Assembly (NCBI GenBank): GCA_947499125.1
Contig: CANMMP010000005.1
Location: forward strand, 186,001 to 250,000
Direction: 5' to 3'
Source: an uncultured Pontibacter sp.
Lineage (GTDB): Bacteria; Bacteroidota; Bacteroidia; Cytophagales; Hymenobacteraceae
DNA length: 64,000 nucleotides
Shown here piece after piece: positions 1 through 64,000 of this stretch. A program made the position numbers and the translations under genes. Position 1 is the stretch's first letter. Each line of letters begins with the position of its first letter. The notes beneath the pieces are model-generated. The model was not told where the DNA came from, made no database searches, and worked only from the letters and a program-made list of their open reading frames with translations.

Positions 1-316
1 TGAAGCAATTCTTAGCAGTTTATCTTCGCTAACCTGAATTTCGTCGATTATAGCTTATAAAATAAGGTTTTAATAAGATTAAATTTAATTCCGGTCGTAT
101 AAGGATATTAAATATCGAATTGCTCTCCCTCTACATGCCGAGCAGCTAAACCAGTTCACCGGAAAGATCATACTTGTTTTCCCCTGAGCCTGGCGAGTTG
201 TTGCATCAGCAAATTACTCTACTGGTAACATTACCCCGCCTCCCTCTGCCTGTGGTAAGTGTTTGACTCATGTTTTCTGTTTAGCACCCTATTAATCATC
301 TTATTTATGAGAGCAA
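1..316. other. Intergenic region upstream of the susC-like gene
   Basis: No open reading frame of useful length is visible on either strand. The stretch is AT-rich at its left end and must hold the promoter of the SusC-like gene, but I see no clear TAnnTTTG element with a matching upstream TTG. The end of a gene lying outside the window cannot be excluded. Confidence 0.5.
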
Positions 317-3300
317 ATGAAGAAACTATTACTTCTCAGTTTTGTCTTAATGTTTACCCTCTTTCAGCAGGCGTTGGCACAAGGCAGGACGGTGTCTGGT
401 ACAGTAACTGACCAGGCAACAGGACAAAGCTTACCCGGTGTAGCTATTATAGTACAAGGCACTACTGTTGGTACATCCACTAACGTTGATGGTGCTTATA
501 CTATTAATGTGCCCGCAGGTAGCAACACACTTGAGTTCCGATACATCGGTTATCAAACGGTAACCCGAAACGTTGGAAATGCTACTACAATTAACGTAGC
601 CTTAGCGGCAGATGCGCAACAACTTAGCGAAGTTGTTGTAACAGCATTTGGTATAGAGAAAGAAGAAAAAGCACTTAGTTATTCGGTGCAGCAACTCGAA
701 GGCGAAACAGTTTCGAAGGCCGGACAGCCAAATGTTACCAATGCCATACAAGGTAAAGTAGCAGGGGTTGTCGTACGCCAGTCCAGCGGTATGCCCGGTT
801 CATCTTCTACTATTACTGTTCGTGGTAACCGTTCTTTTACAGGTAATAACCAACCGCTTTATGTAGTGGATGGAATGCCTATAGAAAGTAACGCCCCTGC
901 GCAGTTGGGTGGTGCCGGGCCAGGTACCGGTGGTGTAAGTGGTGCAGATGCATCTGCCCGCGCGCTTGATATCAACCCAAATGATATAGAGTCCATTTCA
1001 GTGCTGAAAGGTGGAGCAGCTGCCGCTCTGTATGGTTTGCGTGCCTCTAACGGTGTAGTAATCATCACTACAAAAAAAGGCCGGGGCGCAGGTGCCAAAA
1101 AAGGAGCCACGGTTACTTTTAATACTGATTATACACTGGATGAGGTATCAAAACTGCCGGATCTGCAAAGTACTTATTCGCAGGGTAGCGGGGGTGCGTA
1201 TTCCGGGGTTACTTCACTTTCGTGGGGGCCTACCATTTCTTCGCTGGGCACTATTACAGACCCGCTTGGCAATGAGCGGCCGGGTAACCGTATTTTTGAT
1301 AACGTTGACCCATTCTTCGAAACAGGCCATACCTGGAACAATGCTATAAATATAGCTAATAGTGGTGAGCTGGGTAACTATGCAGTTGGCTTCAGTTTTA
1401 CGGACCAGAAAGGGGTGGTGCCAACAACTGGTATGGAGCGTTATACTGGTAAGGTAGCAGGCGATTATAAGCTGAACGAAAAAGTAACGCTGGGTATATC
1501 TGCCAACTACTCCGACATAGATATACAAAAGATACCGGGCGGAAGTAACCTGTCTAACCCACTGTTCACACTTTATGCAGCACCAAGAACCTTCGACTTA
1601 TGGGGCTTGCCTTTTGCACAACCCGACGACCCTTACAGACAGGTAAACTATAGAAGTGCAATAGATAACCCACGCTGGTCGCTGGCCAATAACGAGTTTA
1701 CAGAACAGACCCGACGCATTATTGGTAGCTCCAATATTACCTATAAGCCACTCGACTGGATAGGTATAAACTATAGGTTTGGGGTAGATTATTTTATAAC
1801 AAATGGTAAGGAAGTATACGAGCTGGGTTCCGGTTTTACAGGTGGCAGAACAAACCCACCTTCAGGCGGACAAATAACCGATTATGCCTTAGACCAGAAC
1901 CAGGTAAACTCAAACATATCGGTAAACTTTAACCGCGATATAACTGAAGGGATCAACCTGAACTTATTGATAGGTAACGAAGCGTACGACATCAGAAGCC
2001 GCCGCATTTTTAATGTCGGTAACGGTATTCCGATTGGCGGTTTCCGTAACATTGCCAGTACTACCTCGCAGTTAACCAACGAGGTTATTTCCAGAAGGAG
2101 AGTAGTTGGTTTTTATAGTAGCCTGGAACTGGGCTATAACGATTACCTCTTCCTGAATGCTACAGCCCGCCAGGACTATGTTTCTAACCTGCCACGGGAC
2201 AACAGAAGCTTCTTCTATCCATCGGTTGGGGTAGGCTTTGTATTTACAGATGCGTTTCAGTTAGATTATGACTGGCTCAGCTTTGGTAAGATAAGAGCTT
2301 CTTATGCCGAAGTTGGTGCAGCACCAGATAACCCATACCAGACCAGGAATATCTTTGTTGGTGGTGGTTCAGGGTCAGGTTTCCTGAACGATGGTATAAT
2401 CTTCCCTTTTAATGGATTGAATGCCTACTCCCTGAGCGATATTATTCGTTCCGATCAGTTGCGTCCGCAAAACACTAAAACGATAGAGTTTGGTGGCGAT
2501 CTACGCTTCCTGGATAACCGCATTACCCTGGATTATACTTACTATACACAGCGCACCGAAGACCAGATATTTGCCGTGCCGATAGCACCATCTGCGGGTT
2601 TTACTTCCGAGATCAGGAATGCGGGCGAACTGGAAACAAGAGGCCATGAACTTGTTGTAGGCCTTATTCCTTTCCGAAGCGAGGGCTTCCAGTGGGAAAT
2701 AACCACCAACTTCTCGTCTTACGAAAACGAAGTACTTTCTTTGGCTGAAGGGGTAGAGAATATCTTCCTGGGTGGTTTTGCTACGCCAAACATACGGGCG
2801 CAGGCCGGAGCCGCATACCCGATCATTTTTGGTACCTCTTATGTACGCGATGATGCAGGTAATATAGTAGTTGATAGCCGTGAGTTTATTGAAGGGGAAG
2901 CAAACCCTTATTATGGCATGCCATTACAGGGCCCGGCCACCAATATAGGCAACGTGCAGCCAGACTTCGAAATGTCCTTTACAAATAACTTCTCCTTTAA
3001 AGGGGTTACCCTCACCGCCCAGTTGGATTGGCGTAAAGGCGGTAAGACGTATGCCGGTAATACCAGATTGCTGAAGCTTTATGGTATGGCCGAGTTAACA
3101 GAGGACCGTGAAACACCTACAGTATTTGGAGGTTCTAAAGGGTTTATAGATGAGGACGGCAACCTGGTTGTGGAAGGCCCTAATGATATCCCTATACTTC
3201 AGGGGCAAACATTCTGGTCTGAGGCAATGGACGCTATTACCGAGTCTAATGTGTATTCTACAACATTTGTGAGGCTGCGCGAGGTAACACTTGGTTATAC

Positions 3301-3502
3301 TATCCCTACCTCATTAGTAGACCGGACCCCATTTAATGGAGCCAGTATTTTCTTTACCGGGCGTAACCTGTTCTTAATTAGCGACTATCCAAACTTTGAC
3401 CCCGAAACAAGTGTGGGCGGGGCAGGTAACTTCCAGGGTCTGGAGTATGTGTCGTTGCCTCAGACCAGAAGCTACGGTGCCGGTATCAAAGTATCATTTT
3501 AG
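317..3502 (+). CDS. SusC/RagA-family TonB-linked outer membrane protein
   Basis: A 1061-residue TonB-dependent outer membrane transporter of the SusC/RagA type, which imports oligomeric nutrients together with a SusD lipoprotein. Seen: a Sec signal peptide ending in ALAQ near residue 22; a carboxypeptidase-regulatory-like domain at about residues 24-105 (VSGTVTDQATGQSLPGV); a plug domain at about 120-255 with VVDGMPIES and the family signature LYGLRASNGVVIITTKKG; then a long beta-barrel ending in the terminal aromatic residue (AGIKVSF). The length is typical for the family. It lies 17 nt upstream of the SusD-like gene, so the two form an operon. No regulator or glycoside hydrolase is adjacent, so the substrate (glycan or peptide) cannot be named. 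Confidence 0.95.
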   Translation: MKKLLLLSFVLMFTLFQQALAQGRTVSGTVTDQATGQSLPGVAIIVQGTTVGTSTNVDGAYTINVPAGSNTLEFRYIGYQTVTRNVGNATTINVALAADAQQLSEVVVTAFGIEKEEKALSYSVQQLEGETVSKAGQPNVTNAIQGKVAGVVVRQSSGMPGSSSTITVRGNRSFTGNNQPLYVVDGMPIESNAPAQLGGAGPGTGGVSGADASARALDINPNDIESISVLKGGAAAALYGLRASNGVVIITTKKGRGAGAKKGATVTFNTDYTLDEVSKLPDLQSTYSQGSGGAYSGVTSLSWGPTISSLGTITDPLGNERPGNRIFDNVDPFFETGHTWNNAINIANSGELGNYAVGFSFTDQKGVVPTTGMERYTGKVAGDYKLNEKVTLGISANYSDIDIQKIPGGSNLSNPLFTLYAAPRTFDLWGLPFAQPDDPYRQVNYRSAIDNPRWSLANNEFTEQTRRIIGSSNITYKPLDWIGINYRFGVDYFITNGKEVYELGSGFTGGRTNPPSGGQITDYALDQNQVNSNISVNFNRDITEGINLNLLIGNEAYDIRSRRIFNVGNGIPIGGFRNIASTTSQLTNEVISRRRVVGFYSSLELGYNDYLFLNATARQDYVSNLPRDNRSFFYPSVGVGFVFTDAFQLDYDWLSFGKIRASYAEVGAAPDNPYQTRNIFVGGGSGSGFLNDGIIFPFNGLNAYSLSDIIRSDQLRPQNTKTIEFGGDLRFLDNRITLDYTYYTQRTEDQIFAVPIAPSAGFTSEIRNAGELETRGHELVVGLIPFRSEGFQWEITTNFSSYENEVLSLAEGVENIFLGGFATPNIRAQAGAAYPIIFGTSYVRDDAGNIVVDSREFIEGEANPYYGMPLQGPATNIGNVQPDFEMSFTNNFSFKGVTLTAQLDWRKGGKTYAGNTRLLKLYGMAELTEDRETPTVFGGSKGFIDEDGNLVVEGPNDIPILQGQTFWSEAMDAITESNVYSTTFVRLREVTLGYTIPTSLVDRTPFNGASIFFTGRNLFLISDYPNFDPETSVGGAGNFQGLEYVSLPQTRSYGAGIKVSF

Positions 3503-3519
3503 AAGATAAATTTATTCAT

Positions 3520-4944
3520 ATGAAAACTTATAAGTTTCTATCATACATACTATTGGCGGGGCTATTACTGGTAACTAACTCTTGCAGTGAAGATACACTG
3601 GATGAGATAGATACAAACCCGAATAGCCCTACTGATGTGACGATAAATCTGCTGCTGCCACAAGCGCAAGTAGATGTTTCATTTGCCGTAACTAATACGG
3701 ATGTCGCCTGGTATTCTTCTGTTTTTGTGCAGCACACCGCAGGGGTACATGCGCAGTTACAAGCCGCTGACCGTCGCTCAGGCTTAAACGATGCGACGCT
3801 GGTGAACAATACCTGGACAACAATTTATGCTACTACTTTACCCGACCTGAACCTGATCATTGAGAAAGGGTCTGAAGGCGGAGACGAAGAAGGCAGATGG
3901 GTGGCGGTAGGTATAGCCAAGATATTAAAAGCTTATACTTTGGCAATTGCAACCGATACATGGGGACGTGTTCCATTTTCAGAAGCTACGCAGGGTACTG
4001 CAGCGCGTAAGCCGGTTTTCGATCCGCAGGAACAGGTTTATGCCGGCATACAACAGCTGTTGGATGAGGCTATCGTGGACTTAGCGAAAGAGAGCCCGGG
4101 CCCAGGATCGCGTGATCTGATCTATGGCGGCGATATAGAGAATTGGACAAAAGCTGCCTGGTCTTTAAAAGCGAGGTATTATAACCGCCTTAGCAACATT
4201 GACCCTACAGGCTCTGCACAAGATGCGCTGGATGCAATTGCAAATGGCTTTACAAGTTCAGACGACAATTTGGTGTTCAGTTCGTTTACAACAGATGCAA
4301 CTGGCCAGAACCCCTGGTATCAGGAAGCTGCCGACCGCGCACACCTGGCAGTTAGCCAACAGTTTGTGCAAACGCTGCAATCTCTTAACGACCCAAGGCT
4401 GCCTATACTCGTAGATGTAGCCCCGGAGACCGGAGAGATCACAGGTGCGCCAAACGGCACACAGACGAACGACCAGTCAAGTGAGAAGTTCTCTGACCCT
4501 ACAGAATTTGCCTTAAACGAGACATCTCCTGTACAGCTTATGACCTACGACGAATTAAAGTTTATTGAGGCTGAAGCAAACCTGAGATTAGGCAATGCAG
4601 CGGCCGCAGCAACAGCATTTACAGAAGCAGTTAGTGCAGCAGTGCAACGACAGACTCCACAGGTATCAGGTGCACAGGCTACGGCTTATGCTGCTTCCGT
4701 GGTAGCAGGTGGCATTACATTGGAGAATATTATCCGTCAGAAGTGGATCTCTTTCTGGTTGTTTCAGCCAATAGAAGCGTTTGCAGATTACAGGAGAACG
4801 GACCTGCCAGCTCTTACACACCTTGTGAGCCGTGCACCATTAAGGTTCCCATATCCTCAGAGTGAGTTGGATGCCAATTCGGCCAATGTGCCGAATGTAC
4901 AGCTTACAGATGGCGTATGGTGGGATGATGGCAGTGAGGATTAA
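3520..4944 (+). CDS. SusD/RagB-like nutrient-binding outer membrane lipoprotein
   Basis: A 474-residue surface lipoprotein that caps the SusC-like channel. A lipoprotein signal peptide ends in the lipobox TNSC near residue 22, so Cys would be lipidated. The body is alpha-helical TPR-like, as in the SusD-like family, with typical features: a DTNPNSP segment after the lipobox, TDTWGRVPFSEA in the middle, and LRFPYPQSELDAN followed by VWWDDG at the C-terminus. It is the second gene of the susC-susD operon and is followed by a strong hairpin terminator. The pairing with a SusC gene makes the assignment firm; the ligand is unknown. Confidence 0.93.
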   Translation: MKTYKFLSYILLAGLLLVTNSCSEDTLDEIDTNPNSPTDVTINLLLPQAQVDVSFAVTNTDVAWYSSVFVQHTAGVHAQLQAADRRSGLNDATLVNNTWTTIYATTLPDLNLIIEKGSEGGDEEGRWVAVGIAKILKAYTLAIATDTWGRVPFSEATQGTAARKPVFDPQEQVYAGIQQLLDEAIVDLAKESPGPGSRDLIYGGDIENWTKAAWSLKARYYNRLSNIDPTGSAQDALDAIANGFTSSDDNLVFSSFTTDATGQNPWYQEAADRAHLAVSQQFVQTLQSLNDPRLPILVDVAPETGEITGAPNGTQTNDQSSEKFSDPTEFALNETSPVQLMTYDELKFIEAEANLRLGNAAAAATAFTEAVSAAVQRQTPQVSGAQATAYAASVVAGGITLENIIRQKWISFWLFQPIEAFADYRRTDLPALTHLVSRAPLRFPYPQSELDANSANVPNVQLTDGVWWDDGSED

Positions 4945-5035
4945 AACTATAGCTGACTTACGGTAATGAGCTTATGTAGCTGATTGTTTTTTTATGCATC
5001 ATATATCTGAAAAACAAAATACGTTTATACTTTAC

Positions 5036-5068
5036 AACTCCTGCCTGCAACATGGCAGGAGTTTTTTT
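5036..5068 (+). terminator. Rho-independent terminator after the susCD pair
   Basis: A perfect 10-bp stem (AACTCCTGCC / GGCAGGAGTT) with an 8-nt loop is followed by a T-run. It lies about 90 nt after the SusD-like stop and ends transcription before rnhB. Confidence 0.9.
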
Positions 5069-5102
5069 GTGTAGATTTGTGGTACAAGCACATCAATTAG
5101 TT

Positions 5103-5684
5103 ATGTTACTCCCTAACTATAGCGGTTTTACCCTGGAAGCAGGTATAGATGAAGCGGGCCGTGGCTGCCTGGCTGGCCCGGTGGTGGCAGCTGCTGTTAT
5201 ACTTCCAGCTAACTATAAGCACCTACTCCTGAACGACTCGAAACAGCTAAGCAAAAAGCAACGCGACCTGATAAAGGAAGATATAAAGCGTGACGCCGTA
5301 GCTTGGGCAATAGGAGAGGCGACACCTATTGAGATTGACGAGATAAACATATTACAGGCTACTTTCCTGGCGATGCACCGCGCTATAGCTGGCCTAAACA
5401 AACAGGTGGAATACCTTATAATAGATGGAAACAGGTTTAAACCCTACAGCGGTATTCCTCACGCATGTATTGTAAAAGGCGACGGAAAATACCTGTCTAT
5501 TGCGGCGGCATCGGTGCTTGCTAAAACGCACCGCGATGAGGTGATGGAGAAACTTGCCACGGAGTTTATACCTTATGGCTGGGAGAAGAATGCCGGCTAC
5601 CCGACAAAAATACACAGGCAGGCCATTGCTGCGCACGGCCCAACCGAGCATCATCGCAAGTCGTTTGCGTTGTTGCCCCGGTAA
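5103..5684 (+). CDS. rnhB: Ribonuclease HII
   Basis: RNase HII (193 residues) removes ribonucleotides and RNA from RNA-DNA hybrids in the cytoplasm. The catalytic N-terminal motif GIDEAGRG is present (D16, E17), followed by the family segments [40 protein letters not shown] and the C-terminal [11 protein letters not shown]. An in-frame ATG also exists at 5052, but it sits inside the upstream terminator hairpin and would add 17 unrelated residues; the start at 5103 places the IDEAGRG motif at the usual distance. A TAGATTTG word at 5072-5079 matches the Bacteroidota -7 element, but no good upstream partner was found. The gene is monocistronic. Confidence 0.95.
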
Positions 5685-5722
5685 CGGCCGGAATTAAATC
5701 AAAAAGCTACTAAAAGGCTGGG

Positions 5723-6157
5723 TTATTTAAGTTTTATCAGATCCAGGAACAAGCTAAAGCTATCCAGCGAAGAAAGGTTATTGTCGAAATTCTCGAATGA
5801 TAACGGCTTTAGGATATAACCGGATACCTGCAATTTCTGGGTGGCCATACGGTCGGTTTCCTCGTTTGAGGTCGTCATGATGAACACTGGGATATGGCTA
5901 AACTCAGGATCGTGTCGTAGTTCTGTTAAAAATTCGATGCCGTTCATTTTCGGCATATTTATATCGAGTAATATAACATTTGGAGCAGGGGTGATCTTGG
6001 TTACACCTTCGCCGCGCAGCATTTTCAGGGCCTCGCGGCCATTGCGTGCTACATGAAGCGGCTGGTCCAATCCAATTTTTTTAAGCTCGCGCTCTACATT
6101 CATAATATCCAGGTAGTCGTCTTCAACTAAAAGAATATTTACTATTTTATCGCTCAT
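5723..6157 (-). CDS. CheY-like single-domain response regulator (Rcp1 type)
   Basis: A 144-residue receiver domain without an output domain. The acidic pocket is E12-D13-D14, the phosphoacceptor is D65 in VILLDINMPKMNG, the switch region is IMTTSNEE, and the conserved Lys is K117 in GYILKPLS. The long loop between the third strand and helix and the absence of a DNA-binding domain resemble the Rcp1/phytochrome-associated class of receivers. It follows the CHASE3 histidine kinase by 59 nt on the same strand and is very probably its partner. The output is likely protein-protein interaction rather than transcription; the target cannot be read from the sequence. Confidence 0.92.
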   Translation of the reverse strand: MSDKIVNILLVEDDYLDIMNVERELKKIGLDQPLHVARNGREALKMLRGEGVTKITPAPNVILLDINMPKMNGIEFLTELRHDPEFSHIPVFIMTTSNEETDRMATQKLQVSGYILKPLSFENFDNNLSSLDSFSLFLDLIKLK

Positions 6158-6216
6158 TCCTGTTAAATGTAAATAGGGTGCTCAGACACAAAGTTAGACA
6201 AACTAATCCTTAATTT

Positions 6217-7683
6217 CTACTTTTTTGGCCATGTAAATGTAAAAGTTGCTCCCTGGCCGGGTTCTGAATTCACCCAGATGGTGCCTCCCTGCCATTCCAC
6301 AATCTTCTTAACGATGGCAAGGCCTACTCCAGTACTTTCCACGGCATCTCTTTCTTGTAACGTCTGAAAAATTACAAAAATACGCTCGTGGTAATCGGCA
6401 TCTATACCCGGCCCGTTGTCTTTGACCGAGAAAGTATAATATTCTTCTGATTCCTTAAACCCTATGGTTATCAGGCCTTCCTCCTTATCGTTATACTTTA
6501 TTGCGTTGCTGATCAGGTTCGAAAAAACTTGCTGCAGTTGTATACGCGCTGTAAAAATAACCGGTAACGCCTCCGGGAAAATTATTCTGAAATGAGGCGG
6601 TATATTTATAAGGTCCACGGTGTCGTGCAACAGCTCGCCTACATCTACCTGTTCGTCTACCGGGGTAGTCCGGCCAATGCGGGCCAGCGCCAGTATACCG
6701 TTTATCAGGTTTTCCATGCGGTGCACGCGTGTGCGCATCATAGCCAGGTATTCCCTTACATTTTCCGGCAATTGGCGTCCCATGTCTTCCTCTACCCAAC
6801 GCGATGCTACCTCAATTCCACGCAAAGGCGCTTTCAAGTCATGCGATACCACATAAGCAAACTGGTCAAGTTCCTTGTTTTTGCGGTCCAGCTCCGAAAA
6901 GGTTTCATCAATGGTGGTAGCCATGGAATTCAGAGACAGCGACAGCATACTCAGTTCATCGTTAGCATTATCGTTGATCTGGGTTTTGTAGTCGCCTTTG
7001 GATATTTTATCGGCCAGGTTCACCATTATCATGATACGGGTTGATATAAGACGGGTGATGTAATAAGCCCAGCTTAAACCAAGTATAACGGATATAATAG
7101 TAAGTATAGTAGATACCTGGCGCGTGTTTTCTATACTGTTGCTCAGGCGGTTGAGTCGATCTTTACGTACTTTGTATTCGTACGCATTAAAATCCTTAAA
7201 CGCGACACGCAGGGAGTCCATCAGGTCCTTCTCGCCAACCAGCAGGCTATCTACTTTAAAGCTTATGTCTTTAACGGTGCTGTCAGCCATGTCTGCACGG
7301 GTAATGGCTATCAGCGGTTCAGCGTAATCCTGTTCCCAGCGCTTTTGTACATCAACTATATATCTCAGCTTGCTTGTTTGTTCCGGGGTATAAGTTGTAT
7401 AGGTTGATAACTCTTTGAACAGGCGGGGCATCAGCTGTTTTGCCTGCGTATATGGTATCAGGAAGGTCTCGTTACCGTTCAGCAAAAAGCCACGGATACC
7501 GGTTTCCATATCAATTATATTGCGTTGCAGGGCAGCAGAGTTACGCACTACTACCTGCGAGCGGGTTACCCAGTCCGAGTTCTCAATCACATCTTCCGAA
7601 AGCCGGAAGTTAACTATAGCCACAGCCGTAAATAATGCCGAAATAAGCAGGAACCCGACAAACAGCTTTACCGATAATTTCAT
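6217..7683 (-). CDS. Membrane-bound CHASE3-HAMP sensor histidine kinase
   Basis: A 488-residue sensor kinase. Order seen: TM helix 1 at residues ~7-27; a CHASE3-type extracytoplasmic sensor at ~40-185 containing DMETGIRGFLLNGNE; TM helix 2 at ~190-212; HAMP at ~212-265; HisKA with the phosphoacceptor H281 in VVSHDLKAPLRG; and HATPase_c with the N box (NLISNAIKYND), G1 (VKDNGPGID) and G2 (STGVGLAIVKKIVE) motifs. The catalytic domain resembles phytochrome-like kinases, which commonly pair with Rcp1-type regulators such as the gene that follows. CAAAGATA at 7759-7766 reads as TATCTTTG on the coding strand, a possible -7 element, but a good -33 partner is missing. The ligand is unknown. Confidence 0.93.
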   Translation of the reverse strand: MKLSVKLFVGFLLISALFTAVAIVNFRLSEDVIENSDWVTRSQVVVRNSAALQRNIIDMETGIRGFLLNGNETFLIPYTQAKQLMPRLFKELSTYTTYTPEQTSKLRYIVDVQKRWEQDYAEPLIAITRADMADSTVKDISFKVDSLLVGEKDLMDSLRVAFKDFNAYEYKVRKDRLNRLSNSIENTRQVSTILTIISVILGLSWAYYITRLISTRIMIMVNLADKISKGDYKTQINDNANDELSMLSLSLNSMATTIDETFSELDRKNKELDQFAYVVSHDLKAPLRGIEVASRWVEEDMGRQLPENVREYLAMMRTRVHRMENLINGILALARIGRTTPVDEQVDVGELLHDTVDLINIPPHFRIIFPEALPVIFTARIQLQQVFSNLISNAIKYNDKEEGLITIGFKESEEYYTFSVKDNGPGIDADYHERIFVIFQTLQERDAVESTGVGLAIVKKIVEWQGGTIWVNSEPGQGATFTFTWPKK

Positions 7684-8003
7684 GTACAGGAATTATTTTG
7701 GAATACCACACAAATCTGCCATTAGCTTACCGGGTTGGTAGTAAGCATTATAGCGGAACAAAGATAAGGTTTACTAATTAAAGTGGTTGATGACCTTGTA
7801 TGGCACCTGGCTCTCGGCGAGCGGAATTGAGTAGTTTGTGTTTAGATGTAGGGGCATAGCAATACGTGTTTTGGCTAAAATGTTCTGGGGTTTACGGCCG
7901 GGTAAGTATAGAGTTACAGTTATATTAAAATAAAAAAATATGAGCCTGAGAGCTCTGGGCTGGCTTTTCCTGGTGTAGTGTTTAAGTGTTTGATAATGAG
8001 TTA
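7684..8003. other. Intergenic region between kinase and methyltransferase
   Basis: No gene is seen. The right-hand end carries a weak minus-strand terminator for the methyltransferase (about 7930-7961) and the left part must hold the kinase promoter. Several copies of the window-wide AA(C/G)TATA(A/G) word occur here. Confidence 0.5.
7930..7961 (-). terminator. Weak candidate terminator of the methyltransferase gene
   Basis: Read on the minus strand, a short stem (AGCC / GGCT with partial inner pairing) is followed by a T-rich run (ATATTTTTTTATTTT). The stem is short and mismatched, so the call is tentative. Confidence 0.4.
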
Positions 8004-8921
8004 TTACCTTGGTTTCTGGGCTGCTACAATATATACCAGGCTGCCACCCGCCGATACGTACTGCTCGTTCAGCAGCTTTTGTTTCAGTGTAATTTTATTG
8101 TAGAGCAGCTGTTGCCAATAGGCATCAAACTTGTCCTTGTGTCCGCCGCCAGCCATGTAGTAGTTCAGGTTATCCTGGTAGTCGTAGCCCATGGCTTCGG
8201 TATCTATCCATTGCAGCATTTGCTCTACCCGTAATATCTTTTCCTGGGTGTCGTAAGGTGGTATAATTGAAAGCGCTTTATCTGATATCCATACTTTAAT
8301 ATCGCGTAGGCCGGCTTTCAGAAACAGGTCGGGTACCACATCGCCGAGCGAGTTAAAGCCTTCGCCAAGCTGCTTCTTGCCCTTTTCGATGCGCAGCTTT
8401 ATTTCGAGTACATCCAGCATGGCATCTACGTTAAAGTCGGTTTCGCCGTAGCGATCGAACATAAGGTTAGGCACGAGGTTGTTTGGCTCCAGGGCCACTA
8501 CCCAGCCACCAGGTTTGGTAACGCGCATCATTTCGTCTATTACCCGGTTAGGGTTTTTAACGTGTATCAGCAGGGTCTGGCAAAGGGTTACATCGGCTAT
8601 GTTGTCGGGGAGCGGTATTTCGGTTGCGTTGCCAACTTTAAAGTTATAGTCGATGGTGTTATGGCCAAACTGGCTTTGAGCCCGCTGTTTTGCTTCGGCA
8701 ATGTAGCCGGGCTCATAATCTACGCCTATAACATTGGAGCCGTTTGGCATGTATTTCGAGAACTTAAAGCCCATCATGCCCTTTCCGCAACCAATATCGA
8801 CCAGCGTATCGATGTAGCGGATGTGCAGGCGCTCGGCCAGCAGTTCCAGGTAGTCGTCGTTCCACCAGTATTCGCGGGCAGGGCCCAGGTGCTCTTCAGA
8901 ATGTTGTTTGTCGTCGCTCAA
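8004..8921 (-). CDS. Class I SAM-dependent methyltransferase
   Basis: A 305-residue soluble methyltransferase. Motif I is LVDIGCGKGMMGFKFSK (about residues 40-56), the motif II acidic residue lies in VIGVDYEPGYI, and motif IV/post-IV are seen in ADVTLCQTLLIHVKNPNRVIDEMMRVTKPGG and WVVALEPNN. The substrate is not predictable. The first possible codon is TTG at 8921, immediately after an in-frame stop; no ATG occurs before motif I, so a TTG start is favoured. It is monocistronic. The C-terminal ~120 residues contain no motif I recognise. Confidence 0.85.
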   Translation of the reverse strand: MSDDKQHSEEHLGPAREYWWNDDYLELLAERLHIRYIDTLVDIGCGKGMMGFKFSKYMPNGSNVIGVDYEPGYIAEAKQRAQSQFGHNTIDYNFKVGNATEIPLPDNIADVTLCQTLLIHVKNPNRVIDEMMRVTKPGGWVVALEPNNLVPNLMFDRYGETDFNVDAMLDVLEIKLRIEKGKKQLGEGFNSLGDVVPDLFLKAGLRDIKVWISDKALSIIPPYDTQEKILRVEQMLQWIDTEAMGYDYQDNLNYYMAGGGHKDKFDAYWQQLLYNKITLKQKLLNEQYVSAGGSLVYIVAAQKPR

Positions 8922-8943
8922 CTATAGTTTGGGTTAAGTATAA

Positions 8944-8977
8944 AAAATAAGCCCCTGCCATGGCAGAGGCTTATTTT
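8944..8977 (-). terminator. Terminator of the DUF2911 gene (bidirectional hairpin)
   Basis: A 34-nt inverted repeat with 17-nt arms and a single C/A mismatch (AAAATAAGCC...GGCTTATTTT). The A-run before it gives a T-run on the minus strand. It lies 25 nt beyond the DUF2911 stop. Confidence 0.85.
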
Positions 8978-9001
8978 GTAATTATTAGCATGCCCAGGGG
9001 C

Positions 9002-9880
9002 TTACTTTTGCTTTTTCCACTCTGCAATGGCTTTCTCATTCATACGCACATAATCGGCGTTGTTTTCTTTTTTAGCCAGTTCCATCGACTGTTCAGCGGT
9101 TTTGATAGCGCCTTTATAGTCTTTTAGTTTCGCCTGTATCTTAGCCTGCGTGTGCAGGTTCCAGAAACGTGGGTTGTTAGCGTTGGCTTTCTTCATCCAG
9201 TCCAGAGCCTGCTTCATGTCCTTGTTGTTATCAAGGTAGTAGCTTGCAGCAGCTGCATATAAACCTGGCTGTACGTCTTTGCCATTCACTACTTTTTCCT
9301 GTATCTGGGCCATCACTTTGCTGTCAACCTCAGCCTCAACAGTAAAGCTTACAATGGTCTTGTCCCATAATATCTCCAGATCGGTGCTGGCAGGCTTCAC
9401 GTTAGTAAAGTTTATAGTAAAGGTCTCTACTGTTCTCGGGTTGGTCTGTGGTTTTACCGTGAAACGCGCCAGGTCTTCTTCCTGCTTATACTCTGTTCCG
9501 CCATCGCCCCAGTGCTTAGTGTTTTTATGGATGATGATGGTCCATTCGTTCTGGTTCGGGATAGTGTAAAGTGCGTATTCGCCGGCAGGTATCTTGTTGC
9601 CTTTTATAGTTACGTCATCAGAGAACGTGATCTTGGTAGAGGCATTGGCACCTGTGCGCCATAGTTTACCATAAGGCACTACATCGCCGCCATAAATGCT
9701 GCGGCCTTTCATGGATGGGCGTGAGTAATTAACAGAAATCTCGCCGAGACCAACTTTCTGGGTTACAGTAGAGGCAGGGCTGGCAGCCGGCATGGTTATA
9801 CCTTGCTGGGCGCTGGCAGTAAAGGCCGTGCCACCAAGTAATGCTGCCGATAGCAGGAATGTAAAAAATACGTTCTTCAT
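9002..9880 (-). CDS. DUF2911 secreted protein with TPR-like C-terminus
   Basis: A 292-residue exported protein. A Sec signal peptide ends in TASAQ near residue 25. The DUF2911 domain covers about residues 30-180, with VNYSRPSMKGRSIYGG, VPYGKLWRTGANAST and PAGEYALYTIP, all diagnostic of this Bacteroidota family of unknown function. Residues ~190-285 look like two TPR-like helical hairpins (AAASYYLDNNKDMKQALDWM; KLKDYKGAIKTAEQSMELA). It is monocistronic, with a strong terminator behind it. The cellular location is probably the periplasm. No catalytic residues can be named. Confidence 0.9.
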   Translation of the reverse strand: MKNVFFTFLLSAALLGGTAFTASAQQGITMPAASPASTVTQKVGLGEISVNYSRPSMKGRSIYGGDVVPYGKLWRTGANASTKITFSDDVTIKGNKIPAGEYALYTIPNQNEWTIIIHKNTKHWGDGGTEYKQEEDLARFTVKPQTNPRTVETFTINFTNVKPASTDLEILWDKTIVSFTVEAEVDSKVMAQIQEKVVNGKDVQPGLYAAAASYYLDNNKDMKQALDWMKKANANNPRFWNLHTQAKIQAKLKDYKGAIKTAEQSMELAKKENNADYVRMNEKAIAEWKKQK

Positions 9881-9969
9881 GGTTTTATAAGTATAAATTT
9901 ATGATAAGGTAAAATACTCAATATTCTGTTCGCAACGAAGTATAGCTTACTTATAGGTTATACTTATAC

Positions 9970-10491
9970 TTAAAAGCTTTTGCCTATACTTATGCCAAAA
10001 CGTGGTATAAGTGCCAGTGCACCCGTCTTTTCGTCGCGGCCCTCCGGCGATACAAATGGTGTTAATCCAAACCGGAACAGCAAGCCGCCTCTTGGTACCT
10101 GGTACCTGAACCCGATACGGCCAAAGTACATGTGCTTCAGCAGGTCCGGGGCATCGGTAAACCGGTGGGTATAACCAAGGCCTAACTCCAGGTGATTACG
10201 CGTTTTGCCAACCATGGTATAGATCTCTACCGGAACAATAGGGTAAACACCTGGCTCTTCTTTCATAAAGAACAGGTTTGTGCCAACACCTGCCCGTAAG
10301 CCGCTTTTCCAGTTGCCGTGCCTGTAAACTATATAATCCGCGTTAATGGAATAACTGTCCGAGTTGCCGGCAATCTCAAGGTAAAACGAAAGCGGGGCGC
10401 TGATGTTTTGAGAAAAGCCCTGTGCATGCAGCATAACCGGAAACTGGAGCAAAAAAGCAAATAATACAGGGCGGATAAACTTAAGAAGCAT
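9970..10491 (-). CDS. Hypothetical secreted beta-barrel-like protein
   Basis: A 173-residue protein with a Sec signal peptide ending in LHAQ near residue 24. The rest alternates polar and hydrophobic/aromatic residues (SFYLEIAGN, NHLELGLGYTHRF, MYFGRIGFRY, LLFRFGLTPFV, PRFGISIGKSF) as in small outer membrane beta-barrels and ends in a terminal Phe. I do not recognise a named family. It stands alone, 89 nt after the start of the DUF2911 gene and before the ABC exporter terminator. Confidence 0.7.
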   Translation of the reverse strand: MLLKFIRPVLFAFLLQFPVMLHAQGFSQNISAPLSFYLEIAGNSDSYSINADYIVYRHGNWKSGLRAGVGTNLFFMKEEPGVYPIVPVEIYTMVGKTRNHLELGLGYTHRFTDAPDLLKHMYFGRIGFRYQVPRGGLLFRFGLTPFVSPEGRDEKTGALALIPRFGISIGKSF

Positions 10492-10566
10492 GCAGGTGAT
10501 AGCAACAGGTATAATTAGTAACGAACATACGAAAAATATAATATTTTACTTGTATGGTTACTAAAA

Positions 10567-10593
10567 AACCTGCCTCTTATGTTAAGGCAGGTT
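10567..10593 (-). terminator. Terminator of the ABC exporter gene
   Basis: Stem AACCTGCCT / AGGCAGGTT with a 9-nt loop; an A6 run on the plus strand immediately before it gives the T-run on the minus strand. It lies 24 nt beyond the stop of the ABC gene. Confidence 0.88.
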
Positions 10594-10617
10594 CTCAGAT
10601 AATTTAAGTTAAAATGC

Positions 10618-12435
10618 TTAGTGCAGCTCGAACTGGAGGCGAAGCAGGTTGGCATAAATACCCGACTCGTTAGCCGAAAGCACATCATGCGAGCCTTCTT
10701 CCACTATTTCGCCGCCATCAATCACTAATATCTTATCTACTTTGCGAATGGTGGCTAAACGGTGCGCGATCACGATGGTAGTTCGACCTTTCATCAGTTC
10801 GTCCATGGCCTGTTGCACCAGGTGCTCCGATTCAGAGTCCAGCGAGCTGGTGGCCTCATCCAATATAAGTATAGCCGGGTTTTTAAGTATAGCCCTGGCA
10901 ATAGCTACACGCTGGCGCTGCCCACCCGAAAGTTTTATGCCACGTTCGCCAACCAACGTTTCCATCCCCTCTGGGAAAGACTCGATAAAGTTATAGGCAT
11001 TCGCTTTTCTGGCTGCATCTATAATTTCGGCTTCAGTAGCTTCAGGCCGGCCATAAGCAATATTCTCGCGTATAGTTCCGCCAAAAAGCAACACCTCCTG
11101 GGGCACAATGCCAATGTTGCCACGCAGGGTGGTCAGATCCATGTCGCGCAGGTCTTTGCCATCAACGGTTATACTTCCGGCTTCCACATCATAAAAGCGC
11201 ATTAAAAGCTGCACAATAGTAGATTTACCGGCACCGCTTGGCCCAACTACTGCCACTTTTTCACCGGCACGAGCATCAAAGCTAAGGTCTTTTAGCACTG
11301 GCAGGTCAGGGCGGGTAGGGTAGGAGAAAGCTACATTACGGTAACTGATGTTGCCTTGCACGCGTGGCACCTGGCTTAATGCGGTTATACCTTTATCGGT
11401 TGGCTCTTCCTGTTCCTGTAATATCTCTAAAATACGCTCTGTAGCACCCAGCGCCGACTGTACTTTACCATATAATTCTCCCAATCCGCCTACTGAGGCT
11501 CCTATAAAGGCCGTGTAAAGCACAAAAGAAACCAGGTCACCTTCGGCAATGTCGCCGTTTGCTACCAAAGTAGCACCGTACCAGATAACGAGTATAATAC
11601 CGCCAAATAAGCCTATAATAACAAAGCTGATGAAAGCTCCGCGGTAGTTAGCTGTTTTGATAGCTGTTTTTACTGCTTTGTTCAAGGTGTTGCGGTAGCG
11701 GGCTACTTCAAACATCTCGTTCGTAAAAGCTTTAACAGTGTTAATCGCCTGTAGCGTTTCCTCAACTATAACATTGGTTTGCGCCAGCTCATCCTGAGTT
11801 CTTTTAGATAACGTTTTAATGCGGCGCCCAAACACCATCGCCAACACAATAAGCACCGGGAAGGTAGCCAGCATGAATAACGATAGCTTCATGGAGGTCC
11901 ACATGATGATGATGATACCAACTATAAGCGTGGTCATCTGCCTGAAAAGCTCGGCCAGGGTAATGGACATGGCATCCTGAACCTGGGCGACGTCAGTGGT
12001 AATACGACTGGTGATCTCGCCTACTCGTCGTTTTTCAAAAAAGGAGATAGGCAACTGCATGAATTTGCTATACAGGTCGCGGCGAATATCGGCAACGGCG
12101 TTCTCGCTTACCTGCGCAAAAAAGTATACTCTTAAAAACGAGAAAAAACCCTGCAGCAGAATCACCCCAAATAAAGTGAGGGCGATAAAGTTAATATCGG
12201 TAAAGGCGCTGTCGTTATTGCCGGCAGCAGAGTCGAAAAGCTTGCCAACCAGGTAAGGGAAAGCCATAACTGTAAGGCTGGAGAATACCAGGAATACAAG
12301 GCCAACTATAAATTTAAACCGGTAAGGTACTACGTAGCTGAAAATACGGAGCCCGCGTTGAAAGCTTTCTTTGGTTATCTTCTTCCGTTCTTCGCCGTCC
12401 TGCGCTCCTGTTTGCCCGAATCCGCGTTTTGCCAT
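10618..12435 (-). CDS. ABC exporter half-transporter (MsbA-like, TMD-NBD fusion)
   Basis: A 605-residue fused ABC exporter. The transmembrane domain (about residues 35-330) has six predicted helices; the nucleotide-binding domain (about 360-600) contains Walker A GPSGAGKST, Q-loop IVPQEVLLFGG, signature LSGGQRQRVAIARAI, Walker B ILILDEATSSLD and the H-loop VIAHRLATI. Such homodimeric proteins export lipids, peptides or drugs across the inner membrane; the substrate is not evident, and MsbA is only one possibility. CAAAGGTA at 12547-12554 (TACCTTTG on the coding strand) could be a -7 element. It ends at a strong terminator and has no partner gene. Confidence 0.93.
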   Translation of the reverse strand: MAKRGFGQTGAQDGEERKKITKESFQRGLRIFSYVVPYRFKFIVGLVFLVFSSLTVMAFPYLVGKLFDSAAGNNDSAFTDINFIALTLFGVILLQGFFSFLRVYFFAQVSENAVADIRRDLYSKFMQLPISFFEKRRVGEITSRITTDVAQVQDAMSITLAELFRQMTTLIVGIIIIMWTSMKLSLFMLATFPVLIVLAMVFGRRIKTLSKRTQDELAQTNVIVEETLQAINTVKAFTNEMFEVARYRNTLNKAVKTAIKTANYRGAFISFVIIGLFGGIILVIWYGATLVANGDIAEGDLVSFVLYTAFIGASVGGLGELYGKVQSALGATERILEILQEQEEPTDKGITALSQVPRVQGNISYRNVAFSYPTRPDLPVLKDLSFDARAGEKVAVVGPSGAGKSTIVQLLMRFYDVEAGSITVDGKDLRDMDLTTLRGNIGIVPQEVLLFGGTIRENIAYGRPEATEAEIIDAARKANAYNFIESFPEGMETLVGERGIKLSGGQRQRVAIARAILKNPAILILDEATSSLDSESEHLVQQAMDELMKGRTTIVIAHRLATIRKVDKILVIDGGEIVEEGSHDVLSANESGIYANLLRLQFELH

Positions 12436-12774
12436 TAATGATATTGTGCGTTAAAACTATAAGCAGCCTTTATACTTTGGCTACCTTGATGTGTACTTTT
12501 ATAGTTGTTGCCGAAGTATAGTTTCAGTGAACTATAAATAATCCTGCAAAGGTAAGCAATAAGCAGCACAATGCAGGTGTGGCCTCGTTTTTTTGGGAGC
12601 CGGTTATGTATAAGCGTTTTTGGAGAAATTTTCAGGTAAAGTATGTCATCCCCCTGCCCCCTTCAAAGGGGGACAATCTGCAATGCGTATTTCAAAATAC
12701 AGTTTTACGATATCTGAAAAGTCCCCCTTCGAAGGGGGCAGGGGGATGATTGACTCAAGAAAATAAGTATAAAC
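12436..12774. other. Intergenic region with a large inverted repeat
   Basis: No gene is seen. It contains the ABC exporter promoter at the left and a 104-nt inverted repeat at the right, just beyond the symporter stop codon. Confidence 0.6.
12646..12749. repeat. Inverted repeat with nested G/C-run palindromes
   Basis: Two 29-nt arms (12646-12674 and 12721-12749) are reverse complements with one mismatch, separated by 46 nt. Each arm is itself palindromic (CCCCCTT(C)..AAGGGGG) followed by GCAGGGGGATGA. This is the form of paired REP elements. It may also act as a transcription barrier or mRNA 3'-end stabiliser behind the symporter gene. Confidence 0.8.
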
Positions 12775-14247
12775 CTATGCTTCCTCCTGCGCCAGTTCCA
12801 GGTCATCGATCTTGCCCGATGAGATAGCATAAAGGCCGGCAAAGGTCAGGAACCCATTCAGGATAAGCACCTCGAAACCAAACTGGTAACCATACAGCCA
12901 CTCCACTGAATTATAGCTGATGATATAGGTCAGGATCGGGGCTACGATACAGATAGCCGGAACGTACTTGTCGCGGATGGCACGCTTGGTGTAAAGCCCA
13001 AAAGTATAAAGTCCAAGCAAAGGCCCGTAAGTATAGCCCGCTACTTTAAATACAGCCGTTATCACGCTCTCGGAGTTGAGCACATCAAAAGCAACTATAA
13101 CCAGCACCATCACCACCGATACACCAAAGTGCACGATATAACGCAGGCGTACACGCTCATGCTCGCTACGCTCACTGAAGTTCAGAAAATCGACGCAGAA
13201 GGAAGTGGTAAGAGCCGTAAGAGCCGAGTCGGCGGAGGCGTAGGTAATAGCAATAATGCCAAGTATAAACACGATGCCCAGGAACGGAGTGAAATGGTTA
13301 AGCGCCAGGAAAGGATACAGATCGTCGCCTTTGGCCGGTATCTCGATCCCTTTTGAGTTGGCGTAAATATAAAGCAATGCACCCAGCGTAAGGAACAGGA
13401 TATTTACGAACACAAGTATAATACTGAACCAGAACATGTTTTTCTGGGCTTCGCCGATGTTCTTGCAGCTCAGGTTCTTCTGCATCATGTCTTGGTCCAG
13501 GCCGGTCATAACGATGGCTATAAAAGCACCGGAAAAGAATTGCTTCAGAAAGTATTTGCTATCCTTAAAATCCCAGAAAAATACCTGCGAATAGTCGCTG
13601 GCCTGTACACTTTCCACCATGCCCTGGAAGCCCATGTTCAGTTCATCAGAAATAAGCCAGATAGTAGTTACCACGGCTACCAGCATGGCAGTGGTCTGGA
13701 AAGTATCGGTCCAGATAATGGTTTTCATACCACCCCGGAAAGTATAGACCCAGATAAGAAGTATAGTGATGATAACAGAAACCGTGAAAGGAATACCCAG
13801 GTCATCGAAAACAGCTAACTGCAGTACCCCGGCTACCAGGAAGAGACGGATAGAGGCGCCCAGCGTACGGGAAAGCATAAAAAAGGCAGCACCGGTTTTG
13901 TATGACCAGTAACCAAAGCGCTGTTCGAGGTAAGTATAAATGGATACTAAATTCAACCTATAATACAGTGGCATCAGTACCGTAGCAATTACAAAATAAC
14001 CCAGCAAATAGCCCAGCACCAGCTGCAGGTAAGAGAACTGCGCACTCGCAACCATCCCCGGAATTGAAACAAACGTTACCCCGGAAAGCGAAGTGCCGAT
14101 CATACCAAAAGCAACCACATACCATGGTGACTGCCTGTTAGCGAGGAAAAAGGTCTCGGAATCGGTGTTTTTGCTGGTAAACCAGGAGATCGTGATCAGA
14201 ACTATAAAATAGCCTATAATAAGGCCGATAATAAGGGTAGGAGACAT
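12775..14247 (-). CDS. Sodium:solute symporter family transporter
   Basis: A 490-residue SSS-family (SLC5-like) inner membrane protein with about 13 hydrophobic helices. Family features include the N-terminal SWFTSKNTDSETFFLANR loop, GMIGTSLSGVTFVSIPGMV in the second helix, TFRGGMKTIIWTDTFQ in the middle, and ITYASADSALTALTTSFCVD in the eighth/ninth helix where Ser/Thr residues usually bind Na+. The solute cannot be assigned; members carry sugars, sialic acid, amino acids or pantothenate. It begins 67 nt after the stop of the hydrolase gene on the same strand and may be cotranscribed with it. Confidence 0.92.
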   Translation of the reverse strand: MSPTLIIGLIIGYFIVLITISWFTSKNTDSETFFLANRQSPWYVVAFGMIGTSLSGVTFVSIPGMVASAQFSYLQLVLGYLLGYFVIATVLMPLYYRLNLVSIYTYLEQRFGYWSYKTGAAFFMLSRTLGASIRLFLVAGVLQLAVFDDLGIPFTVSVIITILLIWVYTFRGGMKTIIWTDTFQTTAMLVAVVTTIWLISDELNMGFQGMVESVQASDYSQVFFWDFKDSKYFLKQFFSGAFIAIVMTGLDQDMMQKNLSCKNIGEAQKNMFWFSIILVFVNILFLTLGALLYIYANSKGIEIPAKGDDLYPFLALNHFTPFLGIVFILGIIAITYASADSALTALTTSFCVDFLNFSERSEHERVRLRYIVHFGVSVVMVLVIVAFDVLNSESVITAVFKVAGYTYGPLLGLYTFGLYTKRAIRDKYVPAICIVAPILTYIISYNSVEWLYGYQFGFEVLILNGFLTFAGLYAISSGKIDDLELAQEEA

Positions 14248-14314
14248 AGGGCTGTCCTTTGGTTAGGTGTAAACCACAAATATAACAAAAGTATAACGCT
14301 ATGGTAGTTAGAGT

Positions 14315-15331
14315 TTACGCAAGGTTGCGGAGCATCACAGGCTCGCCAATGGCAGGTATCTTTAGCCCGCTCATCAGGCCGGTGGCCGCAATTTGCTCGA
14401 GCAGGCGCACAGGTTCGCTCGCCGGCTCATCCGACAGGTCGAAGGTGCCATAGTGCATAGGTATAAAAGTGCCGCCTCGTAATATATTGTAAGCTCTTAC
14501 CGCTTCGTGTGGGTTCAGGTGGCTTTTCTGCATCAGGAAGCTAGGTTTGTAGGCCCCGACAGGCATCAGGCAGATATCCATGGGGCCGAACACATCCGCG
14601 ATCTCTTCGAAGTGCCCGTTAAAACCCGTGTCGCCGGCAAAGTATAAGGTCTGCTCTTTTGTTTTGATAACGAAGCCACCCCAAAGCACCTTGTTCATGT
14701 CTAAAAGGCCCCGACGATGCCAGTGCGAAGCCGGTACAAAGTATATTTCGAGTTCGCCGGGCACAATGTCGTAGCGTTGGTACCAGCCGGCTTCCTGGTA
14801 AGGCAAGTGCTTGCTGGCACTCCGTATGAGCGGGCCAGCCTGCAGCGGAGCCAGTGTTTTAAGATGCGGGTTGTTGCGGCAAACAGTTTTAATCGATCTG
14901 GTATCCAGGTGGTCGCGGTGCGCGTGCGATAGAAGTATAAAGTCAATATTGGTCAGCTCTTCAGGTTCGCAGGGTAAGCCAACACGACGCTTTATTAAGG
15001 GCAGGTCGTAGAGCAAAGGGTCTGTTAAAAAAGTAATTCCCTTTATCCGGATTAAAAAAGTAGCGTGGCCCAGCCAAACGATCATGTCTTCGGGGGCATG
15101 TATAAAGCTGTTGCCTTTTACAACGGGAGGTGTAAATTCGTCGGCTTTCTTTTCCTCTTTCTGCGGATTAGGGGATAGTTTCCAGCGGATCACATTACTG
15201 AAATCGGGAATATAGAGCTCGTCGCCGTTGGCAAATTGGTTGTTTACAAGTTTGTTTCCTTTGTAGCCGGGCTTTATAGTTTCCAGCTTCGGGTTGTTTA
15301 CGTGTCGTACGCGGGGTGCTTTATTCTGCAA
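14315..15331 (-). CDS. Metallo-beta-lactamase-fold hydrolase, NAPE-PLD/UlaG-like
   Basis: A 338-residue zinc hydrolase. The fold motifs are WLGHATFLIR, LTDPLL, the metal-binding LLSHAHRDHLD, PASHWHRRG, YFAGDTGFNGHF and the late FIPMHYGTFDLS, as in the NAPE-specific phospholipase D/UlaG branch. The substrate is uncertain (a phospholipid or lactone). No signal peptide is seen. The outermost start is TTG at 15331; the next Met is at the first fold strand, so either TTG is used or an unrecognised start lies further in. About 100 residues precede the domain, as in NAPE-PLD proteins. Confidence 0.88.
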   Translation of the reverse strand: MQNKAPRVRHVNNPKLETIKPGYKGNKLVNNQFANGDELYIPDFSNVIRWKLSPNPQKEEKKADEFTPPVVKGNSFIHAPEDMIVWLGHATFLIRIKGITFLTDPLLYDLPLIKRRVGLPCEPEELTNIDFILLSHAHRDHLDTRSIKTVCRNNPHLKTLAPLQAGPLIRSASKHLPYQEAGWYQRYDIVPGELEIYFVPASHWHRRGLLDMNKVLWGGFVIKTKEQTLYFAGDTGFNGHFEEIADVFGPMDICLMPVGAYKPSFLMQKSHLNPHEAVRAYNILRGGTFIPMHYGTFDLSDEPASEPVRLLEQIAATGLMSGLKIPAIGEPVMLRNLA

Positions 15332-15402
15332 AGTATAAATAGGCTTGGTGATGGTATTTAAACTGTAAACTGAGTGGTCAGGTTAGGCAACAGCCATAAA
15401 AA

Positions 15403-15430
15403 AGCGCTTTCCTGTTACCAGAAAAGCGCT
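15403..15430 (-). terminator. Terminator downstream of the 191-residue protein gene
   Basis: Inverted repeat AGCGCTTTC / GAAAAGCGCT with a short loop; the A6 run on the plus strand provides the T-run on the minus strand. It lies 22 nt after the stop. Confidence 0.8.
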
Positions 15431-15452
15431 CTAACAGCTATGAAATCTTTTT

Positions 15453-16028
15453 CTAAAACCCGAACGGACTACCGAAACCGGAATTAGCGTATGGGTTAAA
15501 ATATGGCGATGCTCCTTCTGTATATCGAATTGCCCCGGTTACCGAGAACTTGTCGCTAAACTTGTAAGTAGCACTGAAATCGGCACCCTGGCGGCCCATG
15601 TAGTTGAAGTTGTTGTAAGCGCCCAGCTCCTTCGGCATAGCCGACAGGTCTTTCCAAACATTACCGCTCAGCATCAGCTTCTCGCTCACTAAATAATCGC
15701 CACCCACACGCACAATATACTGCTGATTACCCGCTGAGCGACGCATGATCGTTCCCCCCTCTGCTGTTGTTACAGCATAATTCTGCGGCATGGTGTTTAC
15801 ATAGGTAAAGCTGGCATATCCCCGGAAACGTTCTGTAACCTGGTAGCGGGCAGTTGGCTGCACATAGGTGCTGGCCCCGAAGTGGCTGTTATAGCTGGCG
15901 CCCAGGTTCAGGTTATAGCTAAGGCGCGGTGCCGGTGCTTCTATGGTTGATTTTACAGGAGCCTGCGCCATCGCGTTACCCGCAAAACACAACAGACCTG
16001 CCAACAATATTTTTATAGTTCTATTCAC
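15453..16028 (-). CDS. Hypothetical secreted beta-strand-rich protein
   Basis: A 191-residue protein with a signal peptide ending in GNAMAQ near residue 22. The mature part has alternating strands (LSYNLNLGASYNSHF, RYQVTERFRGYASFTY, YIVRVGGDYLVSEKLMLSG, GADFSATYKFSDKFSVTGAIRY) and ends in FGF, suggesting a small outer membrane barrel, perhaps a porin-like protein truncated relative to larger families. The start codon is GTG at 16028; it is needed to supply the basic N-region of the signal peptide. No family is recognised and it has its own terminator. Confidence 0.7.
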   Translation of the reverse strand: MNRTIKILLAGLLCFAGNAMAQAPVKSTIEAPAPRLSYNLNLGASYNSHFGASTYVQPTARYQVTERFRGYASFTYVNTMPQNYAVTTAEGGTIMRRSAGNQQYIVRVGGDYLVSEKLMLSGNVWKDLSAMPKELGAYNNFNYMGRQGADFSATYKFSDKFSVTGAIRYTEGASPYFNPYANSGFGSPFGF

Positions 16029-16167
16029 TGGAATTTGACTTTCAGATTATTTTACCAAGATAGCTGTTACACCTGTTAATTACAAGTACTTACCTCCAAT
16101 CCTGCTAACGATAACAAGAGGTGGATGTTTTGTAGTGGGGTATTATTAAGGGAATTTAAGAGGATTA

Positions 16168-16196
16168 ATAGACCTGGCAGTGTGCGCAGCTCCTGA
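16168..16196. repeat. 29-nt repeat shared with 37865-37893
   Basis: Reads AATAGACCTGGCAGTGTGCG then CAGCTCCTG; the copy at 37865 differs at three positions. Both are intergenic and in the same orientation. Confidence 0.75.
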
Positions 16197-16251
16197 GAGT
16201 CTAATATCCCAAACTTATTTCGGGATGTATGATGTTTTATATTTTCTCTCC

Positions 16252-16334
16252 TGTCATTTCGAGCGTTAGTCGAGAAATCTTATATGTCCTATAGCTTCTC
16301 TATTGTCATTTCGAACATTGGTGAGAAATCTTAT
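16252..16334. repeat. Two tandem copies of a TGTCATTTCGA...GAGAAATCTTAT repeat
   Basis: Copy 1 is 16252-16282 and copy 2 is 16304-16334. Both start TGTCATTTCGA and end GAGAAATCTTAT, with a variable centre. I recall similar words as scattered repeats in other Bacteroidota genomes, but could not search. Confidence 0.7.
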
Positions 16335-16635
16335 GTGTCTTATAGTTCAAGCTGCTTTCTACTTTAACCAAGCTATAGTTCTATAGTTACTACTTATCCT
16401 GGGAGCTCTACATGCCTACAGTTTTATAGTTTCCTTGGCTCGCTCACGGCCGCGAGGCCTCTTCTTCGGGCATCGCGCTGCTGCTTTCTTGCTATCCTCG
16501 TACCTCGGATTGCCTGCGGCACCGCAACAAATCAAAGGCGCTCAACCCAAAGACTGGAAAGCTTCTCATAGCCACCGCCTAACTATAGGTTAAAACTATA
16601 AGCTTCGACCTTTTCTCGTGGCTATAAATCTGTAG

Positions 16636-16655
16636 GGACAGGTCGCGACCTGTCC
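16636..16655. repeat. Perfect 20-bp palindrome (GGACAGGTCGCGACCTGTCC)
   Basis: The 20 bases read identically on both strands, centred on TCGCGA. It lies in the repeat-rich tract and is not next to a gene start. Confidence 0.8.
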
Positions 16656-16705
16656 GCTCAATACCGTAAACTATAAAACTATACAGAATTTACAGCTATT
16701 ACAGA

Positions 16706-16736
16706 AACTGTCCCCTTGAGGGGACTACAGGGGTGT
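16706..16736. repeat. 31-nt repeat, identical copy at 43020-43050
   Basis: Contains the palindrome CCCCTTGAGGGG followed by ACTACAGGGGTGT. The same 31 nt recur without a mismatch at 43020-43050, and an inverted copy with four differences lies at 43107-43137. This is good evidence for a dispersed REP-like family. Confidence 0.85.
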
Positions 16737-16880
16737 TTAGGCTGCAACTATAAAACTATAAAGCCATCAAAAGCGACAACCAAAAATTCCCCGCCTTAGA
16801 CAAGTCGTAGATCCCGGACTTGATTCGGGAGAGGGGTTAGGGGTGGTTGGATAACACCAACTATAAAACTACTGCAGAAA

Positions 16881-16922
16881 CTCCCTCTCCTGTTTTTAGG
16901 AGGACTATAGGGAAGGTAAAAC
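16881..16922. repeat. REP-like element, related copy at 43257-43299
   Basis: Begins CTCCCTCTCCTGTTTTTAGG and ends AGGTAAAAC. The stem CTCCT/AGGAG is shared with the copy at 43257-43299; the middle differs, and this copy lacks two bases of the second arm. Confidence 0.75.
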
Positions 16923-16948
16923 AGAACTATAAAACTATAAAGCCAGAC

Positions 16949-16977
16949 ACTCACAGGTCTTCAAGACGCTGTGAGGT
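16949..16977. repeat. Palindromic repeat (CTCACAG...CTGTGAG)
   Basis: CTCACAG and CTGTGAG arms enclose a GTCTTCAAGAC-like centre that also pairs. It lies about 45 nt beyond the stop of the minus-strand methyltransferase at 17020 and may serve as its 3' hairpin. Confidence 0.6.
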
Positions 16978-17019
16978 ATAAGGAGTCCTGTTAATCCTTT
17001 AACCCCACCAAACCAGATT

Positions 17020-17655
17020 CTAACTTTTAAACACCTTTGCCTGCACAAAACCACCATAAAAGCTGGCACTATCCTTCTCCTGTAAACCGAGATCATCAAA
17101 GTATAAACTATAGTTTGGTAGGTGGCGGGCCTGCACGTTACTTAGTAATCCGAAGAAGAGGTACATGCTTTTTGCTAAAAGCTTTTGCCACATTGGGGGC
17201 TTTTGCTCGGCTGGCCAGAAATCAGCGAACAACCATAAGCCTTTTGGCCTGAGGGCAGCATGTAAACGGTGCATTAATTGGGTGAGGCGGGGTTCGGGGT
17301 AGAGGTCAAGTATAAATGGGGTAATGATGACGTCGAACTGCTCGTCGGGTTGCAGGCTTGCTTCGGTGCCATGCCGGAATGTAACTATAGATGGAGCTGA
17401 GGTTTGCTGGCGGGCTTTCTGCAGCATTTTTTCAGAAGCCTCTACGTATAAAATGTGTTTTGGCGATGTTTGGATAAGTACCTGTTGCAACAACCAGCCG
17501 CTTCCGCCCCCGATAATAAGTATAGTGGCATCATCAGGTATAAAAGGCAAAAGCCATAGTTGGGCTCTTTGTAACGACGAGCCAAATACGAGGCGGGCAA
17601 GTGGGTCGTAAAAAGCGGCAACCCTATCGAAACCGCTGTCTGGTGGAGTGGGCAA
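17020..17655 (-). CDS. Class I SAM-dependent methyltransferase
   Basis: A 211-residue methyltransferase. The N-terminus FDRVAAFYDPLARLVFG resembles the UbiE/quinone methyltransferase group; motif I is ILIIGGGSGWLLQQVL, the motif II acidic residue is in LYVEASEKML, and FDVIITPFILDLYPEP and LWLFADFWP follow as motifs II/III. Motif I has IGGGSG rather than the common GxGTG. The substrate is unknown. The start is TTG at 17655; no earlier or nearby ATG exists before motif I. It starts 8 nt after the CinA-domain gene, so it is the last gene of the thpR-cinA-methyltransferase operon. Confidence 0.85.
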   Translation of the reverse strand: MPTPPDSGFDRVAAFYDPLARLVFGSSLQRAQLWLLPFIPDDATILIIGGGSGWLLQQVLIQTSPKHILYVEASEKMLQKARQQTSAPSIVTFRHGTEASLQPDEQFDVIITPFILDLYPEPRLTQLMHRLHAALRPKGLWLFADFWPAEQKPPMWQKLLAKSMYLFFGLLSNVQARHLPNYSLYFDDLGLQEKDSASFYGGFVQAKVFKS

Positions 17656-17663
17656 TTTCTGTT

Positions 17664-18155
17664 TTAACGTTTATAATGATCATCCAGCACACCTTTCAGC
17701 TTCTGGAAAACGTAATCTACGGTTTTTTTACGCACTTCCTGGGTGTTTCCGTCAAACACATCTCTGAATTCTTCTGCTTTATTATCATACAAAAAAGAGA
17801 CAAACACAGTGCCGACCGGCTTTTCATCAGTTTCGGAGGCACCGCCGCCAGCCAGCCCGGTTACAGCTATATTAATATCCGCATCAACCAGCTTTTTCAG
17901 GCCCATCACCATTTCGTTCGTTACCTGCTGACTTTCGGCAGTGTACAGGTCCAGGGTTTTCTTTTTTACGCCAAGCAGCTTTATTTTCATCTCCGGTTGG
18001 TACACCACCACACTGCCCTTTAACACATCGCTGATGCCTTTTGCTTTTACCATTTCGGATACCAGCAGGCCAGCGGTGCAACTTTCGGCAAAGGCAATGG
18101 TCAGGTTGTTATCTCGGAGATTAGTTACCACTTCGGTAAGTTCGTTTTGCGTCAT
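17664..18155 (-). CDS. CinA C-terminal domain protein (nicotinamide-nucleotide amidase)
   Basis: A stand-alone CinA C-terminal domain of 163 residues, the type (PncC in E. coli) that deamidates nicotinamide mononucleotide to nicotinate mononucleotide in pyridine-nucleotide salvage. Family motifs seen are FAESCTAGLL, GSVVVYQPEMKIKLLGV, YTAESQQVTNEM and the glycine-rich AVTGLAGGGA followed by KPVGTVFVS. The frame could begin at a TTG at 18176, but ATG at 18155 gives the usual N-terminus (MTQNELTEVV) and is preferred. It is the middle gene of a compact three-gene operon. Confidence 0.9.
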   Translation of the reverse strand: MTQNELTEVVTNLRDNNLTIAFAESCTAGLLVSEMVKAKGISDVLKGSVVVYQPEMKIKLLGVKKKTLDLYTAESQQVTNEMVMGLKKLVDADINIAVTGLAGGGASETDEKPVGTVFVSFLYDNKAEEFRDVFDGNTQEVRKKTVDYVFQKLKGVLDDHYKR

Positions 18156-18209
18156 AGTTTTTAGATAAGTAGCCAAAGACTATACTTAAATTTTGTGCAT
18201 AGGTTAGTT

Positions 18210-18752
18210 TTAGCCCAGCTTATAGCTCTGCAAAATACTATAAACCGGGTGCGGCGAAGCCAACCGTGATTCCCATAAAGCAATTTCGGAAACAGGCAGC
18301 ATAATGGGCTCCCCGGGAAGTATAGCAGGCTTTAATATTAGTTTTGTGTTTTTACGATAGCGGGCAAGCGTTATGTGTGGTGTAGGTTTTAGCTTGTTCG
18401 GTTCGTCGGGTGCCAGCGTTGCTGCCAGTTTTTTACTGAGGCTGGTAAATTCCGGTTCTTCTTTAAAGCGGGCCCACACCAGTCGGGGGGAGTTAGGTTT
18501 TGGCCCTTGCTCAATGGCTGCTAACTGTAAGGTAAACGCTTCGCTTTGCTGGGCTATGGTTTTAACCTGTTGCTGTATAGTTTGCAGATCGGAGGTTGGT
18601 GCGTTACCTATAAAAAATAACGTCAGGTGTAGGTTTTGAGGGGGCATTTCTCGCAGGGTTTCATCTTTAAAACTATAAAGTTGGGCCTGCAACACCGGGC
18701 CAAGTGAATCGGGCAATGCAGCGGCCACAAATAACCTGATCGTACTTTCCAT
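18210..18752 (-). CDS. thpR: RNA 2',3'-cyclic phosphodiesterase (2H family)
   Basis: A 180-residue 2H phosphoesterase of the LigT/ThpR type, which opens 2',3'-cyclic phosphates on RNA ends. The two catalytic H-x-T/S motifs are HLTLFFIG (about residues 42-49) and HITLARYR (about 128-135). The N-terminal RLFVAAALP strand and the PKPNSPRLVWARF segment are typical. It is the first gene of the presumed operon with the CinA-domain and methyltransferase genes, separated from the former by 54 nt. Confidence 0.9.
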   Translation of the reverse strand: MESTIRLFVAAALPDSLGPVLQAQLYSFKDETLREMPPQNLHLTLFFIGNAPTSDLQTIQQQVKTIAQQSEAFTLQLAAIEQGPKPNSPRLVWARFKEEPEFTSLSKKLAATLAPDEPNKLKPTPHITLARYRKNTKLILKPAILPGEPIMLPVSEIALWESRLASPHPVYSILQSYKLG

Positions 18753-18840
18753 AAGTATAAGGTAGCTTGAGGTACTAAATATCCGTTAAAACTATACGCA
18801 GACGAATAACCCGCGTCTGCAAAAACGAGAACGTAGAAGC

Positions 18841-19560
18841 ATGATAAAGAATTTTTATAAGAAGCTTGCGGCAGGTGCTGCCCTTTTTACGGTTGAGCTC
18901 CTGTTTGTGTGGGTGCTGTTTATAGCCTGTGTGGTGGTTTTCTTTTACCTGAGCAGCCAGATAGCACAGGGCGATGAGGTAGGAATAGACGAAGCTGCTT
19001 TTGCTTTTGCTTCCAGTATTGCCAATCCCGGGCTGAATAATTTTATTGAAGGCATTACATTTTTTGCGTCGAGGCAGTTTTTAACCCCGGCGGCACTTCT
19101 GCTGGTGGCTTATTTTGTATTTGTCCGGAAACACCGCTGGTACTCGTTAAAAGTGCCGGTTGTAGCCCTGGGAAGTATAACCCTGAATGTTGTGCTGAAG
19201 TACTTTTTCGACAGGCCACGACCAATTTTGCCGTTGGTAGAAGCACACGGGCTTAGCTTCCCGAGCGGACACACAATGGTAGCGGCTTCTTTTTATGGGC
19301 TTATCATATACCTGATCTGGCATAACGTTAAAGTGCCCTGGCTACGGTATACCTTGGTGGCGCTACTGGTTGTGTTTGTGATATTTATAGGATTTAGTCG
19401 TATATACTTAAGGGTGCATTACGCTACCGATGTGCTGGCCGGGTTTGCCGCCGGGTTTATGTGGGTGGTTATCGGTATCTGGTTTTTAAGGCGCCTGGAG
19501 CGGTATTCGCGTAAAGAAATAACACCTGTTTTGATGGAAGAACCATCGAAAGGAGAATAA
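18841..19560 (+). CDS. PAP2-superfamily membrane phosphatase
   Basis: A 239-residue integral membrane phosphatase. The three PAP2 motifs are present: KYFFDRPRP (motif 1), PSGHTM (motif 2) and SRIYLRVHYATDVLAG (motif 3, catalytic His in VHYATD). Five to six membrane helices surround them. Members dephosphorylate phosphatidate, phosphatidylglycerophosphate or undecaprenyl pyrophosphate at the outer face of the inner membrane; which applies here is not clear. It lies alone upstream of tRNA-Leu and no terminator is evident between them. Confidence 0.92.
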   Translation: MIKNFYKKLAAGAALFTVELLFVWVLFIACVVVFFYLSSQIAQGDEVGIDEAAFAFASSIANPGLNNFIEGITFFASRQFLTPAALLLVAYFVFVRKHRWYSLKVPVVALGSITLNVVLKYFFDRPRPILPLVEAHGLSFPSGHTMVAASFYGLIIYLIWHNVKVPWLRYTLVALLVVFVIFIGFSRIYLRVHYATDVLAGFAAGFMWVVIGIWFLRRLERYSRKEITPVLMEEPSKGE

Positions 19561-19579
19561 ATATTTTTAATTACAAATA

Positions 19580-19609
19580 TTGCATTTACCAAAATCGTTC
19601 GTACATTTG
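19580..19609 (+). promoter_or_regulatory. Bacteroidota-type promoter of tRNA-Leu
   Basis: TTG at 19580-19582 and TACATTTG at 19602-19609 are separated by 19 nt, an excellent match to the Bacteroidota primary sigma factor consensus (TTG, 17-23 nt, TAnnTTTG). The predicted start of transcription is about 7 nt downstream, some 50 nt before the tRNA. Confidence 0.85.
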
Positions 19610-19667
19610 CAATCCCAATGAACGAGGGTTAAAGGGTTTTGGGGATGTTTATTTGATAGTGACCAAT

Positions 19668-19749
19668 GCGCACGTGGCGAAATTGGTAGACGTGCAGGTC
19701 TCAGAAGCCTGTGCCTTCGGGTGTGGGAGTTCGAGTCTCCCCGTGCGCA
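19668..19749 (+). tRNA. tRNA-Leu (anticodon CAG)
   Basis: An 82-nt tRNA. The acceptor arms GCGCACG and CGTGCGC pair perfectly, with discriminator A; the anticodon stem CAGGT/GCCTG encloses the 7-nt loop CTCAGAA with anticodon CAG; the long variable arm (TGCCTTCGGGTG) marks class II; and the T arm is GGGAG TTCGAGT CTCCC. CCA is not encoded. It decodes CUG leucine codons. Confidence 0.97.
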
Positions 19750-19759
19750 CATTATCTTA

Positions 19760-19802
19760 AAAAGCGAAAGCCGGTTCTTACAAAGGACCGGCTTTCGCTT
19801 TT
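19760..19802 (+). terminator. Rho-independent terminator of tRNA-Leu
   Basis: A 16-bp stem (AAAAGCGAAAGCCGGT / ACCGGCTTTCGCTTTT) with an 11-nt loop, running into T8. It begins 10 nt after the tRNA. Confidence 0.95.
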
Positions 19803-20065
19803 TTTATGCCTTATAGTTTCTGGTTGCAAAGTATAGTTCTATTGCCGCCGCTTATAGGTTTAATTAACTTAGCTGCGTCTTGTGCCGCTGTCGTGCTCCC
19901 TGGTTTTTAGGCCATAATTCTCCGGCTACTCATCTCTATAAACTTCACTTGCAATTTCCGGAGTTCGACTTTAACCAAGTGGGAACAAGTAATATATTAT
20001 TAATCTGATATAAAATTTTATTAGCCGGTAGAAGTGTGTATTTTTAAAGTAAGAACTTATTGCTG
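19803..20065. other. Intergenic region after tRNA-Leu
   Basis: No gene or strong signal is seen. The right half becomes AT-rich ahead of the secreted-protein gene. I found no duplicated tRNA 3' end, so there is no evidence of an integrated element using this tRNA. Confidence 0.5.
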
Positions 20066-20644
20066 ATGAAATTCACTTTAGTCTTATTTATACTTACACT
20101 ATTTTGCTTTACAAAAAGTAATGCACAAAATGTCTCTGTTCAGGAATTAAAGAATATTATAGTTGCCAAGCATAGTGTAAACCCTGATACAGTTGATTTT
20201 TATGATTTTATTATTGTAGATGGTGTGCCCTACTCACCTGATGATTTTGAAAACGGTATAGGAACAATAACAAGTGATAAGCTTAGGGTCTTCATGTTTG
20301 TTGAAATGTCCCAAGTGTTTCATCATAAGAAGTGTGATTGGCTTTTAGTAGCAGGCTCTGGAATAAATCAGAAAATGAAAGAGAAGAAATCCTTAGTTAA
20401 TAAATTAAAGGAAAGTATAAAAATCACCGCCTCCCAGTCTATAACTATAGTTGATGAAAGTTACGATAAGTGTATGGCAATTATAGTCGATGGTAAGGCT
20501 TTAGATGAGCAGGAGAGTATTCAGTTCATCAGTAAATTAAAAGTGAAAAATATAGCTCATATAGCTTTCTATAAAAATGCCAATCCGGATTTCTATGGTT
20601 ACAGAGCCAAAAATGGAATGATGGAAATATTTATGAAAGATTGA
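20066..20644 (+). CDS. Small secreted protein with TonB-plug-like segments
   Basis: A 192-residue exported protein; the signal peptide ends in KSNAQ near residue 21. A TTG codon lies two codons upstream, but ATG at 20066 gives a standard signal peptide. The segments IIVDGVPYSPDDFE and IIVDGKALDEQES, and especially the ending NPDFYGYRAKNGMMEIFMK, mimic the plug signature of TonB-dependent receptors (VDG..., YGxRAxNGxIxI) without any barrel. Function is unknown; it could bind the TonB machinery or be a derived plug. The gene is AT-rich compared with its neighbours and is 16 nt upstream of a lipoprotein gene. Confidence 0.75.
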   Translation: MKFTLVLFILTLFCFTKSNAQNVSVQELKNIIVAKHSVNPDTVDFYDFIIVDGVPYSPDDFENGIGTITSDKLRVFMFVEMSQVFHHKKCDWLLVAGSGINQKMKEKKSLVNKLKESIKITASQSITIVDESYDKCMAIIVDGKALDEQESIQFISKLKVKNIAHIAFYKNANPDFYGYRAKNGMMEIFMKD

Positions 20645-20660
20645 GCAGGAAGAGACAAAC

Positions 20661-21173
20661 ATGAAAAAGTGTCTGACATTTATAAGTTGGCTTATGTTGC
20701 TCTCATCTTGCAAAGAGAAAGAAGAAATAGATAACTCTTACCAATTCTATACTTTACAAGTCAGACCTAATTCAAAATTAAAGGTAACACCCCAGGTTAA
20801 TGTTGATAGCACTCAGAAGTCCTATGAATATGAAGTGATTAGTGGAAATAAAACTGTCTTTACATTAGCTTATTCGGTTGGAGATAGTACTTATGCTGAT
20901 GGAGGGAAAAGTGAAACTGTAGTTTTTGAAATAGATACGGCTGCAACTGAATTCAACATAGCAGGTGCCGACTTTAAGGACTACAATGGGCTTTATGAGA
21001 AAAGCTGTTTCTGTATAGATGAAGATGCCAATATGCCATCTATCATTACACAAGGCGAAGTATCAGGAATAAAGTTAAGCTCAAAAATATGGAAGGTGCG
21101 AGCTGAGATTGGTATGATTGATATAGAAGATACTGTCAGGGTTGACCAAAAGAAGATAATAAGCCTAAAATAG
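20661..21173 (+). CDS. Hypothetical lipoprotein
   Basis: A 170-residue protein with a type II signal peptide and lipobox LLSSC near residue 17. The mature part is polar and beta-rich (FYTLQVRPNSKLKVTPQ, YEYEVISGNKTVFTLAYSV, ETVVFEIDTAATEFNIAG) and carries two further Cys (KSCFCIDED). I do not recognise a family. It is AT-rich like the preceding gene, 16 nt behind it and 5 nt before the TPR metallopeptidase, so the three are probably cotranscribed. Confidence 0.75.
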   Translation: MKKCLTFISWLMLLSSCKEKEEIDNSYQFYTLQVRPNSKLKVTPQVNVDSTQKSYEYEVISGNKTVFTLAYSVGDSTYADGGKSETVVFEIDTAATEFNIAGADFKDYNGLYEKSCFCIDEDANMPSIITQGEVSGIKLSSKIWKVRAEIGMIDIEDTVRVDQKKIISLK

Positions 21174-21178
21174 CATTC

Positions 21179-24040
21179 ATGTTAACAAACTATAAATCCA
21201 TACTTCTCCTCTCTATCAGCATTGCTTTTGCACTGCCAGCACTCGCCCAGCACCCCGACGATTTAACAGCTGTCCGGGAAAAGCTGCAGCAGGAGAGGCA
21301 AGATGCGAAGACAGCAACTGTAGCACCAGCCGAAAAAGCAGAAAGATTGCTGGAACTGGGTCTGTGGGAAAATGCGGAGCAAACTATAAGATCAGCAAAA
21401 GAGACTGTTCCGGTTATACTTGCCAAAGCAAAGCTGGCTATAGTTAATAACGAATTTGAGCAGGCAGAAAAGCTGGTAACGCAGGCCCTGAAACTACAAC
21501 CCGAATCTGCGGATGCACTGCTGCTGCAAAGCAAGCTACAGGTGCAGGCCTGGGAACTGGAGAAAGCAAAAGCTACTGCCAACAAGATATTGGCCAAAGC
21601 CCCGAAGCACGAAGCTGCAACGATACAGATCGGCCGGATTTTGATGCTGCAGAAAAAGCACGACCAGGCACTGAAGAAAGCGAAACAGGTACAACAGCTC
21701 AATCCGAAAAACGCCGATGCGTATTTGCTGGAGTCGGATGTGCACTTCTGGAACCAGAAGCCCGAACTGGCCGAAAAACCGCTTATCACCAGCCTTACCT
21801 TAAACCAGTTTAACCCCGATGCCCGCTTCAACTATGGCTATGCGATATGGCGGCGCGTGGATGCTACCCAGCTAAACAACATGGCTGCGCAATGGGAACT
21901 GGCATTGGAACTGAATCCGCTGCATTATGTAACACACTGGCACTGGGGCAACGGCCACACCAACCTGACTTACGCCGATTACGCCCAACCCGAAGACGAT
22001 ATAGTAAGAAAAGAGCTACAGAAAGTTGACGGATTGATAGCCCGGAATAAGCTACAAGATGCCCTCGTAAAGGCTTCAGAAGTACAAAGACAGTATCCGC
22101 AATCGGTATTGCCGGCTATGCTGCGCGGTTCTGTATTTTATATGGCTTTTGATATGGATCGTGCCCAGCGGCTGGATTCTGCCCAAGCTATCTTTCAGAA
22201 AATCTTGAAACGCAAAAAACACTATGGCCCGGCACACAATGCCCTGGCTGCGGTCATCAAGCAAAAACAACTACCATACCTGCACAACTACGATTCGCTA
22301 CAACAGGTTATCCAAAGTACAACTATAAAAGACCCTGTAAATTTTGCGCGTGTATTCCCGGATGTAACCTATTACCCCGGCAACGAAGTGCAGAAAATGG
22401 TGTGGTCGCAACTATACGAGAGCATTGTATACTTCCCGTTCCTGAGCAGGCAAAACGAAAAGTTCGTGATTCCGCCGTTGCACCACGACCTGGCAATGGC
22501 CATGAACTCGCCATACTTCCGGCAGGCCACAACTTTTGATAACCGCCAGTGGATGGACATACGCGGTGTAGGAAGCGGAGCGGCTGCTATTGAATATGTG
22601 GTGCGTGGCTCGTACCTGGAGCGTAACGTAGTGCTGCACGAATATGTGCACCAGTTTCATGGGAGGGTGTTTACCGATGCTGAGAACCGCGAAGTGCGCC
22701 GCCTGTACCAGAACGCCATGAAGGAGAACCGGACCCTGGATTATTATTCTGCGAACAACGAGCACGAGTATTTGGCGCAAACTTACCCGGCCTATTTCGA
22801 GCCTGTAAAAGTGCACCCACTCAACCATAAATCCATTAACACCACCGCCGACCTCAAAGCCAAAGACCCGGATCTTTATACTTTCCTGGACGGATTGGTG
22901 AAACGCCAGAAAGCTTACCTGGCAGGAGATAAACAGGCCATGGCCAGCAACTGGGCCGAAGTATACCTGAACTTGTCGGAGCGGGAACTGGCACGTCGTA
23001 ACTATAACCGGGCCTATGCACTGCTCGATACAGCCCTGACCTGGGATGCCAGCTATCAGCCTGCATTAATCTCTTTTGCCGGCGTAAAACGGGAGCAGAA
23101 CAAGTATAACGATGCCGAGAGGTGGCTGAATAAAGCACAAAGTATAAACCCAAGCTACGCACCGGTATATGTGGCCAAAGCCGAACTGCTGGAAGCCATG
23201 CGTCGCGATGGAAAACTGGAAGCCACCGAAGCTTTAAAACAACAAGCAGAACTATACCGCAAGGCCCTGGAACTGGAAGATGACCTGATGACGCGCGCTG
23301 GTGTAAGTATGGCCTTTGCTAAACTATACGCCTCGTATGGTCAGGTGCCGGAAGCCATCATTTTAAGCGAAAGCTATGTTAAAGATGCCTCTACCGTATC
23401 GACGTACCTGCGTGATCGCCGCGACGAAGCCCTTGCTTATGCGCATTGGCTGAAAGGCACTACAGGCAAAGCACCGGAAAGTGAAAAGGAGCTGGCAAGG
23501 CTGGTGTCTCTTAAACCACAGAACTATGAACTTCGCCAGCAATATGCCGATGTGCTGGCGGCCCAGGGCAACTATAGAAAAGCATACAACACCCTGCATG
23601 AGGCCCAGCGAATTTTAGCTGCCAGTGGCACACCGCGTGCGTCTTATATGCTGCGGATGGCTGATTACCAATTAGCTTTAGGGTTAACTGACTCGGCTAA
23701 AATTACCTTACAACCGCTTTTAAACAGCAAGCAACGTGCGAACGGCGATGTTTATAAACTAATAACACTGCTGGCCCGCTTTGGCGAGACTGATAAAGCT
23801 ACCGAAATGCTGCGCCAGCAAACGCGTCCCGAAACATCGGCAGAAGCCGCAGCCCGTTTAACCGCAGTTGGCGTACTTTGGGAAGAGTTGCAAAAGCCTA
23901 AAATGGCCCTAAAATCTTATAAAGCGGCACTACGCGAAAACGAATTTCAGTATGAAGCCCGTGTGTTGCTGGCCGACCTACTCAGGAGCCGTGGCAAAGA
24001 AAAACAGGCCGATGCTATACTTGCCGAAACAGGGATTTAA
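21179..24040 (+). CDS. Secreted TPR protein with a gluzincin-type metallopeptidase domain
   Basis: A 953-residue exported protein; the signal peptide ends in LPALAQ near residue 24. TPR repeats fill about residues 50-290 and 590-950 (for example AKANKILAKAPKHEAATIQIG and NRAYALLDTALTWD). Between them, an HExxH zinc motif is present at H487-E-Y-V-H491, followed about 45 residues later by NNEHEYLAQTYPAYF, which could supply the third (Glu) ligand as in gluzincins. This suggests a periplasmic or surface peptidase embedded in TPR scaffolds; the substrate is unknown. It starts 5 nt after the lipoprotein gene and precedes the histidine phosphatase gene by 31 nt. Confidence 0.85.
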   Translation: MLTNYKSILLLSISIAFALPALAQHPDDLTAVREKLQQERQDAKTATVAPAEKAERLLELGLWENAEQTIRSAKETVPVILAKAKLAIVNNEFEQAEKLVTQALKLQPESADALLLQSKLQVQAWELEKAKATANKILAKAPKHEAATIQIGRILMLQKKHDQALKKAKQVQQLNPKNADAYLLESDVHFWNQKPELAEKPLITSLTLNQFNPDARFNYGYAIWRRVDATQLNNMAAQWELALELNPLHYVTHWHWGNGHTNLTYADYAQPEDDIVRKELQKVDGLIARNKLQDALVKASEVQRQYPQSVLPAMLRGSVFYMAFDMDRAQRLDSAQAIFQKILKRKKHYGPAHNALAAVIKQKQLPYLHNYDSLQQVIQSTTIKDPVNFARVFPDVTYYPGNEVQKMVWSQLYESIVYFPFLSRQNEKFVIPPLHHDLAMAMNSPYFRQATTFDNRQWMDIRGVGSGAAAIEYVVRGSYLERNVVLHEYVHQFHGRVFTDAENREVRRLYQNAMKENRTLDYYSANNEHEYLAQTYPAYFEPVKVHPLNHKSINTTADLKAKDPDLYTFLDGLVKRQKAYLAGDKQAMASNWAEVYLNLSERELARRNYNRAYALLDTALTWDASYQPALISFAGVKREQNKYNDAERWLNKAQSINPSYAPVYVAKAELLEAMRRDGKLEATEALKQQAELYRKALELEDDLMTRAGVSMAFAKLYASYGQVPEAIILSESYVKDASTVSTYLRDRRDEALAYAHWLKGTTGKAPESEKELARLVSLKPQNYELRQQYADVLAAQGNYRKAYNTLHEAQRILAASGTPRASYMLRMADYQLALGLTDSAKITLQPLLNSKQRANGDVYKLITLLARFGETDKATEMLRQQTRPETSAEAAARLTAVGVLWEELQKPKMALKSYKAALRENEFQYEARVLLADLLRSRGKEKQADAILAETGI

Positions 24041-24071
24041 ACTATAAACTAAACAAATAACCACTTTACAA

Positions 24072-24623
24072 ATGAAACTACACCATTACTTCAGGTTTAT
24101 ACTTGTGTTGGTAGCAGGTATATTGTTATCGTGCCAAATGGCACCACAGCAGTCATCGGACGCTAAAACCGAAACTACTATTTTTGTAGTGCGCCACGCC
24201 GAAAAAGCTGATGCAGACCCAACAGACCAGGATCCGGCCCTGGCACCGGAAGGCGAAGTAAGAGCACAGGAATTGGTAAAGTATATGAAAGGGAAGAAGA
24301 TCGATGCTATTTTCTCAACGCCTTATAAGCGGACACAAAGTACCGTGCAGCCTTTAGCTGAGCAAAATGGCCTTACCGTGCAAACCTATAACCCAAAAGA
24401 TAATGCTGCTCTTAAGGCTCAGGTAATGCAGAACTATACCGGTAAAACGGTTGTAATTGCAGGTCACTCTAATACCATACTACCTATCGTGGAAGCTTTT
24501 GGCGCTACAAAGCCTTTCGATGCGGTAGCTGATAGCAAGTATGATCATATATTTAAAATAACCATATCAGAAGATGGCACTGCTACAATAGAGCCTGCTA
24601 CCTACGGAGCCGCTACAAACTAA
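24072..24623 (+). CDS. Histidine phosphatase family lipoprotein
   Basis: A 183-residue exported member of the phosphoglycerate-mutase-like superfamily. The lipobox is LLSC near residue 21. Catalytic features are the RHAEK motif (phospho-accepting His), STPYKRTQST (second Arg) and the late AGHSNT (second His). The domain is short, as in SixA-like proteins. Its location is the periplasm or outer membrane; the substrate is not predictable. It is the last gene of the 20-24.6 kb group, followed by a terminator. Confidence 0.9.
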   Translation: MKLHHYFRFILVLVAGILLSCQMAPQQSSDAKTETTIFVVRHAEKADADPTDQDPALAPEGEVRAQELVKYMKGKKIDAIFSTPYKRTQSTVQPLAEQNGLTVQTYNPKDNAALKAQVMQNYTGKTVVIAGHSNTILPIVEAFGATKPFDAVADSKYDHIFKITISEDGTATIEPATYGAATN

Positions 24624-24645
24624 TAACAGAGGAACTATTGGTGAG

Positions 24646-24680
24646 AGCCCTTTGCTGGAAAGTAAAGGGCTTTTGTTTTT
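24646..24680 (+). terminator. Terminator of the histidine phosphatase gene
   Basis: Stem AGCCCTTT / AAAGGGCT with a 10-nt loop, followed by TTTTGTTTTT. It lies 22 nt after the stop. Confidence 0.85.
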
Positions 24681-25132
24681 CAGGATGCCTGGGTAGGGCT
24701 TTCTTCCCGTACCACGTAAGCGTCAGCGAGTTTGTTGTGCAGGTATCGGTTGCCCGTTAGCGACAGCCCTCTTACAAAACGGAGCAGCAGAATAACTAGC
24801 GATATAGGTCGCAGGAAATAACGGATGCTGGCGCTTTTAAAGGAAACCCGCTCGTTGTAGCTGTTCGTTACTTTTATACTTGTCAGGTATTTTCCCAGTG
24901 TGGCTTTTAATTCACTCGACTCAGCTCCTGCAAAGTATAACCAGCCTAACAAAATATAGATCAGTATCTCAGGTTTCCATAAAAAGGTGGCTTCGTTACT
25001 GCTGATGGTATAATAATCGGCGATGGCAGCAACTACAAGTATAAGCCCGGCATCTATCAGTAAAGCTAAGGTGCGCACTGGCAAAGAAGCAGGCGAGAGC
25101 CGGGTGCCCGAATTTACATGGTAAACCTGCAT
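24680..25132 (-). CDS. RDD family membrane protein
   Basis: A 150-residue inner membrane protein with three hydrophobic helices. The RDD signature is represented by LPVRTLALLIDAGLI at the N-terminal end of helix 1 and by the later ATLGKYLTSIKVTN segment, as in the RDD family; the R-D-D triad is R20, D28 and a changed third position (a Ser/Asn region), so it is a divergent member. Function of the family is mostly unknown (proposed transport). It overlaps the end of the terminator of the convergent phosphatase gene. Confidence 0.82.
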   Translation of the reverse strand: MQVYHVNSGTRLSPASLPVRTLALLIDAGLILVVAAIADYYTISSNEATFLWKPEILIYILLGWLYFAGAESSELKATLGKYLTSIKVTNSYNERVSFKSASIRYFLRPISLVILLLRFVRGLSLTGNRYLHNKLADAYVVREESPTQAS

Positions 25133-25215
25133 TATTTTATAGTATAGAAGGTCCGCGTTATGGTTTTTGTATACTATAAAACTTTAAACAAGTTGGGTTA
25201 TGGTTAGTTGAAATA

Positions 25216-25710
25216 TTAAAAAATAGGGAGTTGAGTGGCTGGTTGCCTGATGCCTTCGTGCTGTAAAAGCCATTTTTTCCGCCATAAACCGCCCGAGTAA
25301 CCAGTCAGGCTGCCGTCGCTGCCAATTACACGATGGCAGGGCACAATAAGACAGATCGGATTTTTACCGTTTGCAGCTCCAACCGCCCGAATCGCTTTTT
25401 CGCCGGATACAGCTTTTGCCACTGCCATATACGAAACTGTTTTCCCGAAAGGTATAGTGCTCAGGTTTTGCCATACTTTTTGCTGAAATTCAGTGCCCTC
25501 CGGCTGCATCGGAATATCAAACTGCCTGCGCGTGCCGGTAAAATATTCGTCGAGCTGCACTATAGTTTGCTTTAAAATCACAGGTTGCTCCGGGGTTGTA
25601 GGATAGGGTATATCCGAGAACAGGCATGACACCAGGTGGGTCTCTGTAGTAGTTAGGTTCAGGTAACCGATCGGTGTGTGGTAACTGCAGGTATAAAAAG
25701 TAGCAAGCAT
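25216..25710 (-). CDS. ogt: Methylated-DNA--protein-cysteine methyltransferase
   Basis: A 164-residue O6-alkylguanine-DNA alkyltransferase. The active-site motif PCHRVIG contains acceptor C125; the helix-turn-helix is represented by FQQKVWQNLSTIPFGKTVSY and the asparagine hinge by AIRAVGAANGKNP. The frame is open up to a TTG at 25773, but ATG at 25710 gives the normal N-terminus (MLATFYTCSYHTPIG) and is preferred. It repairs O6-methylguanine and O4-methylthymine by suicidal transfer. It is monocistronic and is followed by no obvious terminator. Confidence 0.93.
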   Translation of the reverse strand: MLATFYTCSYHTPIGYLNLTTTETHLVSCLFSDIPYPTTPEQPVILKQTIVQLDEYFTGTRRQFDIPMQPEGTEFQQKVWQNLSTIPFGKTVSYMAVAKAVSGEKAIRAVGAANGKNPICLIVPCHRVIGSDGSLTGYSGGLWRKKWLLQHEGIRQPATQLPIF

Positions 25711-25790
25711 AGTTAAATGTACGGAAATGGTGGGTATGGTGCAATTTATAGTTGCAGGAAGTACAGCAGTCAATAAAACAAGAAAATTTC

Positions 25791-25905
25791 GTATTCAGAA
25801 TTTTACTTATTACCGTCTACTTCTTCGTAATCAACATCGGTTACGCCGCCATCGTTAGCAGCTTATCCCTGCGGACCGCCAGTCTGATTATTTTTACCAT
25901 CACTG
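25791..25905 (-). pseudogene. Decayed second copy of the dnaK 3' end
   Basis: Plus-strand bases 25791-25860 align with 28591-28666 at the dnaK 3' end: 20 bases with two differences, a 6-nt gap, then 50 bases with two differences; similarity then fades to about 25905. On the minus strand it reads GGPQG, stop, [19 protein letters not shown], stop, i.e. the conserved DnaK tail with an internal stop and two fewer codons. No promoter or start is present. It lies just upstream of ogt on the same strand as dnaK. It marks one edge of a 2.8 kb segment whose other edge is the real dnaK end. Confidence 0.85.
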
Positions 25906-26378
25906 CTTTTGAACCGAAAATCTTTAATAGTTCAGATGAGTTGATGTAAATAGAAATTTCTTCAGAACTAAAGCCTATTTTGGAGTACTTTCTTTGCTAT
26001 ATACTTCGCCATATTCTTATCGCCTATCTTGTTATGCTGGTTTATGGAATACAGCCACTTTGTTTTGCCCTAAATTAAAATGTTACTTTTTGATATAAAC
26101 ATTCCTTTTAGAAAGTATAGTATTAGTTTACTTTGGTAGTAGTATAAAAATGCATGATGAAGGAGGCGAAGGAGATTTAAAGATAAAATTATTCCTTGGG
26201 TGACCTCTACATTAAACTGAGACAGCTACAATTTACTCTTACATAGCTGTTCATACTTTTATAAACCAACATACATTTTATACCATAGTCTTGATTTTAA
26301 TATTAATTAAACGAGTAATAGCTTATTGCTGCTCATAGTTCACACAAAAATTAATGTTTAACTTTAATTGACTATTTA
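25906..26378. other. AT-rich intergenic region
   Basis: No supported gene. The base composition is clearly richer in A+T than the flanking housekeeping genes. It separates the dnaK remnant from the accessory lipoprotein gene and must hold that gene's promoter; no convincing TAnnTTTG element was found. Confidence 0.5.
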
Positions 26379-27746
26379 ATGAAACAAACCTGCTTCTTAC
26401 TTTTCTGCTTTGTACTGTTGCTCTTTTCTTGCGAGAAGAACCTGGATACGGAGGAAATTGTACCTAGGACTGAAACTTTATCCATTATTCAGAGGGCACA
26501 ATCGGTGTTTATTAACGAGTACCAGTCTAAGAGAGATTCAATAGACAAAGCCTTAGGACGCTATGGACCTAAGTTTATTAAGGTAGACTGGAATAGAGCT
26601 GTAGATAAAAGAATATCGCTCGGTAAAGCAGTGGTAGCACCACTTGTATTTGAAGGTAACCTGTATGAGAGCTTTGGGAATAATAAGCGTAAGTCTGCCT
26701 TAAATGAAAGCACGTTTTTGTACATGTACAAAGATAAAAACCAAAACATGCGCATAGAGGTTGTAAGATACATAGCAGATGATGCTTTTGTGCCTGAAGC
26801 ACGAAAATCCTTCCTGGGTTTGGTTGTAGTAGAAGATCTGGCTGGTAATTTCTTAGCAGGGTATCATTTCGGAGAAAATAAGGTGACGCCAATTAGCCGT
26901 ATTTCAGGTTCTGCAGAAGTTGCAATCAACACTACAACAGGAGTAACCGCTATATGGTGTACAACTACTACCTGGTATTCATGTTCAACTTACGATGGGG
27001 CAGAACATTGCGTTGTAGTAGGTGTGGACAGTTATTGTTACGATGACGGAGTAGGCAATTTTAACCGTGACATTGAACCTGGAGACTATGGAGGTGGAGG
27101 AGGCCTACCACAGCCGCCTAGCCCCTGCGACCTAGCAAATGCACTGGCACAAGATCAAAGTTTTGTAGATAAAATGAGCGACTTGAATGTCAAGACCTCA
27201 GAGTCCTATGAATCTGCTTACATAGCCAAAAGAAGCAATGGCACTACTTCTTACGACTATATTAAAGGAGGACAAAATGGTGAAGACTTTAATTTTTCCC
27301 CAGGTATGTTTAATGGGAGCACAGGGTTTTATCATAACCATGAAAATAATCCCGCTAACCTTTCAATTTTTAGTTTGTATGATTTACAAGCACTTTATTT
27401 GATTATTAGTCAGGGAGGAGTATATAGGGAACATAATTATACCTTTGGCCTTGTTACCTATCATGGTGATACGTATCTTTTAGTAGTAGAGGATCCAGCA
27501 AAATTTCTGCAATATGGCTCTTCTCTCTTAGTTCCGGGTAGTATAGATATATTCGCCTCTACCTATAATAATCTCATAACATTATCAAATACAAGAATGC
27601 AGAATGAGGCTAACTTTAGAGCTATTTTAAATATAAATGGAGGAGCTGGCGTTAAATTACTTAAAAGCGCTACTAACAACTTTGGTAACTGGAAGCAGGT
27701 TGGTGTAGACGCTAACGGTAATGCTATTTACGCAGATTGTAATTAA
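26379..27746 (+). CDS. Lipoprotein with JAMM/MPN-like metal motif
   Basis: A 455-residue exported protein; the lipobox LLFSC is near residue 18. Residues ~30-180 are a soluble N-terminal region of unknown family; a Gly/Pro-rich linker (about 235-250) follows. The C-terminal part (about 255-440) contains H319-N-H321, then S332-L-Y-D335, i.e. H-x-H-x10-S-x2-D, close to the JAMM metalloprotease pattern H-x-H-x7-S-x2-D. The spacer is longer than standard and the upstream catalytic Glu is not certain, so the assignment is inference. AT-rich; forms an operon with the following gene (20-nt gap), inside the segment bounded by the dnaK duplication. Confidence 0.7.
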   Translation: MKQTCFLLFCFVLLLFSCEKNLDTEEIVPRTETLSIIQRAQSVFINEYQSKRDSIDKALGRYGPKFIKVDWNRAVDKRISLGKAVVAPLVFEGNLYESFGNNKRKSALNESTFLYMYKDKNQNMRIEVVRYIADDAFVPEARKSFLGLVVVEDLAGNFLAGYHFGENKVTPISRISGSAEVAINTTTGVTAIWCTTTTWYSCSTYDGAEHCVVVGVDSYCYDDGVGNFNRDIEPGDYGGGGGLPQPPSPCDLANALAQDQSFVDKMSDLNVKTSESYESAYIAKRSNGTTSYDYIKGGQNGEDFNFSPGMFNGSTGFYHNHENNPANLSIFSLYDLQALYLIISQGGVYREHNYTFGLVTYHGDTYLLVVEDPAKFLQYGSSLLVPGSIDIFASTYNNLITLSNTRMQNEANFRAILNINGGAGVKLLKSATNNFGNWKQVGVDANGNAIYADCN

Positions 27747-27766
27747 TTAAATATAAGCAACCTATT

Positions 27767-28279
27767 ATGAAGAAGTTTATTTTTTCCCTGATCCTGAGTA
27801 TAACAGCTTATACTATTCACGCTCAAGATAGCAAACCGGCTAAAAAAGAGAGTGCCCATAAGATTTCAGATATTAAGGATGACAAAATTGATAAATACGC
27901 CGGCATCTGGGTAAGTAAGCAGGGCAATGAGGTGTTCACGCTAAAGCTAAAGAAAGTAAACAGGAACATGGGTAGTGAGAATGATCCTCTTTACGTAGAA
28001 GCGCTTTTAGGGAGCTATTCTTATGTTGTTGACGGAGAGGAAATTGTGAAAATATCCGATAGTGAAAATGCTGTCGCAGGAGGATCTCTCGGAAAAGAAG
28101 GCCCCATAACTATTTATATGACAGATAAAACTAGTGGCAAACGCGGTGAGGGAACGCTTATGCTGGTGAGCAAGAATACTTTGAACTGGCAAATTGGGAA
28201 TATAAAGGAGGACTTTTTTGGTAACAATAAGAAAGCATTTACTATTCCGACCAGCCTGACGCTTAAGCGGGTAGAGTAG
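27767..28279 (+). CDS. Small secreted protein, DUF6705-like
   Basis: A 170-residue exported protein; the signal peptide ends in IHAQ near residue 20. The mature part starts with a Lys/Asp-rich stretch, then a beta-rich domain (YAGIWVSKQGNEVFTLKLKKV, VEALLGSYSYVVDGEEIV, GEGTLMLVSKNTLNWQIG) that reminds me of the small Bacteroidota DUF6705 family; that match is from memory and needs checking. It follows the JAMM-like lipoprotein gene by 20 nt, so the two may act together at the cell surface. Confidence 0.7.
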   Translation: MKKFIFSLILSITAYTIHAQDSKPAKKESAHKISDIKDDKIDKYAGIWVSKQGNEVFTLKLKKVNRNMGSENDPLYVEALLGSYSYVVDGEEIVKISDSENAVAGGSLGKEGPITIYMTDKTSGKRGEGTLMLVSKNTLNWQIGNIKEDFFGNNKKAFTIPTSLTLKRVE

Positions 28280-28602
28280 CTGTAATTTTTTGAATAATAC
28301 CATTATTAAATCATAAATTCGTTTATACGCTCTTCGCTCGTCTCTGGTGAGTGTGCGTTACCAGCGGGCTCTGGCCGCGTTGATTTACGACCTATAGTTG
28401 TGCAACGTGGCGGGACACCACTGGGAGCTCACACGGGATGCGAGCAAGGGCACACTTTTAAACGCACAACCGATTTGATTATAGTATAATACCCTTAAGA
28501 CAACCTGATTATCAGCCTCGGGTCTTATTAGACAGGCGACACTTAAAACAAAAAGCCCCGCTGAAACCAGCGGGGCTTTTCTATAGTTGCGTATTCGGAA
28601 TT
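28280..28602. other. Intergenic region between the accessory gene and dnaK
   Basis: No gene is seen. A GC-rich block at about 28330-28465 is unlike the AT-rich accessory genes beside it and I cannot identify it. The dnaK terminator lies at the right end. Confidence 0.5.
28551..28580 (-). terminator. Terminator of dnaK
   Basis: Stem AAAAGCCCCGCTG / CAGCGGGGCTTTT with a 4-nt loop; the A-rich plus-strand flank gives T-rich sequence on the minus strand. It lies 22 nt beyond the dnaK stop. Confidence 0.9.
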
Positions 28603-30546
28603 TTACTTGTTGGTATTACCGTCTACTTCTTCGTAATCAACGTCGGTTACGCCGCCATCGTTGGCATCAGCGCCTTGCGGCCCACCAGCCTGGCCATTAC
28701 CGCCAGCTTGTGCACCGGCAGCGCCTTCTTGTCCGGCACCGCCGGCTGCGTACATTTCCTGCGATGCTGCACTCCAGGCATTGTTCAACGCTTCTAACGC
28801 TGCATCAATTCCTGCAATATCTTTAGCGCCATGTGCTGTCTTCAACTGACCAAGCGCAGATTCGATAGCAGTTTTATTACCTTCCGATAACTTATCGCCG
28901 TACTCTTTCAGTTGCTTTTCGGTCTGGAAGATCATAGAGTCAGCTGCGTTCAGTTTCTCGATCTCTTCCTTCGCCTTCTTATCAGATTCAGCGTTGGCTT
29001 CAGCTTCCTGGCGCATGCGCTCAATTTCCTGCTCGCTCAATCCAGACGATGCTTCGATACGGATCTTCTGCTCCTTACCGGTCGCTTTATCTTTAGCTGT
29101 TACATGAAGTATACCGTTGGCATCGATGTCGAAAATAACTTCGATCTGCGGAACACCACGAGGTGCTGGTGGAATACCATCTAAGTGGAATCTACCAATG
29201 GTGCGGTTGTCGCGGGCCATTGGGCGCTCACCTTGCAGTACATGGATCTCTACAGACGGCTGGTTATCAGATGCTGTAGAGAATGTTTCTGATTTTTTGG
29301 TCGGGATAGTTGTGTTAGACTCAATTAGTTTAGTCATTACACCACCCATTGTCTCGATACCCAGTGAAAGCGGCGTTACATCCAGCAGAAGTACATCTTT
29401 TACTTCACCTGTTAATACACCACCCTGAATCGCAGCACCAATCGCTACAACTTCATCCGGGTTCACACCTTTAGATGGCTTCTTACCGAAGAACTTCTCA
29501 ACTTCTTCCTGTACTTTCGGGATACGTGTAGAACCACCCACCAGGATCACTTCGTCAATATCAGAAGTTGATAGGCCAGCATCCTGAAGCGCCTTGCGGC
29601 AAGGCTCCATAGAACGACGGATCAGATCATCAGTCAGTTGCTCGAATTTAGCACGCGTTAACTTGCGTACCAGGTGCTTTGGCACACCGTCAACCGGCAT
29701 AATGTATGGCAGGTTGATCTCTGTTTCGTTAGAAGATGAAAGCTCAACTTTTGCTTTCTCAGCAGCTTCTTTCAAACGCTGAAGTGCCATTGGGTCCTTA
29801 CGCAGGTCAATGCCTTCGTCGTTCTTGAATTCTTCTGCCAGCCAGTTAATGATCTTCTGGTCAAAGTCGTCACCACCAAGGTGTGTATCACCATTCGTAG
29901 ATAGTACTTCAAACACACCATCACCCAGCTCAAGTATAGAAATATCGAAAGTACCACCACCTAAGTCGAATACCGCGATCTTCTGATCTTTGTGTTTTTT
30001 ATCTAATCCGTAAGCAAGCGCTGCTGCTGTTGGCTCGTTAATGATACGCTTCACTTCAAGACCTGCGATCTGTCCGGCTTCTTTAGTAGCCTGGCGCTGT
30101 GCATCGTTAAAGTAGGCTGGTACCGTAATAACGGCTTCCGTTACAGTAGTACCCAAGTAATCTTCTGCAGTAGCCTTCATCTTCTGAAGTACCATCGCTG
30201 AAATTTCCTGTGGCGTATACTCTCTGTCGCCGATCTGAACGCGTACCGTGTTGTTGCTGCCCTGCTGTACCTTGTAAGATACCTGCTTGGCTTCTTCGCT
30301 AACTTCGTTGTAGCTGTGGCCCATAAAACGCTTTATCGAAGCGATCGTGTTCTGTGGGTTTGTAATTGCCTGGCGCTTGGCAGGGTCACCTACTTTACGC
30401 TCGCCATTACCACCATCCAGAAACGCAACGATAGACGGCGTTGTTCTGCGGCCTTCGCTGTTAGGTATAACCACTGGCTCGTTACCTTCCATTACGGCAA
30501 CGCAGGAGTTGGTTGTACCCAAGTCAATACCTATTATTTTTCCCAT
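28603..30546 (-). CDS. dnaK: Molecular chaperone DnaK (Hsp70)
   Basis: A full-length 647-residue Hsp70. ATPase signatures are [13 protein letters not shown] near the start, [15 protein letters not shown] and [14 protein letters not shown]; the substrate-binding domain has the [14 protein letters not shown] linker, and the C-terminus is Gly/Ala-rich, ending in [13 protein letters not shown]. It refolds proteins with DnaJ and GrpE, neither of which is adjacent. No CIRCE operator or heat-shock promoter was recognised upstream. A decayed copy of its last ~100 bases lies 2.8 kb away on the same strand. Confidence 0.98.
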
Positions 30547-30978
30547 TATATAGTTTTATTATAGTTTCCTATCTAAAAATTCTTTTCAGTTGATAGCGTT
30601 ATTGCAACCAATATGCCAACCGGTTTTAAGGCTGGTTTTTATGTCATAATGTCACGAATGCAACAATGGCTTATAGTTTTGTCGGATAATTGGCATAGCG
30701 CTTTGTAGTAGCACCGCCATAATTGCTGTATGCGTGCGGCAGTCTTGGCAAAAGATAAAAATCTGGAGGGAGGAAGTATAAAAAAAACAAAAGCCCCCGC
30801 TGCAGAAGTAACGGGAGCTATGTTCACTTTAACACCTAAAACACATTTATAGAAAGTCCTGAACTATAACCTGCACCGGAAGCAGGCCAAAGCGCAGCGG
30901 CTTTCTATATACAGGAGTACCTGTAAGTATAAAAGGGTTGCATGTCGTAAAAAAATATTTTGGAATGACTGCTCTGGT
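30547..30978. other. Intergenic region upstream of dnaK
   Basis: No gene is seen. It holds the dnaK promoter region, in which I recognise no clear element, and the terminator of the polytopic membrane protein gene at 30792-30819. Confidence 0.5.
30792..30819 (-). terminator. Candidate terminator of the polytopic membrane protein gene
   Basis: On the minus strand, AGCTCCCG and CGGGGGCT pair (one wobble) around a 12-nt loop, followed by TTTTGTTTTTTTT. It lies 160 nt beyond the stop codon, which is rather far. Confidence 0.65.
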
Positions 30979-32472
30979 TTACTGTAGTTCCGCTTTGCCA
31001 GCTGAGCGTAAAGTATGCAGGTTGCTTATTACAGGCGGATTTGGCTCGGTTAACCTGACAGAATCTTTGCTGAAATAATTTGCAACTCCTTTGTTTATCC
31101 AGTGCCGGCTTAGCGTCAGGCGGTCGGTTTCCTGCCCCGATATTACATCGGCAAAGTAAATGGTTTTGGGTATGGTTGGCAGTGGGGGGAGGAGGCAGGT
31201 ATCGCAGTCAGCTGTTTGTAAAGTTCTATAGCGTTCGTTCAGGGCTTGGTTGTAAGCAGTAGCTTTTCCGGAAGCTAAGTCTATGTAGGCGGTAGTGATG
31301 TTGCTATCGATGTGTAGCACGCTGAGTATAAATATGAACAGCGCCATTAAAGGAAGTATAGCCGGTGTTTGTGTAATTGTAGTTAGCGTGTGTTTATACT
31401 TACAGATAAAGGCCTGCAGGAGATAAAACCAGCCAAGTATAAAAAAGAAGTAGATCACGTTCTCCAGGCGCGGGGTAGGGCGCTCGCCAGTAGACCACGC
31501 AAACAAAAAGTTCATCAGGAAAATAGTGCCCAGGAAGTATAAAACAGCCAGCCAAGGGTTTATGTTAAAAGTACGGCCAGGTTTTGCTGCCAACGGAAGT
31601 CCGAAATAAACGACATACACCATCGAAGCCGCCAGCACAGGTATAATCCACCTATAAAATGATAACGCTGTCATAAACCCAGTATACGCCACCGACCATA
31701 TTAACTTGCCTGCATTGGGTTGGTCGCTCATGCGGTTATAGTTGCCTGGTGCTAAAATGGCTACAGCACAGGCCGCCAGGCAAACTATAAATAGGAATAG
31801 CAGGTATGAGCGTGCTTCAGGGTTTTTATAGTTTACTATAGTTAGCAGCAAGTTAGTAGTAAATGCCACGACCAGGATCATTTCGTTAGAGCCAACTATA
31901 GCCACGCAAAGTATAGCCGCCAGTCCGATGTATAGTTTCTTCTGCAGTTTTGTATTCGCCTGAAAGAGCTTATAAACCAGCACCAGCATCAGCATAAATA
32001 AAATATGCGGCATCTGGTAAGTAGCATAGGTCGAGAAAAAGTAAAATGCCTCGGAGATGCTGGGTGCCTGCAGAAAATATAAAGTTAGTAGTACAGCTGC
32101 CAGCGCAACACTCCATACTTTGTTGAAAACGCGCTCTGTAAGGCTGCGCAGGAAAAAGTATAAAACACCAGCAAATACGCTTATCAGAACTGCTGCATAC
32201 AATTTATAAGCAAACAGGCTACCGTAGATCATGGGGTTCAGCCGGAACATGGTGATGGTGCTGAAGTAGCGGCCCGTCCAGGAAGTATAGAATTCTTTAA
32301 AAACAGTAATGTAGTCCGTTGATCTGTCGCGAACGGCAAAACTAAAGTCATCGGCGGCAGGGTGCGTGTAAATGGTGAGTAACAGGAACGGAAGTAATGT
32401 GTATAGCCCCAACCCGATGAGAGTATAAAGTATGAGATTTTGAGTAGCAGGTTGTTTGGCTAATGGAGGCAT
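30979..32472 (-). CDS. Polytopic membrane protein (possibly DUF6056/GT-C-like)
   Basis: A 497-residue inner membrane protein with about 10-11 hydrophobic helices. The first loop contains HPAADDFSFAVRDRSTDYITVFKEFY and SWTGRYFS, an acidic pair after helix 1 of the kind seen in GT-C-type glycosyltransferases and in the DUF6056 group; the C-terminal ~100 residues are soluble. The assignment to either group is from memory. Substrate and partner are unknown. It is preceded by a hairpin (32554-32585) that separates it from the peptidase gene, and many AGTATA/ACTATA words lie in its coding sequence. Confidence 0.75.
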   Translation of the reverse strand: MPPLAKQPATQNLILYTLIGLGLYTLLPFLLLTIYTHPAADDFSFAVRDRSTDYITVFKEFYTSWTGRYFSTITMFRLNPMIYGSLFAYKLYAAVLISVFAGVLYFFLRSLTERVFNKVWSVALAAVLLTLYFLQAPSISEAFYFFSTYATYQMPHILFMLMLVLVYKLFQANTKLQKKLYIGLAAILCVAIVGSNEMILVVAFTTNLLLTIVNYKNPEARSYLLFLFIVCLAACAVAILAPGNYNRMSDQPNAGKLIWSVAYTGFMTALSFYRWIIPVLAASMVYVVYFGLPLAAKPGRTFNINPWLAVLYFLGTIFLMNFLFAWSTGERPTPRLENVIYFFFILGWFYLLQAFICKYKHTLTTITQTPAILPLMALFIFILSVLHIDSNITTAYIDLASGKATAYNQALNERYRTLQTADCDTCLLPPLPTIPKTIYFADVISGQETDRLTLSRHWINKGVANYFSKDSVRLTEPNPPVISNLHTLRSAGKAELQ

Positions 32473-32553
32473 CGTAAATAAGGTTTCGCAAATTAAAAGT
32501 ACTACATTTTGCGGGTTAGCAAAATACGGAAGTATAACCTGGTCATTAAAATA

Positions 32554-32585
32554 GGAAAGCCCTCCTGAAAACAGGAGGGCTTTCC
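32554..32585 (-). terminator. Terminator of the subtilase gene
   Basis: Perfect stem GGAAAGCCCTCCTG / CAGGAGGGCTTTCC with a 4-nt loop, 28 nt beyond the peptidase stop. The T-run on the minus strand is imperfect (TATTTTAA). Confidence 0.82.
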
Positions 32586-32613
32586 AAAACTAACCATCTA
32601 AATATTTCTAATG

Positions 32614-35340
32614 CTATTTTGCTATTACAATGCGGTTAGTTGATGTTCTGCCGTTTGCATTCACACGGTATAAATAAGTGCCACCCTGCAAATTGCTGCC
32701 ATCAAACTTAAGCGAGTGGCGGCCTGCCGGTTTTACTTCCGATACCAGGGTCTGCACTTTACGGCCCATCATGTCGAATACTTCTACCGTTACTGGTCCA
32801 TTTTCGGTAACAGTGTAAGTAATGTTGCTCTGGCCATTGCTTGGGTTAGGGTAGGCATAACTTTCCTGCCACTCTAAACCAGCCTGCATAGTTGATGTGC
32901 CTGTTGTCGCCACTGGCTGTGTAACGCCTTCCCAACTGTTGTAAGTGCGGGTAACTATAACAGCAAAATCGGCACGGGTTACGTTTTGTAGCGGCTTAAA
33001 TGTAGCATGCATTTTAGGGAACAGGTCGAATGGCCCTTGAGTAACGCTATAGTAGGCATTTATTAACCCAAGTTCGAGCGCTACGCTTACATAGCCTTCC
33101 AGGCCGGCAGGTATATCTTTGGCATCCTCAATTTTAAGGGTCTGGCCATCCATAGTTACCGTTACGGTTTTTCCATTGCGAGCTAAAGCTTCCTCCTGTA
33201 AGCCGAGTGCCTGCACTAGTGAGTAAGCTATTTCGCTTCGGCTTACATTACCCTTCGGGTTAAAATTGCCGTTGCCGGCTGGTTTCATTACGCCATTATA
33301 AGCCAGCATTCTGTCGCGAAGGGCCGCACCTTTTGCTGCTACCGATTCTCCAAGTAATATCTCATCTCCCTTCAGGTCAGAGAAAGTTATAGCTCCAGTT
33401 GCCGGCATCGACTGACGAATAGCCTGGCCCATCATTAAATAGTCTGCTAATTGTATGCGCTTCAAGAAGTCATCTGGTCTGAAACCGGTACCAACTCCAT
33501 CTGCTAAACGGGCGCCTACTGCCATTTTAATAGCAGCCTCTGCCTGGTGACCTGCTATATCATTCAGGCCGGTGGTGCCGGTTACGCGCTGTATAGCCAG
33601 GGTGCCATTCATAGTTTCAGGTAAACCAATACCATTCAACCCTTCTATTTTAAGTGTCCAGGTGCCGGGTGCAGGCGATGCTACTGCCATACCTCTGTCG
33701 AAGTATAAGGCAAATGCAACCGGAATACCAGATCTGTATTCCTGGCCATTCGGGTCAGTCAGGATAAGGTTCACAGAGTTTCCTGTCAGTCCGAGTAAAC
33801 CAGCAGCATCAACCTTTGCTTCCAGGCTGTTGGTGCCTTCTGCAATGTTAAATGTAAACTGGTTTGATGCAGCTGTAAGTGGGTTATAGTTTACAGTAAA
33901 TGCTGACGTTTCGGTTTGAGTAGTTACGCCGCTTTTAAATGTGCGTGTATGGTTAGCATAAGTGCCATACGTAGTGTTGCGGTAAATATGGTCAACGGCT
34001 GCGTAAGCATTTACATAACCGGCTCCTACTTCCCACGACTCACGGCCAGGCATGTTGGTAGCTGTTTTCTGCAGAATGGCCTTTACCTGCGCAGGCGATA
34101 ACGATGGATTTGCTTCCAGCATAAGGGCAACTATACCGGCAGCCAGTGGAGTTGCCATCGAAGTGCCGCTCATGTGAGTATAGAATGGCACGTGTGCCGG
34201 GTCCAGGTTCTCAATATCCTGCTGAGCAGCTAAAGACGCAACCGGGCCAATTACACGCGTTGAAATTACATCAACACCAGGGGCAACTATGGTAGGGCGG
34301 TTCTCAAATGTCCAGCTTTCACCGTCAATAGTAAAGCTTCCGCCTTCACCTTTCACACCTCTCGATGAGAATTCTGCCAGTCGGCCATACTTGTCGCCGG
34401 CACCAACTGATATTACCCATGGAGCAATTGCATACGGGTTGTGCGTGTCAGAGCTAGGGCCCTCGTTACCGGCAGCAAACAACGAAACTATACCACGGTC
34501 ATAAGCCGTCTTAGAGGCAACGTTGATCGGGTGGTTAGGGTCAAAATCGCCGCTTGAACCCCATGAGTTGGAAATAACACGGATACCATACTGCGCCTGG
34601 TGGGTAAGGGCATAATCAAATCCGCCGATGCCGTCCAGTACAAAAAGGGCAGCGCCCGATCCATATCCTATCAGGTGAGCGCCCGGGGCAGCACCTTCGT
34701 AAAGGCCACCAGACTTAGCACCTGTGCCACCAACTGAGCCTGCGCAGTGCGTACCATGGCCGGAGTTAGTATCTGTGTTCGGTACATTCTCGATCCAGGT
34801 AACTGGTAGCATGGCATCCTGCGCATTCAGGTTGGTAGAGCCCAATACGTTTTGCACTAGGTGAGTACCAAATTTCAGATCGTCGTGGGTGCCATCTACA
34901 CCGCTGTCGTTTATCATTACGCCCACACCTTTACCAGAAACCGGCATGCCATTGTTGCGTGCAGTCATTTCCTTGTCGGTGCGTATTTTGCGCACACCGG
35001 TCAGGTGCGTGCCGTTATGGTTAAAGTAAGTTAGTCTTTTGTTGAGGTAAACTGAACGAACCTGGTCGCTTTTGGCTAAGGCGTCTATCTGGGCGGCAGT
35101 TGCCAGCACGCCGGCTATAGGTAACGATTTGAAGGTAGTACCTTTGGTGATGCCAAGTGAGTTCAGCAAGGAGAGATGAGCAGGTGTCGGGGCACTGTTT
35201 CCGTGGAAGGTAACCACAACCCCAACCGACCCGGTGGTGGTTTGCAGAAGCTTTATCAGCTCATTGTCTACTTTGTTTTGTGCACTTAATGTACCTGCTG
35301 TAAACAGGAGTGCAACTATAAAACTGAGAAGTTTAGTCAT
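32614..35340 (-). CDS. S8 serine peptidase (subtilisin-like) with T9SS type A sorting domain
   Basis: A 908-residue secreted subtilase. The signal peptide ends in LSAQ near residue 21; a short prodomain precedes the catalytic triad D145 (NDSGVDGTHDD), H195 (GHGTHCAG) and S394 (SGTSMATP). A beta-sandwich P-like region follows, then residues ~620-800 with three S-layer-homology-like stretches (FNPKGNVSRSEIAYSLVQAL; FKPLQNVTRADFAVIVTRTY), and finally a type A T9SS C-terminal domain (YPNPSNGQSNITYTV ... GTYLYRVNA ... IVIAK). It is exported by T9SS and probably anchored on the surface. It is monocistronic. Confidence 0.92.
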   Translation of the reverse strand: MTKLLSFIVALLFTAGTLSAQNKVDNELIKLLQTTTGSVGVVVTFHGNSAPTPAHLSLLNSLGITKGTTFKSLPIAGVLATAAQIDALAKSDQVRSVYLNKRLTYFNHNGTHLTGVRKIRTDKEMTARNNGMPVSGKGVGVMINDSGVDGTHDDLKFGTHLVQNVLGSTNLNAQDAMLPVTWIENVPNTDTNSGHGTHCAGSVGGTGAKSGGLYEGAAPGAHLIGYGSGAALFVLDGIGGFDYALTHQAQYGIRVISNSWGSSGDFDPNHPINVASKTAYDRGIVSLFAAGNEGPSSDTHNPYAIAPWVISVGAGDKYGRLAEFSSRGVKGEGGSFTIDGESWTFENRPTIVAPGVDVISTRVIGPVASLAAQQDIENLDPAHVPFYTHMSGTSMATPLAAGIVALMLEANPSLSPAQVKAILQKTATNMPGRESWEVGAGYVNAYAAVDHIYRNTTYGTYANHTRTFKSGVTTQTETSAFTVNYNPLTAASNQFTFNIAEGTNSLEAKVDAAGLLGLTGNSVNLILTDPNGQEYRSGIPVAFALYFDRGMAVASPAPGTWTLKIEGLNGIGLPETMNGTLAIQRVTGTTGLNDIAGHQAEAAIKMAVGARLADGVGTGFRPDDFLKRIQLADYLMMGQAIRQSMPATGAITFSDLKGDEILLGESVAAKGAALRDRMLAYNGVMKPAGNGNFNPKGNVSRSEIAYSLVQALGLQEEALARNGKTVTVTMDGQTLKIEDAKDIPAGLEGYVSVALELGLINAYYSVTQGPFDLFPKMHATFKPLQNVTRADFAVIVTRTYNSWEGVTQPVATTGTSTMQAGLEWQESYAYPNPSNGQSNITYTVTENGPVTVEVFDMMGRKVQTLVSEVKPAGRHSLKFDGSNLQGGTYLYRVNANGRTSTNRIVIAK

Positions 35341-35700
35341 AGGTGAGGAAAGTTAAAAGTGTTACATATTATTTAAAAATTTATATTTATTAGGTGAAGG
35401 TTAATGTTTTAAAAGTTAAATTAGTTGAATTCTGTCTTGTACTATAAGTGTTTAAACATGGTTATATAATTGACTAAAAAAATGCTTTAGACTACTAAGT
35501 GGCTGGTTTGTAACTGGTTCTATGTTGCTATAAATTGGATGAAAATCAGATGGCGAAATACTTATAAAATGGGCCTCAGTATATATTTTATAAAATAGAT
35601 AATGTTAAAACACAATTTTATATTAAATTCATTTAAGTAATGGTTTTGTTAAAAGTTTACCAATAAGTGCAATGCCTTTATCTCGCTAAAGTATAATTAG
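35341..35700. other. AT-rich intergenic region upstream of the subtilase gene
   Basis: No gene is seen. The stretch is very AT-rich and presumably holds the subtilase promoter; no clear TAnnTTTG element with a partner was found. Confidence 0.5.
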
Positions 35701-35709
35701 GCATAAAAA

Positions 35710-35737
35710 AACAGGCTACCTGAAAAGGTAGCCTGTT
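35710..35737 (-). terminator. Terminator of the NYN-domain gene
   Basis: Perfect 12-bp stem AACAGGCTACCT / AGGTAGCCTGTT with a GAAA loop; the A6 run before it gives the T-run on the minus strand. It lies 25 nt beyond the stop. Confidence 0.9.
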
Positions 35738-35761
35738 GCGTTAAAGTATAAATAATGTTGA

Positions 35762-36562
35762 TTATACCTGCACCTGCTTACGCGGAGAAACAGGCTTTCG
35801 GGTTTTACGTTTGCTCGTGAGCTTTATATAAACTGCCGATGGCCCTTTGTCATCTTCCTTCCTGATCGTGAACACATCTTTATGTGCTTTTATAAGCTGC
35901 AGCAACTGGCTGTAACCAAAAGTGCGTGGGTCAAAGCTGGGGTCGAGTTGGCGTAAGTTCATGCCTATAGCGCCTAAGTGCGCCCAGCCATCTTCGTCGG
36001 CAGCCATGCTAAAGGCTTCCCGTAGTAAAGGCAGTGGGTTTGGTGCCGGTTGGTTAGTGCCATTTCCGGGTACGCGCTCCGCATCAGCTATTTGCTTATC
36101 GTCAATCGTGTCTATCAGGTTTTCAGTGAAGATGAAGACATTACAGGCATTTACGAAAGGCTTAGGGGTTTTACGTTGACCAATGCCCATTACCAGTATA
36201 CCTGCCTCCCGTATGCGGGTGGCCAGCCGGGTGTAATCACTATCTGACGACACAATGCAGAAACCATCCACCAAGCCGCTGTGCAACAGGTCCATCGCAT
36301 CAATAATCATTGCAGAGTCGGTAGCGTTTTTGCCAACTGTGTAGCGGAACTGCTGTATAGGCTGAATGGCGTGGTTGTTCAGGCTGTCTTTCCAGCCATT
36401 CATTTGTGGGGTTGTCCAGTCGCCGTAAATGCGGCGGATCGATATCTGGCCATACTTGCCTGCTTCGGCCAGAATTTTAACTATAAGGCTGGGTTGTGCA
36501 TTATCACCATCAATTAAAATGGCCATGCGTTGTTTTTTTCTATCTGGATAAGGGTTCTTCAT
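35762..36562 (-). CDS. NYN-domain ribonuclease-like protein with OST-HTH/LOTUS domain
   Basis: A 266-residue cytoplasmic protein. The NYN (LabA/DUF88, PIN-like) domain covers about residues 10-155, with the acidic residues of LIDGDNAQPS, ATDSAMIIDAMDL and CIVSSDSDYTRLATRI that bind metal in this nuclease fold. A C-terminal OST-HTH/LOTUS domain covers about 175-250 (PLLREAFSMAADEDGWAHLG ... RTFGYSQLLQLIKAH), a module proposed to bind RNA. It probably acts on RNA, but the substrate is unknown. It is monocistronic, with the start ATG at 36562. Confidence 0.9.
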   Translation of the reverse strand: MKNPYPDRKKQRMAILIDGDNAQPSLIVKILAEAGKYGQISIRRIYGDWTTPQMNGWKDSLNNHAIQPIQQFRYTVGKNATDSAMIIDAMDLLHSGLVDGFCIVSSDSDYTRLATRIREAGILVMGIGQRKTPKPFVNACNVFIFTENLIDTIDDKQIADAERVPGNGTNQPAPNPLPLLREAFSMAADEDGWAHLGAIGMNLRQLDPSFDPRTFGYSQLLQLIKAHKDVFTIRKEDDKGPSAVYIKLTSKRKTRKPVSPRKQVQV

Positions 36563-36746
36563 GAAATGTGTGGTTATAGTTTGGCAGCAGAATAGCCGGC
36601 CTGTATTGGAGCTGTTTGATTAATATGTTATACTTATACGTTAAAGCAGGGTTATGGCTAAAGATACTACCCTTTGCCTTAAATCATTTAGGTTTATGTA
36701 CTCTAATCACCTCATAACGTATAGTTAACATTTTTATACTTTCCTT

Positions 36747-37757
36747 ATGACAATCAGCCTCATGAAAAAGACGCTCTACACGATGGCATCCCTTTGTTGC
36801 CTGGCTATGCCCGCTGCCCGTGCACAGGTTTTTAAAGCCGAAGAACCGCTTGCCCATACTTATTCTATAGTTGCCCGCGACCCTGAGACTGGCGAAATGG
36901 CTGTAGGAGTGCAAAGTCACTGGTTTTCGGTGGGTACAGCTGTGCCCTGGGTAGAGGCTGGTGTTGGTGTGGTGGCAACGCAGTCGTTTGTAAATAAATC
37001 GTTTGGCATGAAGGGGCTGGAACTCTTAAAAGAAGGCAAAACCCCGGAGGAGGCGCTGGCTATACTTTTAGCTGATGATGAAGCCCGTGAAGTGCGGCAG
37101 GTTTCTATTTTAGATGCGCAGGGACGTGTTGCCACCCATACAGGTAAGCAGTGCATCCGGTATGCCGGGCACATTACAGGTAAAAACTTCTCGGTGCAGG
37201 CCAACATGATGCTGACCGATAAAGTATGGCCGGCTATGGCAAAGGCATTTGAGCAAAGTACCGGCAAACCACTTGCCGAGCGCGTATTACTAACCATGCA
37301 AGCGGCTGAACGCGAGGGTGGTGATATCCGTGGTAAACAATCGGCGGCGTTGGTGGTGGTAAAAGGCAAAAAGACCGACCAGCCCTGGAACGACCGAACG
37401 ATAGACCTGCGCGTTGATGATCACGAAAAGCCTCTTGACGAACTGGCCCGACTGCTGAAAGTATACCGGGCTTACGAGCACATGAATAACGGCGACCTGG
37501 CAATCGAAAAAGGTGAGATGCAGAAAGCGATGCAGGAGTATAGCAAAGCTGAAACCATGTTCCCGGAGAACCTCGAGATGAAATACTGGCATGCTATAAC
37601 CCTGGCGAATAACGGAGACATAAACGGTGCTATTAAAATGCTGGGCGAAGTATACAAAAAAGATAAGAACTGGAAAGAACTCACCGAGCGCCTGCCCGAG
37701 GTTGGCATGTTATCGCTAAAACCCCAGGATTTGAAAAAGATACTGGACGTGAAGTAG
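36747..37757 (+). CDS. DUF1028 protein with TPR C-terminus
   Basis: A 336-residue exported protein. The first ATG is at 36747; ATG at 36762 (MKKTLYTMAS) gives a cleaner signal peptide, ending in ARAQ, and may be the real start. The DUF1028 domain (about residues 35-235), distantly related to Ntn-type amidohydrolases, begins AHTYSIVARDPETGEMAVGVQSHWFSVG and continues with GVGVVATQSFVN; the Thr/Ser after the N-terminal strand is the likely nucleophile region. The C-terminal ~85 residues are TPR-like (AYEHMNNGDLAIEKGEMQKA). Function is unknown. It is followed by a hairpin made of a dispersed repeat. Confidence 0.88.
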   Translation: MTISLMKKTLYTMASLCCLAMPAARAQVFKAEEPLAHTYSIVARDPETGEMAVGVQSHWFSVGTAVPWVEAGVGVVATQSFVNKSFGMKGLELLKEGKTPEEALAILLADDEAREVRQVSILDAQGRVATHTGKQCIRYAGHITGKNFSVQANMMLTDKVWPAMAKAFEQSTGKPLAERVLLTMQAAEREGGDIRGKQSAALVVVKGKKTDQPWNDRTIDLRVDDHEKPLDELARLLKVYRAYEHMNNGDLAIEKGEMQKAMQEYSKAETMFPENLEMKYWHAITLANNGDINGAIKMLGEVYKKDKNWKELTERLPEVGMLSLKPQDLKKILDVK

Positions 37758-37797
37758 GGTTTTAGTTGCTATTGTTTGATCAACTATAAATTATAAG

Positions 37798-37827
37798 AGA
37801 GACGCAATACATAGCGTCTCTTTTTTT
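37798..37827 (+). terminator. Terminator built from a GAGACGC palindromic repeat
   Basis: Stem AGAGACGC / GCGTCTCT with an 8-nt loop, followed by T7. The stem is the same as the repeat at 39822-39843, so a dispersed repeat seems to have become the terminator of the DUF1028 gene. Confidence 0.85.
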
Positions 37828-37864
37828 ATATGAATCAGGATCTGCCGGATTATAGGTTGAACAG

Positions 37865-37893
37865 TAATAGGCCTGGCAGTGTTCGCAGCTCTT
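37865..37893. repeat. 29-nt repeat shared with 16168-16196
   Basis: The two copies (plus orientation) share AATAG, then CCTGGCAGTGT and CGCAGCTC, with three differences. Neither overlaps a gene. Confidence 0.75.
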
Positions 37894-38154
37894 GCTAATA
37901 TATTGATTTTATACTTTCAAAACATACTTAGTAGGAGCTACGCATACTATGAGGCTTAACAGAACAAACCGATTCCCAAAATCCCATTCCATATAAATTC
38001 CGAAAACTGTTGAGTAGGCTAAACTATAACAAACTTATACAAAGTATAAAATCAGGAGGAAAGTTAAGTATAGCTATAGTTGTATGTTATAACTCCGGAA
38101 AGTATTTTTTAACTTATAGGCACAAACAACTAAACTAACCTACACTAACCTAAT

Positions 38155-39558
38155 ATGTTACTTAAAAACAGACTCCGCGTTTGGCTATTAGCTGCCGCTG
38201 TGGTGGCAGCTTCTCCGGTGGTGGCACAGCATCAGCAGAACTATGCAACTGACTCAGCCACAATCAAAAAAATATACGACAACGCCCTTACCAGCTATAA
38301 AAGTTACGAAGACCTGCGCTTTCTTACCAAAAACATTGGTGCCAGGTTAAGCGGGTCGCCGCAGGCGGCAGCCGCCGTTGAGTGGAGCCGGCAGGTAATG
38401 AATGAAATGGGCCTTGATAAGGTGTATGTGCAGGAAGTAATGGTGCCATACTGGGTGCGCGGAGATAAAGAGATCGCCAGAATAAACTCAAGTATAACCG
38501 GACCAATAGATACTAACATACTGGCATTAGGTGGCTCTGTGGGTACCGGTGAAACAGGGCTAAGCGCCGAAGTTGTAGAGGTACACAATTTCGAAGAGCT
38601 GGAAAAACTCGGCAAAAAGAAAGTAAAAGGTAAGATCGTTTTCTTTAACCGTCCGTTCGATAATACGCATGTGCATACTATGGCTGCCTATAGCGGCGCT
38701 GTAGACCAGCGTGGCGGTGGCCCGGTAGCTGCTGCAAAATTAGGAGCGGTGGGCGTTATAGTTCGCTCTATGGCTAACGAAATTCAGGATGTGGCCCACA
38801 CCGGCGGAACCCGCTACCAGGATGGTGTTACCAAAATTCCGGCTGCAGCCATTAGCACCCGCGATGCGAATAAACTAAGCGAACTGCTTAAAACTGATCC
38901 GGATCTGAAGTTTTATATGCGCATGACTAGCAAAACCCTGCCCGATGTGCTTTCTTATAACGTGATCGGGGAGATAACAGGAACCGAAAAACCAGACGAA
39001 ATTATAGTGGTGGGCGGCCACCTCGATTCGTGGGACATAGGCGAAGGCGCCCATGACGACGGAACAGGCATTGTGCAGTCGATGGATGTGCTACGGATGT
39101 TTAAAGAACTGGGCATAAAGCCGAAAAGAACTATACGCGCCGTTATGTTTATGAACGAAGAGAACGGTTTGCGCGGAGGTCGCAAGTATGCTGAACTGGC
39201 AATGAAAAACAACGAAAAACACATTGCTGCCATAGAGTCTGATGCCGGTGGGTTTACGCCGCGTGGCTTTGGAATAGATGGTAGTGCTGCTCAAATACAG
39301 AAAGCGCTTACCTGGAAGCCGTTGCTGGCACCATATGGCCTGCACGAAATCGGACCGGGTTATGGTGGTGCCGATATCGGACCTCTAAAAGGGCAGGGCA
39401 CAGTGGCACTTATAGGTTTTAAACCAGACTCACAGCGCTACTTTGATTATCACCACACCGAAATTGATACTTTTGAAACCGTAAACCGCCGCGAAATGCA
39501 GTTAGGAGCCGCTTCTATGGCCGCACTGGTTTACCTAATCTCGCAGTATGGAATATAA
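38155..39558 (+). CDS. M28-family zinc aminopeptidase/carboxypeptidase
   Basis: A 467-residue exported peptidase. The signal peptide ends in SPVVAQ near residue 24. A protease-associated (PA) insert covers about residues 125-250. M28 metal ligands are recognisable: GGHLDSWD, GAHDDGTG, MNEENGL (Glu plus catalytic Glu), ESDAGGFTPRG and YFDYHHTEIDTFETV. It probably trims peptides in the periplasm or outside the cell, and resembles Bacteroidota and vertebrate plasma glutamate carboxypeptidase-like enzymes. It has a terminator and no partner genes. Confidence 0.93.
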   Translation: MLLKNRLRVWLLAAAVVAASPVVAQHQQNYATDSATIKKIYDNALTSYKSYEDLRFLTKNIGARLSGSPQAAAAVEWSRQVMNEMGLDKVYVQEVMVPYWVRGDKEIARINSSITGPIDTNILALGGSVGTGETGLSAEVVEVHNFEELEKLGKKKVKGKIVFFNRPFDNTHVHTMAAYSGAVDQRGGGPVAAAKLGAVGVIVRSMANEIQDVAHTGGTRYQDGVTKIPAAAISTRDANKLSELLKTDPDLKFYMRMTSKTLPDVLSYNVIGEITGTEKPDEIIVVGGHLDSWDIGEGAHDDGTGIVQSMDVLRMFKELGIKPKRTIRAVMFMNEENGLRGGRKYAELAMKNNEKHIAAIESDAGGFTPRGFGIDGSAAQIQKALTWKPLLAPYGLHEIGPGYGGADIGPLKGQGTVALIGFKPDSQRYFDYHHTEIDTFETVNRREMQLGAASMAALVYLISQYGI

Positions 39559-39583
39559 AGATTGAGCCCATCTTTAAACTATA

Positions 39584-39620
39584 AAAAATGCCTGTTTCGG
39601 TTTCCGGAGCAGGCATTTTT
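39584..39620 (+). terminator. Terminator of the M28 peptidase gene
   Basis: Stem AAAATGCCTG / CAGGCATTTT around a 15-nt loop with some inner pairing, ending in a T-run. It lies 26 nt after the stop. Confidence 0.85.
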
Positions 39621-39715
39621 GTTTGTCTAAATCAGGGACTAAAATTTTTAAAATTAGACAGGTTGCTTGATTAGGCTGGAGTGAGGTAATTGTGTGAAAC
39701 ACTGGAACAGAAACT

Positions 39716-39765
39716 GGCGCCGGTATCAACCGGTGCCGCACAGTGGGTACGAGTCTCCAGACTCG
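39716..39765. repeat. Two adjacent palindromes (GGCGCCGGT; CGAGTCT)
   Basis: GGCGCCGGT/ACCGGTGCC (39716-39737) is followed by CGAGTCT/AGACTCG (39750-39765). Both are perfect short inverted repeats in intergenic DNA. Similar CGAGTCTCCAGACTCG words recur in other genomes, from memory. Confidence 0.7.
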
Positions 39766-39821
39766 CTGGGCTACACTTGCAAATCAATACCAACTATAAT
39801 AAGACCTATAGTTTCATAGCG

Positions 39822-39843
39822 GAGACGCAAAGTATTGCGTCTC
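39822..39843. repeat. GAGACGCAA/TTGCGTCTC palindrome
   Basis: A 9-bp perfect stem with a 4-nt loop. The same stem core is used as the terminator at 37798-37827. Not followed by a T-run here. Confidence 0.75.
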
Positions 39844-39937
39844 TACATCGGATTAATACATAATTTAGTTTCAGAGAATAACTCCCGCCTAATCCTATCA
39901 TTCCTTAAATCTTAAAAATCTTAGTTCTGGAATCTTA

Positions 39938-41155
39938 TTAGGGTAGCAGCAGCGAACTATCGCCGTAGCTCAAAAATCTATAGTTGTTGTCCATGGCGTG
40001 CTGGTATACTTTTCTCCAGTTCTCACCTATCAAAGCTGAAACTAACAATAATAATGTACTCTCCGGTTGGTGGAAGTTGGTAACCAGGCCGCTGCATATC
40101 TTAAAACTATAGCCCGGCGCAATTATGATCTTAGTACTGGCGTGCAGGTGGTCTGTGTTATAGTTGGCCATGTATGCAAGCAACGCCTTTATAGCTTCAG
40201 GTGGTTCAGGCAGATGTATAGTTTCGTAGGCAAACCATTGGGTAATATGCAGCTCCTGTTGCAGCAGATCGGGTTGTTGCAGCACTTTTACGCCCAACCA
40301 GTAAATACTCTCCAGGGAGCGCATGCTGGTAGTGCCCACCGGAATAATAGGTTTGCCTTGCTGTAGGTGCGCTAAAAGCTGTTCCAGCACCGGTTTCGTT
40401 AAGTATAGTTGCTCGGCGTGCATTTCGTGGGCTTCCATCACATCGGCTTTCACGGGTTTAAAGGTGCCGGCTCCCACATGCAGGGTCAGGTAAGCGGTCC
40501 TCATGCCTTTGGCTTTTATAGCTTCCAAAACCCTATCAGTAAAGTGCAGGCCGGCGGTTGGGGCAGCCACCGCACCTTCCTGGTTGGCATAAACAGTTTG
40601 GTAGCGTGTGCGGTCCTCAGGGGTAAGGTCGCGGTTGAGGTATGGAGGCAAGGGTAGTTTTCCGCAACGCTCCAGCACCTCGGCAAAAGTCAGTTCAGCC
40701 GGCTCCCAATTAAAGTTTATCAGGAAATGTCCGTTCTGATGTGCTTCGCGCTCTGCTGTAAGTGTACCGCCCTCAAAGTGTAAGTATAGCTTGCCCTCTT
40801 TCCAGCGCTTGTTGTTACCCACCAGGCACTTCCAGGTGCTGTGGCCGGTTTGCTGCATGGCCAGCTGTACTTCGGCATATGGTTTTACCGGTTCCAGGCA
40901 AAATATTTCCACTATTCCACCTGTTTCTTTCCGGAAAAGCAATCGTGCCTGCACTACTTTGGTATCGTTAAAAACAAGCAGCGAACCGTCAGGTAGCAGT
41001 CCCGGTAAGTCTGTGAAAGTATGATCAGCAATAGAACCGCTTTTATAGTATAGCAGTTTGGATTGATCGCGCTCAGCCAATGGGAATTTGGCTATACGCT
41101 CGTCTGGCAGCTCGTACACAAAATCTTTTATCGCCAGCTTTTTAGGATCAGACAT
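39938..41155 (-). CDS. queA: tRNA preQ1(34) S-adenosylmethionine ribosyltransferase-isomerase
   Basis: A 405-residue QueA, which transfers the ribosyl moiety of S-adenosylmethionine to preQ1 at tRNA position 34 in queuosine synthesis. Family segments seen are FVYELPDERIAKFPLAERDQSKLL at the N-terminus (short parts YELPDERIA and AERDQSKLLY), VFNDTKVVQARL, GAVAAPTAGLHFTDRVL, HVGAGTFKPV...HEMHAE and ATYNTDHLHASTK-like sequence near the end. It is longer than the usual ~350 residues, with a stretched central region. No tgt or other queuosine gene is adjacent. Confidence 0.95.
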   Translation of the reverse strand: MSDPKKLAIKDFVYELPDERIAKFPLAERDQSKLLYYKSGSIADHTFTDLPGLLPDGSLLVFNDTKVVQARLLFRKETGGIVEIFCLEPVKPYAEVQLAMQQTGHSTWKCLVGNNKRWKEGKLYLHFEGGTLTAEREAHQNGHFLINFNWEPAELTFAEVLERCGKLPLPPYLNRDLTPEDRTRYQTVYANQEGAVAAPTAGLHFTDRVLEAIKAKGMRTAYLTLHVGAGTFKPVKADVMEAHEMHAEQLYLTKPVLEQLLAHLQQGKPIIPVGTTSMRSLESIYWLGVKVLQQPDLLQQELHITQWFAYETIHLPEPPEAIKALLAYMANYNTDHLHASTKIIIAPGYSFKICSGLVTNFHQPESTLLLLVSALIGENWRKVYQHAMDNNYRFLSYGDSSLLLP

Positions 41156-41283
41156 TTTATAGTTAATAGTTATGAGGTAAGAGTTTGTCCGGTTATAGTG
41201 TAGTATAATTAGCTTTTAACTATTCACTTCAAAAGGCTATTTGCATGCAATACCAATAGCACATGGAAAAGCCAATTCAATTT

Positions 41284-41718
41284 TTACTCTACAAGCTTAA
41301 AATAGGTAATGAAGCTAGTTAAGTAGTAGACTAGAAATACAGCAACTCCTATTCCTATACTTTTCAAGAAGTCTTGAATGCCTAAGCTCGAGGACCCAAA
41401 GAATAATCCGAATAAGATTCCTGTTAATAGACTAAGCCCAAGCCAAGTATAAACAAGGTTCTGCTTATTTAAACGGCCCTGTTTTGTCAAGTAACTGAAA
41501 ACAGGGCTTACAAGCATGATCTGAACTAAAGCGAAAATTATAAAGAACAGAAAAAGGAGTAAAGTGTCTGAGATCATAAATTCTGCAAGTTCTATCATCT
41601 CTTCACTAAAGCTTTCATTCCTGATTCTGTAAATAAAGCTTTCAAGTTTCAGGAGCCCGAAAATAAAAAGCGTGCCTACAATACAGGCAATTATATGTGA
41701 GGCGATCTTACTTTTCAT
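41284..41718 (-). CDS. Hypothetical four-helix membrane protein
   Basis: A 144-residue protein with four predicted hydrophobic helices (starting at about residues 6, 50, 88 and 118) and short loops. No family is recognised. Third gene of a probable operon: it starts 26 nt after the DUF2721-type gene. A small accessory membrane protein seems likely, but no role can be inferred. Confidence 0.7.
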   Translation of the reverse strand: MKSKIASHIIACIVGTLFIFGLLKLESFIYRIRNESFSEEMIELAEFMISDTLLLFLFFIIFALVQIMLVSPVFSYLTKQGRLNKQNLVYTWLGLSLLTGILFGLFFGSSSLGIQDFLKSIGIGVAVFLVYYLTSFITYFKLVE

Positions 41719-41744
41719 CTTAGTTAACTCGTAACTATACCAGT

Positions 41745-42146
41745 TTATTTCTCAGCAGTTTCTTCCAGGTCGTCGAGCTCCAGGGTAAGGGCATTTACTG
41801 ATATCTGTATCTCGCGGAGGGCAAGTGCCAGAGAGGCCAGGAGTAATAATAAACTCAGCCCGAAAACATATTTGCCAACTATATCATATCCTGCAAAAAG
41901 TATAAACATGCAGAACACGCAGCCAAACATACTGGAAATACCCAGTGCCTGCATGTTCCGGATAAGTATAAGCCGTATGCGCAGGTTCTCGATCTGGCCA
42001 TATACAAGTGTGCTGTGTGATGTAGCATACCGGGCTTTCAGGCTGCGGATAAGGTTGGCCAGTGCCATGAAGCGGTTTGTATAAGCCAGCAACAACAACG
42101 AGATAGCCGGGAAAAGCAGGGCAGGAGTGGTCAGTGTAATTTCCAT
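41745..42146 (-). CDS. DUF2721-type membrane protein
   Basis: A 133-residue membrane protein with three helices: one near the start, then an Arg-rich loop (NLIRSLKARYATSH ... IENLRIRLILIRNMQALG), two adjacent helices, and a C-terminal charged coiled-coil-like tail (LREIQISVNALTLELDDLEE). This layout fits the DUF2721 family as I remember it. Function is unknown. It lies 19 nt after the 177-residue protein gene and before the four-helix protein gene. Confidence 0.75.
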   Translation of the reverse strand: MEITLTTPALLFPAISLLLLAYTNRFMALANLIRSLKARYATSHSTLVYGQIENLRIRLILIRNMQALGISSMFGCVFCMFILFAGYDIVGKYVFGLSLLLLLASLALALREIQISVNALTLELDDLEETAEK

Positions 42147-42165
42147 CTGGCTACCTATAGTATGG

Positions 42166-42699
42166 CTATTGTATGCTTTTCAGCAGGTCCTCGTCAATTT
42201 CGTCGTCATCGTCTTTCTGGGCGTGGTGCTCAAAATCTATAGTTGTCAGCAACTCAAGTCCATCCAGCATCAGGTCGTCCAGTTCTTCTTTCGAGCCAGC
42301 ATCCAGGGTTGCTTCAAACAGACCAAGAATCTGCTCGCGCTCTTCGTTCACAAATATTTCGTGGTACAGGTTATCAAATACAGCTATCTTCTTTTGTACT
42401 ATCTTGTCGATCTCCTTTGTGCTTTTGGCTTTAATAGCGTCTTGTAAAACGGCTAATGCCTCAATACTTGTTTCGTTATCAGCCAGTCGGGTGTAGGCTT
42501 TTACAAAAGCAATGGCCATGCCCAGGCGCACCCGTTCAAACCTATAGTTAAGTTCCTCCGAAGGCTTGTCCTGGTGCACAGACTTCCGGTAAACCTCCTC
42601 AAACTTATTATATACATTGCCAGCGCCTTCCTCAAATACCTGCGGATTTTCGGTGTCGTAGGCGGTCTCTAATAGCAACTGAAAGCTTTTTGCGCTCAT
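42166..42699 (-). CDS. Hypothetical acidic helical cytoplasmic protein
   Basis: A 177-residue predicted helical protein without a signal peptide; the last 20 residues are strongly acidic (QKDDDDEIDEDLLK). A TTG lies eight codons upstream, but ATG at 42699 gives MSAKSFQLLLETAYD and is preferred. CAAAGGTA at 42721-42728 (TACCTTTG on the coding strand) could be a -7 element, without a clear -33 partner. No family is recognised. It leads a presumed three-gene operon. Confidence 0.72.
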   Translation of the reverse strand: MSAKSFQLLLETAYDTENPQVFEEGAGNVYNKFEEVYRKSVHQDKPSEELNYRFERVRLGMAIAFVKAYTRLADNETSIEALAVLQDAIKAKSTKEIDKIVQKKIAVFDNLYHEIFVNEEREQILGLFEATLDAGSKEELDDLMLDGLELLTTIDFEHHAQKDDDDEIDEDLLKSIQ

Positions 42700-42962
42700 T
42701 TTTACCTGGTTTATAGTTTGCAAAGGTAATAGTTTGCTAGGTTTTATACTATTGCTATGGTTTTACAGATTAACAGAGACTTGAGTTATAATTGCGAAAA
42801 GACAAAAAGTATAGCGACTCTGTAGAGTATAAACATGACTAATCTATCAGCAGTATTCCCCACCTAGGAGGGGCAGGGGTGGGTTTATACTATTGTTAAC
42901 GCTATACCAGCTTTGTCTCGCTGGGCCAGTTAAGTTGGGAAACTCTACACCACCCTAAGTCA

Positions 42963-43215
42963 CGAGCGGGACGCCTTATCTTGTCCCATAACTTTCCTGA
43001 AATGGGCACTGGTTTTAGGAACTGTCCCCTTGAGGGGACTACAGGGGTGTAAAACTCAGGGGCGGGCAGTTTGAGTGCGTCTATCCAAGCAAATCCCCAG
43101 CAAAAAACACCCCTATAATCCCCTCAAGGGGATAATTCTCTCATGCCGCAGGGAGCTTTAGGCTAAAAAGGCCGTAACTGGAAAAGTTATAGGACAAGAT
43201 AAGGCGGGACGCTCG
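42963..43215. repeat. Nested inverted repeat of about 250 bp
   Basis: Outer arms 42963-42997 and 43180-43215 are near reverse complements (core GCCTTATCTTGTCC / GGACAAGATAAGGC). Inner arms are 43020-43050 and 43107-43137, inverted with four differences. Each inner arm contains the palindrome CCCCTTGAGGGG or its equivalent. It resembles a composite of REP elements, or a small non-autonomous transposable element. Confidence 0.8.
43020..43050. repeat. 31-nt repeat, identical to 16706-16736
   Basis: Identical over 31 nt to the copy 26 kb away and forms the left inner arm of the nested palindrome described at 42963-43215. Confidence 0.85.
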
Positions 43216-43256
43216 CGCCTGCGGTTCGAACTATAAAACTATAGCGCCCCTTTAAT

Positions 43257-43299
43257 CTCCCTCTCCTGTTTTTAGGAGAGGACCGGGGTGAGGTAAAAC
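43257..43299. repeat. REP-like element, related to 16881-16922
   Basis: Begins CTCCCTCTCCTGTTTTTAGG, continues with AGAGGACCGGGGTGAGG and ends GTAAAAC. The CTCTCCT/AGGAGAG stem is complete here. Confidence 0.75.
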
Positions 43300-43330
43300 A
43301 AAAGCCCGGCAATTAATTGCCGGGCTTTTG
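43299..43330 (-). terminator. Terminator of the PorP/SprF-adhesin operon
   Basis: A perfect 32-nt palindrome (CAAAAGCCCGGCAATT and its complement) centred on AATT|AATT. It lies about 20 nt beyond the PorP/SprF stop and would function in both directions. Confidence 0.88.
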
Positions 43331-43350
43331 AAAAAATGCTTAGTAAACTT

Positions 43351-44355
43351 TTACCATACCCACTGCGGACAAAGTACCCTGCTGGTGTTGTTCAGCTTAA
43401 AGCCAACCACCACCTCATGCGAACCGGCACTTACACGGCTCATATTCGAAGTAGCGATCTCGTAAGAATATCCCACATCAAACAAGTGGTTCAGGTTTAC
43501 GCCGGCCATTACTGCCCACGCATCATTATGGCGATACGACATGCCACCCCATACATATTGCGCATACAAGGCACGCACATTAATATCTACGGCTGGTGAG
43601 GCAGTTGAAGTAGCTTTAACCATTACCGACGGAACAAAGGATACTTCGCTGGATGCTTGGAAGCGGATACCTGCCGTGCCGTAAAAGTGTGGTAGCAAGT
43701 TCATAGCCGGGTCGTTGCTTGATACGATCTCCTGCTTACTCTTTAACAGCTGCATTCCGGAAACACCAACATAAAAGTCAGGGCTGTATAACCAGAAACC
43801 TACACCAACATCTACTTTAGTGGCTGTCATGTTGCCGCCAGTCAGGTAAGGGTCGCTTGGGTCCAGCACACGGGCACGGTTTACATCAACATTATACTGG
43901 GTCATGCCTCCCGCTAAACCACTTGACAGTGTTAAATAACGCGTAAGCGGCTGATGGTAAGAGTAAGTCGCATTAAATGTTGAGGTCTTTAACAAACCGG
44001 CTTTATCAACCTGCATAACAGCACCTACACCATGGTGGGCAACCGCTTTTTTGTAGCTGTTCCGCGATGAGAATCCAAACTTGTTTGCCTTCCTGGATTT
44101 AGGGGAAGTACGGTTGTTGTCCGGGTTACCGATCGAGCCATGGAAAGTGGCATAAAAAGTTTCTGGTGCACCTTCTACGCCAGCCCACTGGCCACGGTAA
44201 CTCGTGCGTAGGTCGGCATAGCTTTCTATGCCGCCTACTGCAGGGTTTGTTAAAAAATTGTTTAATGCGTACTGTGTGTACTGCGGGCGCTGCTGCGCCA
44301 TGGTGCTGCCTGCTGTGGCAACAATCGCCACTATCATTACTATTAATCTGTTCAT
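43351..44355 (-). CDS. PorP/SprF family type IX secretion-associated membrane protein
   Basis: A 334-residue outer membrane beta-barrel of the PorP/SprF family. The signal peptide ends in GSTMAQ near residue 21, followed by the family N-terminus QYTQYALNNFLTNPAVGG and SYRGQWAGVEGAPETFYATF; later segments such as YSYHQPLTRYLTLSSGLAGG and GMSYRHNDAWAVMAGV fit the barrel. SprF-type proteins are needed for surface delivery of partner adhesins with type B T9SS domains. Here the partner is clearly the 4,127-residue gene, which ends 9 nt upstream in the same operon. Confidence 0.94.
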   Translation of the reverse strand: MNRLIVMIVAIVATAGSTMAQQRPQYTQYALNNFLTNPAVGGIESYADLRTSYRGQWAGVEGAPETFYATFHGSIGNPDNNRTSPKSRKANKFGFSSRNSYKKAVAHHGVGAVMQVDKAGLLKTSTFNATYSYHQPLTRYLTLSSGLAGGMTQYNVDVNRARVLDPSDPYLTGGNMTATKVDVGVGFWLYSPDFYVGVSGMQLLKSKQEIVSSNDPAMNLLPHFYGTAGIRFQASSEVSFVPSVMVKATSTASPAVDINVRALYAQYVWGGMSYRHNDAWAVMAGVNLNHLFDVGYSYEIATSNMSRVSAGSHEVVVGFKLNNTSRVLCPQWVW

Positions 44356-44363
44356 AGCGGGCC

Positions 44364-47300
44364 TTATTTAATAATGGTTATACTTCCTGAAATTGGTGCT
44401 TCGTCTCTCGACACATAGATGATGTAGTAGTAAGCGCCCAGCGGTAATGGTTTGCCGTTGCGGATACCGTTCCATGGTTCTGTGTAGCCAATGCTTTCGT
44501 AGATCTTTTCGCCCCAACGGGTGTAGATCTCTACTCTGCAATCCGGGTACTGATCCAGGTTCTCTACATGGAACACATCGTTTATACCATCGCCATTCGG
44601 CGTCATGGCATTCATCGGGATGATAGCAGGTACTACAGTTACTGTTACTGAGCCAACAGCTGTACAGCCTTCCGGTGTAGTTACTGTTACTGTGTAGGTC
44701 GTTGTAACTTCCGGTTTAGCAATTGGCGTGGCACTTGTCGGGTCGCTCAGGCCTGCAGCCGGAGACCAGCTATAGGTAGCGCCACCGCTGGCAACCAGTT
44801 TCGTGGCTTTACCCTGCATTATGGTAATGTCGCCACTCACTTTAGCCACAGGCTCCACAACAGTAACTTTAACCTCTTTGCGTTCGGTAGTAGAACAGTT
44901 GTTTCCATTTACAGCCTGTACCCAGTAAGAGGTAGTGGCATAAGGAGTAACTGTATAAGTATTGCCTTCTGCTACAAACGAACCACCGGTAGGAGAGTCG
45001 TACCACTCCAGGGTAGTGCCTGGCACTACGCCGGTTGCCTGTAAGGTAACCGTACCGCCCGGGCAAACCGAAGCAGAAGCTATACCTGGCATAGTTGGCA
45101 ATGGCACCACATCGATCTTAACAGAATTGCTGAAGTTGTTACTACAAGGGCCGGAGGTTTGTACTACACGGCGGAACCACACTGATTTAGTCAGGCTTTG
45201 AGTTGGCGCATAATGCTGGCCGGTTGCACCTGAAATATTAATGTAGTTAACGCCATCTGCACTTTGCTGCCACTGGTAAGTATAAGCATCGTTTGGCTGG
45301 AAGGCTACGGAGCCTGTCAGGGCTGCCGGTATGCTACCGCTACATATTCGCTGTGCCTGGCTGATGCTGTTATCTGCTACCAATTGGTTTACAGTTATAG
45401 TTACAGCGCGGCGCGAGCTGCTTACACAACCGGTTGGGTTTATAGCTTCTACATAATAAGTAGTGCTGGCCTGTAGTGGTTGAGTTGTAAAGCTTACACC
45501 AGATGCGATGGATACGCCACCGGAAGCAGTGTAGTACCAACGGTAGGTCATGGTAGAGCTCGATGTTGCATTTTTGATTCGCAGCGTAGCTGAAGAGCCA
45601 GCACAAACAGTCACATCATCTGCAACAGGTGCTGCAGGCAATGGCGTTATACTGATCTTAACTGCAGGGCTGATGCTCTCGCCACATGGGCCGGATGCTC
45701 TTACAACTCTTCTGAACCAGGTGTCTTTTGTTAAGGTGCCCGGTGCGTAGTTCTGAGCGTAAGCGCCAACTATACTTACATAGTTAATACCGTCTTCGCT
45801 GCGCTCCCACTGGTAGGTAAGGGTTGCATTTCCACCACCTGTCGGAACCGAACCTGATAACTCCATTGGCATTGTGCCGCTGCAGATGGTCTGGTTTTCG
45901 GAGATAGTGTTATTCGCAAGCGAACTCATGATGTCAACAGTTACCGCTGTGGCCGTGCTCGTACAAGCTTTAGGCGAAGTAGTGTTGGCTGTTACAAAGT
46001 ATGTTGCTTTAGACGATAATGGTACGGTTGTATAAGTTGTGCCGATGTGGAGCATGGTGCCGTTTGCATCGTGCCATTTGTATACCATTTCCGGGTTAGG
46101 CTGCACAACAGTAAGCTGCGCTCTGCTACCTCCACATATCACGACATCCTCTACAACAGGAGCACCCGGTTTGGCTGTTACCGTTACCAGTACCTCAGCT
46201 CTTGTCGGGCTGGTGCAGGTAGCGCTGTTTACAGCTTCCACGTAATATGTTCTGTTCGAGAATAAGGCGTCTTCAGAAGTATAAGAGATACCTGAACCGA
46301 TCGGGGTAGTGCCGGCGGCATCGTTGTACCATTTGTACTCAAGTGCCGGATCCGGGTTCTTAACAAACAGGTTAACAGTTTCGCCGGCGCAGATATTAGC
46401 CTGCGATACAATTGGCGTAGCTGGTAGCTGCGATACACTTACTACAACTGCCTTACGTTTCGGGCTGATGCAACCTGTGCCTGATACAGCCTCAACATAA
46501 TATGTAGTGCTTGCCGTTAATCCGCTTACTTCAAACTTCTCGCCGGTAGCCAGCAGTCTGCCTGCTCCATCAAACCAACGGTAGTTTAACGATGCATCTG
46601 GCATGCTGACAGCAAGTACAGCTGTTTCGCCGGCGCAAATGCGTTTGTTGGCTGCAAACGGTGTTTCAGGCACAGCTGATATACTTACTGTTACCGAAGT
46701 ACGCTGACTTACACAACCTGAAGCATTTACTGCCTCGATGTAATATGTTCTGTCAGAAGTAAGGGCGCCGGTATTGTAGCTTGTGCCTGTTGCGAGTGCT
46801 ACGCCGCCGGTTGCTACGCTATACCAGTTGTAAGTAAACTCTGCGCTGGCTTGCTTTATAGTTAACACGGTGCTGCTACCTTCACAAACTGTTTTGTTAT
46901 CTGCTACCGGGGCAAGCGGCTGCTGCATTACACTTACCATTACAGCTTTACGCTGGCTGGCACATGCCTGCTCCGTCGTAGTATAGGCTTCCACATAATA
47001 CATGGTGTTCTGTGTCAGCTTAGCAGTTGTGAACGATGAGCTGTTTGCTACCATGTTACCACTTCCGTCGAACCATCTGTAGTTCAGGGTCACATCCGGG
47101 TTGGTTACTGATAAGGTTGCTGTCTCGTTGTAGCAGATCACTTTGTCGGTGGCCTGTGGTATGGCCGGCTGAGGCGTAACAAAAACAGTTACAGCCTTAC
47201 GCGGACTAACGCAACCACCGCCATTTACAGCCTCTACATAATAGGTAGTTTCGGTTTGCAGACCATCTGCTGTAAACATAACACCCGAACCTAAGCTGTT

Positions 47301-50300
47301 GCCACCGGTTGCAACACTGAACCATCGGTAAGTATAACCCAGCTCAGGAGTTGCTACCGACATGACAGCGCGCGTACCGGCACAGATCGTGACATTGTTC
47401 GCCAGCGGAGTAACCGGTGCCGAGATCGTTGTGATCTTCACAATGTTACTGGTCTGCTCAGGGCAGGTACCGTTCTCAATTTTAGCGGTTCTGCGGTACC
47501 AGGTAGTCACATAAGTAGGAGCAGGCATGTAGTTCTTGCCCGTTGCTGTCGGGATGATGCTATAGTTGATACCATCCTCGCTGCTTTCCCACTGGTATAG
47601 TACGCTGCCGCTCGTGCTCATCACTTCGTAACCAACCAATGCGTCTGGCTGCGTGCCGCTGCAAATCGTCTGGTTTCCGGTGATAGTGTTGTTCGTGATC
47701 GGTTGTGTTACATATACAGTTGCTATTGTGCGGTTAGGGTTGATGCATCCGGCTCCGGAGCTTGCCTCTACATAGTAAATAGCATCTGAGGTTAACACTG
47801 GTGTTGTAAAGGTGCTGCCTGTGAACAGTAGCGTTTCAGTATCATCGTACCACTTATAGTTTACGCCTGGTGTGGCATTCTTCACATAAAGGGTAGCAGT
47901 AGAACCTGCGCATATGCTGGCATCATCGGTTATAGGTGCAGCCGGCGATGGTGTTACTGTTACATAAACCGTTTCGCGTGAGCTTACACACCCTGGCGAC
48001 GTTGCCGTTACAGCCTCTACATAGAACATGGTGTTGGCTGTAAGATTTCGTGCTGTGTAAGATGTACCTGTTGCTAATGAGCCGCCGTTCTGGTCGAACC
48101 AACGGTAAAGCAGGTTCGCATCCGGGTTAGTAACAGTTAGTATTACATTGCTGCCAGAGCAAACAGTCTCATCGGCTACGATCGGCATAGAAGGCTGCTG
48201 AATTACTTTTACAGCAACTGCCTTACGCGTTTCGCTGGTGCAGCCTGATGCTGTAACCGCTTCGATGTAGTATGTTCTGTTTGATGTAAGAGCAGCAGTA
48301 GTATAAGCAGATCCAATAAATACCGGAGTTCCGCCCGAAACTACTGTGTACCATTTGTAAGTAATGCCCGGTATAATGCCCTTAACAGCTAACTGCGCCG
48401 AAGTGCCGGAGCAAACGCTTGTGTCGTCGGCAAGCGGAGTAGCTGGTCTGGCTGTTACGTTTACAGCTACAGCTGTACGGTTGCTAACACAACCCGGCGT
48501 GCCCGATGTAAGCGCCTCTACATAATAAGTAGTGTTGTTGTTGAGCGCGTTTGTTGTGAAAGTGGTGCCTGTTGCAAGTAAAGTTCCGTTGTTATCGTAC
48601 CAGCGGTAAGTATAGCTGGCGGTCTGGTTCTCTACAGCTAATGTAGCTTGCTCGCCGGCACAAATGTTCTGGTCGGCTACAAGCGGGGCTTCCGGAGAAG
48701 GCAGCACCGTTACGGAAACTGTTCTTCTTGGGCTTACACAACCTGTTTTGTTTACTGCCTCTACATAATAAGTTGTAGATGCCTGCAGTGCTATAGTTGT
48801 GAACGATGAGCCGGTAATGATCGCGCTGCCTCCGGTAGGAGATGTATACCAGCGGTACATATGATCCGGGTTAACATCTTTCACACTCAGTGTAGCAGTT
48901 GCACCTGCACAGATCGTAGTGTTCTCGGCAACCGGCGTAACCGGTATCGGTGTGATCGTGATCTGGATAGTATTGCTTATCTGCTCACTGCAAACCCCGG
49001 TTGATTTAACTATTCTACGGAACCAGGTTGTTATGTTAAGCGCATTCGGTGTATAGTTCTGTGTAGTTGCGTTGCTGATAGCTGTAAAGTTGATGCCATC
49101 TTCGCTGCGTTCCCACTGGTAACTATAGTTTCCGCCTCCGCCATTTGGTAACGAACCGGTTAAAGTAGCCGGAACTGTACCGCTGCAAATTGCCTGATCC
49201 GAAGAGATAAAGTTATTTGTGATGCCTGGTGTTACAGTTACTGTTACAGTTCTCTGCGATGCGCTTGTACAAGCTATACCTGTATTGCTTACAGCCTCTA
49301 CATAATAAGTAGTGCTATAGTTAAGTATACCGGTTTCGAAAGAGATGCCTGTGCCAACCAATGCACCACCGCTGTACCAGTTATAGTAAGCAGTCGGATC
49401 CGGGTTTTTAACCCATAGGGTAGTACCGTTGCCAGCACATATTGTAGCGTTGTCGGCTATAGGTGTGGCTGGTAGTGGCGTTACGTTTACTGCTACTGCT
49501 TTACGGCTTGTGCTGGCGCAACCTGTTTCGGTTACGGCTTCCACGTAAAATGTTTCGCTTGCTGATAAGCTGGCAGTAGTATAAGTGTCGCCGGTTGCAA
49601 GCAGTTTGCCGTCAGTAGCCGCATTGTACCATCTGTATGATAAAGCTGCATCCGGGTTATTCACTTCCAGCGTTGCCGGCTGACCTGCGCAAATACTTAC
49701 GTTGTCAGCGGTTGGGGTAGAAGGAAGTGGTGTTACTGTTACAGCTATACCTGAGCGCTTACTGGCGCATCCTGCCGCTGAAACAGCTTCTACATAAAAT
49801 GTTCTGTCTGAAGTTAGGGTGCCTGTGCTGTACGTAGCGCCCGAACCAACTACAGTACCACCAGTTGCTGAAGTATACCACTTATAAGTATAAGATGGAT
49901 CTACTACAAGAACAGAAAGTATAGTTGACTGACCGGCACATACACTGGCATCTTCTACAACCGGCATAGTTGGCAGGTCGGTAACTGTAACCAGCACCGT
50001 GCTGCGCGGACTTACACAGAATGGAGCACTTGTAGTAGCTGCCTCCACATAGTATGTAGTTGTAGTAGTTAAGCTGCCGGTATTAAATGTAGCACCGGAA
50101 GCAACCTGCTCGCCAATGCTGTTATACCATTTATAAACCAACGACTGATCCGGGGCACTAACACTTAGCACTGCCTGGCTTCCTGCACAGATGGTTTTGT
50201 TAGCAACTGCTGGTGCGGCAGGCATTACAGTTACATTTACTGTTACAGCACGTCTTGGGCTGATACAACCGGTTTCGCTGATAGCCTCTACATAATAAGT

Positions 50301-53300
50301 AGTAGTTGTCTGCAGTTCCGGGGTAGTAAATGTTGCTCCGGTGCGCTGTGCAGTTCCGCCACTTGCGGCATTGTACCAGCGGTAAGTATAATTTACAACC
50401 GGGTTACTTACGCTCAGGTTAGCAACAGAACCGGCACAGATAGTAGCGTTAGATGCTGCAGGCACTGCTGGCAGTGGCGTTACAGTTACTTTTACTACGT
50501 TGCTGTTATTTTCTTTACAAGGGCCGTCTGTTACTACTTTTCTTCTGAACCAGGTATCTGTTGTCAGGGCACCTGGTGTATAGTTCTGGGCAGTTGCTCC
50601 GGTTATAGTTGTAAAGTTCAGGCCATCTTCGCTCTTCTCCCACTGGTAACTGAAACCAGCACCTCCGCCCATTGGCTCGGTACCGTCAAGTATAGTTGGG
50701 GTAGTAGCGTAGCAGATGGTCTGGTTTCCGGCAATTGAGTTGTTGCTTACCGGCTGAACTACTTTAACGGTCACTACCTCTTTGCCCGGGCTGGCGCAAC
50801 CATTGCTGGTTACAGCCTCAGCGTAATACACGGTGCTTTCAGTAAGCGTTTCAGTTATAAAGGTAGTTCCGGTAGATATCAGGTTCTCTGTTGCATCATA
50901 CCAGTTATAGGTTACTGATGGAAGTGGGTTCTCTACTACAAGTGTAGCTGTAGAACCGGCGCATATAGTAGGCTGGTTAACTTCTGGTTTGGCTGGTAGC
51001 TGCGTTACAGTTACAGTTACTGTGCGGCGTGTACTGTTACAACCCGAAGTTGCCAGTGCCGAAGCTTCTACAGTGTAAGTTGTGGAGCTTGTAAGTGCAG
51101 TGGTTGTAAACGATGTACCTGAACCAAGCAGGTTTCCGCTGCTATCGAACCATCTGTAAATAAGCGATGCATCCGGAGATGTAACCACAAGTGTAGCGCT
51201 GCTTCCTGCGCAGATATTAGTGTTAGCTACTACTGGTGCTGAAGGAATCGGAACAACATTAACAGAAACAGCTTTACGTGATGGGCTTACGCAACCTGCT
51301 GCATTTGCCGCTTCAATGTAATATGTTCTGTTTGATGTTAAAGTAGTTGTTCTGTAAGCTGAGCCGGTGTGTAATGGAGTGCCTCCACTTGCTGTGCTGT
51401 ACCATTTATAGGTTAGATTCGGGTCAACATCTTTTACGGCCAGGTCGGCGGTGCTGCCGGAGCAAACCGTAACATCGTTGGCCTGCGGAGTAGCTGGCAG
51501 CGGTGTTACGCTAACTACAACTGTGCTGCGTGTGCTTGTGCAAGATGGCGTAGCAATGGTAGCTGCTTCAACATAATAAACCGTGTTGGCTGTTAAAGCA
51601 CTGGTAGTATAAGTTGGGCCGGTGCCAAGTAAATTACCTGTGTTGTTGTACCAACGGTAGATAAGTGTAGCATTCGGTGCGCTTACGGCAAGTATAGCCT
51701 GCTCGTTAACGCAAATGCTGCGGTCGGCTACAAGAGGTGCAGCTGGCAGTGGCGTAACTGTTACAGTAACAGCCTTGCGTGGGCTTAAGCAACCTGTCGC
51801 ATTCGATGCTTCTACATAATAAGTAGTGTTGGTAGTAACTGCAGGCGTGGTAATGGTATTGCCAACTGCCAGAATGCTACCGCCCGATGCTACTGTATAC
51901 CAACGATAAGTATAAGCCGTGTTAGGGTCTTTTACGCTTAACGTGGCAGTGCTGCCTTCGCATGTAGTTGTGTTATCGGCAAGCGGAGTAGAAGGTAGCG
52001 GGTTTATAGTTACTTTAACAATGTTACTGATATGTTCAGGGCAGTTGTTGTTCGCTTTTACTCTTCTTCTGAACCAGCTGGTAGCATTAAGTGCTCCCGA
52101 AGTATAAGACTGGCCTGTTGCATTGGCTATGATCGAGAAGTTGACACCATCTTCGCTGCGCTCCCACTGGTAAGAGAAGTCGCTTCCGTCGCCGGCCGGT
52201 AATGTGCCGGTAAAGGTTAGCGGAGCAGTACCGCTGCAAATGGTCTGGTCAGCTGAGATGAAATTATTTGTGATTGCAGGTGTAACGGTTACACTTACTG
52301 TGCGGCGCGCAGGACTAACACAGGCATTGCTGTTGTTTGTTACGGCCTCCAGTTGGTAAGTAGCGCTATAGTTAAGTACCTCAGTTGTATAAGAAATACC
52401 TGTAGCTATCTGTACACCATCCTGGTACCAGCGGTAGATCAGGCCTGGCTCCGGGCTCTTCACCCAAAGGGTAGTGCTGTTGCCGGCACAAACCGTTGCA
52501 TTATCGGCATTAGGTGTAGCTGGCAGTTCGGTAACCTGTGCGGTAACTGTTCCTCGTGATGTGCTGCTGCAACCACCTGCTGTTACGGCCTCAATATAAT
52601 AAGTGGTCGTTTTCTCAACTGATGATATAGAGTAGGTGTTGCCGGTTGCCAGCAAAGTACCGCCGGTAGCTGCTGTGTACCATCTGTAGGAGATGTTGGC
52701 TATCGGGTCTTTTACAATTAGTGTTGCCGGTGCGCCAGCACAGATGCTTACATTTTCGGCAAGCGGTGTGGCAGGCAATGGCGTAACTGTAACATTAACC
52801 TGAGCTCGAGGACTAACACATCCTGCTGCAGTTACAGCCTCCAGGTAATATGTTCTGGCTGATGTTAGAGTACCTGTATTAAATGATGTTCCGGTACCTA
52901 TAGCTGAGCCTCCTGTTGCTGAAGTATACCATTTATATGTGAGTGAAACATCAGGCGAGGTAACTGTAAGGTCAGCTGCGGTGCCGGTACAGATCGCTGC
53001 ATCTTCGGCAGCAGGCATGGCTGGTATCGGGCTAACCGAAACTACAACTGCTTTGCGAGGGCTTGCACATACCGGGTTTGTTACTGTGGAAGCTTCTACA
53101 TAATAAGTTGTAGTAGCCTGCAGGGCAGCAGTAGAGTATGTGGTGCCGGTTGCCAGTAAGTCGCCGCTTGTGTTAAACCAGCGGTAAGCAAGTGTAGGGT
53201 CCGGGTTGTTTACTGAAAGAGTAGTGGCTGAACCTGCACAGATCGTTTTATCTGAAGCCTGCGGCATGTCTGGTAATGGCCTTACAGTTGCTGTTACGGC

Positions 53301-56300
53301 TCTTCTGTTGCTGGTACAACCTGCTGTGCTGGTAGCATCTACATAATAAGTAGTAGTGTTTGTAAGCGTTTCTGTTAGCAGGGTTGGACCAACGCCTATC
53401 GGGCTGCCGCCGGTTGCAGTTGCATACCATTTATAGGTTAAGGATGCATCGGCTGAAGTTATAGTTAGCTGGGCTTTCTCGCCAAAGCATACAGTTGTGT
53501 TCTGTACAGTTGGCGTAAGCGGGAGTGGCGAAACTGTAACTTTTACTGCGTTGCTTACATGTTCAGGGCAAGAGCCTGTGGTAGCTTTTACTTTACGTCT
53601 GAACCATGTGGTAATAGTAATTGAGCCTGGGCTGTAAGTAGAACTGATGGCTCCGGCTATACTCATAAAGTTCGTGCCATCCTCGCTTTTCTCCCACTGG
53701 TACGTGTAGCTTCCGCTTCCGCCAGTTGGCTGTGAGCCTGTGAGGGTAGCAGGTGTGCCGCCTTTGCAAATGGTCTGGGCGCTGTTTATGTTATTATTAC
53801 CTATACCTGGTGTAACCGTAACTACAACCGCGCGGCGTGCCGGGCTTGGGCAGGCAGTAGCAGTGTTCGAAATGGCTTCTACGTGGTAAGTAGTGCTGTA
53901 TCCTAAAATATCTGTTGTAAAAGTAACTCCTGAGGCCAGTAAAGTACCTCCTAAGTACCAGTTATAGGTTGCGGTCGGGTCAGGGTTTTTAACGAACAGA
54001 ACGGCAGCATCGCCAGAGCAGATAGTTGTGTTATCTACATCAGGTATAGCCGGAAGTGGCGTTACATCAACATAAACCGGCTTTCTGTCGGTGCTGGTGC
54101 AACCCTCTGCTGTGGCAGCCTCTACATAAAAAATAGTGCTTTGTGTAAGTGGCTCTGTTGTATAGTTTGTACCGGTTGCAAGCAGCGACCCATCCGTGTC
54201 GTCGTTATACCAGCGGTAAACAAGGTTGGCATCCGGAGCAAGTACTTTTAAAGTAACTGTGCTGCCGGCGCAAATAGCGGCATTGTCGGCTTCCGGGGTA
54301 GCTGGCAGCGGAATTACGCTAACCGTAACTTTACCACGTACCGGGCTGATACAGCCTGTGGACGAAACGGCCTCTATGAAATACTGCTTACCCGAAGTAA
54401 GAACACCTGTGTTGTAAGTATGGCCGGTGGCTATTGGAGTACCGCCTGTTGCTGTTGCATACCACTTATAAGTAAGGTTGGCATCCTGGTTCTTAACTGT
54501 AATATTTGTAGCAGTACCTGTACAGATCGAAACATTATCGGCCACCGGAGCTACCGGAAGCGGGTTAACTATAATCTTAACAGAGTTACTGATTGAAGTA
54601 CCGCAGCTGCCTGAAGCAATAACTTTACGGCGGAACCATGTGGTAGAAGTAAGTGCGCCTGGTGCATAATGCGTGCCTGTTGCACCAGTTATAGTATAGA
54701 ATAAACTGCCATCGGCACTTTGTTCCCACTGGTAAGTATAACCGCCACCACCACCGGTTGGTACAGAGCCCTGTAAAGCTACCGGCGTATCGCCGCTGCA
54801 AAGTATTTGCTCATCTGAGATGCTGTTACTGGCAATTTTAGGTGTTACAATAACCTCTACAGCTACTTTAGGGCTGGCGCAACCCGGCGAAGCTTTTGTT
54901 ACGGCCTCTACATAATAAGTAGTGTTGGCAGTAAGCGGAGGAGTGCTATAGTTAATACCTGTTGCTAAAAGCTGGTTGTTGCTGTTGTACCAGCGGTAGA
55001 AAATGGCAGCATCGGTTGGGTTTACGGCAAGCAATGCATTCGTTCCTTCACAAATCGTAACATTAGCTGCTACTGGTTTTTCAGGTAGGTCGGTTACGGT
55101 AACTTCTACTGAGCGGCGTACACTATAGCAACCTGCATCCGAAGTTGCCTCTACATAATATGTTTTGCTTGATGTTAACGGCGCTGTTGTATAAGTAGTA
55201 CCTGTTGCGAGTAATGTTCCGCCCTCTGCCACATCATACCAGCGGTAAGTAAAGTCAGGCTCGGGGTTAGTAACTATAATAGATGCCGGCGATCCGTAAC
55301 AGATCATCGGGTCGTCAATATCGATAGTGGCCGGCATTGGCGTTACCGATATCAACACAATGTTACTTATACTTTCAGGGCAGCTGCTGGCTGCTTTTAT
55401 TTTACGGCGGAACCAGGTTGTTGTCTTAAGCGAAGCCGGGGCAAAATTCTGTGCGTTTGCGCCCTGTACATCGGTAAAGTTACTTCCGTCGGTGCTTTGC
55501 TGCCACTGGTAAATGTAGCCCCCACCGCCACCGGTTGGGGTTGTACCTATCAGCGGCTCTGGCTTGCCACCAGTACACATGGCCTGGTTAGACGAAATGC
55601 CGTTGTTTGAAATGCCTGGAGTAGAGCTGGCATATACCGCAACCCTGGTAGTACTGAAGCAATTGGTTTGAGCAGTAGTTGTGGCTTCTACATAATAAGC
55701 GATCATGTTAGTTACCGGCTGTGGGGTAATAAAAGTAGGGCCGGAGCCTAATAGTGTAGTGCTTGTAGACGAGGCATACCAGTTATAAACTGTTTTACCA
55801 TCGTTGTTTGACACCACAAAAGTGGCGCGTTCGCCATAACACACCAACTGGTCTGATACGATCGGGGTTGCCGGAGCAGGAGTTACAGTAACTTTTACCG
55901 GGTTTGTTTCTTCGCCGCAGCCGCCATTGTAGGCAACTCGTTTGTACCAGGTTGTTTGGTAAAGCGGTGGAGGAGAATAGCTTTTATCGGTAGCTGATGC
56001 AATAGGGCTATAACCAGTGTTAGGACCGGTTGTGCTCTGTAACCACTGGAAGGTCATGTTTTGCGGAGCATTACCCGTTATAGTTGCAGGCCTGGCACCT
56101 GCGCAAAGTTCCTGGTCGCCATTTAGTACGGTAGCATTACCGTTTGTTAACGAAGATGTTATAGTTGCTGTAGTACGCGGGGAAGTACAGCCGCTTGCTG
56201 TTAAAGCCTCTACTTCCACCTGCATATAAGATGCATTGTTCATAGTATAGGAAGTGCCCCATACCAATAGTGCGCCTGTTGCTTTGTTATACCACTTATA

Positions 56301-56747
56301 AATAAGGTTAGGGTCTGCATTCTCGACCCACAATGTAGCGTTGCTACCGGTACACACAGCTATGCTATTAACATGAGGCGCAGTAGGTATGGCCTCTATA
56401 GTTATGAGCTGAGTGTCTTCGTCAACTTCTGTCTCAAACTTGCCACAGCGCTTGGTTACAACCAATGTTATGTTGTGGGTGCCCGCTGTCGGGAAGTTAA
56501 TAGTTGGGTAAGCATCTGTGGCTACTACCGTTCCGTTCATCTTCCAGGCATAGGTAAGTATACCTGTGTCGTTTGTATAAACCGGGGCGTGAGCCGGGTT
56601 ATTTGCAGCGAACGAGATAGATCTCGGGCCGCAATAACTGATATCTGCCGGTAGTGTAACAGATGGCTTGGAGCATTGCGAAAATGCAGCTGAGGGTACT
56701 AACCCTAAAAACGATAAAGTTAACAGCAGCGGTAAAAGTATTCTCAT
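44364..56747 (-). CDS. Giant Ig-module adhesin with type B T9SS sorting domain
   Basis: A 4127-residue cell-surface protein. After a signal peptide (cleavage near residue 24, AAFSQ) and an N-terminal region, about 35 Ig-like modules of ~82 residues (type A: ICAGSTATL ... YRWY ... TTYYVEA ... GCxSP) and 10 modules of ~98 residues (type B: ICSG ... YQWERSEDG ... WFRR ... SNxVKV) follow. A PKD-like domain and the gliding-motility-associated type B C-terminal domain (residues 4045-4127; TPNGDGINDVF, YTRWGEKIYES, WNG, LPLGAYYYII) end the protein. Type A modules each have two conserved Cys. Modules form ~1.52 kb blocks of B followed by five A. It is secreted by T9SS with the PorP/SprF protein encoded next to it, and is probably a SprB-like adhesin. 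Confidence 0.93.
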   Translation of the reverse strand: MRILLPLLLTLSFLGLVPSAAFSQCSKPSVTLPADISYCGPRSISFAANNPAHAPVYTNDTGILTYAWKMNGTVVATDAYPTINFPTAGTHNITLVVTKRCGKFETEVDEDTQLITIEAIPTAPHVNSIAVCTGSNATLWVENADPNLIYKWYNKATGALLVWGTSYTMNNASYMQVEVEALTASGCTSPRTTATITSSLTNGNATVLNGDQELCAGARPATITGNAPQNMTFQWLQSTTGPNTGYSPIASATDKSYSPPPLYQTTWYKRVAYNGGCGEETNPVKVTVTPAPATPIVSDQLVCYGERATFVVSNNDGKTVYNWYASSTSTTLLGSGPTFITPQPVTNMIAYYVEATTTAQTNCFSTTRVAVYASSTPGISNNGISSNQAMCTGGKPEPLIGTTPTGGGGGYIYQWQQSTDGSNFTDVQGANAQNFAPASLKTTTWFRRKIKAASSCPESISNIVLISVTPMPATIDIDDPMICYGSPASIIVTNPEPDFTYRWYDVAEGGTLLATGTTYTTAPLTSSKTYYVEATSDAGCYSVRRSVEVTVTDLPEKPVAANVTICEGTNALLAVNPTDAAIFYRWYNSNNQLLATGINYSTPPLTANTTYYVEAVTKASPGCASPKVAVEVIVTPKIASNSISDEQILCSGDTPVALQGSVPTGGGGGYTYQWEQSADGSLFYTITGATGTHYAPGALTSTTWFRRKVIASGSCGTSISNSVKIIVNPLPVAPVADNVSICTGTATNITVKNQDANLTYKWYATATGGTPIATGHTYNTGVLTSGKQYFIEAVSSTGCISPVRGKVTVSVIPLPATPEADNAAICAGSTVTLKVLAPDANLVYRWYNDDTDGSLLATGTNYTTEPLTQSTIFYVEAATAEGCTSTDRKPVYVDVTPLPAIPDVDNTTICSGDAAVLFVKNPDPTATYNWYLGGTLLASGVTFTTDILGYSTTYHVEAISNTATACPSPARRAVVVTVTPGIGNNNINSAQTICKGGTPATLTGSQPTGGSGSYTYQWEKSEDGTNFMSIAGAISSTYSPGSITITTWFRRKVKATTGSCPEHVSNAVKVTVSPLPLTPTVQNTTVCFGEKAQLTITSADASLTYKWYATATGGSPIGVGPTLLTETLTNTTTYYVDATSTAGCTSNRRAVTATVRPLPDMPQASDKTICAGSATTLSVNNPDPTLAYRWFNTSGDLLATGTTYSTAALQATTTYYVEASTVTNPVCASPRKAVVVSVSPIPAMPAAEDAAICTGTAADLTVTSPDVSLTYKWYTSATGGSAIGTGTSFNTGTLTSARTYYLEAVTAAGCVSPRAQVNVTVTPLPATPLAENVSICAGAPATLIVKDPIANISYRWYTAATGGTLLATGNTYSISSVEKTTTYYIEAVTAGGCSSTSRGTVTAQVTELPATPNADNATVCAGNSTTLWVKSPEPGLIYRWYQDGVQIATGISYTTEVLNYSATYQLEAVTNNSNACVSPARRTVSVTVTPAITNNFISADQTICSGTAPLTFTGTLPAGDGSDFSYQWERSEDGVNFSIIANATGQSYTSGALNATSWFRRRVKANNNCPEHISNIVKVTINPLPSTPLADNTTTCEGSTATLSVKDPNTAYTYRWYTVASGGSILAVGNTITTPAVTTNTTYYVEASNATGCLSPRKAVTVTVTPLPAAPLVADRSICVNEQAILAVSAPNATLIYRWYNNTGNLLGTGPTYTTSALTANTVYYVEAATIATPSCTSTRSTVVVSVTPLPATPQANDVTVCSGSTADLAVKDVDPNLTYKWYSTASGGTPLHTGSAYRTTTLTSNRTYYIEAANAAGCVSPSRKAVSVNVVPIPSAPVVANTNICAGSSATLVVTSPDASLIYRWFDSSGNLLGSGTSFTTTALTSSTTYTVEASALATSGCNSTRRTVTVTVTQLPAKPEVNQPTICAGSTATLVVENPLPSVTYNWYDATENLISTGTTFITETLTESTVYYAEAVTSNGCASPGKEVVTVKVVQPVSNNSIAGNQTICYATTPTILDGTEPMGGGAGFSYQWEKSEDGLNFTTITGATAQNYTPGALTTDTWFRRKVVTDGPCKENNSNVVKVTVTPLPAVPAASNATICAGSVANLSVSNPVVNYTYRWYNAASGGTAQRTGATFTTPELQTTTTYYVEAISETGCISPRRAVTVNVTVMPAAPAVANKTICAGSQAVLSVSAPDQSLVYKWYNSIGEQVASGATFNTGSLTTTTTYYVEAATTSAPFCVSPRSTVLVTVTDLPTMPVVEDASVCAGQSTILSVLVVDPSYTYKWYTSATGGTVVGSGATYSTGTLTSDRTFYVEAVSAAGCASKRSGIAVTVTPLPSTPTADNVSICAGQPATLEVNNPDAALSYRWYNAATDGKLLATGDTYTTASLSASETFYVEAVTETGCASTSRKAVAVNVTPLPATPIADNATICAGNGTTLWVKNPDPTAYYNWYSGGALVGTGISFETGILNYSTTYYVEAVSNTGIACTSASQRTVTVTVTPGITNNFISSDQAICSGTVPATLTGSLPNGGGGNYSYQWERSEDGINFTAISNATTQNYTPNALNITTWFRRIVKSTGVCSEQISNTIQITITPIPVTPVAENTTICAGATATLSVKDVNPDHMYRWYTSPTGGSAIITGSSFTTIALQASTTYYVEAVNKTGCVSPRRTVSVTVLPSPEAPLVADQNICAGEQATLAVENQTASYTYRWYDNNGTLLATGTTFTTNALNNNTTYYVEALTSGTPGCVSNRTAVAVNVTARPATPLADDTSVCSGTSAQLAVKGIIPGITYKWYTVVSGGTPVFIGSAYTTAALTSNRTYYIEAVTASGCTSETRKAVAVKVIQQPSMPIVADETVCSGSNVILTVTNPDANLLYRWFDQNGGSLATGTSYTARNLTANTMFYVEAVTATSPGCVSSRETVYVTVTPSPAAPITDDASICAGSTATLYVKNATPGVNYKWYDDTETLLFTGSTFTTPVLTSDAIYYVEASSGAGCINPNRTIATVYVTQPITNNTITGNQTICSGTQPDALVGYEVMSTSGSVLYQWESSEDGINYSIIPTATGKNYMPAPTYVTTWYRRTAKIENGTCPEQTSNIVKITTISAPVTPLANNVTICAGTRAVMSVATPELGYTYRWFSVATGGNSLGSGVMFTADGLQTETTYYVEAVNGGGCVSPRKAVTVFVTPQPAIPQATDKVICYNETATLSVTNPDVTLNYRWFDGSGNMVANSSSFTTAKLTQNTMYYVEAYTTTEQACASQRKAVMVSVMQQPLAPVADNKTVCEGSSTVLTIKQASAEFTYNWYSVATGGVALATGTSYNTGALTSDRTYYIEAVNASGCVSQRTSVTVSISAVPETPFAANKRICAGETAVLAVSMPDASLNYRWFDGAGRLLATGEKFEVSGLTASTTYYVEAVSGTGCISPKRKAVVVSVSQLPATPIVSQANICAGETVNLFVKNPDPALEYKWYNDAAGTTPIGSGISYTSEDALFSNRTYYVEAVNSATCTSPTRAEVLVTVTAKPGAPVVEDVVICGGSRAQLTVVQPNPEMVYKWHDANGTMLHIGTTYTTVPLSSKATYFVTANTTSPKACTSTATAVTVDIMSSLANNTISENQTICSGTMPMELSGSVPTGGGNATLTYQWERSEDGINYVSIVGAYAQNYAPGTLTKDTWFRRVVRASGPCGESISPAVKISITPLPAAPVADDVTVCAGSSATLRIKNATSSSTMTYRWYYTASGGVSIASGVSFTTQPLQASTTYYVEAINPTGCVSSSRRAVTITVNQLVADNSISQAQRICSGSIPAALTGSVAFQPNDAYTYQWQQSADGVNYINISGATGQHYAPTQSLTKSVWFRRVVQTSGPCSNNFSNSVKIDVVPLPTMPGIASASVCPGGTVTLQATGVVPGTTLEWYDSPTGGSFVAEGNTYTVTPYATTSYWVQAVNGNNCSTTERKEVKVTVVEPVAKVSGDITIMQGKATKLVASGGATYSWSPAAGLSDPTSATPIAKPEVTTTYTVTVTTPEGCTAVGSVTVTVVPAIIPMNAMTPNGDGINDVFHVENLDQYPDCRVEIYTRWGEKIYESIGYTEPWNGIRNGKPLPLGAYYYIIYVSRDEAPISGSITIIK

Positions 56748-57157
56748 AAGCGGTTAGGGTATCAGTTTTACTATATGGAGTCTTTTAATAAAAAAAATTG
56801 CACAATTGTGGTATATATTATTGATGTATTTAACATGTGTTATGTTTTATGTATCAATAACTAAATTTGAATAATTTTCAGAATGCTTGAGCTGAATTGC
56901 AAAGCAATAATAATAAAATATAGTTTCTTAGAAAGCTATTTTTTGTGTTATAGTCTTGAAAATTAATAAATAAGCTAACTTTAATATATAAATATGGTAA
57001 TGAAAAGGAAAAATATCGACTATAAGTAATTAGGATGATTTTTATATATTGCTTGTATAATTTATAGGGTGTGTATCTGGTGTTATTTAACAGATGAAAG
57101 TGTGTTAATAGCAGAATACAAATTTAATGTAAGGGAGAGGGGAGTGTAAAATGCAAA
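56748..57157. other. AT-rich intergenic region upstream of the giant adhesin
   Basis: No gene is seen. It is strongly AT-rich and should contain the promoter of the adhesin-porP operon; no TAnnTTTG element on the minus strand was found. The M14 gene terminator lies at the right edge. Confidence 0.5.
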
Positions 57158-57185
57158 AAGCCAGGACCGTGAGGCCCTGGCTTTA
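57158..57185 (-). terminator. Terminator of the M14 carboxypeptidase gene
   Basis: Stem AAAGCCAGG / CCTGGCTTT with a 10-nt loop that partly pairs; the A-run before it gives T's on the minus strand. It lies 22 nt beyond the stop. Confidence 0.85.
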
Positions 57186-57206
57186 TAGTTTAGAACAGTT
57201 TGCGAG

Positions 57207-59780
57207 TTACTCAGCGCGGGCTGAGCGGCTATTGATAATATTGCCGAAAAAGATGCTGTTTAAAAACAACTTGTTGGTGCCATACCAGAATGCCCTGAAA
57301 TTAGGGTTGCCCGGCATCGTGATGACGCGGCCGCTACCTACAGCATTAACCGTGATCTCGGCAGAGTTCTTAATAAGCTCCAGGTTTTGAGGGCTGATGT
57401 AACCAGCCATAAGCGGTTTAGCCGTAAACATTACCGGATTGGCGTAAGGGTTATTAGAAGGTTCAACAAAAATGGTGTTGTTTCTGAAGACTGGCAGTGA
57501 TGCATCTGTATAACCATAAGCCAGCGGGTGAGTAAGGTCTAACCTGGTTTCGAAGATAGCTCCGCCAATTACCTGGGCACCGCTCTCATTGCTCAGGTCT
57601 GCATAAGCTTTGCGGTCTCCACCTTTTTCATCTTCTCCGTGCTTGAAGGTTAACTTGGTGAGTTCATTCTGTGCCAGCCATCTTACGGCATCGCCCATAC
57701 CTATAATTATACCGCCCTGCTGCGTCCAGGCTCTCAGTTTATCTTTCGATACTGCATTATAGTTGCCATCTGCCATTATAAGTACATTATAACGGTCCAG
57801 GTCAGCGCGGTTAAACCGGTCTATAGTTAATAAGGTGGTTTTGATATTGAAGCGATTGTCAAGCAGGTGCCAGGTTTCGCCGGCATCGTTGCTGTTTACG
57901 CCATCTCCGGTTAACAGGGCTATACTTGGCTTGCGCAGGTTTTCCATCATAGGGCTACCCAGTTTTATGCCTGTTGTAGTTAAGCCTGTTGGCAAAGCTG
58001 TTATCTCGAGTCCGTTTTCGGTTGCAGTGCTTTGTAATAATTGGTGCAGTCTTTCGGCTGATACAGGTTGGCCTGCCACAGGTATAAGTATAGTACCGTA
58101 ACCAAATTTTTTGCCCTCTGCCGACGTGAAACTCGATGTAGCTACTTTGGCTTTTATGTTATGGTTGAACAGCGTATTAAGAACCCGTGGCGCATAATAG
58201 CCTGTCCATTCGAATGCATAGGCATAATTGCTTTGCCCACCAGTAAGTTTGCCGGCCGGCATTTGCGGAGCAGTTAGTTTTTCGCCCAGCAGGTTGGTTT
58301 TATAGTTACGGCCGCTTAGTTCATTATACTCCAAATCAAAAGCCAGCGGGAAGGTCCAGGCAGATATATCGTAGAACAGGCTGTCCTGGAAAGTGGTGCG
58401 CTTCTCGAACATCGCTTCTATTAATTTATACTGCGGCTGTTCCAGTGGTACTATGTAAGCGTTATCCGAAGTATAGCTGTTGTTTCCTACTTTTATAGTT
58501 TGCTTTGGCTTGTAAATAGCTATCTGGTGGCGGGCAATTATCTCTGCTAAATGGTATGCGCGGGCCGGGTCCTGCTCAGAACCGAAGATGTAAGCCTTTT
58601 TGTTTGATTTTCTGGCTTCGTTTAATGCCTGCTTGTAAAAGTCGCGCTGGTGGTTTAAGAGGTCAAGTCGCATGGACTGAACCGCCTCTAAGGTAGAGAG
58701 GGTAGTTGCAAACTGGTTACGGATCGTGAAGGGAAATGTAAGTACGCCATTTATACTTTCCTGGGCATGGCCCCGCGAACTAGCTTGTTCAAACAAAATA
58801 CCCACAGCACCATTTACATCCGGGTAAGTAGAACCCTTGCCATAATAAAAGTCATCAAAACTTTCTTCGGTATAGTATAGCGACCCGATCTTATCCAATG
58901 CTTTCGCGTGGTAGTTGCCGATCTGCTGGGTTAGTTTAAAGTTATTGGCCGGTGTAAGCGGATGGTTACGGCTTGGTATGCCCGGCTGAAAAAAGAAAGT
59001 AGAGTTTGTACCCATTTCATGATGGTCGGTCAGCAGGTTCGGTTTCCACTCATGAAACTTCTCCAATCTTCCTCTCGACTCCGGGTGCTGCAACGGCAGC
59101 CAGTCGCGGTTCAGGTCGAACCAGTAATGGTTGGTTCGTCCACGTGGCCAGGCTTCATTAAACTCGGCACTGTTTGGGTCGGTTACCAGGTTTTTACCGC
59201 GGTGTGTATTTACCCAGCTGGCAAAACGGTTCAACCCATCAGGGTTTATAGATGGGTCGATAAGTATAAGCGTTTCCTTTAGTAGCTTCTCTATTTCAGG
59301 GCCCTGTGCTGCTGCCAGGTGATAAATGGCCAGCAAGGCAGCGTTGGTTCCGCTTGGCTCATTGCCGTGCACACTATATCCCATCCATACTACAGCCGGC
59401 ATATTTACGATATCCAGTTTGCCAGAGTTCTCAGGGTCGGTTAGTTGTTTATGTTGGGCCTTAAGCTGCGCTATGTTGCTATGGTTTTCAGGAGAAGTTA
59501 TAGTCAGCAAGTATAAGGGGCGGTTTTCGTGGGATCGGCCATACTCTTCCAGTGTAATTCTCTCCGATGCTTCATCCATCTGCTTAACATACGATATCAG
59601 TTGGTCGTGGCTTATGTGCCATTCGCCTACTTCGTAGCCTAAAAGTTGCTTGGGTGTAGGTATATCAGGGTTATAGGTTATGTGCTGTGGCAGATAATAA
59701 GAAAGCCCGGTTTGTGCGTGGGCTACCTGGCTGCAAATCAGGAGTGCTGTAACAGCAAGTGTGTACAGTAGTCTGGTCAT
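57207..59780 (-). CDS. M14-family zinc carboxypeptidase, secreted
   Basis: An 857-residue exported metallopeptidase. The signal peptide ends in VAHAQ near residue 23. The M14 domain (about residues 50-370) shows GRSHENRPLYLLTI, the zinc ligands in GYSVHGNEPSG (H-x-x-E), ILIDPSINPDGLNRF, LTDHHEMGTNSTFFF and the catalytic Glu region GILFEQASSRGHAQE. A large C-terminal region, with a glutamine-amidotransferase-like segment (YNVLIMADGNY ... GGIIIGMGDAVRWL), follows. It is likely periplasmic or extracellular and lacks a T9SS domain. It sits between two giant adhesin genes; the next (60544) is divergent from it. Confidence 0.92.
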   Translation of the reverse strand: MTRLLYTLAVTALLICSQVAHAQTGLSYYLPQHITYNPDIPTPKQLLGYEVGEWHISHDQLISYVKQMDEASERITLEEYGRSHENRPLYLLTITSPENHSNIAQLKAQHKQLTDPENSGKLDIVNMPAVVWMGYSVHGNEPSGTNAALLAIYHLAAAQGPEIEKLLKETLILIDPSINPDGLNRFASWVNTHRGKNLVTDPNSAEFNEAWPRGRTNHYWFDLNRDWLPLQHPESRGRLEKFHEWKPNLLTDHHEMGTNSTFFFQPGIPSRNHPLTPANNFKLTQQIGNYHAKALDKIGSLYYTEESFDDFYYGKGSTYPDVNGAVGILFEQASSRGHAQESINGVLTFPFTIRNQFATTLSTLEAVQSMRLDLLNHQRDFYKQALNEARKSNKKAYIFGSEQDPARAYHLAEIIARHQIAIYKPKQTIKVGNNSYTSDNAYIVPLEQPQYKLIEAMFEKRTTFQDSLFYDISAWTFPLAFDLEYNELSGRNYKTNLLGEKLTAPQMPAGKLTGGQSNYAYAFEWTGYYAPRVLNTLFNHNIKAKVATSSFTSAEGKKFGYGTILIPVAGQPVSAERLHQLLQSTATENGLEITALPTGLTTTGIKLGSPMMENLRKPSIALLTGDGVNSNDAGETWHLLDNRFNIKTTLLTIDRFNRADLDRYNVLIMADGNYNAVSKDKLRAWTQQGGIIIGMGDAVRWLAQNELTKLTFKHGEDEKGGDRKAYADLSNESGAQVIGGAIFETRLDLTHPLAYGYTDASLPVFRNNTIFVEPSNNPYANPVMFTAKPLMAGYISPQNLELIKNSAEITVNAVGSGRVITMPGNPNFRAFWYGTNKLFLNSIFFGNIINSRSARAE

Positions 59781-60543
59781 GTAGTAACTATAGTTTGGGT
59801 GAATTAAGGTATTGCAATTTGCCTTTTTAACAAGGCTTTTGCAAATCCAATGTTACCATTCAGGTTCCATGTGGAAAATAGGGGCTACATAAATGCCTCT
59901 GACCTCTAAAGTCACTCCAGGATAAAAAATATTATGGTTCTTATTTGTACCGAAATTTTGTATCAGACCCGTGCTGCTATACAAACCTCGTTCTAAAGTT
60001 AAGCTGAATTTTCGTTTTTGAATTTTACCCTGAAGATAGCATTTGTCTATATATTTGCTATTTAAACCTGTTTCTGTGTTTTTACGCCATTTGTTATAAG
60101 GTAACAAGTATAGTTTTAGTAGAATATTTATATCTATATATATAGTTCAATTTTAATTGCACTGATATTTGATAATGCATAATTATAGGTTAAAAAAGTA
60201 TAATTACTTCGAAACTTTTATATTTTATACATGTATTATGCTAATAATATTTGGTATTTAGTTATGCTAAAAATATGTTAGCTCCGTATAAAAACCAAAA
60301 AGTACAAATATATGGGGGCGTAAAGGAGAAATATCGTAATTCTTCTTTCTATCCACCAGACTAGTTGCACTTTTGAAATAAGCACCCTAATCAAAGCCTG
60401 GCTTCGGTCATACTTTAAAAACTTCCCTTTTCGAGGGTAGGCGGCTGCTTATTGCCTTATCTGAAGCAGATTCTCACTCCACCGCAACCCGACACACACA
60501 CGACCCAAACCAACATTGCTTTAATCCCAAAAGTCTTTAACCC
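59781..60543. other. AT-rich intergenic region between divergent M14 and giant-adhesin genes
   Basis: No well-supported gene. It is AT-rich and holds two divergent promoters; no clear TAnnTTTG element was found. A minus-strand reading frame of 84 codons (59853-60107, TTG start) is noted in the findings but is not called. Confidence 0.5.
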
Positions 60544-63500
60544 ATGAAGAAAAATTTTACTCGACTGATCAGCAGGACAGATGATGTTCGGCAAAATTTA
60601 ATAACACTTCTCACACTCTTCCTGCTTTTTGCTTTGTTACTTGTCGGGCAGGCCGTTTCAGCGCAGACTACAGAGCCATTTAGAGACGAATTTAGTAATT
60701 CCACACAAACTACTTTAGGATCATATACTAGAGGAAATGCTAGCATTACTGGAGGAGAGCTTCAGATAATTGGATTGCAAGGTAGCACTAAAGGATATGA
60801 AGGATATGTTGTAACTACTAATTCCTTAACATTTTATCCCGGTATAAATTATACTATCTCTATTAGAGCTAGAGCAGTAGATGGAAATGGAAGACTTGAA
60901 ATAACTTCTGGCTCAACTCCAACGGCTGCTGGCGCAGCTTCTGGGAATAGAATTCTTACGTCTGTAACAGATAATGTTACAAGCACAGCGTTTCAAACTG
61001 TAAGTACTGCATTTACAGTCACAACTGCTCAAACTTTATTTATTGGTTTATATACTCAAAGCACAGGTAACGGAGCAGATTTATATTTAGATGATTTTGT
61101 CATCACCGCTACTTGTAGTAGTATTAATCTTACTATAAGTAATCCTACTGCAGTTTGTTCACCCTCATCTGTTGATATAACATCTGCTAATGTAACTGCT
61201 GGTAGTACATCTGGCTTAACATTTACCTATTGGACAGATGCGGCTGCTACAGTGCCATTAAATAATCCTTCCGCATTAACTGCGAGCGGAACATACTATA
61301 TTAAAGCAACCAGAGCTCCAGGCTGTTTTGTAGTTCAACCTGTAACAGTTACAATTCATACAACTCCAACTGCGTCCATCACTACGTCAACCCCAACAAC
61401 ATTTTGTACTGGTGGTTCTGTTACGTTAACAGCAGTCGCTAATCCAGCATCTCCTGCAAGTGGAAATTATACTTACCAATGGAGAAATAATGGTACTGAT
61501 ATTCCAACTGCAACAGGTGCAACTTACAGCGCCACTACATCTGGTAACTACTCGGTAGTTATAACCAGTCCTCAAGGTAATTGCCCAAGTGCACCGTCTG
61601 CACCAGTTACAGTTACTGTGCTTCCACAACCATCAGCTCTTGTAGATGGAGGCCCGCAGATACTTTGCGTAGGCGCAAATAATACTACAACCTTTACTGT
61701 TAGTGGTACATTTGGCAACGGTACAGCAGAATGGACTTCCTCAAATCCAGCTTTCGAGATTCAAGATCCGGTTTATGATTCAGCAACCGGGCAGGCAACT
61801 GCCACTGTTGTAGCTACCGGAACCGGTAATGCAACTATAACACTCAGTACCAGCAATACAAATGCAAGCTGTAATACTGCCTCAAGTAATGTAGTCTTAA
61901 CCGTAAATCCGTTACCTATAGCTACTATTACAGAATCAGGTCCAACTACCTTCTGCGATGGCGGTTCAGTTACTCTTACTGCGAATGTGGGGTCAAGCTA
62001 TTTATGGAGTACTGGTGCAACTACCCGTGCGATAACTGTAACCGAAAGCGGTTCTTATTCTGTGCAGGTAACTGATGCTAACACCTGTACAAGTAACCCA
62101 TCTGAAAGCGTTGAGGTTATAGTCAATCCTGTTCCTGCTACTCCTGCAACTGCTGGAGGTGAAGTTTGTGGCCAAGGTGAAGTTACGCTTACTGCAACTG
62201 TTGGTCAAAATGGTACAGTAGTAAGATGGTACACAGCAGCAACAGGAGGAACTCCGGTTGCAACAGGTAATAGTTACACTAGACCTAGTCTTTCAGCAAC
62301 TACAGAATATTACGCATCAAGCTTTAATGAAAGTACAGGTTGCGAGAGTGAGAGAGTAGCTATAACTGCAACAGTAAATCCACTGCCAGTAGCAACTATA
62401 ACCGCATCAGGATTAACCACCTTCTGTCAGGGTGGTTCTGTAACGCTGACTGCAAGTGCCGGAGCCTCCTGGCTCTGGAGTAATGGGGCTACAACTCAAT
62501 CTATAAATGTTACTTCAAGTGGTTCATTTTCAGTAGTCGTTACAGATGCAAAAGGCTGTCAGAGTGTTGAGTCTGCAGCAACTATTGTAACGGTTAATCC
62601 TCTTCCTATAGCAACTATAACTCCTGATGGTCCTACCACATTCTGCCAGGGCGGATCAGTAACCCTAACAGCAAGTGGTGGCAGCTCTTATTTATGGAGT
62701 AATGGAGCTACCACTCCATCCATTGCTGTAACTGCTTCAGGTAATTACACTGTACAGGTAACGGATGGAAACAGCTGTACAAGCGCACCTTCAGCCCCGG
62801 TTACAGTAACTGTAAATCCACTACCAACAGTAACTATTACACCAACAGGTCCGCTTGAGTTCTGTCAAGGTAATTCGGTAGTGCTTGTGCCAACAGCTTT
62901 ACCTGATACAGATGACTTCACTTATAAATGGTTTGATGCGACGGATGATACTGAAGTATCGGACGAAGAAAATTATGTAGCTACTGCTTCAGGATCCTAT
63001 TACCTGGTTGTAACAAACCAAAATGGATGCCAGCAGACTTCTCAAACCTTAACTGTAATCGTGACAGAAGAAGTAGATCAGGCAGTAGTTACTATTGCCG
63101 GATCAACGACCTTTTGCCAGGGAGGCAGTGTTACATTAAATGCAAACAAAGCTCCGAGTGGACAAGTTTATACTTATCAATGGTTAAAGGATGGAGCTGA
63201 GATAGCAGGTGCTACTTTAGCTAGCTTAGTAGTTACAGATGCTGGCAATTACCAGGTGATGGTGAATAAAGCTGATGAAGTTTGCCCGGCAAAAGTATCT
63301 GCAGGTATAACAATTACAGTTCTGCCTCAGCCAGTTGCTACCATTACAAGCAGCAATGAGGAAAAGTGTTTAGAAAACACAACTACTTTCTCAGTTACTG
63401 GAGATTTCTCAGGAGGTACTGCTCAGTGGCTATCATCAAACTCAGCCTTTGTGATCAGTGATCCGGTCTATAATGCCACTACTGGCAAAGCTACTGCAAC

Positions 63501-64000
63501 TGTAACTGCAACCGGGGCAGGATCAACTACAATCACACTACGCACTACAAATAGTGCAGCCAGCTGTACTCCAGCCACTAGTTCGGTAACTTTAAAAGTT
63601 AATTTATTACCTTCAACAACTATAACAGCAGGTGGTGTAACTACTTTCTGCCAGGGAGGCTCTGTAGTATTAAATGCACCGGCAGGGACTGATTATACAT
63701 ATCAATGGTTCAGAAACGGAACAGAGATCACTTCCAATGGAACAAGTCAGCAATATACAGCCACTGAAACCGGTAACTATACTGTACAAGTAACTAACAG
63801 CGTAACAGGCTGTTTTGATACAACTCCTTCGGCTACAGTTGTTACAGTAAACCCTCAGCCAGCTGCAGCTATAACAGGTAGCGATCAGGCTAAATGTATA
63901 GGAGTCGGAAACTCAACATCTTTCACTGTAAGTGGTACATTCTCCGGTGGAACAGCGCAGTGGGTATCTTCAAACAATAGCTTCCAGATCCAGAATGCTG
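60544..64000 (+). CDS. Giant Ig-module surface protein, 5' part only
   Basis: The gene starts at ATG 60544 and stays open to the end of the window (at least 1152 codons), so the C-terminus is unseen. A long signal peptide with basic N-region and hydrophobic core (LLTLFLLFALLLVGQAVSAQ) ends near residue 40. About 150 residues of N-terminal domain (FRDEFSN ... GYEGYVVTTNS ... LYLDDFVITATC) follow, then Ig-like modules: seven with FCxGGSV or FCQGNSV starts (near 61400, 61946, 62416, 62634, 62850, 63106, 63640), and a second class (GTAxWxSSN) at about 61660, 63355 and 63885. Probably another T9SS-exported adhesin; this depends on the missing 3' end. Confidence 0.9.
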   Translation, partial: MKKNFTRLISRTDDVRQNLITLLTLFLLFALLLVGQAVSAQTTEPFRDEFSNSTQTTLGSYTRGNASITGGELQIIGLQGSTKGYEGYVVTTNSLTFYPGINYTISIRARAVDGNGRLEITSGSTPTAAGAASGNRILTSVTDNVTSTAFQTVSTAFTVTTAQTLFIGLYTQSTGNGADLYLDDFVITATCSSINLTISNPTAVCSPSSVDITSANVTAGSTSGLTFTYWTDAAATVPLNNPSALTASGTYYIKATRAPGCFVVQPVTVTIHTTPTASITTSTPTTFCTGGSVTLTAVANPASPASGNYTYQWRNNGTDIPTATGATYSATTSGNYSVVITSPQGNCPSAPSAPVTVTVLPQPSALVDGGPQILCVGANNTTTFTVSGTFGNGTAEWTSSNPAFEIQDPVYDSATGQATATVVATGTGNATITLSTSNTNASCNTASSNVVLTVNPLPIATITESGPTTFCDGGSVTLTANVGSSYLWSTGATTRAITVTESGSYSVQVTDANTCTSNPSESVEVIVNPVPATPATAGGEVCGQGEVTLTATVGQNGTVVRWYTAATGGTPVATGNSYTRPSLSATTEYYASSFNESTGCESERVAITATVNPLPVATITASGLTTFCQGGSVTLTASAGASWLWSNGATTQSINVTSSGSFSVVVTDAKGCQSVESAATIVTVNPLPIATITPDGPTTFCQGGSVTLTASGGSSYLWSNGATTPSIAVTASGNYTVQVTDGNSCTSAPSAPVTVTVNPLPTVTITPTGPLEFCQGNSVVLVPTALPDTDDFTYKWFDATDDTEVSDEENYVATASGSYYLVVTNQNGCQQTSQTLTVIVTEEVDQAVVTIAGSTTFCQGGSVTLNANKAPSGQVYTYQWLKDGAEIAGATLASLVVTDAGNYQVMVNKADEVCPAKVSAGITITVLPQPVATITSSNEEKCLENTTTFSVTGDFSGGTAQWLSSNSAFVISDPVYNATTGKATATVTATGAGSTTITLRTTNSAASCTPATSSVTLKVNLLPSTTITAGGVTTFCQGGSVVLNAPAGTDYTYQWFRNGTEITSNGTSQQYTATETGNYTVQVTNSVTGCFDTTPSATVVTVNPQPAAAITGSDQAKCIGVGNSTSFTVSGTFSGGTAQWVSSNNSFQIQNA

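Follow-up and report, generated by a model that had tools for sequence, protein, structure and literature searches.

Tyrosine-integrase genomic islands located at gene 3' ends rebuild the 3' end of the target and leave the displaced end at the far side of the insert. In the minimal mobile elements of Neisseria a pair of conserved neighbours encloses genes that vary from strain to strain, and no recombinase is involved; in the classical form exchange proceeds via homology on both sides and a tail remnant is not required. Insertion with long target duplication, known from Helicobacter pylori and recognised there by comparison of related genomes (Nobusato et al. 2000, as described in PMC1643837), leaves inserts, often restriction-modification genes, between long direct repeats of the target. 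For the type VI effector-immunity arrays of Vibrio cholerae, homology-facilitated illegitimate recombination has been proposed (PMC5361080), and the layout set out there has a conserved anchor on one side, a non-homologous join on the other, displacement of the older gene's 3' end and successive rounds.

The 3' end of dnaK in the window (the whole 64,000-nucleotide stretch of DNA analysed, from an uncultured Pontibacter sp.) shares features with all four systems, as do dnaK-tail copies enclosing different cargo in two further species, G071 and G212, the latter from another genus. The dnaK scars match insertion with long target duplication as outlined in PMC1643837, being bracketed by long direct repeats of the target gene, and relatives with a single target and no insert exist for G071 (five relatives) and G212 (7 of 15), whereas those of the window genome have other genes in the gap. 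Unlike the Helicobacter case as outlined there, the inserts are secreted or lipoprotein-type genes, the target is a dnaK end, the organisms are Bacteroidota and one species has undergone a second round. The putative one-sided anchor, the non-homologous far join, the displaced 3' end and the successive rounds resemble the Vibrio arrays as set out in PMC5361080, and the same layout recurs in the cargo of another genome, G215; here the anchor would be a housekeeping gene and not an effector. As in the Neisseria elements, variable genes lie between constant neighbours, dnaK and ogt, in seven genomes, but unlike the classical elements the dnaK-ogt spot of the window has a tail remnant. As in 3'-end islands, the end of dnaK has been rebuilt with the displaced end on the far side, but no tyrosine integrase was found near the dnaK scars and their repeat edges differ.

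The dnaK tail, its decayed copy and the intervening segment

The intact dnaK is an open frame on the minus strand (28603..30546; 647 aa, C-terminus EVDGNTNK) and the only dnaK-like match in its genome at E<=1e-200. Alignment of its 3' end (28587..28692, minus strand; 90 nt coding and 16 nt past the stop) with a decayed copy on the same strand (25787..25886), which ends EVDGNK and a stop, revealed direct repeats identical in 87 of 106 columns with one 6-nt gap (E about 1e-26). The repeat reported in the first-pass annotation was therefore real and longer than claimed (about 90 nt coding plus 16 nt post-stop); the internal stop was also real, an in-frame TAA at 25863-25865, just beyond the 25860 limit given for the copy. 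Chance similarity was ruled out by the E value and by the score of 107 bits, against at most 29.2 bits for 500 mononucleotide-shuffled tails (target 24500-28580). A whole-genome search with 25780-25870 (E<=0.001) found two places only and no third copy. Both copies are internal to a contig of 346,551 bp (C5), which makes a contig-edge artefact unlikely. The hairpin resembling an intrinsic terminator of dnaK (28550..28582, minus strand; GCCCCGCTG...CAGCGGGGC and a T run) has similar counterparts 3' of dnaK in relatives and no recognisable counterpart in the decayed copy. No RNA family scored above its gathering threshold across the junction (24000-31500). A tRNA-type target was rejected: the sole tRNA in locus L238 lies at 19668-19750 of the window, ~6 kb from the remnant, and loci L190, L205 and L233 contain none.

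The segment between the copies (25893-28586) has a G+C content of 38.3%, against 45-46% in its flanks, and only two ORFs. The first gene (26379..27746, plus strand) is an open frame for a 455-aa lipoprotein-like protein whose C-terminal half is common to P0002 (44% over 57% of the query); it had no Pfam, NCBIfam or PADLOC match, and the suggested JAMM identity was not established, Jab1/MPN matches being non-significant (best E 0.21) and the structural model of low confidence (mean pLDDT 43.4). The second (27767..28279, plus strand) encodes a 170-aa DUF6705-like secreted protein, matching PF20448 over its first half (E 1.7e-19), and is a possible partner of the first. The distal end of the segment is an AT-rich non-coding stretch (25893..26378) with no second copy on the contig, and near dnaK lies a stretch like a genus-dispersed repeat (28334..28452), with matches in several genus genomes and one 69% match on the contig at C5:124527-124659. 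A search of 49 other genus genomes turned up no full-length relative of either cargo gene, and no donor with the same cargo adjoining dnaK was found. Defence matches in PADLOC were likewise absent for the second gene and for F25, a cargo family discussed below; a 172-aa ORF in G212 gave a single weak match (NsnC, E 1.5e-4).

Distal to the remnant lies the native neighbour ogt (25216..25728, minus strand; PF01035 and PF02870), found within 5 kb of dnaK in 6 of the 49 other genus genomes (G018, G030, G032, G060, G065 and G066). The dnaK-ogt gap, 2878 bp in the window genome, spans 909-4294 bp in these relatives and holds other genes; both cargo genes are absent from it in all six, as is any coding dnaK-tail remnant. 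The comparison proposed in the first-pass annotation thus found the two genes missing and different genes in their place, and the cargo and remnant not conserved in synteny across the family, but in none of the six was the site strictly empty. The beta-barrel genes of the relatives' gap are absent from the window genome, so an extra step of loss or replacement is needed. Terminator-only similarities to the dnaK end in G030, G001, G032, G066 and G065 may be ordinary terminator resemblance.

Scars at dnaK in other species and at other genes

In locus L190 of G071 the dnaK tail occurs at 1915-2047 (intact), 3647-3779 (89%) and 6651-6783 (62% ungapped), so that two successive copies each close a different cargo, the outermost being the most decayed. 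The backbone gene F7 is the first ORF past dnaK in 5 of 50 genus genomes and provides the empty-site comparison for G071. G212 carries a copy of 82 nt (93%); among 15 further genomes of that genus, 7 have F20/F8 as the first ORF past dnaK and provide the corresponding comparison. Scars of the same kind arose separately in G071 and G212. Different cargo at dnaK-tail copies, as the first-pass annotation had anticipated, together with the private AT-rich cargo of the window, supports insertion at the dnaK 3' end; cargo G+C is low in G000 (the window genome) and G071. The copies start inside dnaK at four breakpoints, about 90, 74, 45 and 27 nt before the stop, and there is therefore no common core edge. 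A fixed core common to the independent insertions was not found and the repeat edges differ, a difference that different integrases could also have caused. Judged from the sequences, the far junction of the dnaK scars appears to be non-homologous and at a variable position.

dnaK is a recurrent insertion site, not an exclusive one. Similar scars occur at the 3' end of purE (G009), the 5' end of wzm (G069) and the tail of a lipoprotein gene (G215), where a lipoprotein is followed by a new partner, then by the remnant of a related lipoprotein's 3' tail and lastly by the old partner. A survey of 1957 ORFs (155 loci and contig C5) yielded copies covering the stop for dnaK in G000, G071 and G212, purE in G009 and the lipoprotein in G215, with two further matches that were ORFs in repeats; G212 and G215 were automatically labelled paralogues because the interval tested included the gene itself, and were reclassified by inspection. 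Tail copies were more frequent at dnaK than at other ORFs (3/73 vs 2/1884, Fisher p 0.0005), two of the three dnaK cases having been pre-chosen and G208 being counted twice among the 73 entries; without the pre-chosen cases the figures were 1/71 vs 2/1884 (p 0.11), and a family survey without the index case, whose denominators are mixed, gave 2/164 vs 2/1884 (p 0.034). Both the survey of the family and that of the order required an intact motif and so miss decayed or terminator-only copies. Across 30 genomes flank similarity was found in 89/435 genome pairs on the 5' side of dnaK and 165/435 on the 3' side; conservation is no higher 5' of the gene than 3' of it. Taken together, these findings weigh against regarding dnaK as special in any strong sense.

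Origin of the scars

The first-pass annotation had proposed integration or homologous exchange. Of these the second, in the form of one-sided homologous recombination anchored in dnaK, is favoured here with roughly even confidence as the source of the segment as an insertion scar. Following DNA uptake, the incoming foreign DNA would bear AT-rich accessory genes behind a dnaK 3' end. A homologous crossover between the incoming and resident dnaK would anchor one end only, and the other end would be joined illegitimately, by a non-homologous join within the resident tail. dnaK would thereby be made intact again and the resident tail displaced outward to decay; a further round would place new cargo next to dnaK and an extra remnant outside, as in G071. 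dnaK would be favoured as the anchor because its conservation at the DNA level is far above that of its neighbours (90% identical to P. populi, against about 75% for the remainder of the locus). A sliding comparison of the window dnaK with 11 species gave no change in identity of the kind that a mosaic boundary or donor tract would cause. Post-stop bases common to the remnant and the functional tail are absent in the six relatives, so duplication within the lineage fits as well as import. Most polarised differences are in the copy (9 vs 4 in G000; 8 vs 5 and 16 vs 3 in G071), a bias that plain decay predicts. A two-allele codon test may favour two diverged alleles but rests on tiny numbers and is suggestive only: for G071 the synonymous count was 3 of 4, and for G000, read by eye, the pattern covered 5 of 6 simple codon changes.

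The main rival is an integrative element minus its integrase, for which the dnaK 3' end and terminator would have served as attachment site, with the repeats as relics of former sites. It would account for the rebuilding of the gene end together with its terminator, for direct repeats of 82-133 nt, for the occurrence in three lineages and for two elements in tandem in G071, and also for the MORN/TonB-like cargo family F25: its four strong relatives (E<1e-90) among 50 genomes lie without exception on the dnaK 3' side despite differing far neighbours. Searches with PF00589, however, found no tyrosine integrase in or beside the two-ORF segment or on contig C5, and in the 10 genomes covered the dnaK contig carried none closer to dnaK than 140 kb (the G212 contig being only 12.8 kb); the nearest on the dnaK contig of G071 is about 148 kb away. 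The cargo comprises ordinary genes only, the repeats differ at their 5' edges and the same scars occur at purE, wzm and the lipoprotein tail. An integrase is less likely than one-sided homologous recombination, and such an element is judged unlikely. A single RecA crossover integrating a circle that carries cargo and a dnaK tail (Campbell type), or duplication of the target on insertion by another route (strict insertion with long target duplication), would yield exactly the observed geometry, and the post-stop bases shared by both G000 copies fit duplication; these routes are rather improbable, since they require a circle already bearing a dnaK tail, with different circles for different breakpoints, or an unknown enzyme. 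Local tandem duplication of the dnaK end and a neighbour, followed by partial loss or replacement, is simple and local and has tandem paralogues in these regions to recommend it, but is very improbable, as the duplicated cargo is nowhere left, each G071 copy has unlike cargo on its two sides and cargo also varies from species to species, leaving three different cargoes unexplained, and cargo G+C is low in G000 and G071.

One-sided recombination at dnaK could be extended, quite speculatively, to a picture in which the dnaK 3' end of Hymenobacteraceae would be an integrase-free docking platform: small cassettes with genes for secreted proteins or lipoproteins would bring a dnaK tail and terminator of their own as homology arm. 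Host recombination would dock them, dnaK would be rebuilt at every arrival, and the cassettes would accumulate as a displacement array with the F25 family as a resident.

Consequences for gene gain

New genes can land more than once at the tail of the same housekeeping gene. If the favoured mechanism is true, conserved and highly expressed genes would serve as homology anchors by which distant accessory DNA enters without mobile-element machinery, and accessory spots that have no integrase would be explained. The order of arrivals would be recorded in the decayed tails, and a Bacteroidota example would be added to the Helicobacter and Vibrio cases. Sequence would then reveal how fast and in which direction genes are gained passively.

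The repeated dnaK tail and its cargo

In the window dnaK (28603-30546, minus strand) is separated from its native neighbour ogt (25216-25728, minus strand) by two genes and a decayed copy of its own 3' end (25787-25886, counterpart 28587-28692). The direct repeat with an internal stop, claimed in the first-pass annotation, was confirmed; the alignment of the functional tail with this remnant spans 90 coding nt plus 16 nt past the stop, 87 of 106 columns are identical with a single 6-nt gap, and an in-frame TAA lies at 25863-25865 of the remnant. Six of the bases encoding NTNK in the window DnaK are absent from the remnant, and among relatives DnaK ends in NTNK (G066, G060), NK (G018, G030, G032) or TK (G065). 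A whole-genome search (E<=0.001) found dnaK-tail sequence in two places only in the 3.98-Mb assembly, the real copy scoring 107 bits against a maximum of 29.2 bits for shuffled dnaK tails. A long non-coding repeat family also has several diverged copies on the same contig, C5 (window 16170-16871, i.e. C5:202170-202871; C5:108322-109000; 112348-113040).

The genes between the copies, one for a 455-aa lipoprotein-like protein and the other DUF6705-like, are both on the strand opposite dnaK, and their reported AT-richness was upheld (G+C 38.3% between the copies vs 45-46% in the flanks). Relatives of the lipoprotein elsewhere (G035, G018; 33-34%) are N-terminal only and neither is at dnaK, while a search of 5.8 billion proteins, which detects only relatives with shared words, returned itself and one relative with mainly the C-terminal half in common. 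The DUF6705-like protein has a single weak relative, in G064. A short stretch at 28334-28452 has diverged matches in several genomes of the genus.

Similar scars in other species

As an exact pattern, the DnaK C-terminal motif matched 165 of the 204 family genomes, with two matches each in the window genome (G000), G071, G212 and G181, the G181 pair being on different contigs. An order-level draw gave matches in 198 of 390 genomes and doubles in G000, G071, G230 (on separate contigs) and G424 (separated by 1.9 Mb). By sensitive comparison coding copies were present only in G000 and G071 among 50 genus genomes, and only in G212, which had been picked for its double match, among 22 other family genomes.

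The order in G071 is dnaK, a MORN/TonB-like gene (family F25), a first tail copy that carries the terminator (89% over 133 nt), a gene we take to be DltD-like, an MBOAT gene (PF03062), a third dnaK tail and an ABC export pair, F7/F9, presumably wzm/wzt. The outermost copy is the most decayed (62% over 133 nt without gaps; BLAST aligns 94 nt at 88%), and F7 is the first ORF past dnaK in 5/50 genus genomes (G019, G023, G025, G029, G036). The dnaK terminator of G071 (locus L190 2010-2045) shows a compensatory change: it has G-C at a pair that is A-T in its two copies and in ten relatives. In G212, from another genus of the family, dnaK is followed by a 172-aa gene and then by an 82-nt tail copy (93%); four more ORFs, one of them a broken lipoprotein, precede the backbone gene F20; F20 or a second backbone gene, F8, comes first after dnaK in 7/15 other genomes of its genus (G204, G205, G206, G208, G210, G211, G214). 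In both the cargo is on the strand opposite dnaK, as in the window.

Other species with different cargo at a dnaK-tail repeat were thus found, and the earlier proposal of insertion at the dnaK 3' end leaving a direct repeat is supported by the window repeat and these like scars. As judged from sequence, the window segment is an insertion scar that has counterparts in two more species, and it belongs to the type described in PMC1643837 as insertion with long target duplication. The matches listed from the literature on insertion mechanisms, dnaK and Pontibacter/Hymenobacteraceae islands (subscription papers outside the scope) included no paper on insertions at dnaK.

The dnaK-ogt gap in Pontibacter

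Among 49 other Pontibacter genomes searched for both genes, ogt was <=5 kb from dnaK in six, with gaps of 909 bp (G065), 1486 (G060), 1496 (G018), 2325 (G066), 2343 (G030) and 4294 (G032), compared with 2878 in the window genome. All six have outer-membrane beta-barrel genes (Pfam) in the gap, and G032 has MORN/TonB-like genes as well. No dnaK copy with coding sequence was found in the six, and terminator-only similarities to the dnaK tail occur in G030, G032, G066 and G065. Comparison of the junction, as the first-pass annotation had suggested, thus revealed differing gene content but no strictly empty site among the six; since the window genome has no beta-barrel genes, loss or replacement has also taken place.

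Site preference and mode of entry

The idea of dnaK as an insertion hotspot, thought unusual at the outset, holds only in part: scars recur there in G000, G071 and G212, but the same scars are found at purE, wzm and the G215 lipoprotein. F25 points to dnaK: the 50 genus genomes contain four strong relatives, a pair in G032 and single ones in G071 and G004 (L190 2080-3345, G032:C2:555526-557775, G004:C2:58188-59210), and all are 3' of dnaK with differing far neighbours. About 22 weaker relatives (E 1e-29 to 2e-11) are elsewhere. Enrichment at dnaK was significant only with the pre-chosen genomes kept (p 0.0005) and otherwise weak (p 0.11, or 0.034 when survey denominators are used). Conservation is poor on the upstream side of dnaK as well.

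Three further scars argue against dnaK exclusivity. The purE 3' end and terminator of G009 are repeated beyond a beta-barrel gene (L071 5365-5449 and 6907-6993; 78% over 87 nt), the terminator stems differing by a compensatory pair (GGCCC/GGGCC vs GGACC/GGTCC). A 5'-edge copy of wzm (F7) in G069 (L195 3518-3644 vs the F7 5' edge near 7820-7950; 81% over 131 nt) brackets a 1095-aa gene. The G215 cargo runs lipoprotein, partner, 77-codon frame (L220 1010-1243) and second partner; the frame resembles that lipoprotein's 3' end (61% over 71 residues), like the displaced effector tails of Vibrio arrays, and the second partner shows 29% relatedness to its G216 counterpart. Lipoproteins whose N-terminal parts are related but whose C-terminal parts differ also occur at L246 7742-9741, L247 8252-10416 and L205 4673-6611, and a small partner gene comes after each; these modules appear effector-partner-like, also away from dnaK.

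In a search of 10 genomes, contig C5 in the window genome had no tyrosine integrase; the closest to dnaK were ~148 kb away in G071 and ~154 kb in G030, and G212 was judged on its 12.8-kb contig only. Repeat starts within dnaK differ: counted back from the last base of the stop codon, they lie at about 90, 74, 45 and 27 nt. Signs of an imported dnaK tail are weak. Of the four codon differences that separate the G071 tail from its first copy, three are synonymous, but polarised differences lie mainly on copies, not functional tails (9 vs 4, 8 vs 5, 16 vs 3), six relatives lack the post-stop bases common to the window remnant and functional tail, and the window dnaK shows no mosaic.

DNA identity of dnaK to P. 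fetidus and P. populi is 88-90%, as against about 75% for the rest of the locus, so that dnaK is well suited to anchor a one-sided homologous recombination. Incoming DNA would be anchored at dnaK in this way, and its other end would be attached by an illegitimate join within the resident dnaK tail; DNA uptake, the anchor crossover and the illegitimate join are steps that we infer, and one-sided recombination at dnaK is the probable mechanism. The same logic of anchor and illegitimate join has been proposed for Vibrio cholerae effector-immunity arrays (PMC5361080).
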